Source of the DNA: Clostridia bacterium
Lineage (GTDB): Bacteria > Bacillota > Clostridia > Oscillospirales > Acutalibacteraceae
Assembly: GCA_017452785.1 (NCBI GenBank)
Contig: JAFTLT010000021.1
Coordinates: 42,125 to 106,124 of the forward strand
Reading direction: 5' to 3'
Length of the DNA stretch: 64,000 bases
The translations under genes and the position numbers were made by a program. Shown here piece after piece: positions 1 to 64,000 of the stretch. The stretch's first letter is position 1. Each line of letters opens with the position of its first letter. The notes under the pieces were generated by a model. The model did not search any database and was not told where the DNA came from. It worked only from the letters and a program-made list of their open reading frames with translations.

Positions 1-1
1 C

Positions 2-70
2 GGTTACATGGGTGTTACGTCGGTCTCTGACCTTGCAGATGCATGTCATATCGTCGTCAGCGTTGCTTAA
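2..70 (+). CDS. C-terminal end of an unidentified protein (truncated by window edge)
   Basis: An open frame runs in from the left edge and ends at TAA (68-70), giving about 22 residues that finish ADACHIVVSVA. The composition looks like a genuine protein end, and a hairpin follows directly at the stop codon, as expected for a gene end. The fragment is too short to assign a family, so no function is proposed. Confidence 0.4.
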   Translation, partial: GYMGVTSVSDLADACHIVVSVA

Positions 71-93
71 GGCGTTCTTTTTTTGAATGCCTT
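69..93 (+). terminator. Hairpin at the end of the left-edge gene
   Basis: AAGGCGTTC pairs with GAATGCCTT around a seven-T loop, overlapping the stop codon. The U tract lies in the loop rather than after the stem, so termination strength is uncertain. Confidence 0.4.
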
Positions 94-390
94 ATTTACT
101 CATTTCATATCGGCAACATCGGGTATTATATCTATTTATGACAAAATTGTCAAGTTTTATGCATTTTTGAGAGATTTTTACGGCTTTTTCAAAATGCAAA
201 AAATGAATTTTAGAGTCGTTTTTTAGGTAAATGTTTATAAAATTCATTTTTGCGGCCCTCGTTTTTAGTGAAAAACTACAAAAAAGCCAAAAACTACCGA
301 TTTTTACAGTTTTTAGGCAGTTTTGCACAAATGAAAGCTCTTAGTATTGTAGATTTTGTACAATACTAAGAGCTTTTTAATAAATTCAGC
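94..390. other. Intergenic stretch, AT-rich, no gene seen
   Basis: This gap between the left-edge gene and proS is T/A-rich. The open frame that crosses it on the minus strand is Lys/Phe/Ile-rich, has no ribosome binding site and looks spurious. The only structure seen is the shared terminator at 334-375. Confidence 0.6.
334..375 (-). terminator. Long hairpin terminator downstream of proS
   Basis: A nearly perfect stem of about 18 bp (AAAGCTCTTAGTATTGTA and its complement) lies 15 bp beyond the proS stop. A T run follows it on the plus strand and a weaker one on the minus strand, so it may work in both directions. Confidence 0.75.
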
Positions 391-1833
391 TTAATATGCT
401 TTACCCCAGTAAACTAAATGCTCTGCTTTTTCGCCGCAGCAAATGCATTTGTCGGATATTTCTTCCTGATTAAGGGGGATACAACGTGAGCCTACGCCGG
501 TAATTTCCTTAACTTTGTCCTCACATTCCTCTTTTCCGCACCACATAGCCTTAATGAAGCCGTCACCCTTTTCATTAAGAGCAGCAGTGATTTCATCAAG
601 AGTTGTGCAGGCATAGGTTCTCTTTTCTCTGTTTTCAAGAGCCTTGTTATAAATGCCGTCTCTTACTTCCTGAAGCTTAGCTGCAACAGTTTCTGCAAGA
701 GTGTCAAGCTTAGCAACACTCTTTTCTCTGTTGTGACGGGTAACGATAACGCATTCACCGTTTTCAATGTCACGGGGGCCTACTTCGATACGTACGGGCA
801 CACCCTTCATTTCATATTCGGAGTATTTCCAACCTGCTGAGTTGTTGCTGTCGTCAACCTTTACACGGATGCCTGCCTTTTGAAGCTCTGCCTGAAGCTC
901 TGCAGCCTTTTCGAGTACCCCCGGCTTATGCTGTGCAACGGGAATGATAACTGCCTGAATGGGAGCAACTGCAGGGGGGAGCACAAGCCCATTATTATCG
1001 CCGTGTGTCATAATGATAGCACCGATAAGTCTTGTTGTCATGCCCCATGAGGTCTGATGGGGATATTCGAGCTTGTTTTCCTTGCTCTGATACTGAATGC
1101 CGAAAGCTTTTGCAAAGCCGTCACCGAAATAGTGTGATGTGCCTGCCTGAAGAGCCTTGCCGTCATGCATAAGAGCTTCGATAGCATAAGTGGAAACTGC
1201 ACCTGCGAACTTATCACTTTCAGTTTTCTTGCCCTTTACAACGGGAATGGCAAGGTACTGCTCACAGAAATCAGCATAGACACCAAGCATCTTTTCTGTT
1301 TCGGTGATAGCTTCTTCGGCTGTTGCGTGAATCGTGTGGCCTTCCTGCCAGAGGAATTCTCGTGAGCGAAGGAAGGGACGGGTTGTCTTTTCCCAACGAA
1401 CAACACTGACCCACTGGTTATAGAGCTTGGGAAGGTCTCTGTGTGAATGAATGATGTTAGCATAATGCTCACAGAAAAGAGTTTCTGATGTGGGGCGTAC
1501 GCAAAGTCTTTCTTCAAGTTTTTCGCTGCCTCCGTGAGTTACCCATGCAACCTCAGGTGCAAAGCCCTCAACATGGTCTTTTTCCTTCTGAAGAAGTGAT
1601 TCGGGTATAAACATGGGCATGCAAACATTTTCGTGACCTGTTTCCTTAAACATGCCGTCAAGAATTCTCTGAATGTTTTCCCATATTGCATAGCCGTAAG
1701 GGCGAATAACCATGCAGCCCTTTACGCTTGTATATTCAACGAGTTCGGCCTTTTTACAGATATCGGTGTACCACTTGGCAAAGTCTTCTTCCATGGAAGT
1801 GATATCTTCGACCATTTTTTTATCATTAGCCAT
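391..1833 (-). CDS. proS: Prolyl-tRNA synthetase, archaeal/eukaryal type
   Basis: Charges tRNA-Pro with proline in the cytoplasm. The 480-residue protein shows the class II core: motif 2 around [14 protein letters not shown] and the RPTSET segment. There is no bacterial-type editing insertion between motifs 2 and 3. It has a C-terminal zinc-binding tail with several cysteines ([15 protein letters not shown]) and ends in a tyrosine (WGKAY). These features place it in the archaeal/eukaryal-like ProRS branch that many Clostridia and Bacteroidetes carry. The frame opens 12 codons upstream, but the ATG at 1831-1833 has AAAGGA at good spacing and begins the conserved protein, so it is taken as the start. 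It is monocistronic, downstream of ileS on the same strand and separated from it by a hairpin. Confidence 0.95.
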
Positions 1834-1866
1834 AGTTCTATGTCCTTTCTTAATGATGCGAAAAAA

Positions 1867-1934
1867 CATATATATAATAGTATAGGATTTTCGCTATTTT
1901 TGTGATGAAAAAATGCATATATATAATAGTATAG
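1867..1934 (-). repeat. Two identical 19-bp direct repeats upstream of proS
   Basis: The 19-mer catatatataatagtatag occurs at 1867-1885 and again at 1916-1934. Read on the minus strand each copy contains TATACTATTATATAT, which resembles a -10 region, so these may be tandem promoters for proS. No clear -35 was assigned. Confidence 0.6.
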
Positions 1935-1954
1935 CAAATTTCCGCTTTTATCTC

Positions 1955-1986
1955 ATTCAACCCACAGCAGAAACTGTGGGTTGAAT
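1955..1986 (-). terminator. Hairpin downstream of ileS
   Basis: A perfect 13-bp stem (ATTCAACCCACAG / complement) with a 6-nt loop lies 10 bp past the ileS stop. It lacks a good U tract on the minus strand, so it may be a weak terminator or an RNA-stabilising hairpin. Confidence 0.55.
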
Positions 1987-1995
1987 AGTTGGTTT

Positions 1996-4900
1996 TTATG
2001 CTTTCTTAACTGAAAGAGTAATGTCGCTGTCAGCAACTGAGATTGTTTTTGTCAGGTCTGCTTCAATTGCACCGCCGATGATGATGTCGTCAGCAAGAAG
2101 CTCAGACTTCATGTAGTCCTTATTATCCTCAAGGCAGCCGATAATGAAATCGCTGTCACTGCTTATAGCCATAACAACTCTCTGCTCAACCTCATAGCCT
2201 GCTTCCTTACGGATAAGCTGGCACTGGCGGATGATGTCACGAAGTGCACCTTCCTTAATGAGCTCGTCAGTGAGCACAACATCAAGAGCAATAACTGTTT
2301 CGCCCTGACATTCAGCTGAAACGATGCCTTCCTTAGTCTTTGACATCACTGAGAAAATTGAAGGATCATATGCTTCATCAAAGCCGGCAACAAGCACTGC
2401 TTCGCCTGTCTTTGCTTTTGCTGTGTACTCTGCCATTTCAGCAGCTGAAGCGCCTTCAAGAGCCTGCTTCATTTTATTTACGTTTTGCTTGAGAACTGCA
2501 CCTGCAACCTTGAAGTTAACTGTCAGGTAGCTGTCTTCGAGCACACTCTTGTCGCTGATGTATTCGAGAGTCTTGATGTTAAGCTCGTCGAGGATGTTCT
2601 TTTCATAAATCTTAATCTGTGCGCTCTTTGCTTCATCGCAGCAGACATAGAGCTTTGAAAGAGGCTGACGAACCTTGATCTGATGCTCGTTACGAAGTCT
2701 CATAGCAGTTGCAATGATTTCACGTGCAAAGGCTGTCTGCTCAATAATGCCGTCATCCTCGAAGCCTTCAAGCACTGTGGGCCAATCGCTGAGATGAACT
2801 GAAAGCTCACTTGAGGGCATTACACGGCGGATAAGATTCTGCCAAATGCTCTCTGTCATAAAGGGTATAACGGGAGCCATAACCTTAACACATGCTGAAA
2901 GAGCATTGTAAAGAGTCCAGTAAGCGATCATCTTGTCGCTTTCATCGCCTGTTTTCCAGAAGCGACGACGGTTTGTTCTGATATACCAGTTGGAAATATC
3001 ATCAACAAAAATTTCAAATTCTTTGATAACATTATATGCCTTGTAGTCATCCATCTGAGCAGTTGCCTTCTTAATGAAGTCATTTGTTCTGATAACGAGC
3101 CACTTGTCTGTGATTGTCATAGCATTTTTGTCAGGAGTATATCCCTCGAAGTTAGGCTTGTCAATCTTTGCATAGGTCTCAAAGAAGGTGTAAATATTCC
3201 AGAAGGAAAGAAGCTTTCTTCTTGCTTCGTCACCAAGGTTAAAGCCGAAGCGAACATCGTTTGCAACGGGAGCACCTGCATAGAGGTAACGCACTGTGTC
3301 GGCACCGATTTTTTCGGCAGCCTCATCAAAACGGATCATAAAGCCGGTTTTGGAGAACTTCTGACCGTTTTCCTGAATAACACTTGAGTGGCAGAGAACT
3401 CTTTCATAAGGAGCTCTGTCTTCAAGAACTGTGCTCATAAACAGCATTGAATAGAACCAGAGACGAACCTGCTCACGCATTTCAACAACCCATTCAGCAG
3501 GATAGTTCTTTCTCCATTCTTCTTTATCGTCAAAATAGCCTGTGGTTGAGAAGGGAACGATACCTGCATCGAGCCACACATCACCAACGTCAGTGATACG
3601 CTTAACATTCTTGCCGCACTTGGGACATTTGATTTCAACTTCGTCAATCCATGGTCTGTGAAGTTCGGGCAGAGCATCAACCTTTGCGGGGTCAACAGCT
3701 AATTCCTTGAGTTCATCAATTGAGCCAATAACGTGAACATTGCCGCAATCCTCACAAACATAGAAGGGCAGAGGCATGCCGTAATAACGCTTACGTGAAA
3801 TATTCCAGTTACCCATATTGTTGAGCCAGTCAGCCATTCTCTTGCCGTTTGACTCAGGTTCCCACTTAACGCTTGCTGCGTTCTTAATAAGGCGGGGCTT
3901 GAGCTCCTGTGTGGTGATGAACCACGAGGGTACAAGACGGTAGATAAGCTCTTCCTTACATCTCCAGCATACGGGGTAGCTGTGCTCGTGAGGTTTAACA
4001 AGATAGAGCTTGTTTCTGTTTTTGAGTTCCTCAAAAACTTCGTCAGCAATTGTTTTGCTGTTTTTGCCTGAGAAGAAGCCGAAGCCCTTGAGGAAGATGC
4101 CCATATCGTCAACAGGCATAATTTCGGGAAGACCGAGTCTCTTGCCGAGCTCGTTATCTTCTGCACCGCAACCGGGAGCAATGTGCACAACGCCGGTACC
4201 TTCTTCAGCGTCAACATCTTCCCATGCAACGATTTTGTGTTCAAAGCCCTGCTGTGCTTCAAGTTCGGGGAAGCAGGTTTCAAATTTTCTGCCAACGAGC
4301 TCTTCACCCTTAAACATGCGAAGAACTTCCAGCTTATCGTCGCCAAGATATTTAATAGCATTCTTTGCAAGAATGAGAGTCTGTTCGTCACTCTTGACCT
4401 TAACCTCAACATAGTCAATTTCGGGGTTAACTGCAAGAGCTACGTTTGATGAAAGAGTCCATGGAGTAGTTGTCCAGACAATGATTTTGCTGTCAAGACC
4501 CTCAACGGGGAGCTTGAAGAAAACAGAGTTATGTGTAACTGTCTTATATGAACCTGTCATTTCATGCTCTGAAAGTGATGTGCCGCAACGGGGACACCAA
4601 GGCATGGGCTTATATTCTCTCTGAATCCAGCCGTTGTTGTCGCAGGTCTTAAGGAAGTGCCAGATGCTTGTGATGTTCTTGTCTGTGTTTGTGAAGTAGG
4701 AGTTATCCCACTGCATCCACTGACCGAGTCTCTTTGACTGCTCGGTGATAACACCTGAATACTGCTTAACTCTGTCAACACACTTTCTTGTGAACTTGTC
4801 AATGCCGTAATCTTCAATATCCTTTTTGCTTTCAAAGCCGAGGTCTCTTTCAACTCCGACCTCAACCCAGAGGCCCTGTGAGTCGAAGCCATTCTGACAG

Positions 4901-5136
4901 CGGCAGTCATAGCCTCTCATGGATTTGTATCTTATGAAAGTATCTTTAAGGGTACGTCCCCATGCGTGGTGGATACCCATAGGATTGTTGGCGGTAATTG
5001 GGCCGTCAATGAAGCGGAAACGCTCCTTACCCTGATTTTTTTCTTTACGCTTTTCATAGCAGCTGTTATCTTCCCAGAACTTCAGGATGTCATGTTCCAT
5101 GGCGATAAAACTGTTACTTTTTTCGATTTCTGCCAT
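1996..5136 (-). CDS. ileS: Isoleucyl-tRNA synthetase with altered HIGH motif
   Basis: Attaches isoleucine to tRNA-Ile. The 1046-residue length and the order of catalytic, editing and anticodon-binding regions fit class Ia IleRS. The signature motifs deviate. The HXGH (HIGH) motif aligns to GIHH near residue 55 (PMGIHHAWGR), and KMSKS is KFSKT in SVIQENGQKFSKTG. Four CxxC knuckles (PWCPRCG, VCWRCK, VCEDCG, IKCPKCG) suggest zinc ribbons. A strong SD (GGAGG) lies 9 nt before the ATG, and a sigma-A promoter lies about 65 bp upstream. No T-box was found in front of it, although thrS in this window has one. A distant ValRS/LeuRS relative is possible, but the whole-length resemblance favours IleRS. 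Confidence 0.85.
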   Translation of the reverse strand: MAEIEKSNSFIAMEHDILKFWEDNSCYEKRKEKNQGKERFRFIDGPITANNPMGIHHAWGRTLKDTFIRYKSMRGYDCRCQNGFDSQGLWVEVGVERDLGFESKKDIEDYGIDKFTRKCVDRVKQYSGVITEQSKRLGQWMQWDNSYFTNTDKNITSIWHFLKTCDNNGWIQREYKPMPWCPRCGTSLSEHEMTGSYKTVTHNSVFFKLPVEGLDSKIIVWTTTPWTLSSNVALAVNPEIDYVEVKVKSDEQTLILAKNAIKYLGDDKLEVLRMFKGEELVGRKFETCFPELEAQQGFEHKIVAWEDVDAEEGTGVVHIAPGCGAEDNELGKRLGLPEIMPVDDMGIFLKGFGFFSGKNSKTIADEVFEELKNRNKLYLVKPHEHSYPVCWRCKEELIYRLVPSWFITTQELKPRLIKNAASVKWEPESNGKRMADWLNNMGNWNISRKRYYGMPLPFYVCEDCGNVHVIGSIDELKELAVDPAKVDALPELHRPWIDEVEIKCPKCGKNVKRITDVGDVWLDAGIVPFSTTGYFDDKEEWRKNYPAEWVVEMREQVRLWFYSMLFMSTVLEDRAPYERVLCHSSVIQENGQKFSKTGFMIRFDEAAEKIGADTVRYLYAGAPVANDVRFGFNLGDEARRKLLSFWNIYTFFETYAKIDKPNFEGYTPDKNAMTITDKWLVIRTNDFIKKATAQMDDYKAYNVIKEFEIFVDDISNWYIRTNRRRFWKTGDESDKMIAYWTLYNALSACVKVMAPVIPFMTESIWQNLIRRVMPSSELSVHLSDWPTVLEGFEDDGIIEQTAFAREIIATAMRLRNEHQIKVRQPLSKLYVCCDEAKSAQIKIYEKNILDELNIKTLEYISDKSVLEDSYLTVNFKVAGAVLKQNVNKMKQALEGASAAEMAEYTAKAKTGEAVLVAGFDEAYDPSIFSVMSKTKEGIVSAECQGETVIALDVVLTDELIKEGALRDIIRQCQLIRKEAGYEVEQRVVMAISSDSDFIIGCLEDNKDYMKSELLADDIIIGGAIEADLTKTISVADSDITLSVKKA

Positions 5137-5200
5137 CGGTGATTCCTCCGTGATTTTCAGATTAAGTGAGAGACTACTCCCACTTTACATATACCTAATA

Positions 5201-5229
5201 AGTATACAATAATATTGTTTTTATTGCAA
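5201..5229 (-). promoter_or_regulatory. Sigma-A promoter of ileS
   Basis: Read on the minus strand: -35 TTGCAA (5224-5229), a 17-nt spacer and -10 TATACT (5201-5206). A small hairpin (AAGTGGGAG...CTCTCACTT) lies in the short leader between promoter and SD. Confidence 0.7.
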
Positions 5230-5356
5230 GAGCTTTTTCTTTATTTGTTGGGTACTTTTCTCATATTTTTACAGTTTTTTTAATAGGATTTACTTTGGAG
5301 TACCGCAAAATATTTGCCCTGTGTATAAATTTTCGGTTAACATTGCGGACTCTTTA

Positions 5357-5384
5357 TTGACAGAACATAGAATGAGTGTATTAT
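5357..5384 (+). promoter_or_regulatory. Sigma-A promoter ahead of the small exported peptide gene
   Basis: TTGACA (5357-5362), a 16-nt spacer and TATTAT (5379-5384), followed by AAGGGAGG and an ATG at 5409. Confidence 0.7.
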
Positions 5385-5408
5385 TAAAGAAGAAGGGAGG
5401 CTCAGGCA

Positions 5409-5510
5409 ATGAGAAGAATATCCAGAATAACAGCAATCATAATTTCAGCTGTTTTGTTTTTCGGCAGTGTATTTGCTGCGGCGGGCACCGACTCGGTAGT
5501 ATTTATGTGA
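5409..5510 (+). CDS. Short signal-peptide ORF, possibly a truncated secreted protein
   Basis: A 33-residue frame with a good SD (GGGAGG, about 10 nt upstream) and a clear promoter. It reads as a signal peptide: positive start MRRISRIT, hydrophobic core AIIISAVLFFG, cleavage-like VFAAA. Only about nine residues (GTDSVVFM) follow before TGA. Either it encodes a very small secreted peptide, or it is the 5' remnant of a larger secreted protein cut by a stop codon or deletion. It sits 70 bp upstream of a lipoprotein gene on the same strand. No family was recognised. Confidence 0.55.
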   Translation: MRRISRITAIIISAVLFFGSVFAAAGTDSVVFM

Positions 5511-5535
5511 TAAAATAAAATTAATATATATGCAA

Positions 5536-5573
5536 CATCTCTGCTGTAATTTTAATCTAATATGGCAGAGGTG
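5536..5573 (+). promoter_or_regulatory. Hairpin that pairs with the lipoprotein gene's SD
   Basis: CATCTCTGC (5536-5544) pairs over nine positions, one of them G-U, with GCAGAGGTG (5565-5573). The second arm contains the AGAGGTG ribosome binding site of the gene at 5581. The loop is 20 nt. This could limit translation initiation. Confidence 0.5.
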
Positions 5574-5580
5574 ATTTTTT

Positions 5581-5937
5581 ATGAGAAAGATAATTTCAAT
5601 TGTTTTAGCTGTAATTTTAACATTTTCTCTTGCCGGCTGTGGAATAAGCAGCGGCAAAGCCGATGTTTCTGTTAAACAGGGTGAAATGCTGCTGACAGGC
5701 AAGGTGACAAAAGTCAGCGGAAATCTTCTGACTCTTGAAACCGATAAAAGCAATATCAGCGATAAATTCTACATAGGCTACACTGACGAAATAGTTGTTG
5801 TGCAGGAGGATGCCTATGTGGTGGATTACACCGCTGATGTCTTTAAAGGAAAAACAATAAGCGTTATTTGCAGTGAGCTCGTGGAGGAAACATACCCTGC
5901 AGGGCTGACACAAGTGAGAATGATAATAATAAAATGA
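5581..5937 (+). CDS. Small lipoprotein of unknown function
   Basis: A 118-residue protein with a type II signal peptide: MRKIISIVLAVILTF followed by the lipobox SLAGC, so Cys20 should be lipidated and the protein anchored outside the membrane. The mature part of about 98 residues is predicted to be beta-rich, with a segment MLLTGKVTKVSGNLLTLE that resembles an OB-like or DUF3221-type fold; this is only an impression. The AGAGGTG SD is 8 nt before the ATG and lies inside a hairpin. No enzymatic motif is visible. Confidence 0.75.
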   Translation: MRKIISIVLAVILTFSLAGCGISSGKADVSVKQGEMLLTGKVTKVSGNLLTLETDKSNISDKFYIGYTDEIVVVQEDAYVVDYTADVFKGKTISVICSELVEETYPAGLTQVRMIIIK

Positions 5938-5981
5938 ATAAAAATATATAAAAAATAGTTATAATGCTATCTTGGAAATAT

Positions 5982-6034
5982 AAAACCGTGTAAATGTGTC
6001 ATTATTATGAAGACGTATTAAACGGTTTTTGTTT
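5982..6034 (+). terminator. Possible terminator after the lipoprotein gene
   Basis: AAAACCG (5982-5988) and CGGTTTT bracket an imperfect hairpin that ends in a T-rich run (6025-6040). The loop is long, so confidence is moderate. Confidence 0.45.
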
Positions 6035-6078
6035 TATTTTTGATGTAAAAAAGCAAAGCCGCAAGGAGGAAAACAACA

Positions 6079-7827
6079 ATGAAAAAGAAAGCTATTGCAT
6101 TACTCTTATCAATTGTAATGCTTTTCTCAGCAACCGCACTGCCTGCATCGGCAATTGACTTCGAGTCAGCAAGTGAGCCCGTAACCAAGGTGCTCGGCAA
6201 AGCTCTCGGTGCTGTGTTCACAGGATTTGTTTCAGTGCTAAATGCCTTTATGGGTGAAAATGACAAGTTCGTTGAAGCAGACGAATATGTTTATGACAAT
6301 TTCTATGAGGGTACCGGTGAGTTTATATCTCAGGCTAAGCCCGGTGCAACATGGTCACTCGGTCAGGCTCAGGCAAGCCTTGTTCCCGAAGATTGGCAGG
6401 ATGAAAAGTACGACCTTTACCTCGGTGGTTTTATCAGTGAGCAGAACTTCTTCACCAACGATGTCCGTGAAATTCTCGATGACATGAAGGTTCGTGTTAT
6501 TGCTATGGATGACGGTTCAGGCAGAGGTACATCAGTATTTGCAACAATCGACTCAATCGGTATTGCTAACGGTGATGCAAGAATTATCAGAGCAATGCTC
6601 AGCGATTACGCAAAGGAAAACAACATCAATTCAATCAATATTTTCTCCACACATACCCATTCAGGCATTGACACTCAGGGTCTGTGGACAGAAATCTTCC
6701 GTAAGTGGCCTAAAAACATTATGGCTGCTTTCACACGCATTGGTGAAACCGAGCAGGGAACTGACCCCGAATATATGGACTTCCTTTATAATACTGTAAC
6801 GGCTGCTATTAAAAATGCCGTTGACAATATGGAAGCAGGTATGATGACCTATGCTAAAAAGGATATCGGAGCTGAATATTTCAACAATAAAAACAGACCT
6901 TCAGCAGACGGCCTTGACACAGAGCTCAGAAAGCTTACATTCTATCCTTCAAATAAATCTTCACGCCCCACAATAATTCTCAATATGTCTTCACACCCTG
7001 ATGTTGTTGGTCTTGCAACAGCTAGCGACCCGGTTAAGGGTCACGGTGTATCAGGTGACTATATCTATTATATCGGTGAAACACTCAACGGCGCAGGTTA
7101 TGACTTCATGTTCTTTAACGGTGCAATTGCAGGCATCTATATCGGCAGCGTTGATGTTGACGCTCCCAGACGAGTTGACACAGCTGACAACTACGGCACA
7201 GAGATAGGCAAAATGGTTCTCGGCATGACAATGAGTGAAGAAGAAATCAAGGCTAACGAATACCTTATGAGCCTTAATTTCACCGAGGAGCAGACAGCAG
7301 GTCACAACTATACTCCTTGGTACGAGGGTTGGGTACCTGCAAAGGAAGAAACTGTAGAGCCTATTCTCAACCTTAAGCTCAAGACAGTTGAAGTGCCTGT
7401 GACAAACCCTGTCATCAAGGCTGCAGGTAAGCTCGGTGTTGTTAACTACACTATCAAATGTTCAGGTCTTATCAAGAGAGACTATATCGTTACAACAGAA
7501 ATCGGCTATATGGAAATCGGCAAGAGCATGCAGATTGCTTTTGTACCCGGCGAATTTTGTGCTGACCTCTGGAACGGCGGCAGCTCACTTACAGCTGAAG
7601 GCAGTATCCATGAGACTGCTTTTGAAGGCAAGACAATCACTGAAATTTTCGGTGAAGATACTGTTGTTTTCGGTCTTGCAAATGATGCAGTCGGTTACAT
7701 TGTTCCTGATAACGACTATTGCATGTGCCTTGCATTCGGTCACTATCACGAAACACTTTCACTTGGTGAAAAGACAGCTTCAACTCTTATGAGTGCATAT
7801 GAGGCTTTAGCTGAAGAAATTAAATAA
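6079..7827 (+). CDS. Secreted neutral/alkaline ceramidase-like hydrolase
   Basis: A 582-residue exported protein. It has a signal peptide (MKKKAIALLLSIVMLFS...LPASA) and an amphipathic stretch of about 40 residues, then a catalytic-looking region. The motif FSTHTHSGID near residue 195 matches the zinc-binding HxHSG signature of neutral ceramidases. A further histidine lies in MSSHPDVVG near 308, and another His/Asp-rich segment, FGHYHETLSLG, near the C terminus. Ceramidases cleave the amide bond of ceramide; the actual substrate here could be another N-acyl lipid. SD AAGGAGG at 6063-6069. It is monocistronic, followed at once by palindromic non-coding elements. The family call rests on the motif, not on an alignment. 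Confidence 0.7.
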   Translation: MKKKAIALLLSIVMLFSATALPASAIDFESASEPVTKVLGKALGAVFTGFVSVLNAFMGENDKFVEADEYVYDNFYEGTGEFISQAKPGATWSLGQAQASLVPEDWQDEKYDLYLGGFISEQNFFTNDVREILDDMKVRVIAMDDGSGRGTSVFATIDSIGIANGDARIIRAMLSDYAKENNINSINIFSTHTHSGIDTQGLWTEIFRKWPKNIMAAFTRIGETEQGTDPEYMDFLYNTVTAAIKNAVDNMEAGMMTYAKKDIGAEYFNNKNRPSADGLDTELRKLTFYPSNKSSRPTIILNMSSHPDVVGLATASDPVKGHGVSGDYIYYIGETLNGAGYDFMFFNGAIAGIYIGSVDVDAPRRVDTADNYGTEIGKMVLGMTMSEEEIKANEYLMSLNFTEEQTAGHNYTPWYEGWVPAKEETVEPILNLKLKTVEVPVTNPVIKAAGKLGVVNYTIKCSGLIKRDYIVTTEIGYMEIGKSMQIAFVPGEFCADLWNGGSSLTAEGSIHETAFEGKTITEIFGEDTVVFGLANDAVGYIVPDNDYCMCLAFGHYHETLSLGEKTASTLMSAYEALAEEIK

Positions 7828-7831
7828 TCAC

Positions 7832-8074
7832 AACCACCGGTTCAACCGGTGGTTTGCTCTGCCACTAGAAGTGGCTATTACTGGCTTAACCCCTAAAAGG
7901 GGCACTGAATCATATCATAGCATTACATGCCCCACCACCCGTGAACGGGTCAAAAGGCTTTTTCATTTAATTGACTAATATTTTTTTAGATTGCTCTAAC
8001 TTATTTCGGCTTGCATCAAGCTCGCCGATTTTATTGTAGCACAACTCTTTCGTTGCCCCCAGTAGAACTGGGGG
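7832..8074. repeat. Five-hairpin palindromic element, possible IS200/IS605-type remnant
   Basis: Perfect short hairpins follow one another: 7832-7854 (11-bp arms), 7861-7875 (GCCAC/GTGGC), 7890-7902 (CCCCT...GGGG), 7937-7950 (ACCCGT/ACGGGT) and 8056-8074 (CCCCCAGT/ACTGGGGG). It starts four bases after the upstream stop codon. Single-strand transposons of the IS200/IS605 class end in such hairpins, but no tnpA or tnpB reading frame is present here. A non-coding RNA is an alternative. Confidence 0.55.
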
Positions 8075-8104
8075 TTAATTTCCACACCTAAAGGCACCAA
8101 AACG

Positions 8105-8138
8105 AAAAAGGGAACCGCCGGGTGCGGTTCCCTTTTTT
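8105..8138 (+). terminator. Strong intrinsic terminator
   Basis: AAAAAGGGAACCGC / GCGGTTCCCTTTTTT with a 5-nt loop. It has U tracts on both strands and so probably works bidirectionally. Confidence 0.85.
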
Positions 8139-8162
8139 ATGCAGTTACTGCCGGAAACAGCA

Positions 8163-8250
8163 GGCGGCTCCACCGCCGAAGCTCACGCTTCGGCGCAGCG
8201 ACACCCGTCGCTTCAAAATCCCTCCAAAGGGGATTTTGAGTGGAGCCGCC
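8163..8250. repeat. Four-arm (cloverleaf-like) palindrome
   Basis: An outer stem GGCGGCTCCAC (8163-8173) / complement (8240-8250) encloses three perfect hairpins: 8174-8195 (CGCCGAAGC), 8197-8212 (AGCGAC) and 8214-8238 (CAAAATCCC). Together they form a 4-way junction with almost no unpaired bases. This is typical of REP-like extragenic palindromes. Confidence 0.75.
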
Positions 8251-8371
8251 GAACCTGCCTTTTCATCTGGGTCGATTAAAGAAACGGCAGAAAAATCCTT
8301 ACAATGTGTTGCAAATTCCACGCAAAACCATTATAATCAAAAATATAACTGAATCTAAGGAGAATAAAATT

Positions 8372-9142
8372 ATGAATTACCAACTTGATTTTACAGACAA
8401 AAACGTGCTTATCACAGGTGCTGCAAGCGGCATTGGTCTTGAAAGTGCCAAGGCTTTTCTTTCCTGCGGTGCCAAGGTTTATATGGCAGACTATAACAGT
8501 GCTGCTCTTGCTGAGCAGGCAAATGAGCTCACCTCTTTGTACCCGGGTAAAATAGTACCGATAACAGCCGATATAACCGGCGAAGAAGGCATAATGAAAA
8601 TGATAGCTGCCGTTAAGGAAAACGGCGGCAGATTGGATATTCTTGTTAACAATGCAGGCATGGCACATTCAGCCTACAGCATTAACGAAAAGCCTGAGGA
8701 TTGGAATAAGGTTATTACCCTTAATCTCACAAGCCATTTCTTTGTCAGTCAGGCAATTGCAAATACATTTATGATTCCTCAGAAAAGCGGCAGAATTATC
8801 AATATGTGTTCACTCGGCGGCATAATGGGCATTCCCGGCGCTGCGGCTTACAGTGCCAGCAAGGGTGCAGTTAAGCAGATGACAAAGTCACTTGCCTGCG
8901 AATGGGCACGCTTCGGCATCACAGTTAACAGTGTTTGCCCCGGCTTTGTTGAAACACCCCTTATTAAAGATAACCTTGCCAATGAAAAATGGGTGGGTTA
9001 TATGACTATGCGCACACCAATGCGCCGTCTTGCAAAGCCCGATGATGTTGCAGGCTCCGTTCTTTTCCTTGCAAGTGAAATGGCACATTATATCACAGGC
9101 ACTGAAATTGTTGTTGACGGCGGATTTTCTTGTGGTTCGTGA
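8372..9142 (+). CDS. Short-chain dehydrogenase/reductase (SDR family)
   Basis: A 256-residue NAD(P)-dependent oxidoreductase of the classical SDR type. Rossmann motif TGAASGIG lies near residues 14-21, NNAG near 93, catalytic Ser in MCSLGG, the YSASK pair near 158-162, and a C-terminal GTEIVVDGG. Closest in feel to gluconate 5-dehydrogenase or 3-oxoacyl reductase-like SDRs; the substrate cannot be read from the sequence. The frame stays open upstream through the four-arm palindrome, but the ATG at 8372 has TAAGGAGA at proper spacing and matches the family start. Confidence 0.85.
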   Translation: MNYQLDFTDKNVLITGAASGIGLESAKAFLSCGAKVYMADYNSAALAEQANELTSLYPGKIVPITADITGEEGIMKMIAAVKENGGRLDILVNNAGMAHSAYSINEKPEDWNKVITLNLTSHFFVSQAIANTFMIPQKSGRIINMCSLGGIMGIPGAAAYSASKGAVKQMTKSLACEWARFGITVNSVCPGFVETPLIKDNLANEKWVGYMTMRTPMRRLAKPDDVAGSVLFLASEMAHYITGTEIVVDGGFSCGS

Positions 9143-9157
9143 GAACCTCTCCGTCGG

Positions 9158-9277
9158 GCAATGTCGTTAAGTTAACGACATTGCAGTGATATATCTGCTT
9201 CGCAGATGTGATATTCGCCTACGGTGAGTGATATTTTGCCTGTGGCAAAGTGATATATTTGCCCTTTTAGGGCAAAT
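9158..9277. repeat. Tandem array of five hairpins with GTGATAT linkers
   Basis: Hairpins lie at 9158-9184 (13-bp arms, 1-nt loop), 9193-9207 (ATCTGC), 9215-9227 (TCGCC/GGTGA), 9235-9249 (TTTGCC) and 9257-9277 (ATTTGCCC). Successive hairpins are joined by AGTGATAT or GTGATAT. It directly follows the dehydrogenase stop. A related array lies at 30978-31089. Confidence 0.8.
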
Positions 9278-9522
9278 GTTGTGGGTCTGCGACGCTATTA
9301 TAACAGTTTTTTAGTTAAGTCATTTCCTTAAGTTAATGACATTGCCTTCATGGGATACGAGTTGACGAAGCAGTAAGTTAGCTTCTGATTTATTAAATTT
9401 ATATTATATCTTACTGTCATAATTTCGCAGTCTTGCCTTTGCATTCTCGTCGCCCCTGAAAGGGGAGATGTCGCAGCGGAGCCTGCGTAGCTGTGACAGA
9501 GGGGTCCGGAAAGGAAACCTAT
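9278..9522. other. Intergenic region leading into the DUF559 element
   Basis: No gene seen. It holds a short imperfect palindrome (ttaagtcatttccttaag) near 9314-9331 and the first copy of a 148-bp repeat unit (9358-9505). Confidence 0.6.
9358..9505 (+). repeat. 148-bp repeat unit, copy A (left of the nuclease gene)
   Basis: Begins CGAGTTGACGAAGCAG and ends GTGACAGAGGGGT. It is nearly identical over its length to copy C at 10070-10218; a diverged partial copy B lies at 9974-10060. The last 59 bp form the left inverted repeat of the nuclease element. Confidence 0.85.
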
Positions 9523-9976
9523 ATGGAAGATGAAAAAGATTACAGTTATACGGGTTATAACAATATATTAAAAGAAAAAGCCAGAAGCCTAAGAAAAAAC
9601 ATGACACCTCAGGAGCGGCGACTTTGGTTTTGCTTTTTGAAAAGCTATCCTGTTAAAATTGTTAGTCAACGCCCAATTGGTATATACATAGCGGATTTCT
9701 ACTGTTCAAAAGCTAAATTAGTCATTGAACTTGACGGCAGTCAGCATTACACCGATGATGGTGTGGATTACGATGAAAACCGTACCTATGTTATTAAACA
9801 ATTTGGCGTAGAGGTTATACGGTTTTCTAATTATGATATAGACACAAATTTTGAGGGTGTATGTCTTGAAATAGACAGAGTAATCAGTGAGAGAATAGGT
9901 CAGCCAAGGCATTTAGTGTGACCCCTCTGTCAGAAACCGCAAGGGTTTCTGACATCTCCCCTTTCAGGGGCGACGA
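9447..9976 (+). mobile_element. Candidate mobile element: DUF559 nuclease gene between inverted repeats
   Basis: Perfect 26-bp inverted repeats (9447-9472 and 9951-9976; outer end TCGTCGCCCCTGAAAGGGG) and inner 12-bp inverted repeats (9494-9505 TGACAGAGGGGT, 9921-9932) bracket a single gene. Each end also contains a central hairpin of unrelated sequence. The gene's TGA overlaps the right repeat. Such compact architecture suggests that gene and repeats move or are maintained together. No target-site duplication was identified, so mobility is inference. Confidence 0.6.
9523..9921 (+). CDS. DUF559 / Vsr-like endonuclease-domain protein
   Basis: A 132-residue cytoplasmic protein of the DUF559 family, a PD-(D/E)XK-type fold related to very-short-patch repair endonucleases. 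Landmarks: LRKNMTPQERRLW (family N-terminal helix), SQRPIGIYIADFYC and AKLVIELDGSQHY (putative catalytic Asp and Glu), then DENRTYVIKQFGVEVIRFSN, the usual C-terminal part. The length is normal, so it appears intact. A GTG at 9493 would add ten residues inside the left repeat; the ATG at 9523 with AAAGGAAA upstream is preferred. It has no partner methylase or mutL-type neighbour; instead it sits alone between inverted repeats. Nuclease activity is inferred from the family. Confidence 0.85.
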   Translation: MEDEKDYSYTGYNNILKEKARSLRKNMTPQERRLWFCFLKSYPVKIVSQRPIGIYIADFYCSKAKLVIELDGSQHYTDDGVDYDENRTYVIKQFGVEVIRFSNYDIDTNFEGVCLEIDRVISERIGQPRHLV

Positions 9977-10069
9977 GCTGACGAAACGGAAAGTTTGCTT
10001 CTGATTTTATTATATCTTGCTGTCACAACTTTTCAGTCTTGCCTCAGCGTTATAGTCGCCACTTAAAGT

Positions 10070-10218
10070 CGAGCTGACGAAGCAGAAAGTTAACTTCTGA
10101 TTTATAAATCTTGATATTATATCCTACTGTCATAATTTCGCAGTCTTGCCTCTGCATTCTCGTCGCCCCTGAAAGGGGAGATGTCGCAGCGGAGCCTGCG
10201 TAGCTGTGACAGAGGGGT
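10070..10218 (+). repeat. 148/149-bp repeat unit, copy C (without a gene)
   Basis: Nearly identical to copy A (9358-9505), including the full left-end hairpin segment from 10160 to 10218, but with no nuclease gene after it. It is a solo end or an empty copy of the element. Confidence 0.85.
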
Positions 10219-10221
10219 AAA

Positions 10222-10247
10222 ACAAAAACCCACCAATCGGTGGGCTT
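10222..10247 (-). terminator. Terminator of the 40-residue peptide gene
   Basis: On the minus strand GCCCACC-gatt-GGTGGG is followed by TTTTTGTTTT, 14 bp after the stop codon. Confidence 0.85.
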
Positions 10248-10260
10248 TTATTTTGATTAA

Positions 10261-10383
10261 TTATTTGTTGAAGCTGTCGATTGTCTCTTCGATTGAAGCG
10301 ATTGTTTCTTCGTCAACACCGAAGAGCTTAAGAAGGTCAACAAAAAGTTCTGCGAACTTGAAAACAAGTGCCTTTACGTCCAT
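10261..10383 (-). CDS. Small acidic amphipathic peptide 1 (40 aa)
   Basis: Begins MDVKALVFKFAELFVDLLKL and ends with a Glu/Asp-rich tail (DEETIASIEETIDSFNK). The hydrophobic residues repeat every three to four positions, as in an amphipathic helix. No Cys, no signal peptide, no known family. Evidence for expression is strong for such a short gene: GGAGG 9 nt before the ATG, its own sigma-A promoter (10439-10467), and a terminator right after. It resembles its two upstream neighbours in size and character, so they are probably paralogues. PSM-like surface-active or signalling peptides are one guess; the role is unknown. Confidence 0.7.
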   Translation of the reverse strand: MDVKALVFKFAELFVDLLKLFGVDEETIASIEETIDSFNK

Positions 10384-10438
10384 CGTATATTACCTCCGTT
10401 AATATTTTCAGACAAAGCCAATTTAATTGTCTGCTAAA

Positions 10439-10467
10439 ATTATACATTAGTGTACACGATTTGTCAA
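10439..10467 (-). promoter_or_regulatory. Promoter of peptide gene 1, with palindromic spacer
   Basis: TTGACA (10462-10467), exactly 17 nt, TATAAT (10439-10444): a near-perfect sigma-A promoter. The spacer contains the palindrome GTGTACAC, and a second TTTGACAA lies just upstream, so repressor binding is possible. Confidence 0.85.
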
Positions 10468-10506
10468 CATTATTGTCAAACTTCTTTAACATTTTTAATA
10501 AAAAAG

Positions 10507-10528
10507 TGCCGACCCGTAAGGGTCGGCA
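10507..10528 (-). terminator. Terminator between peptide genes 2 and 1
   Basis: GCCGACCC-ttac-GGGTCGGC followed on the minus strand by ACTTTTTTATT. Confidence 0.9.
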
Positions 10529-10555
10529 TCTTAAGCTATTTGCAAATAACTTAAA

Positions 10556-10690
10556 TTATTCAGCGGGTGTGTAGGGGAGTTCTTCTTCTTCTGCTACGAA
10601 GCCGAAAACCTTAACCATAACATCTTCGATGAGAGCGATGAGTGCTTCCCATGAGAAATCTTCGATGAGTGCCTTGATTGCGTCTAACAT
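10556..10690 (-). CDS. Small acidic amphipathic peptide 2 (44 aa)
   Basis: Starts MLDAIKALIEDFSWEALIAL and ends in a strongly acidic, proline-containing tail (EEEELPYTPAE). The helix-forming N-terminal 33 residues and the acidic C terminus parallel the other two peptides. The SD AAGGAGG lies about 10 nt before the ATG. It shares the transcript that starts at the promoter at 10911-10939, since no terminator separates it from peptide 3, and it is closed by the terminator at 10507-10528. No known family was recognised. Confidence 0.7.
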   Translation of the reverse strand: MLDAIKALIEDFSWEALIALIEDVMVKVFGFVAEEEELPYTPAE

Positions 10691-10742
10691 TGTTAGTATC
10701 CTCCTTCTTCAGTATTTTAAAAAATTGTTTTTTTGCTCGATA

Positions 10743-10856
10743 TTAGAGAATTTCGTCGAGGTCGATTTCAGGAAGTTCAACCTTGAGAATGCTCTTTACG
10801 AATTCGATGATCTCGTTGAAAAGTGATTCGAGAGCAGCCTTGATTTCTTCTGTCAT
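10743..10856 (-). CDS. Small acidic amphipathic peptide 3 (37 aa)
   Basis: Begins MTEEIKAALESLFNEIIEFV and ends LPEIDLDEIL; about one residue in four is acidic, and the hydrophobic positions are regularly spaced. SD AAGGAGGA at 8-9 nt. It is the first gene of the peptide transcript, with a consensus promoter about 55 bp upstream. It lacks a leader, a double-glycine site or cysteines, which argues against classical bacteriocins and lactone autoinducers. Function unknown. Confidence 0.7.
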   Translation of the reverse strand: MTEEIKAALESLFNEIIEFVKSILKVELPEIDLDEIL

Positions 10857-10910
10857 TGTGAAAGTCCTCCTTATTAGATTTACTTACGAGGTATTCTCTT
10901 AAGTACTTAC

Positions 10911-10939
10911 ATTATATATAATAAAAAACATCTTGTCAA
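10911..10939 (-). promoter_or_regulatory. Promoter of peptide genes 3 and 2
   Basis: TTGACA (10934-10939), 17-nt spacer, TATAAT (10911-10916): perfect consensus hexamers. Confidence 0.9.
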
Positions 10940-11064
10940 TAGAAAATTCATATTTTTTTAAAAATATTGCATAAAATTTCACTATAAGTAATTATTATCA
11001 AAAAAACACTGTTAAATTTAATCTTTGGTTTATTTTCTTCCTTGGAATTGTGAAAATACTAACA

Positions 11065-11096
11065 AACAGCAGGTCACATTAATGCAACCTGCTGTT
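11065..11096 (-). terminator. Hairpin terminator after the purine operon
   Basis: AACAGCAGGT...ACCTGCTGTT, 10-bp stem and 12-nt loop. The better T run is on the plus strand, but it is the first hairpin with a T run beyond purL. Confidence 0.6.
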
Positions 11097-11120
11097 TTAT
11101 TTATCGCTCGCCGCGTGGGC

Positions 11121-11144
11121 GTTACTTTCTTATAAGAAAGTAAC
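11121..11144. repeat. Perfect 24-bp palindrome
   Basis: GTTACTTTCTTA followed immediately by its exact complement, 26 bp past the purL stop. Similar GTTACTTTCTT/AAGAAAGTAAC palindromes occur at gene ends in many gut bacteria. Confidence 0.75.
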
Positions 11145-11169
11145 CAAAGAATTTTGCTTATTCTGACGA

Positions 11170-14100
11170 TTATTTAAAGTATTTCACTGCGCTGCCGAAC
11201 ATCTTGATGTCATAATCACCAAGCACATTCTTATAAAGACCGTAGCCGATTCTTTCACTGTGACCCATCTTACCGAATACTCGTCCGTCAGGTGAAGTGA
11301 TACCCTCAATAGCAAACATTGAATCATTGGGGTTAAAGTGAATATCGTTTGTTGCCTTGCCGTCGAAATCAACATACTGGGTTGCAATCTGTCCGTTTTT
11401 GGCAAGCTCAAGAATTGTCTTTTCATCGCTGAGAAAACGGCCTTCACCGTGTGAAATAGGCACATTGTAGATGTCGCCAACATTTGTGTCAGCAAGCCAA
11501 GGGCTCATATTTGATGCAATTCTTGTTCTCACAATGCGTGACTGGTGGCGTGCAATTGTGTTGAATGTAAGGGTAGGCATGTTTTCCTCTGAGTCAACTA
11601 TCTTGCCATAGGGCACAAGACCCAGCTTAATAAGAGCTTGGAAGCCGTTGCAGATACCGCACATAAGACCGTCTCTCTTTTCAAGAAGGTCTGTTACCTG
11701 CTCCTTGATAGCTGCATTGCGGAAGAAGGCTGTGATAAATTTACCGCTGCCGTCGGGCTCGTCACCGCCTGAGAAACCGCCGGGAATGAATATCATCTGT
11801 GCTGTTTCAAGCTCCTTGGCAAAGGTTTCAACGCTTCTCTGAATGCCGTCAGCACTCAGGTTATTTATAACGATAATCTTGCTTTCAGCGCCTGCATCGT
11901 CCATGGCCTTAGCTGAGTCAAATTCGCAGTTTGTGCCGGGGAAAACGGGGATAAGCACCTTGGGCTTAGCTGTCTTGATAGCGGGAGCGACTCTCTTTGC
12001 ACAGTCATATGAGAAGGTCTCAACCTTTGACTTTGACTGGTCAATATTGCATGAGTAAACGCTTTCGAGCTTGTTTTCGTACACGCCTAAGAGTGCGCCG
12101 AGAGCTACTTCTTCGCCGCCCATCTTAATGGTACCATTATCAGTGATATAACCGATAGTTTCGCCTTCGTTTACATCTTCACTAACTTCAAGCAGGAAAC
12201 TGCCATAAACATATGAGAAAGCATTTTCTACGCTGATGCCGTCTGCATATGTGAAGCCAAGACCGTTACCGAAGCACATTTTCATAACTGCCTCTGCCAC
12301 GCCGCCGAAACCGGGAGTGTAGCAGGAAACTGCCTTACCGCTTCTGAGAAGCTCAGTAACCTTGTCAAACACACCAAGAAGTGATTCAGTTACGGGCAGG
12401 TGGTCACTGTCAAATTCGGGGGTAAGCTTAATAAGCTTGTTGTCTGCCTTTTTGAATTCAGGTGAAACAACATTCTCGACCTTGTCAGTTGTCACTGCAA
12501 ATGAAACGAGAGTGGGGGGTACATCAAGATTTTCAAAAGTACCGCTCATTGAGTCCTTGCCGCCGATAGCTGCAACCTTAAGGTCTTTCTGAGCCTTGAA
12601 AGCACCTAAAAGAGCTGAAAGAGGCTTGCCCCAACGCTTCGGGTCTTTGCCGGGTCTCTCGAAATATTCCTGGAAGGTGAGATAAACGTCCTCAAATGAA
12701 GCACCTGTTGCAATTAGCTTGCAGACTGATTCAATAACAGCCATATATGCGCCGTGGAAAGGTGTCTTTTCTGTATAGAAGGGATTGTAACCCCATGACA
12801 TAAGTGAGCAGTCATTGGTGTGCCCCTTTTCAGTTGAGATAAGCTGAACCATTGCCTGAATGGGAGTGAGCTGATTTTTACCTCCAAAGGGCATAAGCAC
12901 TGTGCCTGCGCCGATTGTGGAGTCGAAGCGTTCACTGAGGCCTCTCTTTGAGCAGACATTAAGGTCAGCTGCAAGAGCGTTCATATTATCTGTGAAATTG
13001 CCCTCAATTTTCTTCATGGGGCATTGAGGAGCAGCAGCCTCAATATCAATATGCTTTTCAGCACCGTTTGAGTTAAGGAAGTCACGGCTGATGTCAACGA
13101 TAGCCTTACCGTTCCAATACATTGTAAGACGCTTTTCGGCCTTAACATTTGCCACAACAGTAGCGTTAAGGTTTTCTTTCTTTGCGAGAGCGAGGAAGCC
13201 GTCAATGTTTTCTTTTTCGATAACAACAGCCATTCTTTCCTGGCTTTCACTGATTGCAAGCTCTGTGCCGTCAAGACCTTCGTACTTCTTGGGCACTGCA
13301 TTAAGGTCAATTTCGAGACCGTCTGCCAGTTCACCTATAGCAACACTGACGCCGCCTGCACCGAAGTCATTACAGCGCTTAATCATGCGGCAGGCTTCTT
13401 TGTTTCTGAAAAGTCTCTGCAGCTTTCTTTCCTCTGGTGCATTACCCTTCTGAACCTCTGCACCGCAGGTCTCAAGGCTTTCCATTGTGTGTGACTTTGA
13501 TGAGCCTGTTGCACCGCCGCAGCCGTCACGACCTGTAGCACCGCCTAAAAGGATAACAACGTCACCGTCTTCGGGGCATTCTCGTCTTACATTTTCCTGA
13601 GGAGCAGCAGCCACAACAGCACCGATTTCCATTCTCTTAGCTGTGTAGCCTTCGTGATAAAGCTCGTCAACAATACCAGTTGCAAGGCCAATCTGGTTGC
13701 CGTATGAAGAATAACCTGCAGCTGCAGTTGTAACAATCTTTCTCTGAGGCAGCTTGCCGGGAATAGTTTCAGCCACGCTCTTTAAGGGGTCACCTGCACC
13801 TGTTACACGCATAGCACCGTAAACATAGCTTCTGCCTGAAAGGGGGTCACGTATAGCACCGCCTATGCAGGTTGCAGCGCCGCCGAAGGGCTCGATTTCA
13901 GTGGGGTGGTTATGAGTTTCATTTTTGAAAAGAAGAAGCCAAGGCTCTTTTTTGCCGTCAATTTCAACTTCAATTTTAACTGTGCAAGCGTTGATTTCTT
14001 CGCTTTCATCTAATTTGTCAAGATAGCCCTTAGCTTTAAGATATTTGCCTGCAAGAGTGCCGATATCCATAAGGCATATGGGCTTTGTTCTGCCGAGCTC

Positions 14101-14859
14101 TTTTCTTGTTTCGATATAATCGTCATAAGCTCTCTGCAAAAGCTCGTCCTCAAACTTGACACTGTCAATGGTTGTCAGGAATGTGGTATGACGGCAGTGG
14201 TCTGACCAGTATGTATCAATCATACGGATTTCAGTGATAGTGGGGTTTCTGCCTTCCTTTTTGAAGTAGTCCTGACAGAAAGCTATATCATCGTTATCCA
14301 TAGCAAGAGCATACTTCTTAACAAAATCTGCAAGTCCGTCACTGTCAAGGTCAATGAAACCTTCGAGAGTTTCAACCTCAGTGGGAATGTCATATTTTGT
14401 CTTGAGCGTTTCAGCTGCTTCAAGTGAAGCCTCTCTTGACTCAACGGGGTTGATAACATACTTTTTGATTTCAGCAAGCTCTGCCTCAGTTACATCACCG
14501 TAAAGCAGATAAACCTTTGCAGTCTTGACTGTGGGTCTTTCGCCCTGTGAGATAATCTGAATACACTGAGCAGCTGAGTCAGCTCTCTGGTCAAACTGAC
14601 CGGGCAGAGGCTCAACTGCAAAAACTGTAGCCCCCTCAGTGCTGAGAGCTTCGCTTGTTATATCAAGCTGAGGCTCTGAGAAAACATTTTTAACTGCATA
14701 ATCAAAAAGTGACTTCTCAATATCTTCTGCATCATAGCGGTTGATAACACGAATATCATTTACGCTCTTGATGCCGAGCAGTGAGTTGATGTCGCCAAGA
14801 AGACCTTTTGCTTCGTTAGCGAGTTCCTTTTTCTTTTCAACATATATGCGATATACCAT
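11170..14859 (-). CDS. purL: Phosphoribosylformylglycinamidine synthase, single-chain
   Basis: Converts FGAR, glutamine and ATP to FGAM in step 4 of purine synthesis. At 1229 residues it is the large fused form (PurS-like N terminus, two AIRS-type synthase halves, C-terminal glutaminase) rather than the three-protein PurSQL of Bacillus. Visible markers: DTYWSDHCRHTTF near 230, NETHNHPTEIEPFGGAATC near 315, and the glutaminase nucleophile in GICNGFQ with histidine in PISHGEGRF. It starts one base after the purD stop, with AAGGAGG inside the end of purD, so translation is coupled. It is the last gene of the purine operon. Confidence 0.96.
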   Translation of the reverse strand: MVYRIYVEKKKELANEAKGLLGDINSLLGIKSVNDIRVINRYDAEDIEKSLFDYAVKNVFSEPQLDITSEALSTEGATVFAVEPLPGQFDQRADSAAQCIQIISQGERPTVKTAKVYLLYGDVTEAELAEIKKYVINPVESREASLEAAETLKTKYDIPTEVETLEGFIDLDSDGLADFVKKYALAMDNDDIAFCQDYFKKEGRNPTITEIRMIDTYWSDHCRHTTFLTTIDSVKFEDELLQRAYDDYIETRKELGRTKPICLMDIGTLAGKYLKAKGYLDKLDESEEINACTVKIEVEIDGKKEPWLLLFKNETHNHPTEIEPFGGAATCIGGAIRDPLSGRSYVYGAMRVTGAGDPLKSVAETIPGKLPQRKIVTTAAAGYSSYGNQIGLATGIVDELYHEGYTAKRMEIGAVVAAAPQENVRRECPEDGDVVILLGGATGRDGCGGATGSSKSHTMESLETCGAEVQKGNAPEERKLQRLFRNKEACRMIKRCNDFGAGGVSVAIGELADGLEIDLNAVPKKYEGLDGTELAISESQERMAVVIEKENIDGFLALAKKENLNATVVANVKAEKRLTMYWNGKAIVDISRDFLNSNGAEKHIDIEAAAPQCPMKKIEGNFTDNMNALAADLNVCSKRGLSERFDSTIGAGTVLMPFGGKNQLTPIQAMVQLISTEKGHTNDCSLMSWGYNPFYTEKTPFHGAYMAVIESVCKLIATGASFEDVYLTFQEYFERPGKDPKRWGKPLSALLGAFKAQKDLKVAAIGGKDSMSGTFENLDVPPTLVSFAVTTDKVENVVSPEFKKADNKLIKLTPEFDSDHLPVTESLLGVFDKVTELLRSGKAVSCYTPGFGGVAEAVMKMCFGNGLGFTYADGISVENAFSYVYGSFLLEVSEDVNEGETIGYITDNGTIKMGGEEVALGALLGVYENKLESVYSCNIDQSKSKVETFSYDCAKRVAPAIKTAKPKVLIPVFPGTNCEFDSAKAMDDAGAESKIIVINNLSADGIQRSVETFAKELETAQMIFIPGGFSGGDEPDGSGKFITAFFRNAAIKEQVTDLLEKRDGLMCGICNGFQALIKLGLVPYGKIVDSEENMPTLTFNTIARHQSRIVRTRIASNMSPWLADTNVGDIYNVPISHGEGRFLSDEKTILELAKNGQIATQYVDFDGKATNDIHFNPNDSMFAIEGITSPDGRVFGKMGHSERIGYGLYKNVLGDYDIKMFGSAVKYFK

Positions 14860-16122
14860 TTATTTTGCCTCCTTGGCTTTTTTGCCTATATCGTTTCTAT
14901 AGAATGCATTGTCAAAGCTGACTTTCTTAACCTTTTCATAAGCGCCGTTGATAGCACAGCAAAGGCAAGCACCTGTGGCAGTTACACCGAGTACTCTGCC
15001 GCCGCTTGTCTTGAGAGTGTCTCCATCGAGCACTGCACCTGCAACATAAACGCTGTCTTTAACATCGTCTGGGATTGTGATAGCAAACCCCTTGTCATAT
15101 TTCTGTGGATAACCCTTTGAAGCCATAATAACACAGCAGGCATGCTTATCGGAAAACGTAACCTCTGTTTCTGCAAGGGTACCGTCGGTGGTAGCCTTCA
15201 TAACAGTGAGCAGGTCGCTTTCGAGCAAGGGGAGCACTACCTGAGTTTCAGGGTCGCCGAAACGGCAGTTGTACTCAATAACCTTGGGGCCTTTTTCTGT
15301 TATCATAAGACCGAAATAAAGGCAGCCCTTGAAGGTGCGTCCTTCAGCATTCATAGCGTTTATAGTGGGCAGGAAAATCTTTTCCATACACTCTTTTGCA
15401 ACTGCGTCTGTGTAATAGGGGTTGGGAGCAACTGTGCCCATACCGCCTGTGTTAAGGCCTTTGTCATTGTCGAGGGCTCTCTTGTGGTCCATTGATGAAA
15501 CCATAGGAACAACAGTCTTGCCGTCTGTGAATGAAAGCACTGAAACTTCAGGGCCGGTGAGGAACTCTTCGATAACGATGTTGCTTCCGCTTTCACCAAA
15601 GACCTTATCGAGCATCATTGATTTAACTGCATCCTTTGCTTCATCTCTTGTCATAGCTATGATAACACCCTTGCCGAGAGCCAGACCGTCAGCCTTTATA
15701 ACTGTGGGAATGGGAGCAGTTTCAAGATAATCGAGAGCCTTTTCCATATCGGAGAATACTTCGTACTCTGCCGTGGGAATGCCATATTTCTTCATAAGGT
15801 TCTTTGAGAAAACCTTGCTGCCCTCGATTATTGCAGCCTTAGCCTCAGGGCCGAAGCAGGGAATGCCCATAGCGGTGAGTTTGTCAACAGCACCGAGCAC
15901 AAGCGGGTCATCGGGAGCAACAACTGCATAGTCAACGAGGTTGTTTTTTGCCCATTCGCAGATGCCGTCTATGTCTGTTGCGCTGATTGCAACACATTCT
16001 GCATCGGCAGCAATGCCGCCGTTTCCGGGCAGAGCATAGATTTTTTCAATGTCTTTGTTTTCTTTTAATTTTTTTATGATGGCGTGTTCTCTTCCTCCGC
16101 CACCTACAACCATAATTTTCAT
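14860..16122 (-). CDS. purD: Phosphoribosylamine-glycine ligase
   Basis: Joins phosphoribosylamine and glycine to give GAR, using ATP. It is an ATP-grasp enzyme of 420 residues. It shows the N-terminal MVVGGGGREHAI motif, the glycine-rich ATP loop IKADGLALGKGVIIA, and GGMGTVAPNPYY and EYNCRFGDPETQ near the active site. A GTG at 16131 is in frame, but ATG at 16122 has AGAGGTG at correct spacing and the usual N terminus. It follows glyA by 12 bp and abuts purL. Confidence 0.96.
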   Translation of the reverse strand: MKIMVVGGGGREHAIIKKLKENKDIEKIYALPGNGGIAADAECVAISATDIDGICEWAKNNLVDYAVVAPDDPLVLGAVDKLTAMGIPCFGPEAKAAIIEGSKVFSKNLMKKYGIPTAEYEVFSDMEKALDYLETAPIPTVIKADGLALGKGVIIAMTRDEAKDAVKSMMLDKVFGESGSNIVIEEFLTGPEVSVLSFTDGKTVVPMVSSMDHKRALDNDKGLNTGGMGTVAPNPYYTDAVAKECMEKIFLPTINAMNAEGRTFKGCLYFGLMITEKGPKVIEYNCRFGDPETQVVLPLLESDLLTVMKATTDGTLAETEVTFSDKHACCVIMASKGYPQKYDKGFAITIPDDVKDSVYVAGAVLDGDTLKTSGGRVLGVTATGACLCCAINGAYEKVKKVSFDNAFYRNDIGKKAKEAK

Positions 16123-16134
16123 AATCTGCACCTC

Positions 16135-17379
16135 TTAGTCAGCGTAGATAGGATATTTTTCGCAAAGAGCAAGCACACCCTTTGTGATTTCTTCTTTTGA
16201 AGACTCAAAGTCTGTTATTGCAAGCTTAATCCACTTTGCAATAAGCACCATATCTTCCTCTTTGAAGCCTCTTGATGTTACGGCAGCAGTACCGACACGA
16301 AGACCGCTTGTAACAAAAGGACTTTTCGGGTCATTGGGGATTGTATTTTTGTTTGCCGTGATATGCACCTCGTCAAGCCTTGCCTCAAGCTCCTTGCCTG
16401 AAATCTCATAGCGTCTCAGGTCGAGAAGCATAAGGTGATTATCAGTGCCCTTTGACACAATGTCGATTTCCTCAGCCTTGAGTGCCTCACAGAAAGCAGC
16501 AGCGTTTTTGTGAAGCTGAGTCTGATAAGCCTTGAATTCGTCAGTGAGAGCCTCACCGAAAGCAACAGCCTTAGCGGCAATAATGTGCATCAGGGGGCCG
16601 CCCTGAGTGCCGGGGAAAACGGCTTTGTCAATTTTCTGAGCAAGCTCAGCCCTGCAAAGGATAAGTCCGCCACGGGGTCCACGCAGTGTTTTGTGAGTTG
16701 TTGAGGTAACAACATCTGCATAGGGCACGGGTGAGGGATGTATACCTGCTGCAACAAGGCCTGCAATGTGAGCCATATCAACCATAAGATATGCACCCAC
16801 TTCGTCTGCAATTTCTCTGCAGCGGGGGAAGTCGATAACTCTTGAATAAGCACTTGCACCCACAACAATGAGCTTAGGCTTACATTCGAGGGCAATTTCT
16901 CTCATTTTATCATAGTCAATCATTTCAGTTTCATCGTCAACACCATACTGAACAATGTTCCAGTATTTGCCCGAAATGTTAACAGGCGAACCGTGAGAAA
17001 GATGACCGCCCTGTGAAAGATTCATACCCATAACAGTGTCGCCTGTTTCTAAAAGAGCGAAGAATGCCGCAAGATTTGCGTTAGCTCCTGAGTGGGGCTG
17101 CACATTAGCGTGCTCAGCACCGAAGAGCTTTTTGGCTCTTTCTCTTGCAATATTTTCGACCTCGTCAACACAGTGGCAGCCGCCATAGTAGCGCTTGCCG
17201 GGGTAGCCCTCTGCGTACTTATTGGTCAGCACACTGCCTGCAGCTAAAAGCACAGCCTTTGAAACGATGTTTTCTGAAGCAATAAGCTCAATAAAGGTTT
17301 CCTGTCTTGTAAGCTCCTTATCGCAAGCTGCAAAGACCTCTGGGTCATACTTTTGGAGTTCGTTAAAATAATTAAGCAT
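16135..17379 (-). CDS. glyA: Serine hydroxymethyltransferase
   Basis: Interconverts serine and glycine while loading a one-carbon unit on tetrahydrofolate. The 414 residues carry the PLP-lysine motif [27 protein letters not shown], and the [12 protein letters not shown] segment. Lying inside the purine operon, it can feed glycine to PurD and, through 10-formyl-THF, one-carbon units to PurN and the AICAR transformylase. That agrees with ZTP-riboswitch control of the operon. SD GGAGAAA. Confidence 0.96.
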
Positions 17380-17405
17380 CGGTTTCTCCTTTTAGGGGAA
17401 TTTTA

Positions 17406-18590
17406 TCAGTGATGGAAAAGTCTCATCTTGGTGAACGCCATTACCATATTATATTTATCGGCACATTCGATAACGGCATCGTCTCTGATTGAGCCGCCGG
17501 GCTCTGCGATATAGCTTACGCCGCTGCGATATGCTCTTTCAATGTTATCTGAGAAGGGGAAGAATGCATCTGAGCCAAGAGCAATGCCTGAGAAGGTCCC
17601 CAGGTGTGCTTCCATTTCTTCCTTTGTGAAGGGTTCGGGCTGAGTGGTGAAATATTTCTGCCAGTTGCCGTCAGCGCAAACATCCTCTTCATTTTTGTTG
17701 ATGTAACCATCGATGACATTGTCTCTGTCAGCTCTGCCGAGTGTGGGCAGAAAGGGGAGATTCAGCACCTTGTCAGCCTGACGAAGAAGCCATGTGTCAG
17801 CCTTTGTGCCTGCAAGACGTGTGCAGTGAATTCTTGACTGCTGACCTGCACCAACACCGATAGCCTGTCCGTCATAAGCGTAGCAGACTGAGTTTGACTG
17901 TGTATATTTAAGTGTGATGAGAGCAATGATAAGGTCTCTCTTTGCACTTTCGGGAAGCTCCTTATTTTTAGTAACAATGTCACTGAGAAGAGCTTCATTA
18001 ATTTCAAAGTTGTTTCTGCCCTGCTGGAAGGTGATGCCGTAAACCTGCTTTGTTTCAATTTCAGCGGGTACATAGTCGGGGTCAATTTTAACAACATTAT
18101 AGTTGCCGTTTCTCTTTTGTTTTAAGAGAGCAAGTGCTTCGTCTGTGTAGCCGGGAGCGATAACGCCGTCGGAAATTTCACGCTTGATAAGTCTTGCTGT
18201 TGTTTCGTCACAAACATCTGACAGAGCAACCCAGTCACCGAAGGAGCACATTCTGTCTGTGCCTCTTGCTCTTGCATAAGCGCAGGCAAGGGGGCTTTCG
18301 TCAAGACCGGGAACATCGTCAACAAAACAAGCTTTCTTTAATTTTTCGGGAAGGATTGTGCCTACTGCCGCTGATGTTGGGCTTACGTGCTTGAAGGATG
18401 CTGCACAGGGAAGACCTGTTGCCTCTTTTACTTCCTTAACAAGCTGCCATGAGTTGAAAGCATCAAGAAAATTGATATAGCCGGGTCTGCCTGAAAGGAT
18501 TTCGATAGGCAGCTCTGAGCCGTCATGCATATAAATCTTAGAAGGCTTCTGGTTAGGGTTACAGCCGTATTTAAGTTCAAACTCTTTCAT
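17406..18590 (-). CDS. Stand-alone AICAR formyltransferase (PurH C-terminal type)
   Basis: Transfers a formyl group from 10-formyl-THF to AICAR to give FAICAR. At 394 residues it corresponds to the transformylase part of PurH and lacks the N-terminal MGS-like IMP cyclohydrolase domain. It has the catalytic Lys-His pair in ASFKHVSPTSAA (usual KHxNP slightly altered), SNSVCYAYDGQAIGVGAGQQSR near 250, and the characteristic C-terminal RLFHH. The missing cyclohydrolase activity is probably supplied by the PurO-like gene directly upstream in the operon (13-bp gap). Confidence 0.9.
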   Translation of the reverse strand: MKEFELKYGCNPNQKPSKIYMHDGSELPIEILSGRPGYINFLDAFNSWQLVKEVKEATGLPCAASFKHVSPTSAAVGTILPEKLKKACFVDDVPGLDESPLACAYARARGTDRMCSFGDWVALSDVCDETTARLIKREISDGVIAPGYTDEALALLKQKRNGNYNVVKIDPDYVPAEIETKQVYGITFQQGRNNFEINEALLSDIVTKNKELPESAKRDLIIALITLKYTQSNSVCYAYDGQAIGVGAGQQSRIHCTRLAGTKADTWLLRQADKVLNLPFLPTLGRADRDNVIDGYINKNEEDVCADGNWQKYFTTQPEPFTKEEMEAHLGTFSGIALGSDAFFPFSDNIERAYRSGVSYIAEPGGSIRDDAVIECADKYNMVMAFTKMRLFHH

Positions 18591-18603
18591 TGTTATCCTC
18601 CTG

Positions 18604-19320
18604 TTATTTGTTTTTATTTACTACTCTTGTTTCGCTTTCGCCACTTTCGATGTCGATGTATCTGACGAAAAGTGAAACCTTATTGTCTTCGTTAAGGTTA
18701 GTCCAGATAAGGTCTGTGAGCTCGTCGATAGAAACATCGGGAAGCTCAAGAGTCTTGGGTTCACCTTCAAATGAGGGCAGGGGATTGCCGTCACAGTTAT
18801 AGGTGTGAATGAACTTTGCCTTGCCGCAAAGGGGATTTGAGTAAGCATAGGTAAATCTCTCGCATGAAGAGTCATCACCCTCTGCACTCTTGAGAATTGA
18901 CATAGCGTAGTTCATGCCTTCCTTGTCAAGGCGGATAATACCTGAAATTCTCGGTGTGAAGTTGGGCTTATCGTCTTCAAATTCTCTTGTGCGAAGAGCC
19001 TGCTCAAAGGTCATCTGCTTATCCATAAGCTCATAGATAGTGTCGGTTTGGTCACCGTTTGTCACAATAGTCTTGTTGCCGAGCACTCTTACGGGATAGT
19101 AGATAATAAGATGAGGGTCTGTCATTTTGCTTTCGTCAAAGGCCTTAGTGCGCATAGCGTCACCCTCAAGGACGAAAACACGGTTACGGCTGTTTTCACT
19201 TCTGCCCATAATGAAATAAGCAGTTACAGCCTTTTTGCCGTCAGCACTTTTGCCGATGATGATGCCTCTGCCGTGATAAGCAAGAGAATTCAGTTCGTCT
19301 TTGATTGTTGAAACTTTCAT
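18604..19320 (-). CDS. IMP cyclohydrolase, PurO-like family
   Basis: Predicted to close FAICAR to IMP, the last step of the pathway. The 238-residue protein starts with LNSLAYHGRGIIIGKSADGK and continues with AYFIMGRSENSRNRVF, typical of the IMP_cyclohyd family first defined as archaeal PurO. It has no resemblance to the PurH N domain. Its position between purN and the stand-alone transformylase supports the assignment. The 3-bp gap to purN means co-translation is likely. Confidence 0.85.
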   Translation of the reverse strand: MKVSTIKDELNSLAYHGRGIIIGKSADGKKAVTAYFIMGRSENSRNRVFVLEGDAMRTKAFDESKMTDPHLIIYYPVRVLGNKTIVTNGDQTDTIYELMDKQMTFEQALRTREFEDDKPNFTPRISGIIRLDKEGMNYAMSILKSAEGDDSSCERFTYAYSNPLCGKAKFIHTYNCDGNPLPSFEGEPKTLELPDVSIDELTDLIWTNLNEDNKVSLFVRYIDIESGESETRVVNKNK

Positions 19321-19323
19321 AGC

Positions 19324-19953
19324 TTACTCTCCTATATATACTTTATTATTTTTGACAGTTAATTTGTCTTCGCAGAAAAGCTTTACTGCTTCGGGAAGAA
19401 TTTTCCACTCAGCTTCTTTCATAATTCTTTCCTGCAAGGTTTCGGGTGTGTCGTTTTGCTGTACTGCTACAGCCTTCTGCAGAATGATAGGCCCTGCATC
19501 ACATTCGGGTGTTACGAAGTGTACCGTTGCACCTGAAACCTTAACGCCCTTTGCAAGGGCAGCCTCGTGCACGTGAAGACCGTAGTAGCCTTTGCCGCAA
19601 AAGGAGGGTATAAGTGCAGGGTGAATATTTATAATAGCGTTGGGATATGCTTCATAAACCTGCTCGTCAATAATTGTCAGGAAACCTGCCAGTACCACAA
19701 GGTCAATGTTGTTTGCTTTGAGAGTGTCTGTCAGAGTCTTTGAGTAGGCAGCTATGTCAGCGTAGTCTTTCCTGCAAAGCACCGCCGAAGCAATATCTGC
19801 ATTTTTTGCTCTTTCAAGGGCGTACACACCGGGCTTTGAAGCAATAACAAGAGTGATTTTGCTGTCTGAAAACATACCCTCATTCTGTGCATCTATAAGT
19901 GCCTGAAGGTTTGTTCCGCCACCTGAAACAAGAACTGCAATTCTCTTACCCAT
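19324..19953 (-). CDS. purN: Phosphoribosylglycinamide formyltransferase
   Basis: Formylates GAR using 10-formyl-THF. The 209 residues show LVSGGGTNLQALIDA at the N terminus, the catalytic Asn-His-Asp set in IINIHPALIPSF and VTPECDAGPII, and HEAALAKGVKVSGATVHFV. Its ATG overlaps the purM stop by one base (TAATG), so the two are translationally coupled. Confidence 0.95.
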   Translation of the reverse strand: MGKRIAVLVSGGGTNLQALIDAQNEGMFSDSKITLVIASKPGVYALERAKNADIASAVLCRKDYADIAAYSKTLTDTLKANNIDLVVLAGFLTIIDEQVYEAYPNAIINIHPALIPSFCGKGYYGLHVHEAALAKGVKVSGATVHFVTPECDAGPIILQKAVAVQQNDTPETLQERIMKEAEWKILPEAVKLFCEDKLTVKNNKVYIGE

Positions 19954-21005
19954 TACAGAATCACCTTCTCGTCACCTTCAATAATTTCACCGATAACATA
20001 GGCATCAATGCCGTTTTCTTTAAGAATTGAGATTGAAAGCTCGACTTCGTCCTTGGGAACAACGATGCTCATACCAACACCCATATTGTATGTGTTATAC
20101 ATATCACGCTCAGGGATATTGCCCCACTTAGCGATAACATCAAAGATAGGAAGTACCTTAACGGCAGACTTGTCAATTTTTGCGCAAAGTCCGTCCGGAA
20201 TTGAACGGGGAATATTTTCATAGAAGCCGCCGCCGGTAATATGAGAAATACCCTTTATGTTGACTTTTTCAAGAAGAGCGAGAACCGGTCTCACATAAAT
20301 CTTTGTGGGAACAAGCAGTGCTTCTGCAATACTCTTGCCGTCTAATTCTTCACGCTGAACATACAGTTCGGGGTTATTGTTATCGATATCAAAAACCTTA
20401 CGGCATAAGCTGAAGCCGTTGGAGTGGATGCCTGTAGAGGGAAGGGCGATAACTACATCACCTGCAGCCATTTTGCTGTTGTCAATCATCTTAGGCTTAT
20501 CTACTACACCTACTGCAAAACCTGCAAGGTCATAATCCTCTTCGGGCATAAGACCGGGATGCTCTGCAGTTTCACCGCCGATAAGAGCAGCACCTGACTG
20601 TACACAGCCTTCGGCAACACCGCTTACGATTTCTGCAATCTTTTCGGGAACATTTTTTCCGCAGGCAATATAGTCAAGGAAATATAAAGGCTTTGCACCA
20701 ACACAGATTATGTCGTTAACACACATAGCAACTGCATCAATGCCGATTGTGTCGTGCTTGTCCATAAGAATAGCAAGCTTAACCTTTGTTCCGCAACCGT
20801 CGGTACCTGAAACCAAAATCGGATGCTCCATACCTGCAATCATGCCAAGGTCAAAGCAGCCACCGAAGCCGCCCACGTCATCCACTGAGCCTTCGTTGCG
20901 GGTTCTTGCAACGTGTTTTTTCATAAGCTCTACTGATTTATAACCGGCGGTAATATCAACGCCGGCAGCTGCATAGCTGGCAGAAAAAGAATTTTTATGA
21001 TCCAT
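19953..21005 (-). CDS. purM: Phosphoribosylformylglycinamidine cyclo-ligase
   Basis: Converts FGAM to AIR with ATP. 350 residues. It opens with SASYAAAGVDITAGYKSVELM and has the conserved DGCGTKVKLAI and MCVNDIICVGAKPLYFLDYIA segments, then the GGETAEHPG and GIHSNGFSLCRKV motifs of the PurM/AIRS fold. Standard length; 26-bp gap from purF. Confidence 0.96.
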   Translation of the reverse strand: MDHKNSFSASYAAAGVDITAGYKSVELMKKHVARTRNEGSVDDVGGFGGCFDLGMIAGMEHPILVSGTDGCGTKVKLAILMDKHDTIGIDAVAMCVNDIICVGAKPLYFLDYIACGKNVPEKIAEIVSGVAEGCVQSGAALIGGETAEHPGLMPEEDYDLAGFAVGVVDKPKMIDNSKMAAGDVVIALPSTGIHSNGFSLCRKVFDIDNNNPELYVQREELDGKSIAEALLVPTKIYVRPVLALLEKVNIKGISHITGGGFYENIPRSIPDGLCAKIDKSAVKVLPIFDVIAKWGNIPERDMYNTYNMGVGMSIVVPKDEVELSISILKENGIDAYVIGEIIEGDEKVIL

Positions 21006-21031
21006 ATTAAACTCTCCTGTATTTTTTTATT

Positions 21032-22456
21032 TTATTCTTTGCCGTTCCAACAATATGTGCAAACACATTCTTCGGGAAGGCCGATAGCCTCAATAAGACC
21101 TGAAAGGCTCTGATAACCGAGGGAGGCAAAGCCAAGCTTTTTGCATATTGCATTAAGAAGGGCCTGACCTCTTTCTGTTGAGGCATCACTGTATTCATCA
21201 ATATATTTGTCGCCCTCTTCACCTTCGAGCTCGTGAATGGTGCGTCTGGCAATAAGGTCGTTATCAGACGTATTTCTTGAGAAGTTGAGATACTTGCAGC
21301 CATACATTATAGGCGGGCATGCACTTCTCATATGTACCTCTTTAGCACCGTGGCTGTAAAGGAATTCTATGGTTTCCTTAAGCTGAGTGCCTCTTACAAT
21401 ACTGTCATCAACAAAGAGAAGACTCTTGCCCTGAATAAGCTCGTGCACGGGGATCATCTTCATTTTTGCAACTCTGCTGCGCTCACTCTGGTTCTGAGGC
21501 ATAAAGCTTCTTGGCCATGTGGGGGTGTATTTGATGAAGGGTCTTGCAAAGGGAATATCGCTTTCGTTTGCATAGCCGATAGCGTGGGGGGTGCCTGAAT
21601 CAGGAACACCGCTGACATAATCTATGCCGTCACATTTGCCGCATGCTTTGTCATCTCTTGCCATAATGGCACCGTTGCGTGTGCGCATAACTTCAACATT
21701 GAGTCCCTCATATCTTGAGTTGGGATAGCCGTAATATGTCCAGAGGAAGGAGCATATGCGCATTTTTTTACGGGGCTCTGAGAGTACCGCAACCTTATCG
21801 GGTGAAACCTCAACAATTTCACCGGGACCAAGCTCTCTTACAAATTCATAATCCAGCTTTTCAAAAGCGAAGCTCTCAAATGAAAGACAGTAGCCGTCAC
21901 TGTTCTTACCCACAACAATGGGCAATCTGCCGAGCTTGTCTCTTGCTGCTATGATTGTACCGTCCTGCTTTAAGATAAGCAGTGAAAGAGTACCGTCAAT
22001 TTTATCCTGAGCAAAGCGGATGCCCTCGGTAAAGTCGCTTTTCTGATTAATCATTGCTGCGGCAAGCTCTGTTGAGTTGATTTTGCCGCCTGTCATTGCG
22101 GTGAAGTGTCCGCCACTGAAAGACAGGAACTGATTTACAAGCTCATCGGCGTTGTTGATTACACCTATTGTTGTTATGGCATAAACGCCTAAGTTTGAGC
22201 GAATTAAAATCGGCTGAGGATCACTGTCACTTATGCAGCCTATGCAGGCGTTGCCTTGCATTTCATCTGTCACCCCTGCAAATTTGGTTCTGAAGGGTGA
22301 GTTTTCAATGTTGTGAATATCACGCTGAAAGCCTTTTTCTTCACATACTGCAGCCATGCCTCCACGGCGGGTGCCAAGGTGTGAGTGATAGTCAACACCA
22401 AAAAATACATCCAGAACAACATCTCTTTTTGATGTTGCACCGAAAAATCCTCCCAT
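21032..22456 (-). CDS. purF: Amidophosphoribosyltransferase homologue without the catalytic N-terminal Cys
   Basis: First step of purine synthesis: PRPP to phosphoribosylamine. The PRPP loop LLFVDDSIVRGTQLK and the preceding PDSGTPHAIGYA segment are well preserved. The N-terminal Ntn glutaminase domain is present (HSHLGTRRGG, GNACIGCISDSD), but the protein begins Met-Gly-Gly-Phe-Phe-Gly where active enzymes have Met-Cys-Gly, so the nucleophile for glutamine hydrolysis is missing. The SD CGGAGG fits this ATG, so a mis-called start is unlikely. It may use free ammonia, get ammonia from a partner, or coexist with a second PurF outside this window. 474 residues, normal length. Confidence 0.88.
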   Translation of the reverse strand: MGGFFGATSKRDVVLDVFFGVDYHSHLGTRRGGMAAVCEEKGFQRDIHNIENSPFRTKFAGVTDEMQGNACIGCISDSDPQPILIRSNLGVYAITTIGVINNADELVNQFLSFSGGHFTAMTGGKINSTELAAAMINQKSDFTEGIRFAQDKIDGTLSLLILKQDGTIIAARDKLGRLPIVVGKNSDGYCLSFESFAFEKLDYEFVRELGPGEIVEVSPDKVAVLSEPRKKMRICSFLWTYYGYPNSRYEGLNVEVMRTRNGAIMARDDKACGKCDGIDYVSGVPDSGTPHAIGYANESDIPFARPFIKYTPTWPRSFMPQNQSERSRVAKMKMIPVHELIQGKSLLFVDDSIVRGTQLKETIEFLYSHGAKEVHMRSACPPIMYGCKYLNFSRNTSDNDLIARRTIHELEGEEGDKYIDEYSDASTERGQALLNAICKKLGFASLGYQSLSGLIEAIGLPEECVCTYCWNGKE

Positions 22457-22486
22457 AGTTTTACCTCCGAATAGTAGTCAGGAAAA

Positions 22487-22981
22487 TTAGAAATTATACT
22501 GTTTTTCTGCTGCGGCGTTTTTTTCGAGCACGGTCTTGGTGTCTGATGCTCTTTTGTCGGCAAGCTTCTTTGAGAGCTCTTCATCGCTCACTGCAAGAAT
22601 TTCAATAGACAACAAGGCGGCATTGACAGCTCCGTCAATAGCAACAGTTGCAACCGGAATGCCTGAGGGCATCTGAACTGTTGAAAGAAGGGCATCAATA
22701 CCGTCGAGATATTTTGATTTCATGGGTATGCCTATAACGGGCAAGGTGGTGTTTGCTGCAATGGCGCCTGCAAGATGTGCTGCCATGCCTGCAGCTGCTA
22801 TGATACAGCCGAAACCCTTTTCTCTTGCAGTTTCACTGAAGGCTTTAGCTTCGGCAGGGGTACGGTGAGCTGAATAGATGTGCAGCTCATAGGGTACACC
22901 AAACTGCTTTAAGGTGTCGGCAGCTTTGGAAACAACAGGCAAGTCGCTGTCACTTCCCATAATAATTGCAACTTTTTTCAT
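22487..22981 (-). CDS. purE: N5-carboxyaminoimidazole ribonucleotide mutase
   Basis: Carboxylation step that yields CAIR. 164 residues. The motifs [19 protein letters not shown] and [19 protein letters not shown] are as in class I PurE. Class I enzymes normally work with PurK, which is not encoded in this window. It is the first gene of the operon, about 210 bp downstream of the promoter, with the ZTP riboswitch between. SD GGAGGTC. Confidence 0.94.
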
Positions 22982-23048
22982 TATATGACCTCCTCATAAA
23001 AGAGTATTTTAACAAAGCTATCTCTCCGTCAAGGACAGAAGGAAAAAC

Positions 23049-23092
23049 AAAAAGGGCGCACCTACACAGGGGAAATCCCTTGCAAGCAGCCC
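23049..23092 (-). terminator. Riboswitch-overlapping terminator of the purine operon
   Basis: On the minus strand GGGC (last bases of the aptamer's CTGGGC) pairs with GCCC, with an inner AGGG/CCCCT stem, followed by TTTTTG. The terminator stem uses bases of the aptamer's 3' conserved segment, so ligand binding should prevent termination. Confidence 0.75.
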
Positions 23093-23165
23093 AGACGGTC
23101 GACAGATATAACTTCCCTTAATTCATGTGGTGCTCCACTAAAAACCGTCAGTTTCAAGGGAATGT
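23085..23165 (-). promoter_or_regulatory. ZTP (pfl) riboswitch
   Basis: Minus-strand leader features in order: CATTCCCTTGAA pairing with TTAAGGGAA (P1); CTGACGG; hairpin GTGG-AGCA-CCAC (P2); GGGAAG; then ACCGTCTGGGC. GACGGT and ACCGTC form a pseudoknot across P1. This order and the CCGYCTGGGC signature are those of the pfl/ZTP aptamer, which senses ZTP/ZMP when 10-formyl-THF runs low. It sits between a promoter and purE. Identified by eye from the consensus, not by a covariance model. Confidence 0.78.
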
Positions 23166-23200
23166 ATACAATATATAATATATCAAAAAACTGTAATGAA

Positions 23201-23230
23201 ATTATAGCATAAAAAAACGGAAAAAGTCAA
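23201..23230 (-). promoter_or_regulatory. Promoter of the purine operon
   Basis: TTGACT (23225-23230), 18-nt spacer, extended -10 TGCTATAAT (hexamer 23201-23206). Transcription should start near 23194. Confidence 0.88.
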
Positions 23231-23326
23231 CAAAAAAAGGCCTTTATTTGCTTTTTGTGCATAAGGTCAAAAAAGGCTGTGAGGGGTGGAATTTAGTTGG
23301 TGTTTTTGTACTCTGCCGACGAAGTA

Positions 23327-23361
23327 AATTATGAATGAGGAATGAGGAATTATGAATTGAG
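23327..23361. repeat. Heptanucleotide repeat tract
   Basis: Five consecutive 7-mers: AATTATG, AATGAGG, AATGAGG, AATTATG, AATTGAG. Similar period-7 tracts occur at seven other intergenic sites in this window. Confidence 0.75.
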
Positions 23362-23430
23362 GGATGGTCTTTTGTTATTTCTACCAACCTACAAAATCAC
23401 CATCTTTTCTATGAATATTGTTCATTATAA

Positions 23431-23465
23431 AAAACCTGCTGAGAAAAAAAGTCTCAGCAGGTTTT
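23431..23465 (-). terminator. Terminator of lexA
   Basis: AAAACCTGCTGAG / CTCAGCAGGTTTT, 13-bp stem, with TTTTTTATAA on the minus strand. Confidence 0.88.
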
Positions 23466-23564
23466 AACAGGTTAATGAATTGGCTGATGATATGAAACGC
23501 AAAAGTGTTGATTCGGCGGGTAGGAACTATTTCTATGTAGCCACTCAAGCATAATTCCTAATTC

Positions 23565-24158
23565 TCAAAAGTATCTCGTCAGCGCAACGACCTTGCCGAG
23601 AATAACAAGCTCATCAACAATAATCGGGTCAAAGCTGTCGTTTTCGGGCTGAAGGCGGAAGTGACCGTTTTCCTTGTAGAAAGTTTTTACAGTTGCCTCA
23701 TCTTCAATAAGAGCAACAACTATATCGCCGTTGCGTGCAACAGGTGTGCGCTCAACATAAAGGATGTCACCGTCATAGATTCCGGCATTGATCATACTTT
23801 CACCACGGACTCTCAGAGCGAACATCTCTTTGTCGCTTGAAATGTGGGGAGCGTTGAAGGGCAGATAACATTCAATCTGCTCTGTGGCAAGAATTGGAAG
23901 ACCTGCTGTGACCACACCGAGCAAAGGCACGTGCATGACATTTTCGGCTCTGCCTGTGATGCGGATTGAACGCTTGTGCATAGGGTCACGCTCTATGTAG
24001 CCTTTTTCTTCAAGGGCAATGAGGTTAGCCTGCACTGATGATGTTGAACGAAGCCCCACAGCCTGACAGATTTCTCTGACACTTGGGGGAACATCGCCTG
24101 AGCGTTCTTTAAGATAGTTCAGTATAAGGGTCTGGTTTTCGGTAAGGGGCTGTCGCAT
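23565..24158 (-). CDS. lexA: LexA repressor
   Basis: Represses SOS genes and self-cleaves when RecA is activated. 197 residues: a winged-helix domain (LTENQTLILNYLKERSGDVPPS, then VREICQAVGLRSTSSVQANL), the Ala-Gly cleavage bond in GVVTAGLPI, catalytic Ser in RGESMI and Lys in DEATVKTF. It ends KVVALTRYF, close to Bacillus LexA. It is monocistronic and divergent from the M23 peptidase gene. Two SOS boxes flank its promoter, showing autoregulation. Confidence 0.95.
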   Translation of the reverse strand: MRQPLTENQTLILNYLKERSGDVPPSVREICQAVGLRSTSSVQANLIALEEKGYIERDPMHKRSIRITGRAENVMHVPLLGVVTAGLPILATEQIECYLPFNAPHISSDKEMFALRVRGESMINAGIYDGDILYVERTPVARNGDIVVALIEDEATVKTFYKENGHFRLQPENDSFDPIIVDELVILGKVVALTRYF

Positions 24159-24199
24159 AAAAATATACCTCTTTCCTTAATTTTATTTTAGATTTGAAT

Positions 24200-24264
24200 T
24201 GTACAAATGTTCGATTGCAAGATCATTATAGCACACTCTTTTTCAAATTGCAAACATTTGTTCG
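24200..24264 (-). promoter_or_regulatory. lexA promoter with two SOS boxes
   Basis: On the minus strand: box CGAACAAATGTTTG (24251-24264) overlaps -35 TTTGCA (24249-24254); an 18-nt spacer is followed by -10 TATAAT (24225-24230); a second box CGAACATTTGTACA (24200-24213) lies downstream. Both resemble the Firmicutes consensus CGAAC-N4-GTTCG with one mismatch each. They could also affect the divergent peptidase gene. Confidence 0.85.
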
Positions 24265-24374
24265 CAAAATTTTGTAAATTTTTTATCTTTTTGTCCACTT
24301 TTTTTCTTCGGTAGTATATTTTTGCCTTCTCGTCTAATAATAAAAGTAACATTGACAGAAACGGAGAAAGATAT

Positions 24375-25109
24375 ATGAAAAAGAAAAATTTACTCCATAA
24401 GCTCTCTTCGGGTAAGGGATTTTATATAACTGCAGCACTCAGCTTTGCTCTTATAATCACTGCAATAGGATTTGTTTATTCCTCAAGTGTCAGGCTTATA
24501 GAAGATCTTGATGTGCCCACAACGGTGAAGGAAGAAATCACTGCCGAGGTGCAGAAAAACAAAGATGATGTTGCAGATCCGAGAGTCACCACCACTGTGG
24601 CGGGTACGCGTGAAAGTGAAGAGGCGACAACCACTACGCGTACTGCCGAGGAAGAAACAACCGTGGCCGAAATCATGGCAACTGAGGCGGTTAGCGAAAC
24701 TTTCAGCAATGCATCGTATGTGTATCCCTTTGGTAATGAGATTGGCAGAGAGTTCAGCCTTACACCTGTCTATGACGAAACTATGGAGGACTGGCGTATT
24801 CATAAGGGCATAGACTTTCTCGGTGAAAAGGGAAGCGATGTTGTGGCAGTGGGCGACGGCAAGGTGACCAAGGTGATTGCCGACACCTCGTGGGGATATT
24901 GCATTGAGGTTGACCACGGTGATTTTACTGCAAGATACTGCGGAATTCAGCAGGGCACCTGTGTGGGAATTGATGATGTTGTGAGCAAGGGTGATATAAT
25001 CGGCAAACTGGGGGATACACCCTGTGAGAGCTCGCAGCAGAGTCACCTGCATTTTGAGACGCTGAAAGAGGGGGAGCATATTGACCCCATAAGGGCGATG
25101 AAGAAATAA
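24375..25109 (+). CDS. Membrane-anchored M23-family peptidase (SpoIIQ-like)
   Basis: A 244-residue protein with one N-terminal membrane segment (FYITAALSFALIITAIGFVY), a Thr/Glu-rich linker of about 60 residues, and an extracellular LytM/M23 domain. The zinc motif HKGID (HxxxD) and HLHFE (HxH) are both present, so the site may be active. Layout and size resemble SpoIIQ, which forms the forespore-side channel during engulfment; the organism carries other sporulation genes here. A general cell-wall endopeptidase is the alternative. Start ATG with GGAGAAAG upstream. Confidence 0.75.
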   Translation: MKKKNLLHKLSSGKGFYITAALSFALIITAIGFVYSSSVRLIEDLDVPTTVKEEITAEVQKNKDDVADPRVTTTVAGTRESEEATTTTRTAEEETTVAEIMATEAVSETFSNASYVYPFGNEIGREFSLTPVYDETMEDWRIHKGIDFLGEKGSDVVAVGDGKVTKVIADTSWGYCIEVDHGDFTARYCGIQQGTCVGIDDVVSKGDIIGKLGDTPCESSQQSHLHFETLKEGEHIDPIRAMKK

Positions 25110-25488
25110 ATTAGCAATTAGTAATTAGTAATTAGCAATTGTGGTCGCAGGTGGACCGATAACTGATAAGCAAGTTTATGTCTGCAGAGAGAGTTGGTAT
25201 TTATTACCGACTCTCTTGATTTTTAACCTCTCCGTCGAGGCTGCAATATACCTCATCCGTCACTGCGTGATACCTTCCCCTTAAAGCAAGGGGAAGGCAA
25301 AGTATAAGGCAGGTCACTACCGAAAAAGTAGTGACCTGCCGTCTGTTTAAGATTGTTAAAACTTTAAGTTTCTGAGCTTTGGTTCTGCGGGAATAACTTA
25401 CTCGTGGCAGCAAGTAAACTCGCGACCACAATTGCTAATTACTAATTGCTAATTGCTAATTGTAAAAATGCAATTTTCAATTGCATTT
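25110..25488. other. Repeat island between M23 peptidase and ABC exporter genes
   Basis: A 350-bp stretch enclosed by 38-bp inverted repeats (listed separately). Inside are hairpins at about 25187-25216 (AGAGAGTTGGTA / TACCGACTCTCT), 25287-25304 (CCTTCCCCTT/AAGGGGAAGG type) and 25319-25350 (GGCAGGTCACTAC / complement). No ORF. Confidence 0.75.
25111..25459. repeat. MITE-like non-coding element bounded by heptamer-built inverted repeats
   Basis: The left arm 25111-25148 consists of four TTAGYAA heptamers plus TTGTGGTCGC. The right arm 25422-25459 is its inverse complement with one or two changes. The interior is non-coding and hairpin-rich. A 44-bp interior segment (25188-25236) recurs inverted at 63729-63772. 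No transposase is present. Confidence 0.6.
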
Positions 25489-25490
25489 TT
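25464..25490 (-). terminator. Terminator of the first ABC exporter pair
   Basis: AAAAATGCAATT / AATTGCATTTTT with a 3-nt loop, overlapping the last codon of the exporter gene. Confidence 0.7.
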
Positions 25491-27555
25491 ACTCCATCTC
25501 CGCCTTGCCGGTGTAAAGCTGATAGTATTTTCCGCCTTGGTCGATAAGTGTCTGATGGTTGCCCTCTTCTATGATTTCACCGTGCTCAAGCACCACAATG
25601 TCATCTGAGTTGCGCACTGTTGAGAGCCTGTGGGCAATAACGAAAACAGTTCTGTCTTCCATAATCTTGTCCATACCCACCTCAATGAGTCGCTCAGTTC
25701 TGGTGTCAACACTTGAGGTTGCTTCGTCAAGAATAAGAAGGGGAGCACCTGCTATAGCAGCTCTTGCTATGTTGATAAGCTGAGCCTGTCCCGTGCTGAT
25801 ATTGACAGCGTCAGCCTTGATTTTTGTTTCATAGCCGTCAGGGAGCTTTTCGATAAATGAGTGTGCGTTAGCAAGCTTTGCCGCTGCTTCAATTTCTTCC
25901 TGAGTGGCATCCAACTTGCCGTAACGGATGTTATCTGCAATAGTGCCTGAGAAAAGCTTTGTGTCCTGCAGAACCATTGCCATTGAATGACGAAGGTCGT
26001 CTTTCTTTATATCCTTGATGTCGATGCCGTCATAGGTGATAAGACCCTTATCAATTTCATAGAAACGGTTAATAAGGTTAGTGATAGTTGTTTTGCCTGC
26101 TCCCGTTGAGCCCACAAAAGCAACCTTATTGCCGCTTTTTGCGCTGACATTTATGTTTTTTAGCACATCTGTGCCCTCAACATAGGCGAAGGTGACATCC
26201 TTAACTTCAATGTTACCCTTAAGAGGCACATAGTCAAAGCCGCCCTCTGTGGGTACCTTCCAACTGAAAGTGCCATCTTTTGAGGATGTTTCTTCCTCTT
26301 CACCAAGTGCATTTTTTATAAGGCGGACAAGAGTAACTCTGCCCTCGTCTGTTTCGTTAGGTGTATCGAGCACCTCAAAGACACGCTCTGCACCTGCAAG
26401 AGCTGAAACAAGGGAGCTGTAGGTGCTTGCAATTGAAACGATAGGTGAAGCATAGCTTTTGGAGTAGTTCAGATAGTTAATGAGCTTTGCAACATCCATT
26501 TCGCCTGCCATAACAAGCTTTGCACCGTAGAAAACGCAGATAGCATAGTTGATTCGTGTAATCATTGACATAAGCGGTGACATAAAGCCGCCGATAATAT
26601 TTGCTTTAACGCCTATTTTACGATAGTTTTCGTTAAGGGTGTTGAAGGAGTCTTTGGTTTTCTTTTCCTGACAGAAAAGCTGAACAACCTTGATGCCCTT
26701 GATATATTCTTCAGTGAAGCCGTTAACCTCTGCAATTGCTTTTTGCTGAGCCTTAAAAAGAGGTGAACATTTGCTTGTGATAATGGCAACAACCATAAAC
26801 ATAAGCACAATTGCCACTGTTATTGTCAGTGTCAGCTTCCATGAGAAAACTATCATAATGGTGATAGTCATAACTGCCTGAATGGTTGAAGAAATCAGTG
26901 AAGGAAAGCTGCTGCTGATAAGGTCACTGACACGGTTGACATCATTGGTGAAATGGCTCATAATCTGACCTGTTTTTCTCTTGTCAAAATATTCAAGAGG
27001 CAGACCCTGAATGTGATTGAATAAATCACGGCGCATATTCTTGAGGGTTCTCGAGGAAATATGAAGCATAATTCTCGAGTAAAGAAGATTGCAAAGAGCT
27101 GACAGGGCATAGCCTATTGCCATGATAACAAGCCACTTTATGATGTTTGCCATTGCCTCATCGCCTGAAACTATGTTGCCGGCAATAAGCTCTTCAAGGG
27201 TTTTGTTAACGGGCAACATAGCAAGAGAAGACAGCACGCTTATAACTGTGGTTGCAATAACAAGTATTGCAACAAGGAAAAGAAGTCCCTTATACTGTGT
27301 GATATAGCTGAGCAGTCGTTTAGTGGCTGTTTTTATATCCTTAGGTTTTTTCTTTTTCGTTTCTTCTTCCTTTTTCTCTCGTTCTTTTCTTTCTTCCTCA
27401 GTTTCGTTTTCGGGAATTTTCTTGGCTCTTGAGGGTCGGGTTCTTTTAGGCTTTTTCTTTTTGTCTGTCTTTTCTTCGGCAGAAGTCTTTGTGCTTTCTG
27501 CAGCTTCTTCGCCGAGAATTTCTTTGTTTTCTTCGTTTAAAGGAGCCTTGCTCAT
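25489..27555 (-). CDS. ABC exporter subunit B (heterodimeric multidrug/lipid type)
   Basis: Half-transporter with six membrane segments (about residues 90-390) and a C-terminal ATPase of the ABCB/MDR type. 688 residues, unusually long because of a 75-residue Lys/Glu-rich cytoplasmic N-terminal extension (KKKKPKRTRPSRAKK, EEERKEREKKEEETKKKKPK). Walker A is GSTGAGKTT and Walker B LLILDEATSSVDT with a normal catalytic Glu, but the signature loop is degenerate (ISTGQAQ instead of LSGGQ). This is the expected pattern of the subunit that provides the active Walker B in a BmrCD/TM287-288-like pair. It overlaps the partner gene by 4 bp. Confidence 0.9.
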   Translation of the reverse strand: MSKAPLNEENKEILGEEAAESTKTSAEEKTDKKKKPKRTRPSRAKKIPENETEEERKEREKKEEETKKKKPKDIKTATKRLLSYITQYKGLLFLVAILVIATTVISVLSSLAMLPVNKTLEELIAGNIVSGDEAMANIIKWLVIMAIGYALSALCNLLYSRIMLHISSRTLKNMRRDLFNHIQGLPLEYFDKRKTGQIMSHFTNDVNRVSDLISSSFPSLISSTIQAVMTITIMIVFSWKLTLTITVAIVLMFMVVAIITSKCSPLFKAQQKAIAEVNGFTEEYIKGIKVVQLFCQEKKTKDSFNTLNENYRKIGVKANIIGGFMSPLMSMITRINYAICVFYGAKLVMAGEMDVAKLINYLNYSKSYASPIVSIASTYSSLVSALAGAERVFEVLDTPNETDEGRVTLVRLIKNALGEEEETSSKDGTFSWKVPTEGGFDYVPLKGNIEVKDVTFAYVEGTDVLKNINVSAKSGNKVAFVGSTGAGKTTITNLINRFYEIDKGLITYDGIDIKDIKKDDLRHSMAMVLQDTKLFSGTIADNIRYGKLDATQEEIEAAAKLANAHSFIEKLPDGYETKIKADAVNISTGQAQLINIARAAIAGAPLLILDEATSSVDTRTERLIEVGMDKIMEDRTVFVIAHRLSTVRNSDDIVVLEHGEIIEEGNHQTLIDQGGKYYQLYTGKAEME

Positions 27556-29318
27556 TGTGCCAACACTCCTTCCTGCTGAGAAACAAATATCTCGTGATAG
27601 ATTGCATTATTTTTTGTCAGCTCTTCATGTGTACCCATGCCGACGATTTTACCGTCTTCCATAACGATAATTCTGTCTGCATCCATAATTGAGGTTATAC
27701 GCTGAGCGATGATTATTTTAGTCATATCCTTATATTTTTCAGAGCGAAGAGATGCTCTTATCTTGGCATCTGTTGCAGTGTCAACGGCACTTGTTGAGTC
27801 GTCAAGAATAAGTATCTTGGACTTTTTAAGCAGAGCTCTTGCAATGCAAAGACGCTGTCTCTGTCCGCCTGACACTGTGTTGCCGCCCTGGCCGAGCTCA
27901 GTATCATAGCCTTTTTCAAACTCAGTGATAAAGCCATGAGCTTCAGCTGCCTTGGCAGCCTCAATTACATCCTCGTCACTTGCGGAAAAATCACCCCAAC
28001 GGATATTATCTGCAATAGTGCCTGAGAAAAGCACATTCTGCTGCAGAACAACTGAAACTTCGCTTCTGAGGTTTTCAAAGGTGTAGTCCCTGACATTTCT
28101 GCCGCCGACGATAACCTCACCCTCACTTGCCTCATAAAGACGGGGGATAAGCTGAATGAGTGTTGATTTTGATGAGCCGGTGCCGCCGATTATGCCCACG
28201 GTTTCACCGGATTCTATTTTAAGGTTAATATCTTCGAGGATATTTTTAACTGCAGCACTGTCATATTTGAATGAAACATTTTTAAATTCAATGCTGCCAT
28301 CAGAGAGAGTAGCATCTTTATCTGCAGCCTTATCGCTGATTGAGGGTTCCTGCTTGAAGATCTCACCGATTCTGCCTATGGATGCCTTTGCCATAATCAT
28401 GCTGACAAAAACAAGCATAACTGTCATAACTGATGAAAGCACCTGAGTGATATATGAAACGAAGGTTGTCATATTACCGACGGTCAGGTTGCCTGTGCCG
28501 CTGATGATAATGCCGCTGCCTCGCCACATGGCAAAAATCATGCAACCGTATATAACAAACATAATTGCAGGGCTGATATAGAGAATGAGCTTCTGCGCTC
28601 TTACATTCATTTCCATAACGGCAATGTTTGCTTCGTTGAACTTCTCTTTTTCATGGTCTTCTCTGACAAAAGATTTGACAACTCTTATGCCGCCGATATT
28701 GCCTCTGAGTACTCCGTTGAATTTGTCGGTTTTTTCAAGCATCTTTTTGAAAAGAGGCACTGCAAGATAGCCCATGATTGCAACAATGATAACAATCGCA
28801 GGCAATGCGAAAGCAAAAACAACAGACAGGTCACGGCTTATATTGAGGGCATAAACCAAAGCTGTTATAAGCATAAAAGGACCCTTTATGAAGGTGACGA
28901 TAGTGTTTTTATAAACATTCTGCACCATAGAAACATCATTTGTCATTCTTGTGATAAGAGAGGAAATCTTGATCTTATCAATGTTATCAAAGGATAAATC
29001 CTGAATTTTATTGAAAAGCTCTCTTCTCAGGTTTGCACCGAAGCCCATGCTTGCAATTGATGAGCAGCGTGCGGCTATGTAACCGATAATAAGTGTGAAT
29101 GCGCAAAGCAGCAGCATTTTCAGCACATTTGCAATAAGCTCTGACTGAATGGTTGCATAGTCTGCACCCTCAGCACTGAGCATAAGAAGAATATCAACAA
29201 CCTTGCCCATTGCTTTTGGAATTTCAATCTCGATAACAACATCGAGGAAAATCATAAAGGGACAGATGATTGTCAGAAAACGGTATCCTTTTGTAAAGGA
29301 TAAGAATCTTTTAGCCAA
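27552..29318 (-). CDS. ABC exporter subunit A with degenerate ATPase site
   Basis: Partner half-transporter of 588 residues. Walker A is GGTGSSKST, the signature a canonical VSGGQRQRL, and Walker B ILILDDSTSAVDT with Asp in place of the catalytic Glu. Together with the preceding entry this forms one consensus and one degenerate ATP site. The start is TTG with GGAGG 9 nt upstream. The substrate cannot be told; drug, peptide or lipid export are all possible for this family. Confidence 0.9.
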   Translation of the reverse strand: MAKRFLSFTKGYRFLTIICPFMIFLDVVIEIEIPKAMGKVVDILLMLSAEGADYATIQSELIANVLKMLLLCAFTLIIGYIAARCSSIASMGFGANLRRELFNKIQDLSFDNIDKIKISSLITRMTNDVSMVQNVYKNTIVTFIKGPFMLITALVYALNISRDLSVVFAFALPAIVIIVAIMGYLAVPLFKKMLEKTDKFNGVLRGNIGGIRVVKSFVREDHEKEKFNEANIAVMEMNVRAQKLILYISPAIMFVIYGCMIFAMWRGSGIIISGTGNLTVGNMTTFVSYITQVLSSVMTVMLVFVSMIMAKASIGRIGEIFKQEPSISDKAADKDATLSDGSIEFKNVSFKYDSAAVKNILEDINLKIESGETVGIIGGTGSSKSTLIQLIPRLYEASEGEVIVGGRNVRDYTFENLRSEVSVVLQQNVLFSGTIADNIRWGDFSASDEDVIEAAKAAEAHGFITEFEKGYDTELGQGGNTVSGGQRQRLCIARALLKKSKILILDDSTSAVDTATDAKIRASLRSEKYKDMTKIIIAQRITSIMDADRIIVMEDGKIVGMGTHEELTKNNAIYHEIFVSQQEGVLAQ

Positions 29319-29351
29319 GCAGGCATACCTCCAATCGTAAACAGATAATAA

Positions 29352-29393
29352 TGGCGGGGAATCATCCTCAGGGAAAAGGCTTTACCCCCGCCA
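29352..29393 (-). terminator. Hairpin between mgtE and the ABC genes
   Basis: TGGCGGGG / CCCCGCCA with a 26-nt partly paired loop. The T run on the minus strand is weak (ATTATTAT). Confidence 0.55.
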
Positions 29394-29468
29394 ATTAAAT
29401 TTTGCTGTAATCTTAATCATATAACTATAAGTTTAAACTTACTTTAACACTTTGCATTTAATAAGCAT

Positions 29469-30839
29469 TTACATGCTTATCAGCAGGTTTGCAAAGCCGA
29501 AGTAGACAAGCAGTGAAATAGCGTCAACCAATGTTGTGATAACAGGACCCGCCATAAGTGCAGGGTCAAGCTTAAGAGCTTTTGCAAGTATCGGCAGAGT
29601 GCAGCCGATGGTCTTGGAAACTATAACAACTGCCACAACGCTAAGGGAAACAACCAGAATTACGCTGTCTGTCACATTGTCTCCTGTGAGCAGGCGCACA
29701 CCTAACATTCTGAGATAGTTTGCAATGCCGAGAATAACGCCGACAATGAGAGAAACACGAAGCTCTTTCCAGAGCACTTTGAAGAAATCCTTCATTTTGA
29801 TTTCGCCCAGGGCAAGACCACGGATAATAAGAGTTGATGCCTGATTGCCTGAGTTACCGCCCGTTCCCATAAGCATGGGGATGCAGGCTGTAAGACCGGC
29901 GATGGTTGCAAGCTGCATTTCAAAGCCTTCAATTATCTGACCTGTAAAGGTGGATGTGATAAGAAGTATGAGCAGCCAGCCAATTCTGTTTTTAGCATGT
30001 GAAAAAACGCTTGTTTTAAGATAGCCGTCTTCTGAGGGGAGAAGTGAAGCCATCTTTTCAAAGTCTTCCGTAGCCTCTTCTTCGATAATGTCAACGATAT
30101 CGTCAATGGTGATAATGCCTACAAGTCTGTCTTCTGTGTCAACAACGGGAACTGAGAGAAGGTCATATTTCTTTGCAAGCGCAGCAACCTCTTCCTGGTC
30201 GTCCATTGTTTTAACAAAAACAAGCTGCTCATCATCGGTCATAATGTCTGTTATGCGGGTGTCTTCCTCATTGAGAAGAAGTCGCCTGAGCGGCAGGGTA
30301 CCCACAAGGTGGCGCTTGTCGTCAATAACATAGCAGGTATAAATTGTTTCTTTGTCAACACCCGTGCGGCGTATGCTTTTTATAGCCTCAGCAACAGTGA
30401 GTCTGTCGTGAAGCTCAACCATTTCAATGGTCATTACGCTTCCGGCTGAGTTTTCGGGGTACTTGAGGAAGCGATTGATAAGGTCTCTTGTTTCCTTATC
30501 AGTGTTTGCAAGAACTCGTCTTACGATGTTTGCCGGCACCTCTTCGAGAAAGTCAACAGCGTCATCAAGGAAAAGGTCGTCCATAAGTCTGCCGATTTCA
30601 CTGTCGGTTATGGACTGGACAATAACGCTCTGTCTGTCAGGTTCAAGATAGGCAAAAACATCAGCAGATATATCCTTTGAAAGTATGCGGAAAATCTTGA
30701 CAGCAAGCTTATCGTCATCAAGGTCCATAATAAAATCCGCAATATCGGGATATGCCATGTCCGAGAGCTCATCTTTCAGCTCTTTAAGCTGATTTTTAGC
30801 CAGCAGCTTATAAAGGCCGCCGAATAAATTTTCATTCAT
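29469..30839 (-). CDS. mgtE: Magnesium transporter MgtE
   Basis: Mg2+-gated channel of the inner membrane. Residues about 1-130 form the superhelical N domain, 130-255 two CBS domains (SAGSVMTIEMVEL, RITDIMTDDEQLVFV, LVGIITIDDIVDII). After the plug helix come five membrane segments, with the selectivity signature MGTGGNSGNQASTLIIRGLALGEI. About 456 residues, standard length. A GTG nine bases upstream is an alternative start; neither start has a strong SD. The leader is long and highly structured (see leader entries), which suggests regulation by RNA structure. Confidence 0.95.
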   Translation of the reverse strand: MNENLFGGLYKLLAKNQLKELKDELSDMAYPDIADFIMDLDDDKLAVKIFRILSKDISADVFAYLEPDRQSVIVQSITDSEIGRLMDDLFLDDAVDFLEEVPANIVRRVLANTDKETRDLINRFLKYPENSAGSVMTIEMVELHDRLTVAEAIKSIRRTGVDKETIYTCYVIDDKRHLVGTLPLRRLLLNEEDTRITDIMTDDEQLVFVKTMDDQEEVAALAKKYDLLSVPVVDTEDRLVGIITIDDIVDIIEEEATEDFEKMASLLPSEDGYLKTSVFSHAKNRIGWLLILLITSTFTGQIIEGFEMQLATIAGLTACIPMLMGTGGNSGNQASTLIIRGLALGEIKMKDFFKVLWKELRVSLIVGVILGIANYLRMLGVRLLTGDNVTDSVILVVSLSVVAVVIVSKTIGCTLPILAKALKLDPALMAGPVITTLVDAISLLVYFGFANLLISM

Positions 30840-30876
30840 GTTTTTCACCGACTTTCTTATGCAGAAAGTGCCGAAA

Positions 30877-30937
30877 AAACCTATCAGGCTGTAATGCGGC
30901 AGGTCTGCACTAAAATTAAATTACGCCCGTTAGGTTT
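30877..30937 (-). terminator. Attenuator-like hairpin just upstream of mgtE
   Basis: On the minus strand AAACCTA-aCGGGC-GTAAT pairs with ATTAC-aGCCTGa-TAGGTTT (about 17 pairs, two small internal mismatches). It is followed by TTTTTT, ending about 35 nt before the start codon. Its place between promoter and gene suggests attenuation. Confidence 0.7.
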
Positions 30938-30977
30938 ACTATCGCCGTCTGTCATTGTGTGACCCACCCCCTGATTG

Positions 30978-31089
30978 TGCAACGCAGTGCGTTGCAGTGA
31001 TGTTCGTGCTTCGCACGAGTGATGTTTCGGCAAAAGCCGAAGTGAAGCTTTGCCTTGCGGCAAAGTGAAGTATTTGCCCTTTGGACAAA
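30978..31089 (-). repeat. Second tandem hairpin array, in the mgtE leader
   Basis: Plus-strand coordinates: 30978-30996 (TGCAACGC), 31004-31018 (TCGTGC), 31026-31041 (TTCGGC), 31048-31065 (CTTTGCC) and 31071-31089 (ATTTG-CC), joined by GTGATGTT or GTGAAG-type linkers. The last two hairpins match the last two of the array at 9158-9277. Confidence 0.8.
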
Positions 31090-31129
31090 TGAGTTTATGA
31101 GAAATTAAAGCATAATTTCCATAATAGTC

Positions 31130-31159
31130 ATTATACTATATTTTAGTCGGCAAAGTCAA
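31130..31159 (-). promoter_or_regulatory. Promoter of the mgtE leader
   Basis: TTGACT (31154-31159), 18-nt spacer, TATAAT (31130-31135). It lies about 290 bp before the mgtE start. Confidence 0.8.
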
Positions 31160-31209
31160 CTGAAAATCGGTGTTATAATGAAAAATAATTGTCATAAAAA
31201 TATAGCACT

Positions 31210-31240
31210 ACCCACCTGTTCCTTTGAGGTTCAGGTGGGT
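31210..31240 (-). terminator. Hairpin after the anti-sigma gene
   Basis: ACCCACCTG / CAGGTGGGT, 9-bp stem with a 13-nt loop. The following minus-strand sequence is only moderately T-rich. Confidence 0.6.
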
Positions 31241-31258
31241 GTAATCTTATATTGCAGA

Positions 31259-32029
31259 TTATCTGAGAGTTTCAAGTAATTTTTCAGCTGCTTCGCTGTC
31301 TGCCTTTGTTTTATCAAGATTTAAAGTGAAGCTGCCTTTTATGCCTTCATAGCCGCCGGCATAAACCACGTCACCGTTTTCGTTATTTGTAAGAATTTTA
31401 AGTGTGGGGAAGGTTCCTTCAAAGACGATGAGTGATACTTCATGATATGCAAACACTTCAAGGTCTGTGTAATCGCAAAGGAAGTAAAGCACGCCATCTT
31501 TTTCCGTGCCGAGTGCACTCATGCCAAAGCTGAAGAGAGTGTTGGGCTTATAGCCTTTCATTACGGGGATAACCTGAATGGGGCTGCCGTCAAGAATGCT
31601 CAGGGGTGTGCCGTCATTTCTGTAAAGCGCCCACACTGCATAGCTTCTGTTTTCGTTGATTTCCATCCCGTCAACTATACACATTTCTTTGCCGGGTGCC
31701 ATGCCGAGAAAAGAGACAGAGTAATAGCCGTCTGTTACGGTCTGCACTTCGCAGGTATTTTCTTCAAAGAATACAGCAAGCTCTTTTTCACCGAAGTGGT
31801 CTGCAACCTGAGAGGGTGACAGCAGAGAGATAATTGCTGATACACTGAAAGATAAAAGCATTATTACAGCGGCAACCATAACCGCAATTTTTAATGGTTT
31901 TCTGTTTGTTGACATAATATTTTCCTTTCTTGATGCCGACTCTTTTAACAGTGTAACCGTGTTTTCCTTAAAGTCACTTCTGAAAGAAATATTGCCCAGT
32001 TCTTCTTTATATTTATCTTTAAAAGTCAT
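31259..32029 (-). CDS. Probable membrane anti-sigma factor
   Basis: 256 residues with a cytoplasmic N-terminal part of about 45 residues, one membrane helix (IAVMVAAVIMLLSFSVSAII) and an extracytoplasmic C-terminal domain of about 185 residues. Its ATG overlaps the end of the ECF sigma gene by 4 bp, the usual arrangement for a sigma factor and its membrane-bound antagonist. It has no HxxxCxxC zinc anti-sigma motif, and the extracellular part shows no family I can name. Role inferred from topology and coupling. Confidence 0.7.
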   Translation of the reverse strand: MTFKDKYKEELGNISFRSDFKENTVTLLKESASRKENIMSTNRKPLKIAVMVAAVIMLLSFSVSAIISLLSPSQVADHFGEKELAVFFEENTCEVQTVTDGYYSVSFLGMAPGKEMCIVDGMEINENRSYAVWALYRNDGTPLSILDGSPIQVIPVMKGYKPNTLFSFGMSALGTEKDGVLYFLCDYTDLEVFAYHEVSLIVFEGTFPTLKILTNNENGDVVYAGGYEGIKGSFTLNLDKTKADSEAAEKLLETLR

Positions 32030-32502
32030 AGGTCAAAGTCTCCTTTTAACATTGTTTTTAAAAGCCTTCTTGCTCTGGAAAGCCGTGTTCCGACTGTTGC
32101 CTGCGGCAAATTTAAAATAGAAGAAATCTCTTTTATAGAGTAGTCTTCATAGTAATATAAGTGAATGATTGTGCGATATTTTTCTTCAAGAGCCATAACG
32201 CACAGCAAGACAGAGCTGTCTTTGTCTTCATAGGGGATATCCTCTTGCAGCGGCAGAGATTTTCTGCCACAAGCCTTAAGCATATTTTTTGATATGTTGA
32301 TTGTCACTCTCAGCAGCCATGCTTTTTCGTGAGAAGAGTCATTAAACTCAGGCTTTTTCTCAATCAGTCTGAGAAAAGCTTCCTGAACAGCATCTTCAGC
32401 ATCAGGCACACTCTTTAATAGTGAATAAGCCACATTCAGCATAGACCTGCTGTAAGCCGTAACTACATTTTCTATGTATTCATCACCGGTCAAAGAATAC
32501 AT
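32026..32502 (-). CDS. ECF-type RNA polymerase sigma factor
   Basis: 158 residues with only sigma regions 2 and 4. Region 2 contains DAEDAVQEAFLRLIEKKPEF; region 4 has YYYEDYSIKEISSILNLPQATVGTRLSRARRLL, the DNA-reading helix-turn-helix. This is the sigma-70 family, extracytoplasmic function group. The AAGGAGG SD is well placed. The regulon is unknown; the divergence from neighbouring genes suggests it may drive its own operon. Confidence 0.9.
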   Translation of the reverse strand: MYSLTGDEYIENVVTAYSRSMLNVAYSLLKSVPDAEDAVQEAFLRLIEKKPEFNDSSHEKAWLLRVTINISKNMLKACGRKSLPLQEDIPYEDKDSSVLLCVMALEEKYRTIIHLYYYEDYSIKEISSILNLPQATVGTRLSRARRLLKTMLKGDFDL

Positions 32503-32613
32503 CCTTAAAACCTCCTTTCACTTATAAAACAACTCAAAAGTGCAAAATTTTTCAATTTAAGTAAAAAATATAATAATAAATTGCCTGACGGCATGAATTG
32601 AAGCTGCACTTCA

Positions 32614-32659
32614 TGAAAAAAGGCGGGCAGGGAGCACCTTACAGTACAACCCTGTCCGC
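32614..32659 (-). terminator. Terminator of the second ABC exporter operon
   Basis: Minus strand: GCGGaCAGGG...CCCTGcCCGC followed by CTTTTTTCATG. A short heptamer tract (32661-32681, ATTCATA repeats) separates it from the stop codon. Confidence 0.75.
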
Positions 32660-32675
32660 AATTCATAATTCATAA

Positions 32676-34667
32676 TTATTCTAATTCAAACGCTCCCGTA
32701 TAAAGCTGATAATATTTGCCTTTTTTCTCTATCAGGTCATCGTGAGTGCCTCGCTCAATTATAACGCCCTTTTCCAGCACCATAATAACATCGGAATTCT
32801 GCACTGTTGAGAGTCTGTGAGCAATAACAAAGACTGTTCTGCCCTTCATTAGAGCATCCATACCCTTTTGAACGAGAGCCTCTGTTCTGGTGTCAATTGA
32901 AGATGTTGCTTCGTCAAGAATCATAACAGGCGGGTCTGCAACGGCTGCTCTTGCAATTGAAAGAAGCTGTCTTTGTCCCTGAGAAAGGTTTGCTCCGTTG
33001 CCTGTGAGCATTGTGTTGTACCCCTCAGGTAAGCGGCTGATAAATGAGTGAGCATTTGCGAGCTTAGCCGCTTCAATTACCTGCTCATCTGTTGCGTCAA
33101 GGTTGCCGTAGCGGATGTTTTCCATAACGGTACCCGTAAACAGATTTGTGTCCTGAAGCACTATACCAAGTGATCTTCTCAGATCAGCCTTTTTGATTTT
33201 GTTGATATTTATGCCGTCGTAACGGATTTTGCCGTCGGCAAGGTCATAAAAACGGTTGATAAGGTTTGTGATGGTGGTTTTACCTGCACCTGTTGCACCA
33301 ACAAAGGCAACCTTCTGACCGGGCTCAGCATAAAGGGTGATGTTGTGAAGAACGATCTTTTCTTCGTTATAGCCGAAGTCCACATCAAAAAATCTCACTT
33401 CGCCCTGAAGCTTAGTGTAGGTTGTTGTGCCGTCTTCATGGGGGTGCTTCCATGCCCAGAGACCTGTGTGTTCGGGTGTTTCGGTTATTTCGCCCTTTTC
33501 GTTATATTTAGCATTGACGAGTGTTACATAGCCTTCGTCTTTTTCGCTTTCTTCGTCAAGCAGAGCGAAAATTCGCTTTGCGCCTGCCATAGCCATAACA
33601 ACTGAGTTCAGCTGCTGTGAAATCTGATTTATTGGCATGGTGAAGCTCTTTGAAAGCTGGAGAAATGCGGCAACGGTACCTGCCGAAGCAGCAAATATGC
33701 TTAAAAAGCCTTCAGACGGAACTGCCCCTGATGTGGTGAGTACGGCAAGACAGCAGCCTATAACAGCAACAATAACATATTGAAGATGTCCTAAGTTATT
33801 GTTTACGGGGCCGAGCATATTAACAAACTTATTGGCTGAATATGAGTTGTGATAAAGCTCCTCATTGAGCTCATCGAATTCTTCTTTTGCCTTTTCTTCA
33901 TGGCAGAAAACCTTGATTACCTTCTGACCGGTTATCATTTCTTCAATATAACCGTTTACATCACCTATTGATTCCTGCTGTCTGACAAAGAATTTACCTG
34001 AGTTGCCTGCAATTTTGCCTGTGAAAATCATCATAATAACAATGCAGATAACAACCGTAACTGTCAGGGGTATGCTCTTGACAACCATAGCCGTAAAGGT
34101 TGAAATAATGGTAACAGCAGAAGAAATAACCTGAGGAATAGTCTGACTTATCATCTGACGAAGTGTGTCAATATCGTTGGTATAACGGCTCATAACATCG
34201 CCGTGGCTGTTGGTGTCAAAATATTTTATGGGCAGAGACTGCATATGAGTGAACATCTCTTCACGAACATTTTTAAGCACACCCTGAGACACTCTGACCA
34301 TAATGAAATTATAGGTAAAGGTTGAAGCTATGCCCACAACAAATATAGCTGCCATTTTAAGAAGCATCGCAAGAAGAGGTCCGAAATCTGTGCTGCCGCT
34401 TTTGAGCATAGGGTCGATATATTCATCAATAAGATCACCTAAAAAGACAGATGAAAAAACATTTGCTATGCTTGAAAGAAAAATGCAAAGCACAACCAAT
34501 ATCATAAGCAACTTATATTTTGTGCCCACATAACTGAAAATTCTTCTGAGGACCTTGAAATCCATTTTCTGCCCCGGAATTCTCATCTGCGCACCTCTTC
34601 CGCCGGGTCTTGGTGGGGGAGTGAGATTTACATTTTTTCTTCTTGTGCTTGCATTACTCATTTTCAT
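32676..34667 (-). CDS. ABC exporter subunit B, second pair
   Basis: 663-residue half-transporter: a short basic N terminus, six membrane helices (about 50-345), then the ATPase. Walker A GATGAGKTT, signature LSQGQRQLLSIA (Gly to Gln variant), Walker B MILDEATSSIDT with the catalytic Glu. The last 14 bp of the upstream gene overlap its start. Same division of roles as the exporter at 25-29 kb, which it resembles closely, implying an old duplication. The MarR gene at the head of the operon points to induced export of a toxic compound. Confidence 0.9.
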   Translation of the reverse strand: MKMSNASTRRKNVNLTPPPRPGGRGAQMRIPGQKMDFKVLRRIFSYVGTKYKLLMILVVLCIFLSSIANVFSSVFLGDLIDEYIDPMLKSGSTDFGPLLAMLLKMAAIFVVGIASTFTYNFIMVRVSQGVLKNVREEMFTHMQSLPIKYFDTNSHGDVMSRYTNDIDTLRQMISQTIPQVISSAVTIISTFTAMVVKSIPLTVTVVICIVIMMIFTGKIAGNSGKFFVRQQESIGDVNGYIEEMITGQKVIKVFCHEEKAKEEFDELNEELYHNSYSANKFVNMLGPVNNNLGHLQYVIVAVIGCCLAVLTTSGAVPSEGFLSIFAASAGTVAAFLQLSKSFTMPINQISQQLNSVVMAMAGAKRIFALLDEESEKDEGYVTLVNAKYNEKGEITETPEHTGLWAWKHPHEDGTTTYTKLQGEVRFFDVDFGYNEEKIVLHNITLYAEPGQKVAFVGATGAGKTTITNLINRFYDLADGKIRYDGININKIKKADLRRSLGIVLQDTNLFTGTVMENIRYGNLDATDEQVIEAAKLANAHSFISRLPEGYNTMLTGNGANLSQGQRQLLSIARAAVADPPVMILDEATSSIDTRTEALVQKGMDALMKGRTVFVIAHRLSTVQNSDVIMVLEKGVIIERGTHDDLIEKKGKYYQLYTGAFELE

Positions 34668-36396
34668 TGCCTCCCTTCACCTGTGAAGTGTAAACTTCTC
34701 TGTAAATATCGCTGGTTTTCATAAGCTCATCGTGGGTGCCGAAGGCAGAAACCTCGCCACCGTCAAGAACGATAATTTTATCTGCATCCTGAATAGAAGA
34801 AATTCGCTGAGCAATGATTATCTTTGTTGTTTCGGGTATATACTGTTTGAATGCCATTCTTATGAGGGCATCTGTTTTAGTGTCAACAGCACTTGTTGAG
34901 TCGTCAAGGATGAGGATTTTAGGCTTTTTAAGCAGTGAGCGTGCAATGCAGATTCTCTGCTTCTGACCGCCTGAAACATTGGTGCCTCCCTGCTCGATAT
35001 ATGTGTCATAGCCTTCGGGCATTTCTCTTATGAAGGGGTCAGCCTGAGCAAGACGGCAAGCCTCGATCATTTCTTCATCTGTTGCATTTTCGTTACCCCA
35101 ACGAAGATTATCCTTGATAGTGCCTGAGAAAAGCACATTTTTCTGCAGCACCATGGCAACCTCATTACGAAGTGTGTCAAGGTCATATTCTCTGACATCA
35201 ACTCCGCCTACCTTAAGGGTACCCTCAGTAACATCATAAAGGCGGGGAATAAGCTGAACGAAAGAGGTTTTTGATGAGCCTGTTGCACCGATAATGCCCA
35301 CGGTTTCGCCTGACTTAATAGAAATATTCACATTTTTAAGGCAGAGATTTTCGCTTGTCTTTGAATAGCTGAATCCTACATTTTCAAAGCTGATGCTACC
35401 GTCTGCAACCTGTATAACGGGGTTTTGGGGGCTGTGAAGGTCGCTTTTTTCCTGCAGCACCTCACACACTCTTTCACCTGCAGCCTTTGACATGGTGAGC
35501 ATAACGAATATCATTGAAAGCATCATAAGGGTGGAGAGTATCTGCATAGTATAGGTGATAACACTGAAAAGGTCACCTGTGGTCATATCAGCTTCGCCTG
35601 TTGAAACAATAAGTCTTGCACCGAACCATGCAATAAGAAGCATGCAAAGATATGCACTGAACTGCATGATGGGTGCATTGAAGGCTAGTATGCTTTCAGC
35701 TTTTTTAGTGTCAGAATAAATTGTGCCCGAAACTGTTTTGAATTTTTCTTCTTCCTTATCCTCACGCACAAAGGACTTGACTACTCTTATGCCGTGAAGG
35801 TTTTCACCAACAACATTGTTGAGCTTGTCATAGGTCTTGAAAACCCTTTTGAATATAGGGTGAGCGTGTGAAACGATTAGATAAAGGCCCACTGCAAGAA
35901 ATGGGATAACGCAAAGGAAAATAAGGCTTATTTTTGCATTGATGCTAAGAGCCATTGACAGTGAAAAAATCAGCATGGCCGGTGAGCGCACGGCTATTCT
36001 TATTATCATCTGATAGGCATTCTGCAGATTTGTGACATCTGTTGTTAGTCTTGTTACAAGGCTTGAGGTTGAGAATTTGTCAATATTAGCAAAGGAAAAG
36101 CTCTGCACATTGTGATACATATCATGTCTGAGATTTTTTGCAAAGCCTGAGCTTGCCTTTGCGGCAGCAGTACCTGAAGCAACACCGCTTGCAAGGCTGA
36201 GTGCGCAAAGAAAAACAAGAAACACACCTGTTTTGAGCACGTATGCTGTGTCTTCTTTATAAATGCCATTGTCAATAAGCTTGCCCATAATAAGAGGGAT
36301 AAACACCTCAAGAATAACCTCAATGGCAATGAATATCGGTGCCAAAATTGAAGGCAGCTTATATTCTCTTATGCATTTGCTGAGTCGTTTAATCAT
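34654..36396 (-). CDS. ABC exporter subunit A, second pair (degenerate site)
   Basis: About 580 residues. Walker A GATGSSKTS, signature VSGGQKQRICIA and Walker B ILILDDSTSAVDT, where Asp replaces the catalytic Glu. The ATG at 36396 is preferred over the one at 36408, because the GAAAGGA SD would sit only 1-2 nt from the latter. It overlaps the MarR stop by 8 bp. Confidence 0.9.
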   Translation of the reverse strand: MIKRLSKCIREYKLPSILAPIFIAIEVILEVFIPLIMGKLIDNGIYKEDTAYVLKTGVFLVFLCALSLASGVASGTAAAKASSGFAKNLRHDMYHNVQSFSFANIDKFSTSSLVTRLTTDVTNLQNAYQMIIRIAVRSPAMLIFSLSMALSINAKISLIFLCVIPFLAVGLYLIVSHAHPIFKRVFKTYDKLNNVVGENLHGIRVVKSFVREDKEEEKFKTVSGTIYSDTKKAESILAFNAPIMQFSAYLCMLLIAWFGARLIVSTGEADMTTGDLFSVITYTMQILSTLMMLSMIFVMLTMSKAAGERVCEVLQEKSDLHSPQNPVIQVADGSISFENVGFSYSKTSENLCLKNVNISIKSGETVGIIGATGSSKTSFVQLIPRLYDVTEGTLKVGGVDVREYDLDTLRNEVAMVLQKNVLFSGTIKDNLRWGNENATDEEMIEACRLAQADPFIREMPEGYDTYIEQGGTNVSGGQKQRICIARSLLKKPKILILDDSTSAVDTKTDALIRMAFKQYIPETTKIIIAQRISSIQDADKIIVLDGGEVSAFGTHDELMKTSDIYREVYTSQVKGGNENE

Positions 36397-36841
36397 TGTC
36401 AGAATCATTCCTTTCTAAATTGCCGCACACCTTATCGAGCACGCTGAAAAATACAGTCAGTTCTTCTTCGCTTATATCTTTTTTCATGGTACTCTCAAGT
36501 CTGTCAAAGCTTTTATTCACTACACTCTGAACCTCAAGTGCTTTATTTGTCAGAGTGATTTTTTTCAGTCTTGCATCATAGGGCACGCTCTCTCTTTTAA
36601 TCAGTCCGTTCTTTTCCATCAGTGAGAGAATGTTGCTCGCTGTTGAGCGACGAATTTCAAATTCCTGCTCAAAATCCTTCTGAAAAACATCTTTGTGTCT
36701 GTTGTTATAGAAATATCCCACAGCCCAGCCGTGAGTGCCTGTCATTTTTTCAACATAGAGCCTTGTGGCATCGCCGTCCATATAGCGCTTGACCATTCGT
36801 GAAGCACGGTGAAGCTCAAAGCCGAGTTTTCGGTCTTTCAT
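36389..36841 (-). CDS. MarR-family transcriptional regulator (local repressor of ABC pair)
   Basis: 150 residues. The winged helix includes EFEIRRSTASNILSLMEKNGLIKRESVPYDARLKKITLT, with the typical D-x-R in the wing. First gene of the operon with the ABC exporter, so it most likely represses it and releases it on ligand binding. A 16-bp palindrome lies between its -10 and its SD. SD AAAGGAGG. Confidence 0.88.
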   Translation of the reverse strand: MKDRKLGFELHRASRMVKRYMDGDATRLYVEKMTGTHGWAVGYFYNNRHKDVFQKDFEQEFEIRRSTASNILSLMEKNGLIKRESVPYDARLKKITLTNKALEVQSVVNKSFDRLESTMKKDISEEELTVFFSVLDKVCGNLERNDSDND

Positions 36842-36875
36842 GGCAACCTCCTTTAAAAAATGTTAGCTTGCGAAT

Positions 36876-36929
36876 TGTTAGGTGACTAACATTATCTGGT
36901 ATTATACATCTCTTAAAATTAAGTGTCAA
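36876..36929 (-). promoter_or_regulatory. Promoter and operator of the marR-ABC operon
   Basis: TTGACA (36924-36929), 17-nt spacer, TATAAT (36901-36906). Just downstream lies the palindrome TGTTAG-GTGA-CTAACA (36876-36891), with a further TGTTAG half-site at 36861. Placement suits autorepression. Confidence 0.85.
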
Positions 36930-36956
36930 TAGCTTCGAAAGAAAAAACAAAAAATA

Positions 36957-37159
36957 TTAACACCGTTAAGTAATTTTAAGGTTCATTTAGACAAGACTGT
37001 GTATTATGTAAAATCGCTTTAGTCTATTTAGCAAAAATCAACAAATAGGTTGTCAATATTGACAAAGCAGAAGTTATAAAATTGTGCAGTTTTATAATTC
37101 TTAATATTTTATTAATTGAATGTATAGAACCGATATGGTATATTACTTAACACTGTTAA
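36957..37159 (+). promoter_or_regulatory. Operators and promoter of the second marR operon
   Basis: Two matching palindromes, TTAACACCGTTAA (36957-36969) and TTAACACTGTTAA (37147-37159). The second lies right after TTGAAT (37116-37121), 17 nt and TATATT (37139-37144). They are likely binding sites of the regulator encoded at 37183. Confidence 0.75.
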
Positions 37160-37182
37160 ATAATATTCAAAGGAGGCAGACT

Positions 37183-37647
37183 ATGCAAAGAGAATATCTT
37201 GCAGAGCAGATACTGAGTACCTTTGACAGTATAGATACCGAGTTTCTTCTCGACAGACTCAAACTTTCTCTTAAAGGTGAGAATCTTTTACTTATGATAC
37301 TTAGCGACCTTGGCGGCAGCGGCACACCGGGAAAAATAATAGAACGCCTTGATTTCACAGGCGCAAGGCTTTCGGCAATTATAAAGTCTATGGAAGGCAA
37401 GGGACTTGTTGAAAGACGACGTAACGAAGGCGATAAACGAAGCACCATTGTTGTGCTGACTCAGCAGGGCAAAGAGCACTATCTGAAGCTCAGGGCTGAA
37501 ATAATCAGCAACGCTCTGACAATAATTGAACAGCTTGGCGAAAAGGATGTCTGCGAGTTTCTGAGAATAATCAAGAAGCTTGCCGATATTGCAAACGATA
37601 CAGCTTCATATGAAAACAGGAAAGAGGTGATTGAGAGATATGTTTAA
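37183..37647 (+). CDS. MarR-family regulator heading the MacB-like operon
   Basis: 154 residues. The DNA-binding part reads LLMILSDLGGSGTPGKIIERL, then RLSAIIKSMEGKGLVERRRN and EGDKRSTIVVLTQQG, a standard MarR winged helix. The frame is open upstream, but ATG 37183 has AAAGGAGG 10 nt before it. Its end overlaps the next gene by 8 bp. The paired TTAACA-N1-GTTAA operators in its promoter suggest that it controls its own operon of secreted protein plus ABC transporter. Confidence 0.85.
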   Translation: MQREYLAEQILSTFDSIDTEFLLDRLKLSLKGENLLLMILSDLGGSGTPGKIIERLDFTGARLSAIIKSMEGKGLVERRRNEGDKRSTIVVLTQQGKEHYLKLRAEIISNALTIIEQLGEKDVCEFLRIIKKLADIANDTASYENRKEVIERYV

Positions 37648-40252
37648 TTCAGCTAAAAAGACCCTTAGTCTTATAACAGCCCTTATCATTATAATAATGA
37701 GCCTTGCACCTGCTGCAGCGGCGGTGCAGACTTATCCTGAGGGCATCGCAAAAGAGCAGGTGTCTGCAGCAATTCCTAAGCTGGACACAGCTATAGACTC
37801 ACTTATAATGAGTACGCAGAATAAGAAAATGAAAGAACTTATTATGCCTGAAATATGCTCTGACAAAACTCTGTCAGCTCTCACCACGGGCATTTATAAA
37901 ATGATAGAGGAAAATGCAGAAAGCATATCCTCAATCGGTCTTGATGTTACAGTGTCAGGGGTTGCTTCAAAATTGGGCGCTTATCCTGAGGTGCAGCAGA
38001 AGCTCTCTTCTTATAACAAATGGAGTGAGGTTTCACTCGACGGCGCAAGCTGGGGTGTGAAAGACAAAGAGGATTTTTCCCATGCTGCAGCAGCAGTTTT
38101 TGCTCCGTTTAATGAGCTGCTTTATATGCTTCTTTGCGGTGGAACCTATAAAATAAATTCCGTTATAGGCCTTGAGGGCGCCCTTGGTTATGAAACAGCT
38201 ATTATTCCTACACTCAAGGCATTGGGCTGCGAAAAAATAACAGACAGCAGTGCTTTTTACAGGGATGCAGCTAATGATAAAAACTCAATGGTTGCACACA
38301 TTATAGACGATGTTTTCGCCTTCCTTGAGGGGGTGCTGGACAGTCCCTGCGACCGTCTTACAGATGTGCTCCCCGGTATAGCCTACTACTTTGAAAACGG
38401 TGGCTTTGACACGGCAGTGGCAACTCTTATTGAGCCGCTGCGACTGCAGATTTTCAATATCTCAACCTTTATCAAAGTTGAAATGATTCTTTCCTTTATT
38501 CAGGATAGCGAATCCTTTACAGCTGCCTTTGACCCAAATTCACTGCTTTCAGGCACAGATATCAAAATGGCAGAGCTTCCTTTAAGTGAGCTTGCTTCCT
38601 GCGGCACTGTAAACGGTGATATTGTTGTTTCAGATAAGGCTGACACATTCTTAGTGCTGCTTCGCTGGCTTATAGAAACAATGAAGCTCAATAAAGACAG
38701 TCTCTCAGGCATAACAGGCGAAGACACTCCCGAAGAAATGACAAAGATTATAGACTCCCTTATGTCAAAGGGTACTGATGAGCTTGTTACCCTTTTCATT
38801 TCACTGCTTTCACAAACTCAGGGCAAGGTGCTAGATTACACATGGACCTTCGGTGAATTTACGCAGACACAGGTTTCATATACGCCTAATCTCGGCGCAG
38901 ACAAATATCAAAGAGTGGTTGACGGCATAGACGACCTTATCAATGAGTTTATTGCTGAGGGAGGCAAAAATAAAACAGTCAGAGAGGCACTTGCTCCACA
39001 GATTTATTCCAACTCACTTGTAACAGAGCTGGCAAAGGGAATTTACGGCATATTTGAGAGTGAGGATATGAAAATACTCGGTGAGCTTATGGGTATAAGC
39101 CTGACACCTGCCGGTCTTGCAAACGAGCTTGGCGGCAGCTTCCAATCGGCTAAGTATACCCTTTCACGCAGTACAAAATGGAGCAGAATAAGCTACATCA
39201 ACTGGGGCTTCAAAGATGGCAGCAAGGAGGGCTTTAAAAAGGCTGTCTGCGCCGTGCTCTCACCCCTTGAAGATATGCTGACAATGCTGCTTGCAGAGGG
39301 CAAGATGACAGTTCTCGGTTCCATTGACATTTACGGCTCAAACGGCTACAACACTGCAGTTATTCCTCTTTTAGAGGCACTGGGCTGCAGCGCAGATAAG
39401 ATTGAAACCTATGAGGAATTTAAAAAGTCAGCAGCAAAGGGCAAGGCAATAGAGTCACTTGCAGATGCAGTGCTTTCACTTATTGAAAGAGTTCTTGACA
39501 GACCCGTTTATACAGTGACTGAGCTTCTTCCGAATCTTCTCTGGTTTATTGAAAACGGCGGAATTGAAAAAGCCATAGAAAATCTTATGTACCCCTTCAC
39601 AGAGCTCCTTTCACAGCTCGGTATGAGCGATATGCTTGATATATCTTCACTTATGGGTGAATTGGATATGGAACAAATGATGGCTGATATGATGGGCAAT
39701 GTTGATTTAGGTATGGATCTTGGTGATTTTGACATCAAGCAGTTTATGACTATGGGCACTCTTGTTACAGTCCAGAGCAAGAGAACCGTCAATTCACAGC
39801 CTGCAACTGTTTCATATATCAAGGCTGACCAGCCTGCAATTATTGTCACACTGCTTCGTTTAATTGCCGAAATGATGAGAACCCCCGGAAATGAAGATAT
39901 GATGATGGGCTTTATGGGTTCAGGTGACAATGATATGTTCTCAACCTTCTCAGGCGGCATCGGTGAAGAAATGGCAAATATGAGTGTTGACGAAACCGTT
40001 GAATGGCTTTATAAAATCTTCTTCAGAGAGAGAGCTACTGTAGAAGTAAAGCCCGAAAGCGACTATCTGCCTACAATTATCTACACTCCCGAAAAGAGTG
40101 GTGAAGAGGCTGTGCCTATACTGTTCGGCTTCCTGTTTATAGCAGCGGCAGAGGTTATTGTCATACTCAGAAGAAAAAAGATAATGGCTTATCTCGAAGA
40201 CAGAAAGATAAGAAAAGAAAATAATTCACAGAGAAATCTTCAGGAGGTGTAA
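37640..40252 (+). CDS. Large exported protein with two homologous domains and a C-terminal anchor
   Basis: About 870 residues: signal peptide (TLSLITALIIIIMSLAPAAAA), extracellular part, a single C-terminal membrane segment (VPILFGFLFIAAAEVIVIL) and a Lys/Arg-rich cytoplasmic tail. The extracellular part is duplicated. Residues about 45-290 and 435-670 share the series WGxKD, a conserved AVxxPxxxLLxMLL run, GYxTAxIPxLxALGC, LxDVLP/LTELLP and FENGGF/IENGGI. Met/Asp-rich stretches follow the second copy (QMMADMMGNVDLGMDLGD). No enzyme motif is visible. It starts at ATG 37640 with AGAGGTGA upstream and lies 3 bp before the ABC transporter gene. Probably it acts with that transporter at the cell surface; function unknown. 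Confidence 0.7.
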   Translation: MFNSAKKTLSLITALIIIIMSLAPAAAAVQTYPEGIAKEQVSAAIPKLDTAIDSLIMSTQNKKMKELIMPEICSDKTLSALTTGIYKMIEENAESISSIGLDVTVSGVASKLGAYPEVQQKLSSYNKWSEVSLDGASWGVKDKEDFSHAAAAVFAPFNELLYMLLCGGTYKINSVIGLEGALGYETAIIPTLKALGCEKITDSSAFYRDAANDKNSMVAHIIDDVFAFLEGVLDSPCDRLTDVLPGIAYYFENGGFDTAVATLIEPLRLQIFNISTFIKVEMILSFIQDSESFTAAFDPNSLLSGTDIKMAELPLSELASCGTVNGDIVVSDKADTFLVLLRWLIETMKLNKDSLSGITGEDTPEEMTKIIDSLMSKGTDELVTLFISLLSQTQGKVLDYTWTFGEFTQTQVSYTPNLGADKYQRVVDGIDDLINEFIAEGGKNKTVREALAPQIYSNSLVTELAKGIYGIFESEDMKILGELMGISLTPAGLANELGGSFQSAKYTLSRSTKWSRISYINWGFKDGSKEGFKKAVCAVLSPLEDMLTMLLAEGKMTVLGSIDIYGSNGYNTAVIPLLEALGCSADKIETYEEFKKSAAKGKAIESLADAVLSLIERVLDRPVYTVTELLPNLLWFIENGGIEKAIENLMYPFTELLSQLGMSDMLDISSLMGELDMEQMMADMMGNVDLGMDLGDFDIKQFMTMGTLVTVQSKRTVNSQPATVSYIKADQPAIIVTLLRLIAEMMRTPGNEDMMMGFMGSGDNDMFSTFSGGIGEEMANMSVDETVEWLYKIFFRERATVEVKPESDYLPTIIYTPEKSGEEAVPILFGFLFIAAAEVIVILRRKKIMAYLEDRKIRKENNSQRNLQEV

Positions 40253-40255
40253 GAG

Positions 40256-42994
40256 ATGCTCATATTAAAGAATATTACCAAAGATTATGTGACAGGTGAC
40301 ACAACAGTCAGAGCACTCAATGATGTCAGCATCAACTTCAGAGAAAGCGAATTCGTTTCAATTCTCGGCCCTTCAGGTTGCGGTAAAACAACATTGCTTA
40401 ACCTTATCGGCGGTCTTGATAAATATACAAGCGGTGATCTTGTAATCAACGGCAAGTCAACCAAAAATTTTACAGATGAAAACTGGGATACCTACAGAAA
40501 CCACTCGATCGGTTTTGTTTTCCAAAGCTATAATCTTATCCCTCATCAGAGTGTGCTTGCCAATGTTGAGCTTGCCCTTACACTTTCAGGTGTTTCAAAA
40601 AAAGAGAGAAAAGAAAGAGCAATTGCAGCTTTAAAGCAGGTTGGTCTCGGTGACCATATCAATAAAAGGCCCAATCAGATGTCAGGCGGTCAGATGCAGA
40701 GAGTTGCTATTGCACGAGCTCTCATCAATAATCCGGATATTCTGCTTGCCGACGAGCCCACAGGTGCTCTTGACAGTGAAACAAGTGTTCAGATTATGGA
40801 GCTGCTCAAGGAAATTTCTAAGGATAAGCTTATAATCATGGTTACACATAACCCTGACCTTGCTTATGAATATTCAAACAGAATTATTAAGTGTGTTGAC
40901 GGTAAGGTAATTGATGACTCAAATCCCTTTGAGCCTCAGGCACAGGATTATGAAAACGAAAAGATAAAGGCAGAAGAGGAAAAGAAAAAGGGCAGAAAGC
41001 CTTCAATGAGTATGATAACTGCTTTTGGTCTGAGCATGAGAAACTTAGGCACCAAAAAGGGCAGAACCTTCCTGACAGCCTTTGCCGGATCAATCGGTAT
41101 TATCGGCATTGCCCTCGTTCTTGCACTTTCAACAGGTATTCAGAATTATGTTGATAAGGTGCAGAATGATACTCTTATGGCATATCCCATGTCAGTTGAA
41201 AGAGAAGCCGTAAACACTGACAATATGATGAGTGCCGTTATGGGCATGAGTGAAGAAATGATGAATTCATCCAACACCCTTGATAAGGTTTATGTCAACG
41301 ATATGTTCACTGAGCTTATCAACACATTTATTGCCCAGTCCTCATCAAACAACATAAAGAGCTTCAAAAAGTATATTGACGATAACAAAGAAACCTTTGA
41401 CGAGCTTTGCAATGACATTCAGTTTAAATATTCAACACCTCTCAACATTTATAAAGCGGACACCTCTGAGGGTGTTATAAAGGTAAACCCCAACACAGCC
41501 ATGGCTGAAATGAGCAGCAGTATGATGGCAGGTATGGAAAACTTTATGTCCTCATCTATGATGGACGCATGGATAGAGCTTATCGGCGACAATGAGGTTA
41601 TTTCAAGACAGTATGATGTTATTTACGGCAGACTTCCTCAGGCAAAAAATGAAGTAGTGCTTATGGTTGACGGCAATAACGAAATTAACGAGCTGCTGCT
41701 TTATGCCCTTGGTATCAAAGACCAGAATCAGCTTTCCTCAAACATAATGGGTGCACTCTCAGGTACAGGCGAGATGAAGACCGAAGAAATGTCCTTCACT
41801 TATGAAGAAATCTGCGATATGAAATTTAAGCTCGTGCTCAATTGCGACTATATGGTCAAGGATAAAAAGACAGGACTTTGGAGCGATAAGAGCGCAAACC
41901 TTTCATATGTCAAAACCCTTGTTGAAAAAGGTCTCGAAATCAACATCGTCGGCATTATCCGACCCGATGAAGACAATGTTCTTTCTGTCGGTACCGGTGG
42001 CATAGGCTATATGACAGAGCTTATGGAGTACGCACTTGATTACACTGCAAACTCACAGGTTGTCAAAGAACAGCTTGCTAACCCTGAAAAGGATGTTATC
42101 TCAGGTCTTGAGTTTATGGATCTGACAGTTAACGATTTTGATCTTGTTGATATAGATATGAGTCTTATCAATATGGATTATCTTGACATCGGTCCCTTTA
42201 TGAGCTTTGCAGGTGATATTGACCTTTCAGAGGTTGACATTATGGATATGTCTTCACTTTTCAGCTTCGGAGATATGAGTGACCTGCAGAAAAAGCTTAT
42301 GGAAGGCTATCTCAATGATGATCAGGTTCTCGCTCTCAAGCAGGCATACATTGACACAATCAATGCAGAATGTTCCTATGATAACACAATGAAAATCTTA
42401 GGCTATCAGCCTGCAGATACCCCCACATCAATCTATTTCTATCCCAAGAGCTTTGAATCAAAAGAAGAACTCAACGAAATGATTGGCTATTATAATGAGC
42501 AGGTTACTGCCGACGGCCACCCCGAATATGAAATCAGCCCCACAGACCCGGTAGGCATGCTTCTTTCATCAGTAACAAAGATTATTGACATCGTTACTTA
42601 TGTGCTTGTTATGTTTGTTGCAATTTCACTAGTTGTTTCATCAATTATGATAGGTATTATCACCTACATTTCAGTGCTTGAAAGAACAAAGGAAATCGGT
42701 ATTCTTCGAGCAATCGGTGCATCAAAGGGTGACGTTTCAAGCGTATTCAATGCCGAAACCATAATCGTCGGTTTGGCGGCAGGTCTTCTGGGCATAGGCT
42801 GCACGCTTCTATTGGAGCTGCCCATAAACTTCCTGCTCGATTATCTCACAAACACAGGCGCAGCAGCAGTGCTTCCCGTTCCTGCAGCAATAACCCTTAT
42901 CTGCATCAGCATGGGACTTACCTTCATAGCAGGTCTTGTTCCCTCGTCCCTTGCAGCTAAGAAGGACCCCGTTGAGGCGCTGAGAACAGAATAA
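40256..42994 (+). CDS. MacB-like ABC transporter, ATPase fused to FtsX-type permease
   Basis: 912 residues. Residues 1-230 are a LolD/MacB-type ATPase (Walker A GPSGCGKTT, signature MSGGQMQRVAIARAL, Walker B LLADEPTGALD). Then a basic linker, a first membrane helix (FAGSIGIIGIALVLALSTGI), a large extracytoplasmic domain of about 450 residues and three C-terminal helices in FtsX arrangement. Such type VII ABC systems pump by mechanotransmission rather than transmembrane transport. The outer domain has Met/Asp-rich stretches (MAEMSSSMMAGMENF) like those in the exported partner encoded just upstream. SD AGGAGGTG. Confidence 0.9.
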   Translation: MLILKNITKDYVTGDTTVRALNDVSINFRESEFVSILGPSGCGKTTLLNLIGGLDKYTSGDLVINGKSTKNFTDENWDTYRNHSIGFVFQSYNLIPHQSVLANVELALTLSGVSKKERKERAIAALKQVGLGDHINKRPNQMSGGQMQRVAIARALINNPDILLADEPTGALDSETSVQIMELLKEISKDKLIIMVTHNPDLAYEYSNRIIKCVDGKVIDDSNPFEPQAQDYENEKIKAEEEKKKGRKPSMSMITAFGLSMRNLGTKKGRTFLTAFAGSIGIIGIALVLALSTGIQNYVDKVQNDTLMAYPMSVEREAVNTDNMMSAVMGMSEEMMNSSNTLDKVYVNDMFTELINTFIAQSSSNNIKSFKKYIDDNKETFDELCNDIQFKYSTPLNIYKADTSEGVIKVNPNTAMAEMSSSMMAGMENFMSSSMMDAWIELIGDNEVISRQYDVIYGRLPQAKNEVVLMVDGNNEINELLLYALGIKDQNQLSSNIMGALSGTGEMKTEEMSFTYEEICDMKFKLVLNCDYMVKDKKTGLWSDKSANLSYVKTLVEKGLEINIVGIIRPDEDNVLSVGTGGIGYMTELMEYALDYTANSQVVKEQLANPEKDVISGLEFMDLTVNDFDLVDIDMSLINMDYLDIGPFMSFAGDIDLSEVDIMDMSSLFSFGDMSDLQKKLMEGYLNDDQVLALKQAYIDTINAECSYDNTMKILGYQPADTPTSIYFYPKSFESKEELNEMIGYYNEQVTADGHPEYEISPTDPVGMLLSSVTKIIDIVTYVLVMFVAISLVVSSIMIGIITYISVLERTKEIGILRAIGASKGDVSSVFNAETIIVGLAAGLLGIGCTLLLELPINFLLDYLTNTGAAAVLPVPAAITLICISMGLTFIAGLVPSSLAAKKDPVEALRTE

Positions 42995-43038
42995 TGCTTC
43001 GCAAAGCGAAGCAAATGCAGAATGCAGAGTGCAGAATT

Positions 43039-43087
43039 GCGGGAAAGCGAGTCGAAAAAACGGCTCCTTTCCCGCTGTTTTTATTTT
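43039..43087 (+). terminator. Terminator of the MacB-like operon
   Basis: GCGGGAAAG-c-GAG...CTC-CTTTCCCGC followed by TGTTTTTATTTT. Confidence 0.88.
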
Positions 43088-43311
43088 GTAAGCTAAAAGG
43101 TAAAAATATAATATATCTAAAATGATAATCAGGGTTCACTTCAAAATTAGTAAACCCTGATTTTAACATATAAGGTCAGAGCCGATAAACAATGTGATGC
43201 ACAAAATAATATGCACTGCTGCATCTCTGAGAGAAGTTAAGATTTCTATTATTTTAGAGTCATCTGATAAAATATTACTTGAAGCTCGCCTTATTATATT
43301 TAAATGTATGT

Positions 43312-43379
43312 TTGTCCTGTGATAGGACAATGTTTTTTTGTCGATATGATAACATAATAATTGTCTTGTGTCAAGACAA
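43312..43379 (+). promoter_or_regulatory. Two operator palindromes ahead of the XRE gene
   Basis: TTGTCC-7 nt-GGACAA (43312-43330) and TTGTCTT-5 nt-AAGACAA (43361-43379, immediately before the SD) share the TTGTCYT half-site. They are spaced 49 bp apart, about five helical turns, and suit cooperative autorepression. Confidence 0.65.
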
Positions 43380-43391
43380 AAGGAGAAGATT

Positions 43392-43640
43392 ATGGCAAGA
43401 ATTATTGACGGCGAAAACATGAATATAGTCGGTCATAATATCCGAAGACTCAGGCTTGAAAGGAAGATGAGCCAACAGGCTTTATCAAATCAACTTGAGC
43501 TTTTGGGTGTTTATGTTTGCCGTGGATCTGTTTCACGCATTGAGGATAAGCAGAGAACTGTGACCGATATTGAGCTTTATGCTTTTGCAAAAGTTCTCGG
43601 TGTAAATATATCAGATCTGTTTGCAGAAATTAAAGAGTAA
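43392..43640 (+). CDS. Small XRE-family transcriptional regulator
   Basis: 82 residues, essentially one Cro/CI-type helix-turn-helix: VGHNIRRLRLERKMSQQALS, then VYVCRGSVSRIEDKQRTVTD and FAKVLGVNISDLFAEIKE. ATG at 43392 is chosen for its AAAAGGAGAAG SD. It is monocistronic, with two operator-like palindromes upstream. Targets other than itself are unknown. Confidence 0.88.
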   Translation: MARIIDGENMNIVGHNIRRLRLERKMSQQALSNQLELLGVYVCRGSVSRIEDKQRTVTDIELYAFAKVLGVNISDLFAEIKE

Positions 43641-43822
43641 CAGCGATTGAGGTAAAACTTACTTTAATTGCTGTTTTCATTTCTCTTGTCACTCTTGCAT
43701 AAAATTTTCATATTTGCCTATAATTATTTCTACCTGTAAATAATTCATATCTGCTTGCTATGAATTAAAAATAGTGATATACTACCATTAAAGTAGGAAT
43801 TCTTATAAAAGAGGTGGTTTTC

Positions 43823-44266
43823 TTGAAAATATCAACTAAAGGCAGATACGGACTGCGCATTATGACAGATATTGCCGTTAACGGTGAGGGCTGCTGTGTT
43901 TCCCTTAAGGATATAGCTGAAAGAGAGCACCTTTCCGAAAAGTACCTTGAACAGATAATAAACCTGCTCTCAAAAGAAGGTCTTGTGAAATCTGTCAGAG
44001 GTGCCAAGGGCGGCTATCATTTAACAAAGCCGGCTGAGGAAATTACCGTTGAAAGCATACTAAAGGCTACGGAGGGCTCACTGGCGCCCGTTGCCTGCGC
44101 TGAGGATAACGGTAAGTGTGAGAATTACTGCGACTGTGTTACGTCCTTTATATGGACTCAGATATATGAGGCGACTATTTCCGTTGTCAGCAGTATAACC
44201 CTCAGGGACTTAGCTGAAAGAAGTATCGCCACAGAAAAATCAGGATTGGAGTGTATTAAGAAATGA
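43823..44266 (+). CDS. iscR: Rrf2-family iron-sulfur regulator (IscR-like)
   Basis: 147 residues. N-terminal winged helix ([37 protein letters not shown]) and a cysteine cluster [14 protein letters not shown] near residue 92 that should bind a [2Fe-2S] cluster. It begins with TTG at 43823, with AGAGGTGG upstream. It overlaps the cysteine desulfurase gene by 4 bp (ATGA). IscR-like proteins sense cluster status and control the isc/nif-type operon they head; the same is expected here. Confidence 0.9.
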
Positions 44267-45447
44267 GATATGTTTATGCAGATAATGCGGCAACGACTCC
44301 CGTTTCAAAAAAGGTCGTTGAAGCAATGCTTCCCTATATGACAGAGCATTACGGCAACCCCTCAAGCCTTTACGGCATTGGTCAGACAGCTGCAAGAGCA
44401 GTTGACAAAGCAAGACAGCAGGTTGCTGCAGCTCTCGGTGCTGATGCTAAGGAGATTTTCTTTACCTCAGGTGGCAGTGAAGCAGACAACTGGGCAATTA
44501 AAGGCGCTGCGGCTCTCGGCGCTAAAAAAGGCAAAAAGCATCTTATCACAAGCAAATTTGAGCATCATGCAGTTCTTCACACAATGGCAGCTTTGGAAAA
44601 AGACGGCTTTAAGGTAACATACCTTGATGTTTATGAAAACGGTATAGTCAGAGTAGAAGATGTTGAAAAGGCTATCACTGACGAAACCTGCCTTGTTTCA
44701 ATTATGTATGCCAATAACGAAATAGGCACGGTTCAGCCTATAGCAGAAATCGGCAAGCTTTGCCACGATAAAGGTGTGCTTTTCCACACTGATGCAGTTC
44801 AGGCAGTGGGTCACCTTAAAATCGATGTCAAAGAGCAGAACATAGATATGCTTTCACTTTCAGGCCATAAATTCCATGCCGTTAAGGGTACCGGTGCACT
44901 TTACTGCAGAAAGGGTCTTCGCCTTCCCAATCTTATTGAGGGTGGTGCTCAGGAAGCAGGCAGACGTGCAGGTACCGAAAACGTACCCGGCATAGTTGGC
45001 CTCGGTGTTGCAATCACTGAAATGAATGAGCATCTTGAAGAGAACTACAACAAAGTCAAGTCTCTTCGTGACAGACTCTTTGAGGGTGCAAGCAAGATTT
45101 CACACTCGAGAATAAACGGAGACAAGGAAAAGAGACTGCCCGGCAATTTCAGCATGTGCTTTGAGGGAGTTGAGGGCGAAAGCTTGCTTCTTATGCTCGA
45201 CATGAAAGGTGTCAGTGCTTCAAGCGGCTCAGCCTGCACCTCAGGCAGCCTTGACCCCAGCCATGTGCTTTTATCAATCGGTCTTAAGCATGAGGTTGCT
45301 CACGGCTCACTTCGTCTTTCTCTTAATGAAAACAACACTGAGGAAGATGTTGACTATATCTTAGAGGTGCTGCCTCCCATTATTGAGAGACTGCGTGATA
45401 TGTCACCTCTGTGGGAACACATACTTGAAAACGAAAAGAATAACTAA
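44263..45447 (+). CDS. iscS: Cysteine desulfurase (NifS/IscS)
   Basis: PLP enzyme that takes sulfur from cysteine for Fe-S cluster building. 394 residues. [12 protein letters not shown] at the N terminus, the PLP lysine in [16 protein letters not shown], catalytic cysteine in [17 protein letters not shown]. Starts with ATGA overlap to the regulator and lies 13 bp ahead of the scaffold gene. Confidence 0.95.
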
Positions 45448-45460
45448 GGAGAGAAAAGCA

Positions 45461-45895
45461 ATGCAATACAGTGAAAAAGTAATGGAACATTTTGCCAACC
45501 CCCACAATGTTGGCGTTATAGAGGATGCAAACGGCGTTGGTGAAATCGGCAACGCAAAGTGTGGTGACATAATGAAGATGTATCTCAAAATTGAAGATGA
45601 TATTATCGTTGATGTCAAATTCAAGACCTATGGCTGTGCAAGCGCAATTGCAACAAGCTCAATTGCAACAGACCTTATAAAGGGTCAGCCTATCAGTGAA
45701 GCTCTGAAATTGACAAACAAAGCCGTTGTTGAGGCTCTTGACGGTCTGCCTGCAGTTAAAATCCACTGCAGTGTGCTCGCTGAGCAGGCTATCAAGGCAG
45801 CACTTGCAGACTATTACACAAGACAGGGTATCGATCCCGAACCGATTGTGGGCAAAATTGAGGATCACGATCATCACGACGCCTGTCATATCTGA
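45461..45895 (+). CDS. Fe-S cluster scaffold protein (NifU/IscU N-terminal type)
   Basis: 144 residues. Three conserved cysteines (GNAKCGDIM, TYGCASAIA, IHCSVLAEQ) coordinate the nascent cluster. The C-terminal tail EDHDHHDACHI is unusually His-rich and carries an extra Cys, which may add metal binding. Clostridial genomes commonly pair this NifU-like scaffold with NifS after an Rrf2 gene, as here. SD AAGGAGAG. Confidence 0.93.
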   Translation: MQYSEKVMEHFANPHNVGVIEDANGVGEIGNAKCGDIMKMYLKIEDDIIVDVKFKTYGCASAIATSSIATDLIKGQPISEALKLTNKAVVEALDGLPAVKIHCSVLAEQAIKAALADYYTRQGIDPEPIVGKIEDHDHHDACHI

Positions 45896-45911
45896 TGATG
45901 AATTGTGAAAC

Positions 45912-45956
45912 GCGGGGAAGCGAGGGCAGAAAAGGGCTCTCTCCCCGCTGTTTTTA
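45912..45956 (+). terminator. Terminator of the Fe-S operon
   Basis: GCGGGGAAGCGAG...CTCTCTCCCCGC followed by TGTTTTTAG. Confidence 0.88.
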
Positions 45957-45991
45957 GTTTGATAAATAAGAATTTGACGAGGTGAAAAGCA

Positions 45992-46483
45992 TTGGAAATA
46001 GTAATTCGTAAATACGAAGAAACTCATTTGAGTGAAATGATAGAAATCTGGAATGAAATCGTTGAGGAAGGAAATGCCTTTCCTCAAGAAGAATTACTGA
46101 CTCTTGAAAGTGGTGCTATCTTTTTTGCCGGGCAAACCTATACAGGTGTTGCAGTTGATGCGGAAACAGATAAAATATACGGACTTTATATTCTGCATCC
46201 GAACAATATCGGGAGATGCGGTCATATCTGTAATGCAAGCTATGCAGTCAGTTCTAATAGTCGAGGATTACATATAGGTGAAAAACTTGTATTGGACTGC
46301 ATTGAACAAGGTCGTGAACACGGATTTTCAGTTTTGCAATTTAATGCAGTTGTTGCAACAAATATACATGCCAGACATTTGTATGAACGTCTTGGCTTTA
46401 CTCAGTTAGGTATAATACCAAAAGGTTTTCGTATGAAAGACGGACATTATGAAGATATTTGTCCTTATTATCGAGGTTTATAA
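45992..46483 (+). CDS. GNAT-family N-acetyltransferase
   Basis: 163 residues. Acetyl-CoA binding motif A appears as NSRGLHIGEKLVLDCIEQGR (R-x3-IG variant of QxxGxG/A), with motif B NIHARHLYERLGF. The substrate is not predictable; similar clostridial proteins act on small amines or protein N termini. It begins with TTG at 45992, preceded by GAGGTGAAAA. It appears to be transcribed alone. Codon use is somewhat more AT-rich than in its neighbours, which may hint at later arrival. Confidence 0.85.
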   Translation: MEIVIRKYEETHLSEMIEIWNEIVEEGNAFPQEELLTLESGAIFFAGQTYTGVAVDAETDKIYGLYILHPNNIGRCGHICNASYAVSSNSRGLHIGEKLVLDCIEQGREHGFSVLQFNAVVATNIHARHLYERLGFTQLGIIPKGFRMKDGHYEDICPYYRGL

Positions 46484-46527
46484 CTTGCGCTTTATCTGAC
46501 AATTTAATCTGCCGCAGGAACAAAAGA

Positions 46528-46562
46528 ATTCATAATTCATAATTCCTCACTCATAATTATCC
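46528..46562. repeat. Heptanucleotide repeat tract
   Basis: AATTCAT, AATTCAT, AATTCCT, CACTCAT, AATTATC in series, between the acetyltransferase and the next gene. Confidence 0.7.
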
Positions 46563-46575
46563 TTTGGGTGATATT

Positions 46576-47322
46576 ATGTTTGCAATTCTTCAGTTCACCG
46601 AGCCTGAAAGCAAGCTCAGTAACATTTTTGGTAAGGTAAAAATAGAAAGCGAAAGAGTAAATCTTCCGTCAGGTGATAGCTTCTTTATTGTGCGAGCAGA
46701 AAAACGCAGAGGCAAAATTCCGTGGAAAAGGCTTGAGAGCTGTCTCGGCATACTTCGCAGTGATGTGATTTTGCCTGATGGAGTCACTGTTCCGGAGGAT
46801 GTGAATATCACTGCCTTTATGCCAAAGCTTTTGCCAAGATTTTTGCTTATGAATTCGTCTGCGGATTATCTTGTAGAGCACGAGTCAGATTTTATTTTCG
46901 GCAGCCTCACTGTCTATGACGAAATGGGAATATATTTGGGATATATTGAAAGGCTCCTGCACTGCTTTTCGGCTATAAAAATAGTTACACAAAAAAGGGA
47001 AGTATATGAAAAGCTGTCATGTGAGCTTTTAAAAAAATACGGGTTTTCACTTATGGTGACGGAAAAAGAAACCTTTGACAGTGATGCCGTTATATCTCAC
47101 TGCTGCAATGTGCCCATATATTTTGGGGGCACTGTTTTCACAAATGAAAAGAAATATCTGATGAATACCAAGGCTGTTTCAGGCAGTGAAATTTTGCTGC
47201 CACCTTTATATGAAAATCTCAGACCGCATAATGTCGGCAGAGTACTTTTTGCCTCGGCTCTTTATGAAAAATGTGCAGTGGCAGAGCTGAAAGAATTAAA
47301 ATATGAAGACTTCGGATGTTGA
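46576..47322 (+). CDS. Hypothetical protein, conserved-looking
   Basis: 248 residues from the ATG at 46576; an in-frame TTG lies 12 bases upstream. No signal peptide or membrane segment is evident. The N-terminal part FAILQFTEPESKLSNIF and the basic-tryptophan patch RRGKIPWKRLESCLG stand out; then come MPKLLPRFLLMNSSADYLV and a C-terminal half with alternating beta strands. The family was not recognised. It is 52 bp upstream of folC on the same strand and close to the spoIIA operon, so co-transcription with folC is plausible. Confidence 0.7.
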   Translation: MFAILQFTEPESKLSNIFGKVKIESERVNLPSGDSFFIVRAEKRRGKIPWKRLESCLGILRSDVILPDGVTVPEDVNITAFMPKLLPRFLLMNSSADYLVEHESDFIFGSLTVYDEMGIYLGYIERLLHCFSAIKIVTQKREVYEKLSCELLKKYGFSLMVTEKETFDSDAVISHCCNVPIYFGGTVFTNEKKYLMNTKAVSGSEILLPPLYENLRPHNVGRVLFASALYEKCAVAELKELKYEDFGC

Positions 47323-47374
47323 CATATTCCCTTTCAGGATATATACTTTTAGTATCGCAAAAGGAGATGAGACT

Positions 47375-48673
47375 ATGACCTATAATGAAGCAATTGACTA
47401 TATTATGTCACGCCGCAAGTTTCAGAAAAGCAGCTCCCATGAAAGAATAGCAAGGCTTCTTGAGCTCCTCGGCAGCCCCGAAAAAGAGCTGAAATTTGTT
47501 CATATTGCAGGCACTAACGGCAAAGGCTCCGTGTCAACTGCGCTGTCATTTATCTTCAAAAAAGCGGGCTACAGGGTCGGTCTTTTCACATCGCCCTTTA
47601 TTGTTGAGTTCGGTGAAAGAATTCAGGTTAATAACACATACATAAGTCACGGTGATATATCTTCTCTCACTGCTCTTATCAAAGAAAAAACTGACCTTAT
47701 GGAAAGCGAAGATCTCTATCCCACAGTTTTTGAGGTGACAACAGCTCTTGCTTTTTTGTACTTTGCCAAAGAGGACTGCGACATCGTTTTTCTTGAAGCA
47801 GGCATAGGTGGAGAGCATGACAGCACCAATGTTATACCTGCTCCTCTTGAGTGTATATTCACAAGCATATCCCTTGACCACACTGAAATGCTCGGTGACA
47901 CGGTGGAAAAAATAGCAGCAGAAAAAAGCGGAATAATAAAAGAAGGCAGCACGGTTATTTCATATCCCGATAAGGGAGAGAGCTTTGGCTATATTGCGCA
48001 AAAGGATGAAGCAGTAGCTGTCATAAGAGCAAAATGCATGAAGACAGGCTGCAGCTTTTATATGCCTGAGACAGACAAGCTCACCTTAATAAAAAGTGAT
48101 ATTCACGGCTCAGTGTTTATCTATGACGGACTTAATATAACAACATCACTTTGCGGAGCTCACCAGATAGCAAATATAATAACGGCCGTCGTTTCAGCTA
48201 AGCAGCTTTGCCGGAAAGGCTTTGATATAAGTGACAATGATATTATTTCAGGCATAGCCTCATTTAAAATTCCCGGCAGAATGGAAACAGTGTCAGTGTC
48301 CCCTCTAGTTATTCTCGACGGCGGTCACAATGAAGGCTGCATGAAGGCTCTTTGCAATATGATTAAGGCTTATCTCAGTGATAAAAAAATAACTCTGCTT
48401 ATGTCTTTTATGAAGGATAAGGACTACGCTTCATCACTCGGACTTATTGCACCCTTATGTGAGAATATAGTTTTTACACAGACAGACTTTCTAAGAGGTG
48501 AAACTCCTGAGGCGCTCAAAGAAAGTGCTGCTCCCTTTGGCGGGAATATCTTTTGTGAAAGAGGTAGCTCTGACGCCTACAAAAAAGCACTCTCACTCAC
48601 TGATAAAGACGGTGCGCTCATAGTTGCAGGCTCATTTTATCTTGTCAGCGAAATCAGAAAGTTTTTTAAATAA
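47375..48673 (+). CDS. folC: Folylpolyglutamate synthase / dihydrofolate synthase
   Basis: Adds glutamates to folates, retaining them in the cell. 432 residues: ATP loop HIAGTNGKGSVSTAL, TSPFIVEFGERIQVN, LEAGIGGEHDSTNV, SLDHTEMLGDTVEKIAAEKSGIIK, and the C-terminal domain opening with LDGGHNEGCMKAL. The open frame extends 24 codons further up, but ATG 47375 with AAAAGGAGATG is the better start. Folate retention links it functionally, though not physically, with the one-carbon steps of the purine operon. Confidence 0.94.
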   Translation: MTYNEAIDYIMSRRKFQKSSSHERIARLLELLGSPEKELKFVHIAGTNGKGSVSTALSFIFKKAGYRVGLFTSPFIVEFGERIQVNNTYISHGDISSLTALIKEKTDLMESEDLYPTVFEVTTALAFLYFAKEDCDIVFLEAGIGGEHDSTNVIPAPLECIFTSISLDHTEMLGDTVEKIAAEKSGIIKEGSTVISYPDKGESFGYIAQKDEAVAVIRAKCMKTGCSFYMPETDKLTLIKSDIHGSVFIYDGLNITTSLCGAHQIANIITAVVSAKQLCRKGFDISDNDIISGIASFKIPGRMETVSVSPLVILDGGHNEGCMKALCNMIKAYLSDKKITLLMSFMKDKDYASSLGLIAPLCENIVFTQTDFLRGETPEALKESAAPFGGNIFCERGSSDAYKKALSLTDKDGALIVAGSFYLVSEIRKFFK

Positions 48674-48716
48674 AATATATATTTATGCCCTGCTTCGGCA
48701 AAATATGCATAATCAA

Positions 48717-48756
48717 TCCCTTATGATACTATTTGCTATCATAAGGGAATTTGTTT
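48717..48756 (+). terminator. Terminator between folC and the spoIIA operon
   Basis: TCCCTTATGATA / TATCATAAGGGA, 12-bp stem, then ATTTGTTTT. Confidence 0.85.
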
Positions 48757-48772
48757 TATCAGGAGGATAGTT

Positions 48773-49093
48773 ATGTCGGCAAAAATTGAGTATAAGCAAA
48801 AGGAAATCCGTGTTTATTTAAGCGGTGAAATTGACCATCACAGTGCTTCGCTTATAAGGGCAAGCATAGACGATGCCATCATTCACAAAAAGCCGTCGAT
48901 GCTTGTTATGGACTTCGGTGAGGTCAGCTTTATGGATTCATCGGGAATAGGTCTTGTTATGGGCAGATATAAGCTGATGAAAACAGTACACGGCAGAATA
49001 AGAGTGGAAAATCTGTCACCGTCTGCATATAAGGTTATGGTGCTTGCAGGTCTTGAACGCTTAGGTGAAATCAAGCAAAAGGAGGTGGTGTAA
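48773..49093 (+). CDS. spoIIAA: Anti-sigma F factor antagonist SpoIIAA
   Basis: A 106-residue STAS-domain protein. In the forespore the unphosphorylated form captures SpoIIAB and frees sigma F. The phosphorylatable serine lies in FMDSSGIGLVMGRY. First gene of the three-gene operon; stop and next start are adjacent or overlapping. SD AGGAGGA. Confidence 0.95.
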   Translation: MSAKIEYKQKEIRVYLSGEIDHHSASLIRASIDDAIIHKKPSMLVMDFGEVSFMDSSGIGLVMGRYKLMKTVHGRIRVENLSPSAYKVMVLAGLERLGEIKQKEVV

Positions 49094-49527
49094 TGAATTG
49101 TATAAATGAAATGAGACTGATAATGGATTCAAAAAGTGTGAATGAGGGCTTTTCAAGGGTGGCTGTGTCTGCATTTATAGCCTGCCTTGACCCTAATATT
49201 GAGGAGCTCACAGACATAAAAACCGCTGTCAGTGAGGCAGTGACAAATGCCATAGTTCACGGCTATAAAGAAAAGGAAGGAAAAATTTACATAACCGTGA
49301 GCCTTTTTGAAAATAATATTATCAGAATAAAAGTGCGTGATAAGGGTGTTGGCATAAAGGATATTGAAAAAGCCATGGAGCCCCTTTTCACTACGGCAGG
49401 CTCAGAGAGAGCAGGCCTCGGCTTCGCAGTTATGGAATCTTTTATGGATAAGGTGAGAGTTTCTTCAAAGCCCGGCAGCGGCACAACAGTGTGCCTTGAA
49501 AAGAAAATATGGGGCAAGAGACTCTGA
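49093..49527 (+). CDS. spoIIAB: Anti-sigma F factor / kinase SpoIIAB
   Basis: 144-residue GHKL-type serine kinase that holds sigma F inactive. Visible ATP-binding boxes: N box EAVTNAIVHGY, G1 DKGVGIKD, G2 ERAGLGFAVMESFMD. Overlaps spoIIAA by one base and precedes sigF by 31 bp. Confidence 0.95.
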   Translation: MNCINEMRLIMDSKSVNEGFSRVAVSAFIACLDPNIEELTDIKTAVSEAVTNAIVHGYKEKEGKIYITVSLFENNIIRIKVRDKGVGIKDIEKAMEPLFTTAGSERAGLGFAVMESFMDKVRVSSKPGSGTTVCLEKKIWGKRL

Positions 49528-49558
49528 TGCTTATACCATTTGAAAAGGCGGTGTATCT

Positions 49559-50224
49559 TTGAAGGAAAAAAACAGTGACAGAGAGGCTCTTATTGAAAAC
49601 AATTACGGTCTTGTTCATGCCTGCGCCAACAAATTCAGGGGCAGGGGAGCAGAGTATGATGATTTGTTTCAGGCAGGCTGTGTCGGTCTTATAAAGGCTG
49701 CTGATAATTTTGATAAAAGCAGAGGCTTTGCTTTTTCGACCTATGCCGTACCTGTTATCTTAGGCGAAATCAAACGGATTTTCCGTGACGGCGGCACTGT
49801 TAAAATAGGCAGAAGCCTGAAGGAAAAGGCAAGACATGCAATGCACCTTAAAGAGCAGATGGCGACTGAGTTTGGCAGAGAGCCAACCATAAGTGAGCTT
49901 GCTGAGAAGCTGGGTGTTGATGTTTCTCAGGCGGCAGAGCTCATAACCATATCGATGCCCGTTATTTCTTTGACTGCAACAGATGAAAAGGGTACGGTGC
50001 AGCTTGATATTCCCACGGAGGCTCCCGAAGAGGCAATATCTGAAAAGCTGGCACTGAAAAGCGTTATTAGTGCCCTTGAAGAAAAAGACAGAAGGCTTAT
50101 AGAGCTTCGCTATTTCAAGGGTCTGACTCAGGTTAAAACTGCAGCGGAGCTCGGCATGTCACAGGTTCAGGTGTCAAGACGGGAAAAAGCAATACTGACC
50201 CAGATGAGAAAAAGCATGATGTAA
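49559..50224 (+). CDS. sigF: Sporulation sigma factor F
   Basis: 221-residue RNA polymerase sigma factor for early forespore genes. Regions: EYDDLFQAGCVGLIKAADNFD and FAFSTYAVPVILGEIKRIFRD (region 2), EFGREPTISELAEKLGV (region 3), LTQVKTAAELGMSQVQVSRREK (region 4). Initiates at TTG with AAGGCGGTG upstream. Presence of the whole operon shows that the organism has spore-forming ancestry and probably ability. Confidence 0.95.
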   Translation: MKEKNSDREALIENNYGLVHACANKFRGRGAEYDDLFQAGCVGLIKAADNFDKSRGFAFSTYAVPVILGEIKRIFRDGGTVKIGRSLKEKARHAMHLKEQMATEFGREPTISELAEKLGVDVSQAAELITISMPVISLTATDEKGTVQLDIPTEAPEEAISEKLALKSVISALEEKDRRLIELRYFKGLTQVKTAAELGMSQVQVSRREKAILTQMRKSMM

Positions 50225-50292
50225 GCAAAGGAATTGTCATTCTACTGGAAATTTCTTCCTTAGTATGTTATACTGTCACTGAGGTGTAATAT

Positions 50293-52386
50293 ATGAAGTT
50301 AACCAAAAGGCTTGTTCCTGCTTTTATTTTAATATCGGTTTTGGTTATTGCTCTGTACTTTTTTAATTTTTCATCGGCAGATAAAGTGAGAATATCTGAA
50401 AGCGATCTTTCTGCAGCGGCTGATGTGACAGACGAGAGCATTTTTGTCAGCACTGCTAAAAGAAGCGAAATGAAAAAGCTTGCTTCTTCAGGTATGCTCG
50501 AAATGTATCTTGATGAAAAGACAATGGCGGTATGTATTTATGACACCATAACAGGCACCCTTTACAGGAGTCTGCCCGAAAAATATGCCGGGGAAAGGCC
50601 TGCTACGCTGAGCCTTGGCGTGCTCATTGACGGTGCAGAATATAACCTTTCTTCCCAGCGTGACAGCCTGAATTTGGGCTGCACAGAATATGAAGAAACC
50701 GACAGTGGCGTAATAATAACCTATAACTTTCGGCAGAGTCTCGGCAAAGGCAAAAAGCTTGACATCAGCGTCAGCGTTACTTATACGCTTTCTGACGGGA
50801 TGCTCACAGCCGCAGTTGACTGCAGTGAAATTTACTGTGGCGGTAAGGCTGTTATACATTATCTCGAATTGCTCCCGTTTTTCGGTGCCGATGAAGGAAA
50901 TGTGAAGGGTGACTATATCCTTTTGCCCGACGGCTGCGGTGCAGTGCTTGACCTTAGCAAAAAAGCTGAGGATTTTGAGAGCGTGAGCCTTAGGGTTTAT
51001 GGTGAGGACCCTGCCGTAAAGGGGCAGTCAGGCGCAGATGTGATCGTTGGTGCCTTTGGCAGAAAACGGGGAGAAAGCGCCTTTTTGTGTCTTGTCAGTC
51101 AGGGTGAGGCTCTTTGCGAAATAAAAGCAGATAAGGCACTTGAAAAAAGCGGATATAACCGTGTGGGCGCATGCTTTGAAATAACGCCCTCAAAGGTAAA
51201 GGATAAGTATATTTATGTCAGCGAAAAAAGTTATGAGGGCAAAGCTGAGGTCTGCTACCGTTTTCTCGGTGGTGAAAATGCCGACTACGTGGGCATGGCT
51301 TCGGCTGCAAGAGAGCTTCTTATCCGTCAGGGAAAACTTCGTGAAAACGGCATTGATAAGACGAGAGAATATCCCTTTAACCTTACCCTTATTATGTCGG
51401 AGGAAAGCCTTAATAAACAAGGAAAAACAGAAATAAAGACTCTGACAACCTTTAATCAGGCTCATGAGCTGTTGGCATCACTTAAGGCAAAGGGCTTCGG
51501 CAATATAAATGTGCTGCTCAAAGGTGTTTTTGAAAAGGGAAAAACCAAAACAGAAAAGACTCTTGGCAGCAAAAGTGAAATGAAAACCATGACATCTCTT
51601 TCTGCTGACGGCAGCATACGCTTTTTTGCTGAGAGCTCACTGTTTAAGGATAAAGGCTTCACCTATGCAATTGACGGTGAAAAGCTGCCCTATTTACCTG
51701 TAAAGAAAATCACCGACACCCTGAGCTCCTTCATCTCACAAATAAGAGGTCTGCCTTTTGACGGAGTGGGCATAAGTGATGCAGGAAGAAGCCTCTTTAC
51801 AGATTTTTCGTCAGGCAATGTTATCTTTCGTGAGGATGTGAAGATTTCCCTCTTTGATACACTCGCTTCTCTTTACGCATCAAAAAGCATTATCACAGAA
51901 AAAGGAAATCTTTACAGTATTAAGTATGCAGACAATATAATCAGTCTGCCTTCGCAGGCATATCTCAGTCAAAGAGAGCATTTCAGTGCAGTGCCATTTA
52001 TCCAATCTATACTTCACGGCATTGTTGACTATTCTCTTGAGCCGGCAAATATTTCTCAGCACAAGGGTGATGCTATGCTCAAAGCGGCTGAGTACGGAGC
52101 ACTGCCTCACTATGAATGGAGCTGCGTATCGCAAAGCGAAAACGATAAAGAGGACAAGCTCTATTATATGAACAGTGTCAGCGAAGCAAAGGCATATTAC
52201 GACAAAATGGAAGGCGATTTTTCCGATTTCAGAAGCAGACGAATAACTGCTCACGAAATGGTGAAGCAGGATGTTTATCTCACCCGTTTCGGTGAAGATT
52301 GCAGTGTTTATGTCAACTATTCCGATAAAGCTGTGAGTGTTGGCGGTGTTACTGTTGACGCAAAGAGCTATGCACTTGTTAACTGA
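50293..52386 (+). CDS. Exported DUF5696-like protein
   Basis: 697 residues with an N-terminal membrane/signal segment (LVPAFILISVLVIALYFFNF), otherwise extracytoplasmic. The order of segments (a beta-sandwich-like N half with MYLDEKTMAVCIYDTITG and ILLPDGCGAVLDLS, then FNLTLIMSEESLNKQGKTEI and a later half that reads like a TIM barrel, e.g. LPFDGVGISDAGRSLFTDFS) resembles DUF5696 proteins of Clostridia and Paenibacillus, suspected glycoside-hydrolase relatives. No catalytic residues can be assigned. It lies 68 bp after sigF on the same strand. Family call by recollection only. Confidence 0.65.
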   Translation: MKLTKRLVPAFILISVLVIALYFFNFSSADKVRISESDLSAAADVTDESIFVSTAKRSEMKKLASSGMLEMYLDEKTMAVCIYDTITGTLYRSLPEKYAGERPATLSLGVLIDGAEYNLSSQRDSLNLGCTEYEETDSGVIITYNFRQSLGKGKKLDISVSVTYTLSDGMLTAAVDCSEIYCGGKAVIHYLELLPFFGADEGNVKGDYILLPDGCGAVLDLSKKAEDFESVSLRVYGEDPAVKGQSGADVIVGAFGRKRGESAFLCLVSQGEALCEIKADKALEKSGYNRVGACFEITPSKVKDKYIYVSEKSYEGKAEVCYRFLGGENADYVGMASAARELLIRQGKLRENGIDKTREYPFNLTLIMSEESLNKQGKTEIKTLTTFNQAHELLASLKAKGFGNINVLLKGVFEKGKTKTEKTLGSKSEMKTMTSLSADGSIRFFAESSLFKDKGFTYAIDGEKLPYLPVKKITDTLSSFISQIRGLPFDGVGISDAGRSLFTDFSSGNVIFREDVKISLFDTLASLYASKSIITEKGNLYSIKYADNIISLPSQAYLSQREHFSAVPFIQSILHGIVDYSLEPANISQHKGDAMLKAAEYGALPHYEWSCVSQSENDKEDKLYYMNSVSEAKAYYDKMEGDFSDFRSRRITAHEMVKQDVYLTRFGEDCSVYVNYSDKAVSVGGVTVDAKSYALVN

Positions 52387-52473
52387 ATATGCAGCGGCTT
52401 TCATCTTTTTTTGCATATGCAATAATTCATGTGAAAATGAATAATTCACAATATTTCATCACATAAAATGTTG

Positions 52474-52522
52474 AAAACCTTGTTAGTAAAGTTAAAAACT
52501 TTACCTTAACAAGGTTTTTTAT
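52474..52522 (+). terminator. Terminator after the DUF5696-like gene
   Basis: AAAACCTTGTTA-GTAAAGTT / AACTTTAC-TTAACAAGGTTTT, about 20 bp of stem with one bulge, then TTTTTTATTTTT. Confidence 0.92.
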
Positions 52523-52599
52523 TTTTGATTTGGAAATTAATTGTGGATAACTTGTGGTTTTCAACTTTTTCAACTTAGTTTTCCACATATGTAAGAAAA

Positions 52600-52632
52600 A
52601 AGCTTTACAGCAGTAATTTTACTGTAAAGCTT
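52600..52632 (-). terminator. Terminator after the membrane protein gene
   Basis: AAGCTTTACAG / CTGTAAAGCTT, 11-bp stem; the minus strand continues TTTTTTCTT. Confidence 0.88.
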
Positions 52633-52690
52633 AAATCTTTACTTTAATAAGACAGAGAATATGAGGTATAAATAGAATAATCTGCCTTTG

Positions 52691-53755
52691 TCAGGCACTC
52701 GGCTCTGACTTTTTGAAGTTTTTGATTGCTTTATAAATATAAGTGTTCGTTATCAGGGTGCCGCAGCCTATCTGACGCTTAAGGGCGCAGCAGAAGGCCG
52801 TTATAACCATAATCATAATAACCATGCTTATATCAGAGCGTGCCATATAAAATTCGGAGCTGTAGCTAAGCCAGTAGTCCTCAGGGCCTGTGACACGAAG
52901 AGCCATATAAATCGAGTTTTCATAAAGGGCAGACATAGAAATATAAACCACAATATAAAGCAGTACAGTAAGATCATTAGGCAGTCTGTCATTAAGAGAG
53001 GGATAGGTTTTGCCGCCAAACTCTCTTTTGCCTGAAACTGCAACGATAGTAACAAACAGCACAAACAGCACGCCGAGATAAACTGCTATAGTGTTAAAGG
53101 CAGATGCAACCACTGCAAGAGCATCACTGTGTCTTTGTGAGAAACCTTCACTGTTATTGGTGAATTCAAGGTTATCACCGAAAGATATATAAACATCGAA
53201 ATCGTCGGAATATTTCTGCGCCTGCTCGCTTACAAATTCCACATACTCACTCATGGTGCCGCTTTCATAATAGGGCGTTTTTGCATCACGCACAATCAGA
53301 ATATTTTTTTCCTCACCGAAATATCTTCTCACAGTCACTTCAGGGCTTTTGCCGTTGAGGGCAGGAATATTTGAAATGATGATGTCGGTTTTATGGTTGA
53401 CCACTGCAAAGCGGAAGTTTCTGAGCTTTCTCAGACGAGCCGCCGTTTCGTTATAATCTTCGCTGCCTGAAACATTGGTGTCAACATAGGATTTATCAGC
53501 ATTGCGGTTATAGACCATTGAATAAGCAAGAACATCTTCAATAGCAGTTTCTATTTCATTTCTGAGAAAATATGAGCTTTGGTAATCGTAGCTTTTGCCC
53601 TGAACAAAAACATTTATAAGGGCAACACTGTCCTGCTTATAGAGGTTCAGCATATCCATAAGCTCAGCGTTCATAAGCCACGAGCATATTATCATTGACA
53701 CAACTAACAGTGTTTTGCAGGGTGTAGTGTAAAATAAATCAAACAGTCTTTTCAT
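52691..53755 (-). CDS. Sensor-like membrane protein of unknown function
   Basis: 354 residues. An N-terminal helix (KTLLVVSMIICSWLMNA), an extracytoplasmic region of about 190 residues, then four further membrane segments (VYLGVLFVLFVTIVAV, LTVLLYIVVYISMSALY, ISMVIMIMVITAFCCAL among them) and a short basic tail. The first 240 residues look like the sensor half of clostridial histidine kinases, but there is no HisKA or HATPase domain and no downstream kinase. ATG 53755 follows the rsmA stop by 2 bp, so translation may be coupled. Either a stand-alone receptor or a kinase that lost its output domain. Confidence 0.65.
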   Translation of the reverse strand: MKRLFDLFYTTPCKTLLVVSMIICSWLMNAELMDMLNLYKQDSVALINVFVQGKSYDYQSSYFLRNEIETAIEDVLAYSMVYNRNADKSYVDTNVSGSEDYNETAARLRKLRNFRFAVVNHKTDIIISNIPALNGKSPEVTVRRYFGEEKNILIVRDAKTPYYESGTMSEYVEFVSEQAQKYSDDFDVYISFGDNLEFTNNSEGFSQRHSDALAVVASAFNTIAVYLGVLFVLFVTIVAVSGKREFGGKTYPSLNDRLPNDLTVLLYIVVYISMSALYENSIYMALRVTGPEDYWLSYSSEFYMARSDISMVIMIMVITAFCCALKRQIGCGTLITNTYIYKAIKNFKKSEPSA

Positions 53756-53757
53756 AA

Positions 53758-54606
53758 TCAAAGGTTTTCGCAGAGCTCAGCAAGCTGCTGCATAGTCAGT
53801 TTTTCAGCACGTACATTTTCTTCAAGTCCGCTTTTTTTAAGGGCTTCGGCCACCTGAGCCTTCGATAAGCCCATGCCTGAGGCTATTGAATTGACAGCAG
53901 TTTTTCTTCTTTGGGCAAAGGCAGCCTTCACCATTCTGAAAAAATTTTTTTCGTCGCTCACCTTTACGGCAGGGTACGGCCTTATGTCAAGCCTTATTAC
54001 GGTACTGTCCACATTGGGTGCCGGCATAAAGGAGCCTCTTGAAACGCCGAAAAGCTGCTTTACTTCGGCATAGTAGTTGGTGCAAACGGTTATTGCTCCG
54101 CTGTCACGGCTACCAACGGGCGTGCATAGTCTGTCTGCCGCCTCTTTTTGTACCATAACAGTAACTGCCTTTATGGGGAGCTTGCTTTCAAGGAGCATTG
54201 TGATAATGGGTGAGGTGATGTAGTAGGGCAGATTAGCGCACATAACAACATCCATTCCGTCAAATTTTTCTTTAATCAGAGCGTGAAGGTCGGTTTTCAT
54301 TACATCGGCATTGACTATTTCTATATTATCAAATTCACTGAGGGTTTCATCAAGGATAGGCAGGAGCCTTGAGTCAAGTTCAACGCAGACCACCTTTTTT
54401 GCTCTTTTGGCAAGTTCGGCAGTTAGCACGCCTATGCCTGCACCTATTTCAATTACACCGGTGTTTTCGTCACAAAGTGAGTTTTCAGCCATTCTGGGGC
54501 ACACAGAGGGATTAATCAGAAAGTTTTGTCCCAGAGCCTTTGAAAAGTTAAAGCCGTGTCTTTCGAGCACATCTCTTATAACTGAAATGTCAGATAAGTT
54601 TTGCAT
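53758..54606 (-). CDS. rsmA: 16S rRNA dimethyladenosine transferase
   Basis: Dimethylates the two adjacent adenines of helix 45 in 16S rRNA. 282 residues: KALGQNFLINP, SAM loop VIEIGAGIGVLTAELAKRA, catalytic NLPYYITSPII and the C-terminal AAFAQRRKTAVNSI. Standard KsgA. The first gene of a two-gene minus-strand unit, with a GGGTGAT SD. Confidence 0.96.
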   Translation of the reverse strand: MQNLSDISVIRDVLERHGFNFSKALGQNFLINPSVCPRMAENSLCDENTGVIEIGAGIGVLTAELAKRAKKVVCVELDSRLLPILDETLSEFDNIEIVNADVMKTDLHALIKEKFDGMDVVMCANLPYYITSPIITMLLESKLPIKAVTVMVQKEAADRLCTPVGSRDSGAITVCTNYYAEVKQLFGVSRGSFMPAPNVDSTVIRLDIRPYPAVKVSDEKNFFRMVKAAFAQRRKTAVNSIASGMGLSKAQVAEALKKSGLEENVRAEKLTMQQLAELCENL

Positions 54607-54714
54607 ATATCTATCACCCTTAAATAAAAATCAAAATTTTATATCTCAACATCTTGAAATATTACCTTTTGTGAGTTACAATTAATACATATATTATAAA
54701 CGAGGTGATTAAAT

Positions 54715-55731
54715 ATGTCAATTCTTGTTACAGGCGGCGCAGGCTATATTGGTTCACACACCTGCATCGAGCTTATTAAAGCAGGTTATGATATTGTTGT
54801 TGTGGATAATTTCTATAACAGCAAGAGAGAGGCTCTTAAGCGAGTAGCAGAGCTCAGCGGCAAGGAATTTGCTTTTTATGAGTGTGATATCCGTGATAAG
54901 GAAGGTATGGATCATATCTTCAAGCAGGAAAAAATTGATGCTGTTATCCACTTTGCAGGTCTTAAAGCTGTCGGCGAAAGCTGCATCAAGCCGGTTGAAT
55001 ACTATGACAACAATGTTGCAGGCACTCTCACACTCTGTGAGGTTATGAAAGAAAACGGCTGCAAAAAGATCGTCTTCTCATCATCAGCAACAGTTTACGG
55101 CATGAATAATGTTTCTCCTCTTAAGGAGACTATGCCCACTGGCGGCACAACAAATCCTTACGGCACAACTAAATTTATGATTGAGATTATTCTCTCTGAC
55201 CTGTTTAAGTCAGACAACGAGTGGTCAGTTTCACTTCTTCGCTATTTTAATCCCATCGGTGCTCACGAAAGCGGCAGAATAGGCGAAGACCCCAACGGCA
55301 TACCCAACAACCTTATGCCATATATCACTCAGGTTGCTATCGGCAAGAGAGAATGTCTGAGCGTTTACGGTGACGATTATGACACACCCGACGGCACAGG
55401 TGTCAGAGACTACATTCATGTTGTTGACCTTGCTCTGGGCCATGTCAAGGCTCTTGCAAGAGTGCTGTCAAGAAGCGGTCTTGATGTTTACAATCTCGGC
55501 ACAGGCACAGGCTACAGTGTTCTCGATGTTGTCAAGGCTTTTGAAAAGGCAAGCGGTGTAACAATCAACTATAAAATTGTTGAGCGCCGCCCCGGTGACA
55601 TTGCAACCTGCTATTCAGACCCCACAAAGGCTTATGAGGAGCTTGGCTGGAAGGCAGAAAGAGATCTTGAAAAGATGTGCGCTGACTCATGGAAGTGGCA
55701 GAGTACCAACCCGACGGGTTATCCTGACTGA
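54715..55731 (+). CDS. galE: UDP-glucose 4-epimerase
   Basis: Interconverts UDP-glucose and UDP-galactose. 338 residues, extended SDR fold: NAD loop [24 protein letters not shown], catalytic YxxxK in [11 protein letters not shown], and [15 protein letters not shown] near the C terminus. Divergent from rsmA; SD GAGGTGA. Monocistronic. Confidence 0.96.
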
Positions 55732-55753
55732 AGCGGCAAGTAAACTTGCCTAA

Positions 55754-55795
55754 GATAAGAGATAATAGATAATATTGAATAGATAATAGATATTG
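55754..55795. repeat. Heptanucleotide repeat tract after galE
   Basis: Six 7-mers: GATAAGA, GATAATA, GATAATA, TTGAATA, GATAATA, GATATTG. A GGCAAGT/ACTTGCC hairpin (55735-55750) precedes it. Confidence 0.7.
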
Positions 55796-55809
55796 TTATT
55801 TCAAAAACT

Positions 55810-55838
55810 AAGACCTGCAAATTTTCTGCAGGTCTTTT
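55810..55838 (+). terminator. Terminator between galE and the AraC gene
   Basis: AAGACCTGCA / TGCAGGTCTT, 10-bp stem, followed by TTATG on the plus strand and a T run on the minus strand; it serves both convergent genes. Confidence 0.8.
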
Positions 55839-55844
55839 ATGTTA

Positions 55845-56567
55845 TCATTTTATCATCTTAAGATATTGACTCGGAGTCATGTGATAATACTTTTTAAATG
55901 AGGTTATAAAGTGCGATTGGGAAGAAAAGGCGAGGAAAGAGCATATTTCTTTGCTGCTTTTGCCCTGAATGAGCAGCTCCTTAGCCTTTTCGAGCTTTTT
56001 TCTCAGAATATATGAGCTAAGGTTTTCGCCTGTTTCCTCTTTGAATATCTGTGAGAGATAGTCAGATGAAATTCCGCAGTGCTCAGAGAGTATGACTACA
56101 CTTATTTTTGATGTGATGTTTTCATTGATATAGCGCATGCACTTTCTCACATGAGGTGACTGCAAGGGGTGAAGCTTGCTGTTTTGAACCATATTTGTCA
56201 AAGTGATAATTTCATTGCCTACATAAAGTATAATTTCTTCTTTTGAGGTCATTCCGTCAACTGCCATAATAACTCTGTCTGAAAACTCATAGGCAATTTT
56301 TTCACTTAGACCGCCCTGAATTGCATATCTTGTTGCTAAGGTAACGGTGCTTACGGCAAGATATTTATACTGCATAATAACATCGTCTGAGAGCTTGCCC
56401 GTTATTATTGACGAGGCAATACTTTTCAGCTCAGACATCAGCTTTTCAGTGTCGCCCATCTGCACGCACGAAAACAGCTTTATTTCAGCTGAATAGGGAG
56501 TGTGTTTGACCTGAGGATTTTCGTTTTCTTCCAAGGTTCTGATTGTTATAAGCTCGCCGATATTCAT
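55845..56567 (-). CDS. AraC-family transcriptional regulator
   Basis: 240 residues. The C-terminal 100 residues carry the double helix-turn-helix (ISVVILSEHCGISSDYLSQIF and SSKEICSFLAFSSQSHFITS, then FKKYYHMTPSQYLK). The N-terminal part of about 135 residues is helical and lacks the usual cupin sugar-binding fold; it resembles that of clostridial YesN-like regulators without the receiver domain. ATG 56567 with TGAGGTG is favoured over the GTG nine bases up. Targets unknown; no adjacent sugar operon. Confidence 0.85.
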   Translation of the reverse strand: MNIGELITIRTLEENENPQVKHTPYSAEIKLFSCVQMGDTEKLMSELKSIASSIITGKLSDDVIMQYKYLAVSTVTLATRYAIQGGLSEKIAYEFSDRVIMAVDGMTSKEEIILYVGNEIITLTNMVQNSKLHPLQSPHVRKCMRYINENITSKISVVILSEHCGISSDYLSQIFKEETGENLSSYILRKKLEKAKELLIQGKSSKEICSFLAFSSQSHFITSFKKYYHMTPSQYLKMIK

Positions 56568-56685
56568 AGTTTTCACCTCAGTTTAAGTTTATTATAAAGT
56601 GAAAATAAATGCAAGAGAAGGGAAATATTGACTTATGAAAACTGAAAAAATCAAAGAAAAATGAAATAAGAGCAGAATAAAAACG

Positions 56686-56722
56686 GCGGGAAATAACTGA
56701 AACAAGCAGCTATCTTTCCCGC
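56686..56722 (-). terminator. Terminator of rodA
   Basis: GCGGGAAA / TTTCCCGC; minus strand continues CGTTTTTATTC. Confidence 0.85.
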
Positions 56723-56734
56723 GTTCATATTAAA

Positions 56735-57895
56735 TTATTTGTTGTAATTAACGGCTATTCTCGCATAGCGGAAATCCTCATAGCCAAGGCCGTGAGAGGA
56801 ACGGTAAATGCTCAGCACAAGGCCTATTGCAAGATAAAGGCAAAGCACAGAGGTACCGCCGGCACTGATAAAGGGGAGAGTGATGCCTATAACGGGCAGA
56901 AGTCTCGTGCACATGCCCACATTGATAACCACCTGAGCAATTATCATAAACGCAACGCCATAGCACATAAGCTCGGCTGCAAAGTTACAGCTTCGTTTGC
57001 CCACCTTAACCATTCTGAATGCAAGCAGCAGAAAAAGAACGAGAAGAATAACTGCACCCATAAAGCCCGCTTCCTCACAGACAACGGAAAAAATCATATC
57101 GTTTTGTCTTTCGGGCAGCAAGCTGCTGTGAGAGAGCTCACCTTCAAAAAGTCCCATACCCCAGAAACCGCCGTTTTCAATAGCTTTGAGTGCCTGATTC
57201 TGCTGATAGATTTCTGTTTCATAGCCTTCCGGATTAAACAGCGCAAGAATACGGTTTCTTTGAATATCATCAAAAATCTTAAGCCATATTACAGGTGAGG
57301 CAGCAGCAACAATTGCTGCACCTGCAGGGAAATAAAGCCAATGTACTCCTGCCGTGAACATCATGCCTATAAACATAATAATAAAGATAAGTGCCGAGCC
57401 CATGTCTCCTGTGACAACAACAAGCATTATGGGAATAGCAGCGTGTACACATAAAAAGAAAACATTTTTAAGTGAGGATATTTCGTTTTTGACCTTGCTC
57501 AGATGATATGAGAAGGTTATTATAAAGCCTATCTTTACAATTTCCGAGGGCTGAAAATAAAGCGAACCGAAGCGGTACCATGAAAAAGCGTCACTTCTGC
57601 CGTCAGGTGAAACACCGAAAACAAAAAGCCCAAGCATAAGAATAACCGAAGCGGCACCGACTACAGGCCACAGCTTGAGAATAATATCATAATCGATAAA
57701 TGAGATGACAAGAGTGGCTAATATGCCCATGACCGTGGCAAGCACCATAACCTTGCCGTCTCGTGAAAGCATAGTTTCACCGTCATAGGTTGCACTGAAA
57801 ACCATCACTATGCCGAAAACAGAAAGAGCAAGACATATTATAAGCAGCAGTATGTCTGTTTCCTTAATGCCCTTTTTTATATTTTTCCAAATCAA
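56735..57895 (-). CDS. rodA: SEDS-family peptidoglycan polymerase (RodA/FtsW)
   Basis: 386 residues with about ten membrane segments. Polymerises lipid II into glycan strands together with a class B PBP. Typical features: FSYHLSKVKNE preceded by YFQPSEIVKIGF, VVTGDMGSALIFIIMF, the long outer loop with QNQALKAIENGGFWGMGLFEGELSHSS, NDMIFSVVCEEAGF, and the end LPVIGITLPFISAGGTS. The loop composition favours RodA over FtsW/SpoVE. Monocistronic. Confidence 0.92.
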   Translation of the reverse strand: MIWKNIKKGIKETDILLLIICLALSVFGIVMVFSATYDGETMLSRDGKVMVLATVMGILATLVISFIDYDIILKLWPVVGAASVILMLGLFVFGVSPDGRSDAFSWYRFGSLYFQPSEIVKIGFIITFSYHLSKVKNEISSLKNVFFLCVHAAIPIMLVVVTGDMGSALIFIIMFIGMMFTAGVHWLYFPAGAAIVAAASPVIWLKIFDDIQRNRILALFNPEGYETEIYQQNQALKAIENGGFWGMGLFEGELSHSSLLPERQNDMIFSVVCEEAGFMGAVILLVLFLLLAFRMVKVGKRSCNFAAELMCYGVAFMIIAQVVINVGMCTRLLPVIGITLPFISAGGTSVLCLYLAIGLVLSIYRSSHGLGYEDFRYARIAVNYNK

Positions 57896-57975
57896 ATTTT
57901 ATCACACCCTGATTTTATCTGTCACTTGTTACTTTCTAATTATATTATGAATGAATAAATATTTCAAGAGTAAAG

Positions 57976-58003
57976 TTGACTTATTGATTTTTTATGATAC
58001 AAT
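57976..58003 (+). promoter_or_regulatory. Promoter of tsaE-tsaB
   Basis: TTGACT (57976-57981), 16-nt spacer, TACAAT (57998-58003); about 40 bp before the tsaE start. Confidence 0.75.
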
Positions 58004-58041
58004 ATATCAGTAAAATCTACTTAAAAGAGGTGAGAAGGCAA

Positions 58042-58482
58042 GTGCAGTTCATTTCATATTCTGTCACAGAAACAGAGCTTTTTGTAGAAAAAATAGGCAA
58101 GAAGGTGACTCCTGCCACGGTTATAGCATATTTCGGCGGTCTGGGAATGGGCAAGACTGCCTTCACAAGAGGACTTGCAAGAGGTATGGGAATTAATGCC
58201 GATGTGTCGAGTCCCACCTTTGCAATAGTCAACGATTACGGCGGAAATCCGCCATTGGTGCATTTTGATATGTATAAGGTGGAAAGCTGGGACGACCTTT
58301 ATTCAAGCGGATTTTTTGACTATCTTGATATGGGCGCCGTTTTAGCAGTTGAGTGGAGCGAAAACATTGAAAACGCTTTGCCTGAGGGTACTGTCAGAGT
58401 GACCATAAAGCAGGGCGAAAGTGCGAATCAACGAATTATCACAGTGGAAGGATTTGGTGAAGATGAGAATTTTAGCAGTTGA
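58042..58482 (+). CDS. tsaE: tRNA t6A biosynthesis ATPase TsaE
   Basis: 146 residues. ATPase that drives the TsaBDE complex, which makes N6-threonylcarbamoyl-adenosine at tRNA position 37. P-loop GGLGMGKTAFTRGL; SSPTFAIVNDY; HFDMYKVES; AVEWSEN near the C terminus. The frame is open 16 codons further upstream, but the GTG at 58042 with GAGGTGAGA gives the usual N terminus. Overlaps tsaB by 20 bp. Confidence 0.93.
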   Translation: MQFISYSVTETELFVEKIGKKVTPATVIAYFGGLGMGKTAFTRGLARGMGINADVSSPTFAIVNDYGGNPPLVHFDMYKVESWDDLYSSGFFDYLDMGAVLAVEWSENIENALPEGTVRVTIKQGESANQRIITVEGFGEDENFSS

Positions 58483-59137
58483 CACAAGTGCAGTGTGTGC
58501 ATCCGTTGCCGTAACAGAAGACGGAAAAATCCTTTCAGAGAGCAGCATAAACACTGGTCTTACTCATTCGAGAACACTTATGCCTATGATAGACTCGGTG
58601 CTGAAAAACGGCGAAATCAGCCTCCAAAGCATTGACATTTTTGCCTGCAGTGTAGGCCCCGGCTCATTCACAGGTATAAGAATAGGTGTTGCGGCAATCA
58701 AAGGCCTTTGCGATGCCCTTGGGAAAAGCTGTGTTCCCGTTTCGACTCTTGAGGCGCTTGCCTATAATCTCACCGGCAGAAACTGCACTGCTGTCAGCGT
58801 TATGGACGCACGCTGCAATCAGGTTTATTGCGGCATCTTTAAAGTTGAGGGTGAAGAAATCACAAGACTCACCGAAGATATGGCAATAAAAATTGATGAG
58901 CTTGCCGAAATGCTGAAAGACTATGACAATGTCATTTTCGTCGGTGACGGTGCAAAGCTCTGCCACAAACAGTTGGGCTACACGAAAGCCCCCGCCAACT
59001 GCGAATATCAGAAGGGCAGCAGTGTCTGCTTTGCTGCCGAGAGGTACACGGACAGGGCTGTGCCCTCAAAAGAGCTTTTGCCCGTCTATTTAAGACTTCC
59101 TCAGGCTGAGAGAGAGCTTAAGGCAAAGCAGAAATAA
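58463..59137 (+). CDS. tsaB: tRNA t6A biosynthesis protein TsaB
   Basis: 224-residue ASKHA-fold subunit that dimerises with TsaD. Starts MRILAVDTSAVCASVAV; GPGSFTGIRIGVAAIKGL near residue 70 is diagnostic. The usual next genes rimI and tsaD are absent, so tsaD must lie elsewhere. The start lies inside tsaE; GGTGAAG serves as SD. Confidence 0.93.
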   Translation: MRILAVDTSAVCASVAVTEDGKILSESSINTGLTHSRTLMPMIDSVLKNGEISLQSIDIFACSVGPGSFTGIRIGVAAIKGLCDALGKSCVPVSTLEALAYNLTGRNCTAVSVMDARCNQVYCGIFKVEGEEITRLTEDMAIKIDELAEMLKDYDNVIFVGDGAKLCHKQLGYTKAPANCEYQKGSSVCFAAERYTDRAVPSKELLPVYLRLPQAERELKAKQK

Positions 59138-59146
59138 TTATGAATT

Positions 59147-59177
59147 AAAGAGCTGTTCGTAGTGAGCAGCTCTTTTT
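59147..59177. terminator. Bidirectional terminator between tsaB and the toxin gene
   Basis: AAAGAGCTG / CAGCTCTTT with an 11-nt loop and TTTTTATA on the plus strand. It overlaps the last two bases of the convergent toxin gene. Confidence 0.82.
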
Positions 59178-59487
59178 ATATTAATTCTGTTAAATCTCTG
59201 CGACTGTAAATTATACGGCGCACTTCCATAGTGTTTCCTATTACTACATAAAATACACTGAAATTTTTCACTTGAATCTGATAGTAAGGATAAGGATGAT
59301 TGTTAACTGAATGGTAAGGCTCGAAGCTCAACGGACAGGTCAGTCTTTTATAAATTGCTTTTTCAACATCATCAACAAGTCTTTTAGCTGCAGTGGGATT
59401 TTTAAGGTTAAAAGCAATGTAGTCAACAATTTCATTTAAATCCTCTTCAAATAAGGAAAGAAAGCGTAAATCATAGTGCTTATCCAT
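59176..59487 (-). CDS. RelE/ParE-family toxin
   Basis: 103 residues of the RelE/ParE fold: LRFLSLFEEDLNEIVDYI at the N terminus and YYQIQVKNFSVFYVVIG plus VRRIIYSRRDLTELI at the C terminus. Such toxins cleave ribosome-bound mRNA or poison gyrase; which one cannot be told. ATG 59487 overlaps the antitoxin stop by 8 bp, the typical coupling of a toxin-antitoxin pair. Intact length. Confidence 0.88.
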   Translation of the reverse strand: MDKHYDLRFLSLFEEDLNEIVDYIAFNLKNPTAAKRLVDDVEKAIYKRLTCPLSFEPYHSVNNHPYPYYQIQVKNFSVFYVVIGNTMEVRRIIYSRRDLTELI

Positions 59488-59740
59488 CAATTCTTTCCCT
59501 CACTCTTTTAAAAACATCTTCACCAATCAGACGAGTGCTGTTAGCTGATGCTGCCTTATCGGCCTCAAGAAGCTTTGTTTCGATGTCATTAGTCAGCAAG
59601 GAATACTGCTCAAGACTCATAACAACCATTGAGCCATAGCCGTTTTTTGTCAGAAAGACAGGCTGGTTATTTGTCAGCACCGCCTTTTCTATTTCGGGGA
59701 ACTTATTTCTTAAGTCTGAGACAGGTCTTATATTTATCAT
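59480..59740 (-). CDS. Phd/YefM-family antitoxin
   Basis: 86 residues. N-terminal DNA-binding part NIRPVSDLRNKFPEIEKAV and PVFLTKNGYGSMVVMSLEQY, then a disordered acidic C-terminal part that should wrap the toxin. It precedes and overlaps the toxin gene. Tandem 11-bp repeats in its promoter are likely its operator. SD AAAGGAGG. Confidence 0.9.
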   Translation of the reverse strand: MINIRPVSDLRNKFPEIEKAVLTNNQPVFLTKNGYGSMVVMSLEQYSLLTNDIETKLLEADKAASANSTRLIGEDVFKRVRERIDG

Positions 59741-59764
59741 ATCATAACCTCCTTTGTGATATTA

Positions 59765-59786
59765 TTTTATCATAATTTTATCATAA
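59765..59786 (-). promoter_or_regulatory. Operator of the toxin-antitoxin operon
   Basis: Two perfect tandem copies of TTTTATCATAA. On the minus strand they lie within TTGCAA-17 nt-TAAAAT, a plausible promoter, so binding by the antitoxin would block transcription. Confidence 0.65.
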
Positions 59787-59817
59787 TTGCAATATAAATC
59801 AAAGAAATTTAATTACC

Positions 59818-59846
59818 TTTACAAACTTTATAATTTGTGATACAAT
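59818..59846 (+). promoter_or_regulatory. Promoter of rpiB
   Basis: TTTACA (59818-59823), 17-nt spacer, TACAAT (59841-59846), 33 bp before the start codon. Confidence 0.75.
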
Positions 59847-59878
59847 TAACAGCAACAAAACCAAAAGGAGAGATAAAA

Positions 59879-60328
59879 ATGATAGCTTTAGGTGCAGACC
59901 ACGGCGGTTATTATCTTAAGGAAGAAATCAAAAAACATCTTGATGAAAGAGGAATTGAATATAAGGACTTCGGTACATATACACCTGAGTCAATTGACTA
60001 TGCGGCGATAGCTTACAGAACCTGCAAGGCAGTGACTTCGGGCGAATGTGAAAAAGCAATTCTTTGCTGCGGCACAGGTATAGGCATATCTATGGCGGCA
60101 AATAAGGTCAAGGGTATCAGAGCTGCTTGCTGCAGTGACTATTTCAGTGCAAAGTTCACACGCCTTCACAATGATGCAAACGCTCTTTGCATGGGCGGCA
60201 GAGTTGTAGGAGCAGGCCTTGCTCTTGAAATGGTTGACGTTTTCCTTGACACAGAGTTTGAGGGTGGCAGACACCAAAGAAGAATTGACCAGATTATGGC
60301 AATTCAGGACGGAACATTTGAGGAATAA
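59879..60328 (+). CDS. rpiB: Ribose-5-phosphate isomerase B
   Basis: 149 residues, RpiB/LacAB family. Interconverts ribulose-5-P and ribose-5-P in the pentose phosphate pathway, which supplies PRPP for purine synthesis. Markers: MIALGADHGGYYLKEEI, active-site Cys in LCCGTGIGISMAANK, and HNDANALCMGGRVVG. An allose-6-phosphate isomerase is possible but less likely without an alls operon. SD AAAAGGAGAG. Confidence 0.93.
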   Translation: MIALGADHGGYYLKEEIKKHLDERGIEYKDFGTYTPESIDYAAIAYRTCKAVTSGECEKAILCCGTGIGISMAANKVKGIRAACCSDYFSAKFTRLHNDANALCMGGRVVGAGLALEMVDVFLDTEFEGGRHQRRIDQIMAIQDGTFEE

Positions 60329-60338
60329 TTATAATATC

Positions 60339-60383
60339 ACCGCCTATTTTTCCGAAAACAGCGAAAAAGGGCGGTTTATTTTT
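60339..60383 (+). terminator. Terminator of rpiB
   Basis: ACCGCC / GGCGGT around a partly paired loop, then TTATTTTTC. Confidence 0.7.
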
Positions 60384-60458
60384 CTTGTTTTGTAATTGAA
60401 GTGTATTAATCTATTGTTGTATAATGTAATTACAAAATAAAAATGTGGAGAAAATAAA

Positions 60459-60860
60459 ATGAAATATAAGCTTAAAAGACCTGTCAGAAAAAATCTGTTG
60501 ACATATGGCGGCATACTGATTTTTGGCATTGTTATGGCAATTATGGAGTATCTTTCAGAAGAATTTGTTCTTGGCGGTTTTATCATTATTCTGCTTAGTG
60601 GCGGCTTTATTATCAATGAATTAATACGCAGTAAAGACTCAGCGATTGCCTTTGATGAAAACGGATTTCGCATTGGTGAAACACAATACAGTTACAGAAG
60701 CATCGATGAAATAGCTTCCCGACGTGAACGGCGTGTAACTTATGTCAAGATTATTGTCGGCGGTGAGACTGTATATAAGTTTGACACTTCATATGAAAAT
60801 GCCAACGAGTTTGTAAAACAGCTGACTCTTAACGGAGTTGACCATAATTTGTTCTCATAA
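60459..60860 (+). CDS. Small membrane protein with two N-terminal helices
   Basis: 133 residues. Two membrane segments (LLTYGGILIFGIVMAIMEYL and VLGGFIIILLSGGFIINELI) followed by about 75 cytoplasmic residues with strand-turn pattern (IAFDENGFRIGETQYSYRSI, VKIIVGGETVYKFDTSYENA), reminiscent of bacterial PH-like domains. No family name is certain. Its stop is 8 bp before the -35 of the thrS promoter; no SD stronger than GGAG is visible. Confidence 0.7.
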   Translation: MKYKLKRPVRKNLLTYGGILIFGIVMAIMEYLSEEFVLGGFIIILLSGGFIINELIRSKDSAIAFDENGFRIGETQYSYRSIDEIASRRERRVTYVKIIVGGETVYKFDTSYENANEFVKQLTLNGVDHNLFS

Positions 60861-60868
60861 TAAACCTC

Positions 60869-60897
60869 TTGACAAATTTTCACCTCAGTGCTAAAAT
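60869..60897 (+). promoter_or_regulatory. Promoter of the thrS transcript
   Basis: TTGACA (60869-60874), 17-nt spacer, TAAAAT (60892-60897). Confidence 0.85.
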
Positions 60898-60934
60898 AAA
60901 TCTCAGCAACAGAAAAAACATAACATCCCATAAA

Positions 60935-61165
60935 TCGTTGAGGGAGAGGGCTGTTTCAGCGAAGTTTTCAGAGAGCCTCACATTTGCTGTGAGTGAGGTA
61001 AATTTCAGAAACAAAGTCTACCACTCCTGAGAGTATGCCGAAATAAGGTGTACCGTAAAGCTGCGTTAAAGCTGTTTGAGTGCCGCAATAAAAGCGGAAT
61101 ACGGGTGGAACCGTGGAGCAAATTATCGCTTCATCCTGTGCAAAAGCATGGGATGGAGTTTTTTT
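60935..61165 (+). promoter_or_regulatory. T-box riboswitch of thrS (threonine)
   Basis: Senses uncharged tRNA-Thr. The T-box core GGGTGGAACCGTGG is at 61103-61116, where GGTGGNACC binds the tRNA acceptor end. Stem I is 60935 to about 61045; a likely Thr specifier ACC lies at 61020-61022, just before TCCTGAGAG. The terminator CTTCATCCTGTGC / GCATGGGATGGAG (61129-61158) is followed by seven Ts. The specifier was assigned by eye from its position. Confidence 0.9.
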
Positions 61166-61183
61166 CTTTTTGCTTCGCAAAAA

Positions 61184-61375
61184 GAATGCAGAATGCAAAG
61201 TGCAGAGTGCAGAATGGCGGGTCACTTCGTTCCGATTGCACTCCTTTCGTCAGACCTGCGGTCTGCCACCTCCCTCAAGGGGGGAGGCAAGGGATTTCAT
61301 CTGACTTTAAGTTGTCGTCAGTGTGGCTCCCTCTTTGAGGGAGCTGTCACGAAGTGACTGAGGGAGTAATCGACG
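61184..61375. repeat. Heptamer tract and REP-like palindromes inside the thrS leader
   Basis: GAATGCA-type 7-mers (61184-61217) are followed by GCACTCC/GCAGACC-type imperfect palindromes and then GGCTCCCTC-ttt-GAGGGAGC (61324-61343) and TGTCACgaaGTGAC with trailing TGAGGGAG (to about 61366). The same two-hairpin layout underlies the DUF559 element ends and the fragment near 63713-63738. Confidence 0.7.
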
Positions 61376-61478
61376 GTATTTGCAGTTTCTGAGCATTTCA
61401 TTTGCGGATAGATAATATAGACAGCGGAAAACTTTTCCGCAACCACAATTCTGCATTCACAAAGAAAGGATGATTACA

Positions 61479-63425
61479 ATGATTAACGTAACCCTTAAAG
61501 GCGGTGTCGTGAAAGAATATGAAAACGGCACAAGCGTAATGGAAATTGCCAAAAGCCTCGGTGCAGGTCTTTTCAAGGCGGCTTGTCTTGCAAGAGTAGA
61601 CGGTGAAGTCTGCGACCTTCGCACTAAGCTGGAAAATGACTGTCAGGTTGAAATTCTCACGTTTGATGAAGATGAGGCTAAAAAGACCTTCTGGCATACT
61701 TGCTCACACATTCTTGCTCAGGCTGTCAAGAGACTTTATCCCGAAACAAAGCTTGCTATCGGCCCTGCTGTTGACGGTGGCTTCTATTATGACTTTGACA
61801 GCGAAATCAGCTTCACTCCCGAAATTCTTGAAAAGATTGAAGCTGAAATGAAGAAGATTGTCAAAGAAGGCTTAGTTCTTGAGCAGTTCGATATGGATGC
61901 TGCAGATGCAATAGCTCTTATGGAAAGCCGTGGCGAAAGCTATAAGACCGAGCTTATCAAGGAGCACGCTGACAAGGGTGAGAAAATCTCATTCTACCGT
62001 CAGGGCGAATTTGAAGAGCTTTGCGCAGGCCCCCACCTTCCCGATACTTCACGAGTAAAGGCATTCAAGCTCACCTCATGCACAGGTGCATATTGGAGAG
62101 GTGACAGCAAAAACAAGATGCTTCAGAGAATTTACGGCACAGCTTTCACAAAGGCTGCTGACCTTGAAGCACACCTTCTTCAGCTTGAAGAAGCTAAAAA
62201 GCGTGACCATAATAAGCTCGGCAGAGAGCTCGAAATTTTCACCACTGTTGACTATATCGGTCAGGGTCTTCCCATCCTTCTTCCCAAGGGTACTCACATT
62301 ATCCAGACTCTTCAGCGCTTTGTTGAGGATGAGGAAAAGAGAAGAGGCTGGCTGCGTACCAAAACACCCCTTATGGCAAAGAGTGACCTTTATAAAATCT
62401 CAGGTCACTGGGATCACTATCAGGACGGCATGTTCGTTTTAGGTGACGAAGAAAAGGATGATGAGGTTTTTGCTCTTCGTCCCATGACCTGCCCCTTCCA
62501 GTATCAGGCATATCTCAACAGAGCACGCTCATACAGAGATCTTCCCATGCGCCTTGGTGAAACCTCAACTCTTTTCAGAAACGAGGCATCAGGCGAAATG
62601 CACGGTCTTATTCGTGTAAGACAGTTCACAATTTCAGAGGGCCACCTTATGTGCACTCCTGAACAGCTCGAAGACGAATTCAGAGGCTGTCTTGACCTTT
62701 GCATTTATATGCTTAAGACTCTCGGTCTTTATGATGATGTTTCTTACCGTTTCTCACAGTGGGACCCTGCCGACACAGATAAGTATATCGGTACCCCCGA
62801 ACAGTGGGATGAAGCTCAGGGCATCATGTATAAGATTCTTGACAATATTGGCATTGATTATAAAATCGGCATAGGTGAAGCTGCTTTCTACGGCCCGAAG
62901 CTTGATATTCAGATCAAGAATGTTCACGGCAAGGAAGATACACTCATCACAATTCAGATTGACCAGATGCTTGCTGAAAAGTTCGGTATGGAATATGTTG
63001 ATAAAGACGGCACAAAGAAGAATCCCTATATCATTCACAGAACATCAATCGGCTGCTACGAGAGAACTCTTGCGCTTCTTATTGAAAAGTACGCAGGTGC
63101 TTTCCCTGTATGGCTTGCACCTGAAAAGGTAAGAATTCTGCCTATTGCAGACCGTCATCAGGATGCAGCTTATGCTGTCAAGAAGGCTCTTTATGAGGCA
63201 GGCATTGACGATGTTGATGTTGACATCAGAAGTGAAAAGCTGGGCTACAAGCTTCGTGAAGCACAGCTCGAAAAGGTACCCTATATGCTCGTTATCGGTG
63301 ATAAGGAAGCAGAGGAAGGCACAGTTTCAGTCAGAAAGCGTGGCCATGGCGACCAAGGCTCAATGGCTGCAGAGGACTTCATCAAGCTCATTAAGGAAGA
63401 AATCGAGACAAGAGTTATCTGGTAA
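61479..63425 (+). CDS. thrS: Threonyl-tRNA synthetase
   Basis: 648 residues. Domains in order: TGS (1-60), editing domain (HTCSHILAQAVKRLYP and YYDFD near 70-110), class II catalytic core with motif 2 (LGETSTLFRNEASGEMHGLIRVRQF) and zinc ligands Cys in RPMTCPFQY, His in later HRTSIG, and the C-terminal anticodon-binding domain (VRILPIADRHQDAAYAVKKAL). Two ATGs are in frame; the second (61479) has AAAGGA at 10 nt and is preferred. Expression is controlled by the T-box leader. Terminated at 63439. Confidence 0.95.
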   Translation: MINVTLKGGVVKEYENGTSVMEIAKSLGAGLFKAACLARVDGEVCDLRTKLENDCQVEILTFDEDEAKKTFWHTCSHILAQAVKRLYPETKLAIGPAVDGGFYYDFDSEISFTPEILEKIEAEMKKIVKEGLVLEQFDMDAADAIALMESRGESYKTELIKEHADKGEKISFYRQGEFEELCAGPHLPDTSRVKAFKLTSCTGAYWRGDSKNKMLQRIYGTAFTKAADLEAHLLQLEEAKKRDHNKLGRELEIFTTVDYIGQGLPILLPKGTHIIQTLQRFVEDEEKRRGWLRTKTPLMAKSDLYKISGHWDHYQDGMFVLGDEEKDDEVFALRPMTCPFQYQAYLNRARSYRDLPMRLGETSTLFRNEASGEMHGLIRVRQFTISEGHLMCTPEQLEDEFRGCLDLCIYMLKTLGLYDDVSYRFSQWDPADTDKYIGTPEQWDEAQGIMYKILDNIGIDYKIGIGEAAFYGPKLDIQIKNVHGKEDTLITIQIDQMLAEKFGMEYVDKDGTKKNPYIIHRTSIGCYERTLALLIEKYAGAFPVWLAPEKVRILPIADRHQDAAYAVKKALYEAGIDDVDVDIRSEKLGYKLREAQLEKVPYMLVIGDKEAEEGTVSVRKRGHGDQGSMAAEDFIKLIKEEIETRVIW

Positions 63426-63438
63426 AGTTAATATTTTC

Positions 63439-63474
63439 AGAAGATGCGGAACCACTCTGCATCTTCTTTTTTTG
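63439..63474 (+). terminator. Terminator of thrS
   Basis: AGAAGATGC / GCATCTTCT, 9-bp stem, followed by TTTTTTTG. Confidence 0.93.
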
Positions 63475-63520
63475 ATATGTACAAAGTGCAGGCAGTGAAA
63501 AGAACTGTAAATTTTGAAGT

Positions 63521-63562
63521 GTTGGTTTAAGTTAGTTTAATGCTGGTTTAATGTTGGTTTAA
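63521..63562. repeat. Four direct repeats of KGYTGGTTTAA
   Basis: GTTGGTTTAA, GTTAGTTTAA, TGCTGGTTTAA and TGTTGGTTTAA in direct succession with a 10-11 bp period, i.e. one helical turn, as in protein-binding iterons. Confidence 0.65.
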
Positions 63563-63599
63563 TAAAAAACCTAGAGTTTATAAGGGTTTGAGGCTATTC

Positions 63600-63685
63600 T
63601 TAAACTAATAAACCAATATTTTGATAAAACTTTTTTTCTTATTTTACCTTAATTATATTTATAGAAACTTGGTTTATTAGTTTAA
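63600..63685. repeat. 17-bp perfect inverted repeat
   Basis: TTAAACTAATAAACCAA (63600-63616) and its exact complement (63669-63685) with a 52-nt AT-rich spacer. It contains the same TTGGTTT core as the adjacent direct repeats. Confidence 0.7.
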
Positions 63686-63728
63686 TAGTTTAAGTTTTTT
63701 TCCTCTGAAGCGGAAGCTGTCATAAAGT

Positions 63729-63772
63729 GACGGAGAGGTAAATCAAGAGAGTCGGTAACAAATACCAACTCT
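63729..63772 (-). repeat. Inverted copy of the 25188-25236 repeat
   Basis: The minus-strand sequence (AGAGTTGGTATTTGTTACCG onward) matches 25188-25236 with one substitution and a few missing bases. Confidence 0.8.
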
Positions 63773-63900
63773 TTTGTGAGCAATATCATTAACTTAAGGC
63801 GATTTGCTTATTATATTGGGGATATTTGTGTTATAAAATTTACCTTGGTTATAGTAATGAGTTATTCACGCTCAAGCCGCTAAGGCTCATACACCCTCTT

Positions 63901-63950
63901 GCGGTTCCCAAAATTCATAACGGCTTGGAGCGCCTATGAATTTTGACCGC
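63901..63950. repeat. Nested palindrome near the right edge
   Basis: GCGGT...ACCGC encloses CAAAATTCATA (63909-63919) / TATGAATTTTG (63935-63945). The 15-nt loop is GC-rich. Function unknown. Confidence 0.55.
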
Positions 63951-64000
63951 TGCGCCATCCTCGCCTCGCTTCATGCTTAACAAGCCCGTCCCCCTTTGTC

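Follow-up and report, generated by a model that had tools for sequence, protein, structure and literature searches.

Why should a small nuclease gene lie alone between two inverted copies of a palindromic repeat? The domain DUF559 is widespread but has no assigned function, and one intact DUF559 gene is found in this setting in the window, by which we mean the whole 64,000-nucleotide stretch of clostridial DNA that was analysed. An initial annotation of the window proposed that the nuclease spreads or maintains the palindromes, in a way analogous to that of RAYTs but with an unrelated enzyme. It suggested comparing related genomes for enrichment of DUF559 genes between the repeats, for gene-less orthologous sites, and for agreement between the DUF559 phylogeny and the repeat family; repeats that flank unrelated genes as often as DUF559 genes would have spoken against the proposal.

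A DUF559 gene lies between two convergent palindromic units

The protein encoded by the window gene matches PF04480 (Pfam, E 4.3e-27) and has no further domain; the five large neighbours of the gene encode IleRS, a protein without a Pfam family, an SDR, PurL and PurD. The two units that bracket the gene are convergent, with both tails toward the gene (Table 1). Their outer inverted arms (9446-9472 and 9951-9977) are 27 nt long and their inner arms (9494-9506 and 9920-9932) 13 nt long, both pairs being 100% identical; between outer and inner arms each unit has a hairpin of its own, and the sequences of these two hairpins differ. The initial annotation, which had given 26 and 12 nt for the arms, correctly described an intact DUF559 gene inside perfect inverted repeats, with further inverted repeats within them, and a stop codon (TGA, 9919-9921) that overlaps the right unit. 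It was also right that a 148/149-nt stretch (9358-9505) recurs at 10070-10218, with a decayed copy between the two; the non-palindromic flank X is present in three copies, all in direct orientation.

Table 1. Features of the DUF559 element and its surroundings in the window.
Feature	Coordinates	Strand	Description
DUF559 (PF04480) nuclease gene	9523..9921	+	132 aa from ATG 9523; frame open from GTG 9493
Left palindromic unit	9446..9506	+	hairpin 1, CCCCT-GAA-AGGGGAGA; variable hairpin 2, TGTC...GACA; tail, AGAGGGG
Right palindromic unit	9920..9977	-	hairpin 1 as in left unit; hairpin 2 differs, self-complementary
Third palindromic unit, gene-less	10159..10218	+	within 149-bp near-copy of left flank
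Flank X copy 1, non-palindromic	9358..9445	+	from repeat comparison of the window
Flank X decayed copy	9975..10062	+	73% identity over 9963-10086
Flank X copy 3	10070..10158	+	94% identity over 10070-10218
Possible remnant of an older CCTCTCC-type unit	9143..9160	.	adjoins stop of upstream SDR gene; assignment inferred

Comparison of the window element with its own genome gave 53 matches at E of at most 0.001, a count that includes the locus itself and both strands of the palindromes, and bare inverted unit pairs are present in this genome. The hairpin-1 motif occurs at 25 places among the loci read, the window's three included, and most of these have a hairpin 2 of their own. We also note a second inverted pair (9157-9181 and 9322-9346; 84%) just upstream of the element, which contains AATGTCGTTAAGTTAACGACATT and is unlike the units, and a tandem of three small ORFs (~35-45 codons each) that resemble one another by eye, on the minus strand between the element and purL (~10262-10857). 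Comparable small ORFs seem to be present at the orthologous place in one relative (G005; locus L230).

The units combine two hairpins with a mirror-image purine tail

The unit design consists of a pyrimidine arm, a purine arm, a variable hairpin and a mirror purine tail, with the pyrimidine arm forming the 5' arm of hairpin 1. Hairpin 2 is variable yet self-complementary: a stem of at least 5 was found in 167 of 202 units, as compared with 6.5% in shuffles, and 71 different stems are represented. The tail mirrors the purine arm rather than repeating it directly. Beyond the search anchor, 90% of positions match as a mirror and 48% as a direct copy (191 units), and the mirror is the better fit in 212 of 213 asymmetric units, a comparison in which the search anchor favours the mirror at two positions. 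Inspection of a 40-unit alignment revealed no GTAG (or CGTC) tag conserved where the palindrome ends.

The first base of the tail varies together with the purine-arm base next to TG. Among 176 distinct units, the combination of arm base and tail base is G/G in 74, C/T in 87, A/A in five and something else in 10; that is, the tail base tracks the stem pair, with G accompanying G-C, A accompanying A-T, and T accompanying C-G. Purine-type triplexes tolerate T opposite a C-G pair, among other triplets. Sixteen of 78 stem-loop cores hold both G and C ends, and the coupling rules in each of the 16, with four exceptional units in total. Shared descent inflates the count of units, yet the recurrence of the same rule in 16 separate cores appears hard to explain without structure, and we take the covariation to be natural evidence for a third-strand DNA structure.

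The window protein is predicted to have a Vsr-like nuclease fold

An AlphaFold model of the window protein (mean pLDDT 84.7) was compared with solved structures using Foldseek. The best match is 3hrl, the putative endonuclease-like protein NGO0050, followed by 3r3p, the catalytic domain of homing endonuclease I-Bth0305I (E 3e-4), and, more weakly, by Vsr (1cw0 and 1vsr; E above 0.2, TM ~0.6); the initial annotation had described DUF559 proteins as Vsr-like PD-(D/E)XK nucleases. None of the residues E31, D58, D71 and H75 varies among 15 relatives, and the D-D and D-H spacings of 13 and 17 equal those published for Caulobacter VsrA (PMC12907096); by this spacing we assign the four as putative catalytic residues. 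VsrA is itself a DUF559 protein, described in the same paper as tied to mismatch repair and thought to act in very-short-patch repair. The window protein shares its nuclease fold with EDxHD homing endonucleases (3r3p). Unlike I-Bth0305I, which is described as a long protein of several domains whose target spans nearly 60 bp (PMC3943268), it has 132 residues, only the one domain found by Pfam, and repeats bracketing its gene. To Vsr it is alike in fold and in the spacing of catalytic residues; the linked cytosine methyltransferase of Vsr repair is absent among the five large neighbours of the window gene. The methyltransferase is also unlinked in the case of VsrA (PMC12907096).

These likenesses would fit an enzyme that cares for palindromes, resolving the hairpins or mismatches of the units and staying beside them while moving none. 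Such a role would suit the Vsr-like fold, the residue spacing common to the window protein and VsrA, and the G.A mismatch that can be seen by eye in hairpin 2 of the TGGC...GAC type. However, a repair enzyme that acts in trans needs no place between two units, and the presence or place of the gene varies among relatives; we consider this explanation quite improbable.

DUF559 genes are bracketed by units in several phyla

We searched the surroundings of DUF559 genes with a detector based on the unit design, which needs hairpin arms of at least 6; since it misses the window's own 5-bp arms, the rates that it gives understate the presence of units. For Clostridia, the best 80 of at least 567 named loci were used, and 75 of these had both flanks. 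A flanking inverted repeat with a score of at least 16 was found at 40 of the 75, and at six of 2785 control intervals from the same loci. By the detector, units lie on both sides at 42 of the 75 and on at least one side at 66, as compared with 10 and 211 of 1773 control intervals. A set from the window's relatives, which shares four loci with the Clostridia set, consists of 27 of 30 loci, the window's own included (L046 was left out for its short flank, and L050 and L051 were moved to a distant set); here, units are present on both sides at 18 of 25 loci and on at least one side at 24 of 25 (controls, 0 and 23 of 146).

The bracketing recurs in other phyla, with different repeat sequences. 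In plasmid and phage records from Cyanobacteria, Deinococcota, Proteobacteria and others, for which 24 of 39 matches were fetched, 13 of 23 loci have units on both sides and 21 on at least one (controls, 4 and 24 of 148); the eight with a unit on one side only include loci of E. coli, Neisseria and A. brasilense, and two have no unit. A later set gave 17 and 18 of 22 (controls, 0 and 16 of 121); when two loci already represented in other sets are excluded (L275 repeats L112, and L273 is 96.5% like L035), the numbers are 15 and 16 of 20. Four of the 22 are detector-negative, one of them with an inverted repeat outside the detector's scope, and one more has a single flanking unit. Among distant DUF559 domains, Vsr-like partial matches and helicase-sized fusions, by contrast, none of 25 has units on both sides and one has a unit on at least one side, in a set that leaves out L140, L141, L154, L155 and L167, of which L140, L141 and L155 carry units by eye. 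The partial matches L050 and L051 adjoin genes that resemble DNA methyltransferases by eye, and have no flanking inverted repeat.

Intergenic repeats may simply be dense, with DUF559 genes sitting in repeat-rich gaps or using the repeats as terminators. Indeed, at least one flank is occupied by a unit in 12% of the Clostridia control intervals (211/1773). The same is true of 117 of 275 other ORFs near DUF559 genes, and 14 of the 275 have both flanks occupied. The corresponding numbers for 78 DUF559-match ORFs are 61 and 30, and of the 14 other ORFs that are bracketed, 11 lie within 300 bp of a DUF559 gene and one is DUF559-like by eye. Bracketing far exceeds both the interval and the gene controls. 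Moreover, it is oriented, with the tail of the nearest canonical unit facing the gene in 37 of 46 upstream cases and 37 of 42 downstream cases, it is absent in the distant DUF559 relatives, and other phyla show it with different repeat sequences, all of which makes coincidence or insulation very improbable. The enrichment of DUF559 genes between the repeats, which the initial annotation had put forward for study, is thus seen in the sets of loci relative to control intervals, and unrelated genes are not flanked as often. Cold-shock genes, considered as a matched control family, were unusable, being present in only two of 40 genomes.

Individual loci show further arrangements. At L132, a second DUF559-like ORF lies ~950 bp from the DUF559 gene (1656-2051 and 3001-3348), with units on both sides. 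Short tandem arrays of unit pieces are present in the flanks of L063, where there are several copies, and L123, and downstream in L115; these arrays look as if part of a unit had been amplified in place. In Neisseria (L201), the DUF559 gene, which judging by the name NGO0050 is probably that of structure 3hrl, is flanked on both sides by long unit-bearing repeats that by eye are direct, not inverted.

Units co-occur with the gene, and repeat class follows the DUF559 tree

Across 147 genomes of the order, units were found in 31 of 32 genomes with a canonical DUF559 gene (E below 1e-20, a line drawn after the list was seen) and in 37 of 115 without. At least 10 units are present in 24 of 32 genomes with the gene and 12 of 115 without (p 3e-12), and, with genomes G000-G039 left out, in 18 of 25 and 10 of 106 (p 6e-10); these p values are too small, because the genomes are related and the repeat model was built on units adjoining DUF559 genes, and the reduced set is not fully independent, as the model includes units of named loci that may be in the 147 genomes. 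At most 39 candidates were scored per genome, and the match-less genomes (59 and 87) were counted from tallies. The occurrence of units in 37 gene-less genomes, with at least 10 in 12 of them, requires past loss of the gene, missing contigs or another enzyme.

The sequence of the repeat varies among loci, and the left and right repeats often agree inside one locus. On the DUF559 tree, repeat class undergoes 15 changes, as compared with a mean of 29.4 after shuffling, and none of 200 shuffles gave a number as low; in this comparison, which addresses the phylogenetic question raised by the initial annotation and shows that class clusters on the tree, 50 of 78 rows are labelled, many forks are unresolved and near relatives are included. 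Taken singly, two of the six classes are unclustered and a third is little clustered. The window's own genome contains two DUF559 genes and two repeat classes, with bare copies of each.

Gene-less sites and insertions

The neighbours of the window gene are an SDR gene on one side and purL on the other. In one relative (G003), the corresponding gap is ~200 bp and has neither a DUF559 gene nor a unit; in a second (G005), small ORFs without DUF559 occupy the place. In the nearest relative (G008; SDR 80% identical), the SDR gene is followed by a single unit of a different class, CCTCTCC-type, and then by sequence resembling the right side of the window element, with the contig stopping before purL. 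We found no DUF559 match anywhere in these three genomes, which are 72-95% complete, and other relatives have different neighbours downstream of the SDR gene. The orthologous sites without the gene that had been suggested as a check are thus found in two relatives, and in a third up to the end of its contig. The compared sites are too diverged at the DNA level, and no target-site duplication was seen in them.

Further cases come from other phyla. One hpa cluster in Deinococcus carries the DUF559 gene at a different junction in each of three species, with a unit on one side only at the third of these loci. In Pseudanabaena galeata (L262), a DUF559 domain lies within a single long open frame with an Eco57I-type methylase. 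At ~1339-1950, a unit pair, DUF559 and another unit pair together encode the ~200 residues that separate WKYWV from LKLIDPACGSGHF, where the homologs from Aulosira laxa and Azospirillum sp. TSH58 are uninterrupted, with a ~20-residue linker and no DUF559. Further on, a second insert of ~34 residues, consisting of bare units judging by its translation, is absent from both homologs. Relative to the uninterrupted homologs, this one gene has thus received both a cassette and a gene-less repeat stretch, in frame. At four cyanobacterial plasmid loci (L196, L197, L206 and L262), DUF559 is found within or next to DUF1156, PglX or other methylase genes. This placement may reflect repeated insertions; uninterrupted homologs were compared for L262.

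The main rival to a role for the nuclease in spreading the units is homing, whereby units would spread by other means, and a free-standing DUF559 homing endonuclease would cut existing inverted unit pairs and be copied in. The second-best solved fold is that of the I-Bth0305I catalytic domain (3r3p), the window's genome has bare inverted pairs that could serve as targets, and in L262 the methylase gene took up a gene-less repeat stretch as well as the cassette. Homing alone, however, does not predict that units are far commoner where the gene is present, nor that repeat class tracks the protein tree, and we found no other enzyme for the units, with Y1/RAYT-like genes bracketed by them at 0 of 20 loci and adjoined on one side at 2 of 20. 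We therefore regard homing as unlikely.

Parallels with RAYT/REP systems

In RAYT/REP systems (REPtron, BIME, REPIN), as here, a small enzyme gene lies between two inverted palindromes, and many bare copies, co-diversification of enzyme and repeat, and copy number linked to the gene have been described (compare PMC2817692). The two differ in the enzyme, which is a Vsr-fold nuclease here and an HUH tyrosine transposase in RAYTs, and in the palindromes, since the present units have no GTAG tag and have a mirror tail.

A RAYT or other transposase in the same genomes could nonetheless spread the units, with DUF559 as cargo, and Y1 transposase genes, RAYT-like or other, are present in 21 of 40 relatives. 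Against this, no Y1_Tnp match was found in the window's genome (90% complete), and in the relatives several Y1/RAYT-like genes come with different inverted repeats of their own, which in some cases are of the GTAGGGGCGACC type. At 20 Y1 loci (L185, which also holds a DUF559 gene, was left out), the present units are never on both sides and are on one side at two. We consider this the least probable of the alternatives, and have set RAYT-driven spread aside. Both systems can share one genus, with different repeats; the Y1/RAYT-like genes with their own inverted repeats at L181, L182, L183 and L186-L188 look like a parallel system.

A model for spread or maintenance of units by the DUF559 nuclease

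RAYT/REP systems were recognised by their anatomy, orientation and copy number, by co-diversification and by gene-less sites (PMC2817692), and the same marks are seen here with an unrelated enzyme and another repeat. We propose, with a probability of roughly 0.7, that the window locus is an autonomous copy of a REP-like system of mobile or maintained repeats, in which the DUF559 nuclease spreads or maintains the units. The suggestion of a RAYT-like role for an unrelated enzyme is thus supported, with none of the comparisons proposed for it speaking against it. We infer the substrate, the cleavage, the strand transfer and the causal role of the nuclease, as follows. The nuclease would recognise a folded single strand of the unit, comprising hairpin 1, hairpin 2 and the purine tail, with the tail folding back as a third strand; such a folded strand might arise, for example, on the lagging strand at a replication fork. 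The nuclease would then nick at or near the folded unit, and strand exchange, copying or excision would multiply bare units, leaving them scattered as single, paired and tandem copies, while the same process would sometimes move the whole cassette.

A possible link to BoxC/PIT/triplex repeats

BoxC/PIT/triplex repeats have been known since the 1990s. Their design, with a C-arm, a G-arm and a G-tail that is a mirror tail, is that of the present units; the clostridial units differ in that their second loop contains a variable hairpin. Holder et al. (2015; PMC4666352) catalogued 23 E. coli copies of the BoxC/PIT/triplex motif, and describe Enterobacteria, Cyanobacteria and Neisseria as rich in it. 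Copy 9 in their Table 1 (1,351,239-1,351,204) lies between fabI, which ends at 1,351,039, and ycjD (1,351,407-1,351,760), which is a DUF559 gene, the same as that in our locus L205; the copy is on one side of ycjD only. The chance of a copy within ~350 bp of one given gene is ~23 x 736 / 4.64 million, or 0.4%. The words DUF559, nuclease and ycjD are absent from the main text of that paper, which reports finding no mobility activities near the motif. Triplex formation in vitro has been published for the E. coli motif only, and the in vivo footprint in the same paper did not show a triplex.

These parallels lead us to favour, by a little over even odds, the broader view that the units belong to a pan-bacterial class of repeats run by Vsr-fold DUF559 nucleases that read a hairpin with a third strand, and that such nucleases may be what drives the orphan BoxC/PIT/triplex repeats found in E. 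coli, Cyanobacteria, Neisseria and gut Clostridia. If so, the RAYT/REP way of life would have been invented twice, independently. The DUF559 nuclease is a good candidate for an enzyme that spreads or maintains, in several phyla, a repeat family without a known enzyme. Joining DUF559 to BoxC/PIT/triplex repeats makes both testable, and would define a REP-like system with a different enzyme fold. We found no literature joining DUF559 with palindromes, BoxC or REP in a search from which preprints were absent and in which subscription journals were sparse, so novelty is not proven.

E. coli strains that lack ycjD were considered as clean empty sites and rejected, as efflux genes are present there in the two that were fetched (PMC12817139). 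At least 80% of the ycjD region is present in 3333 of 5426 E. coli genomes.
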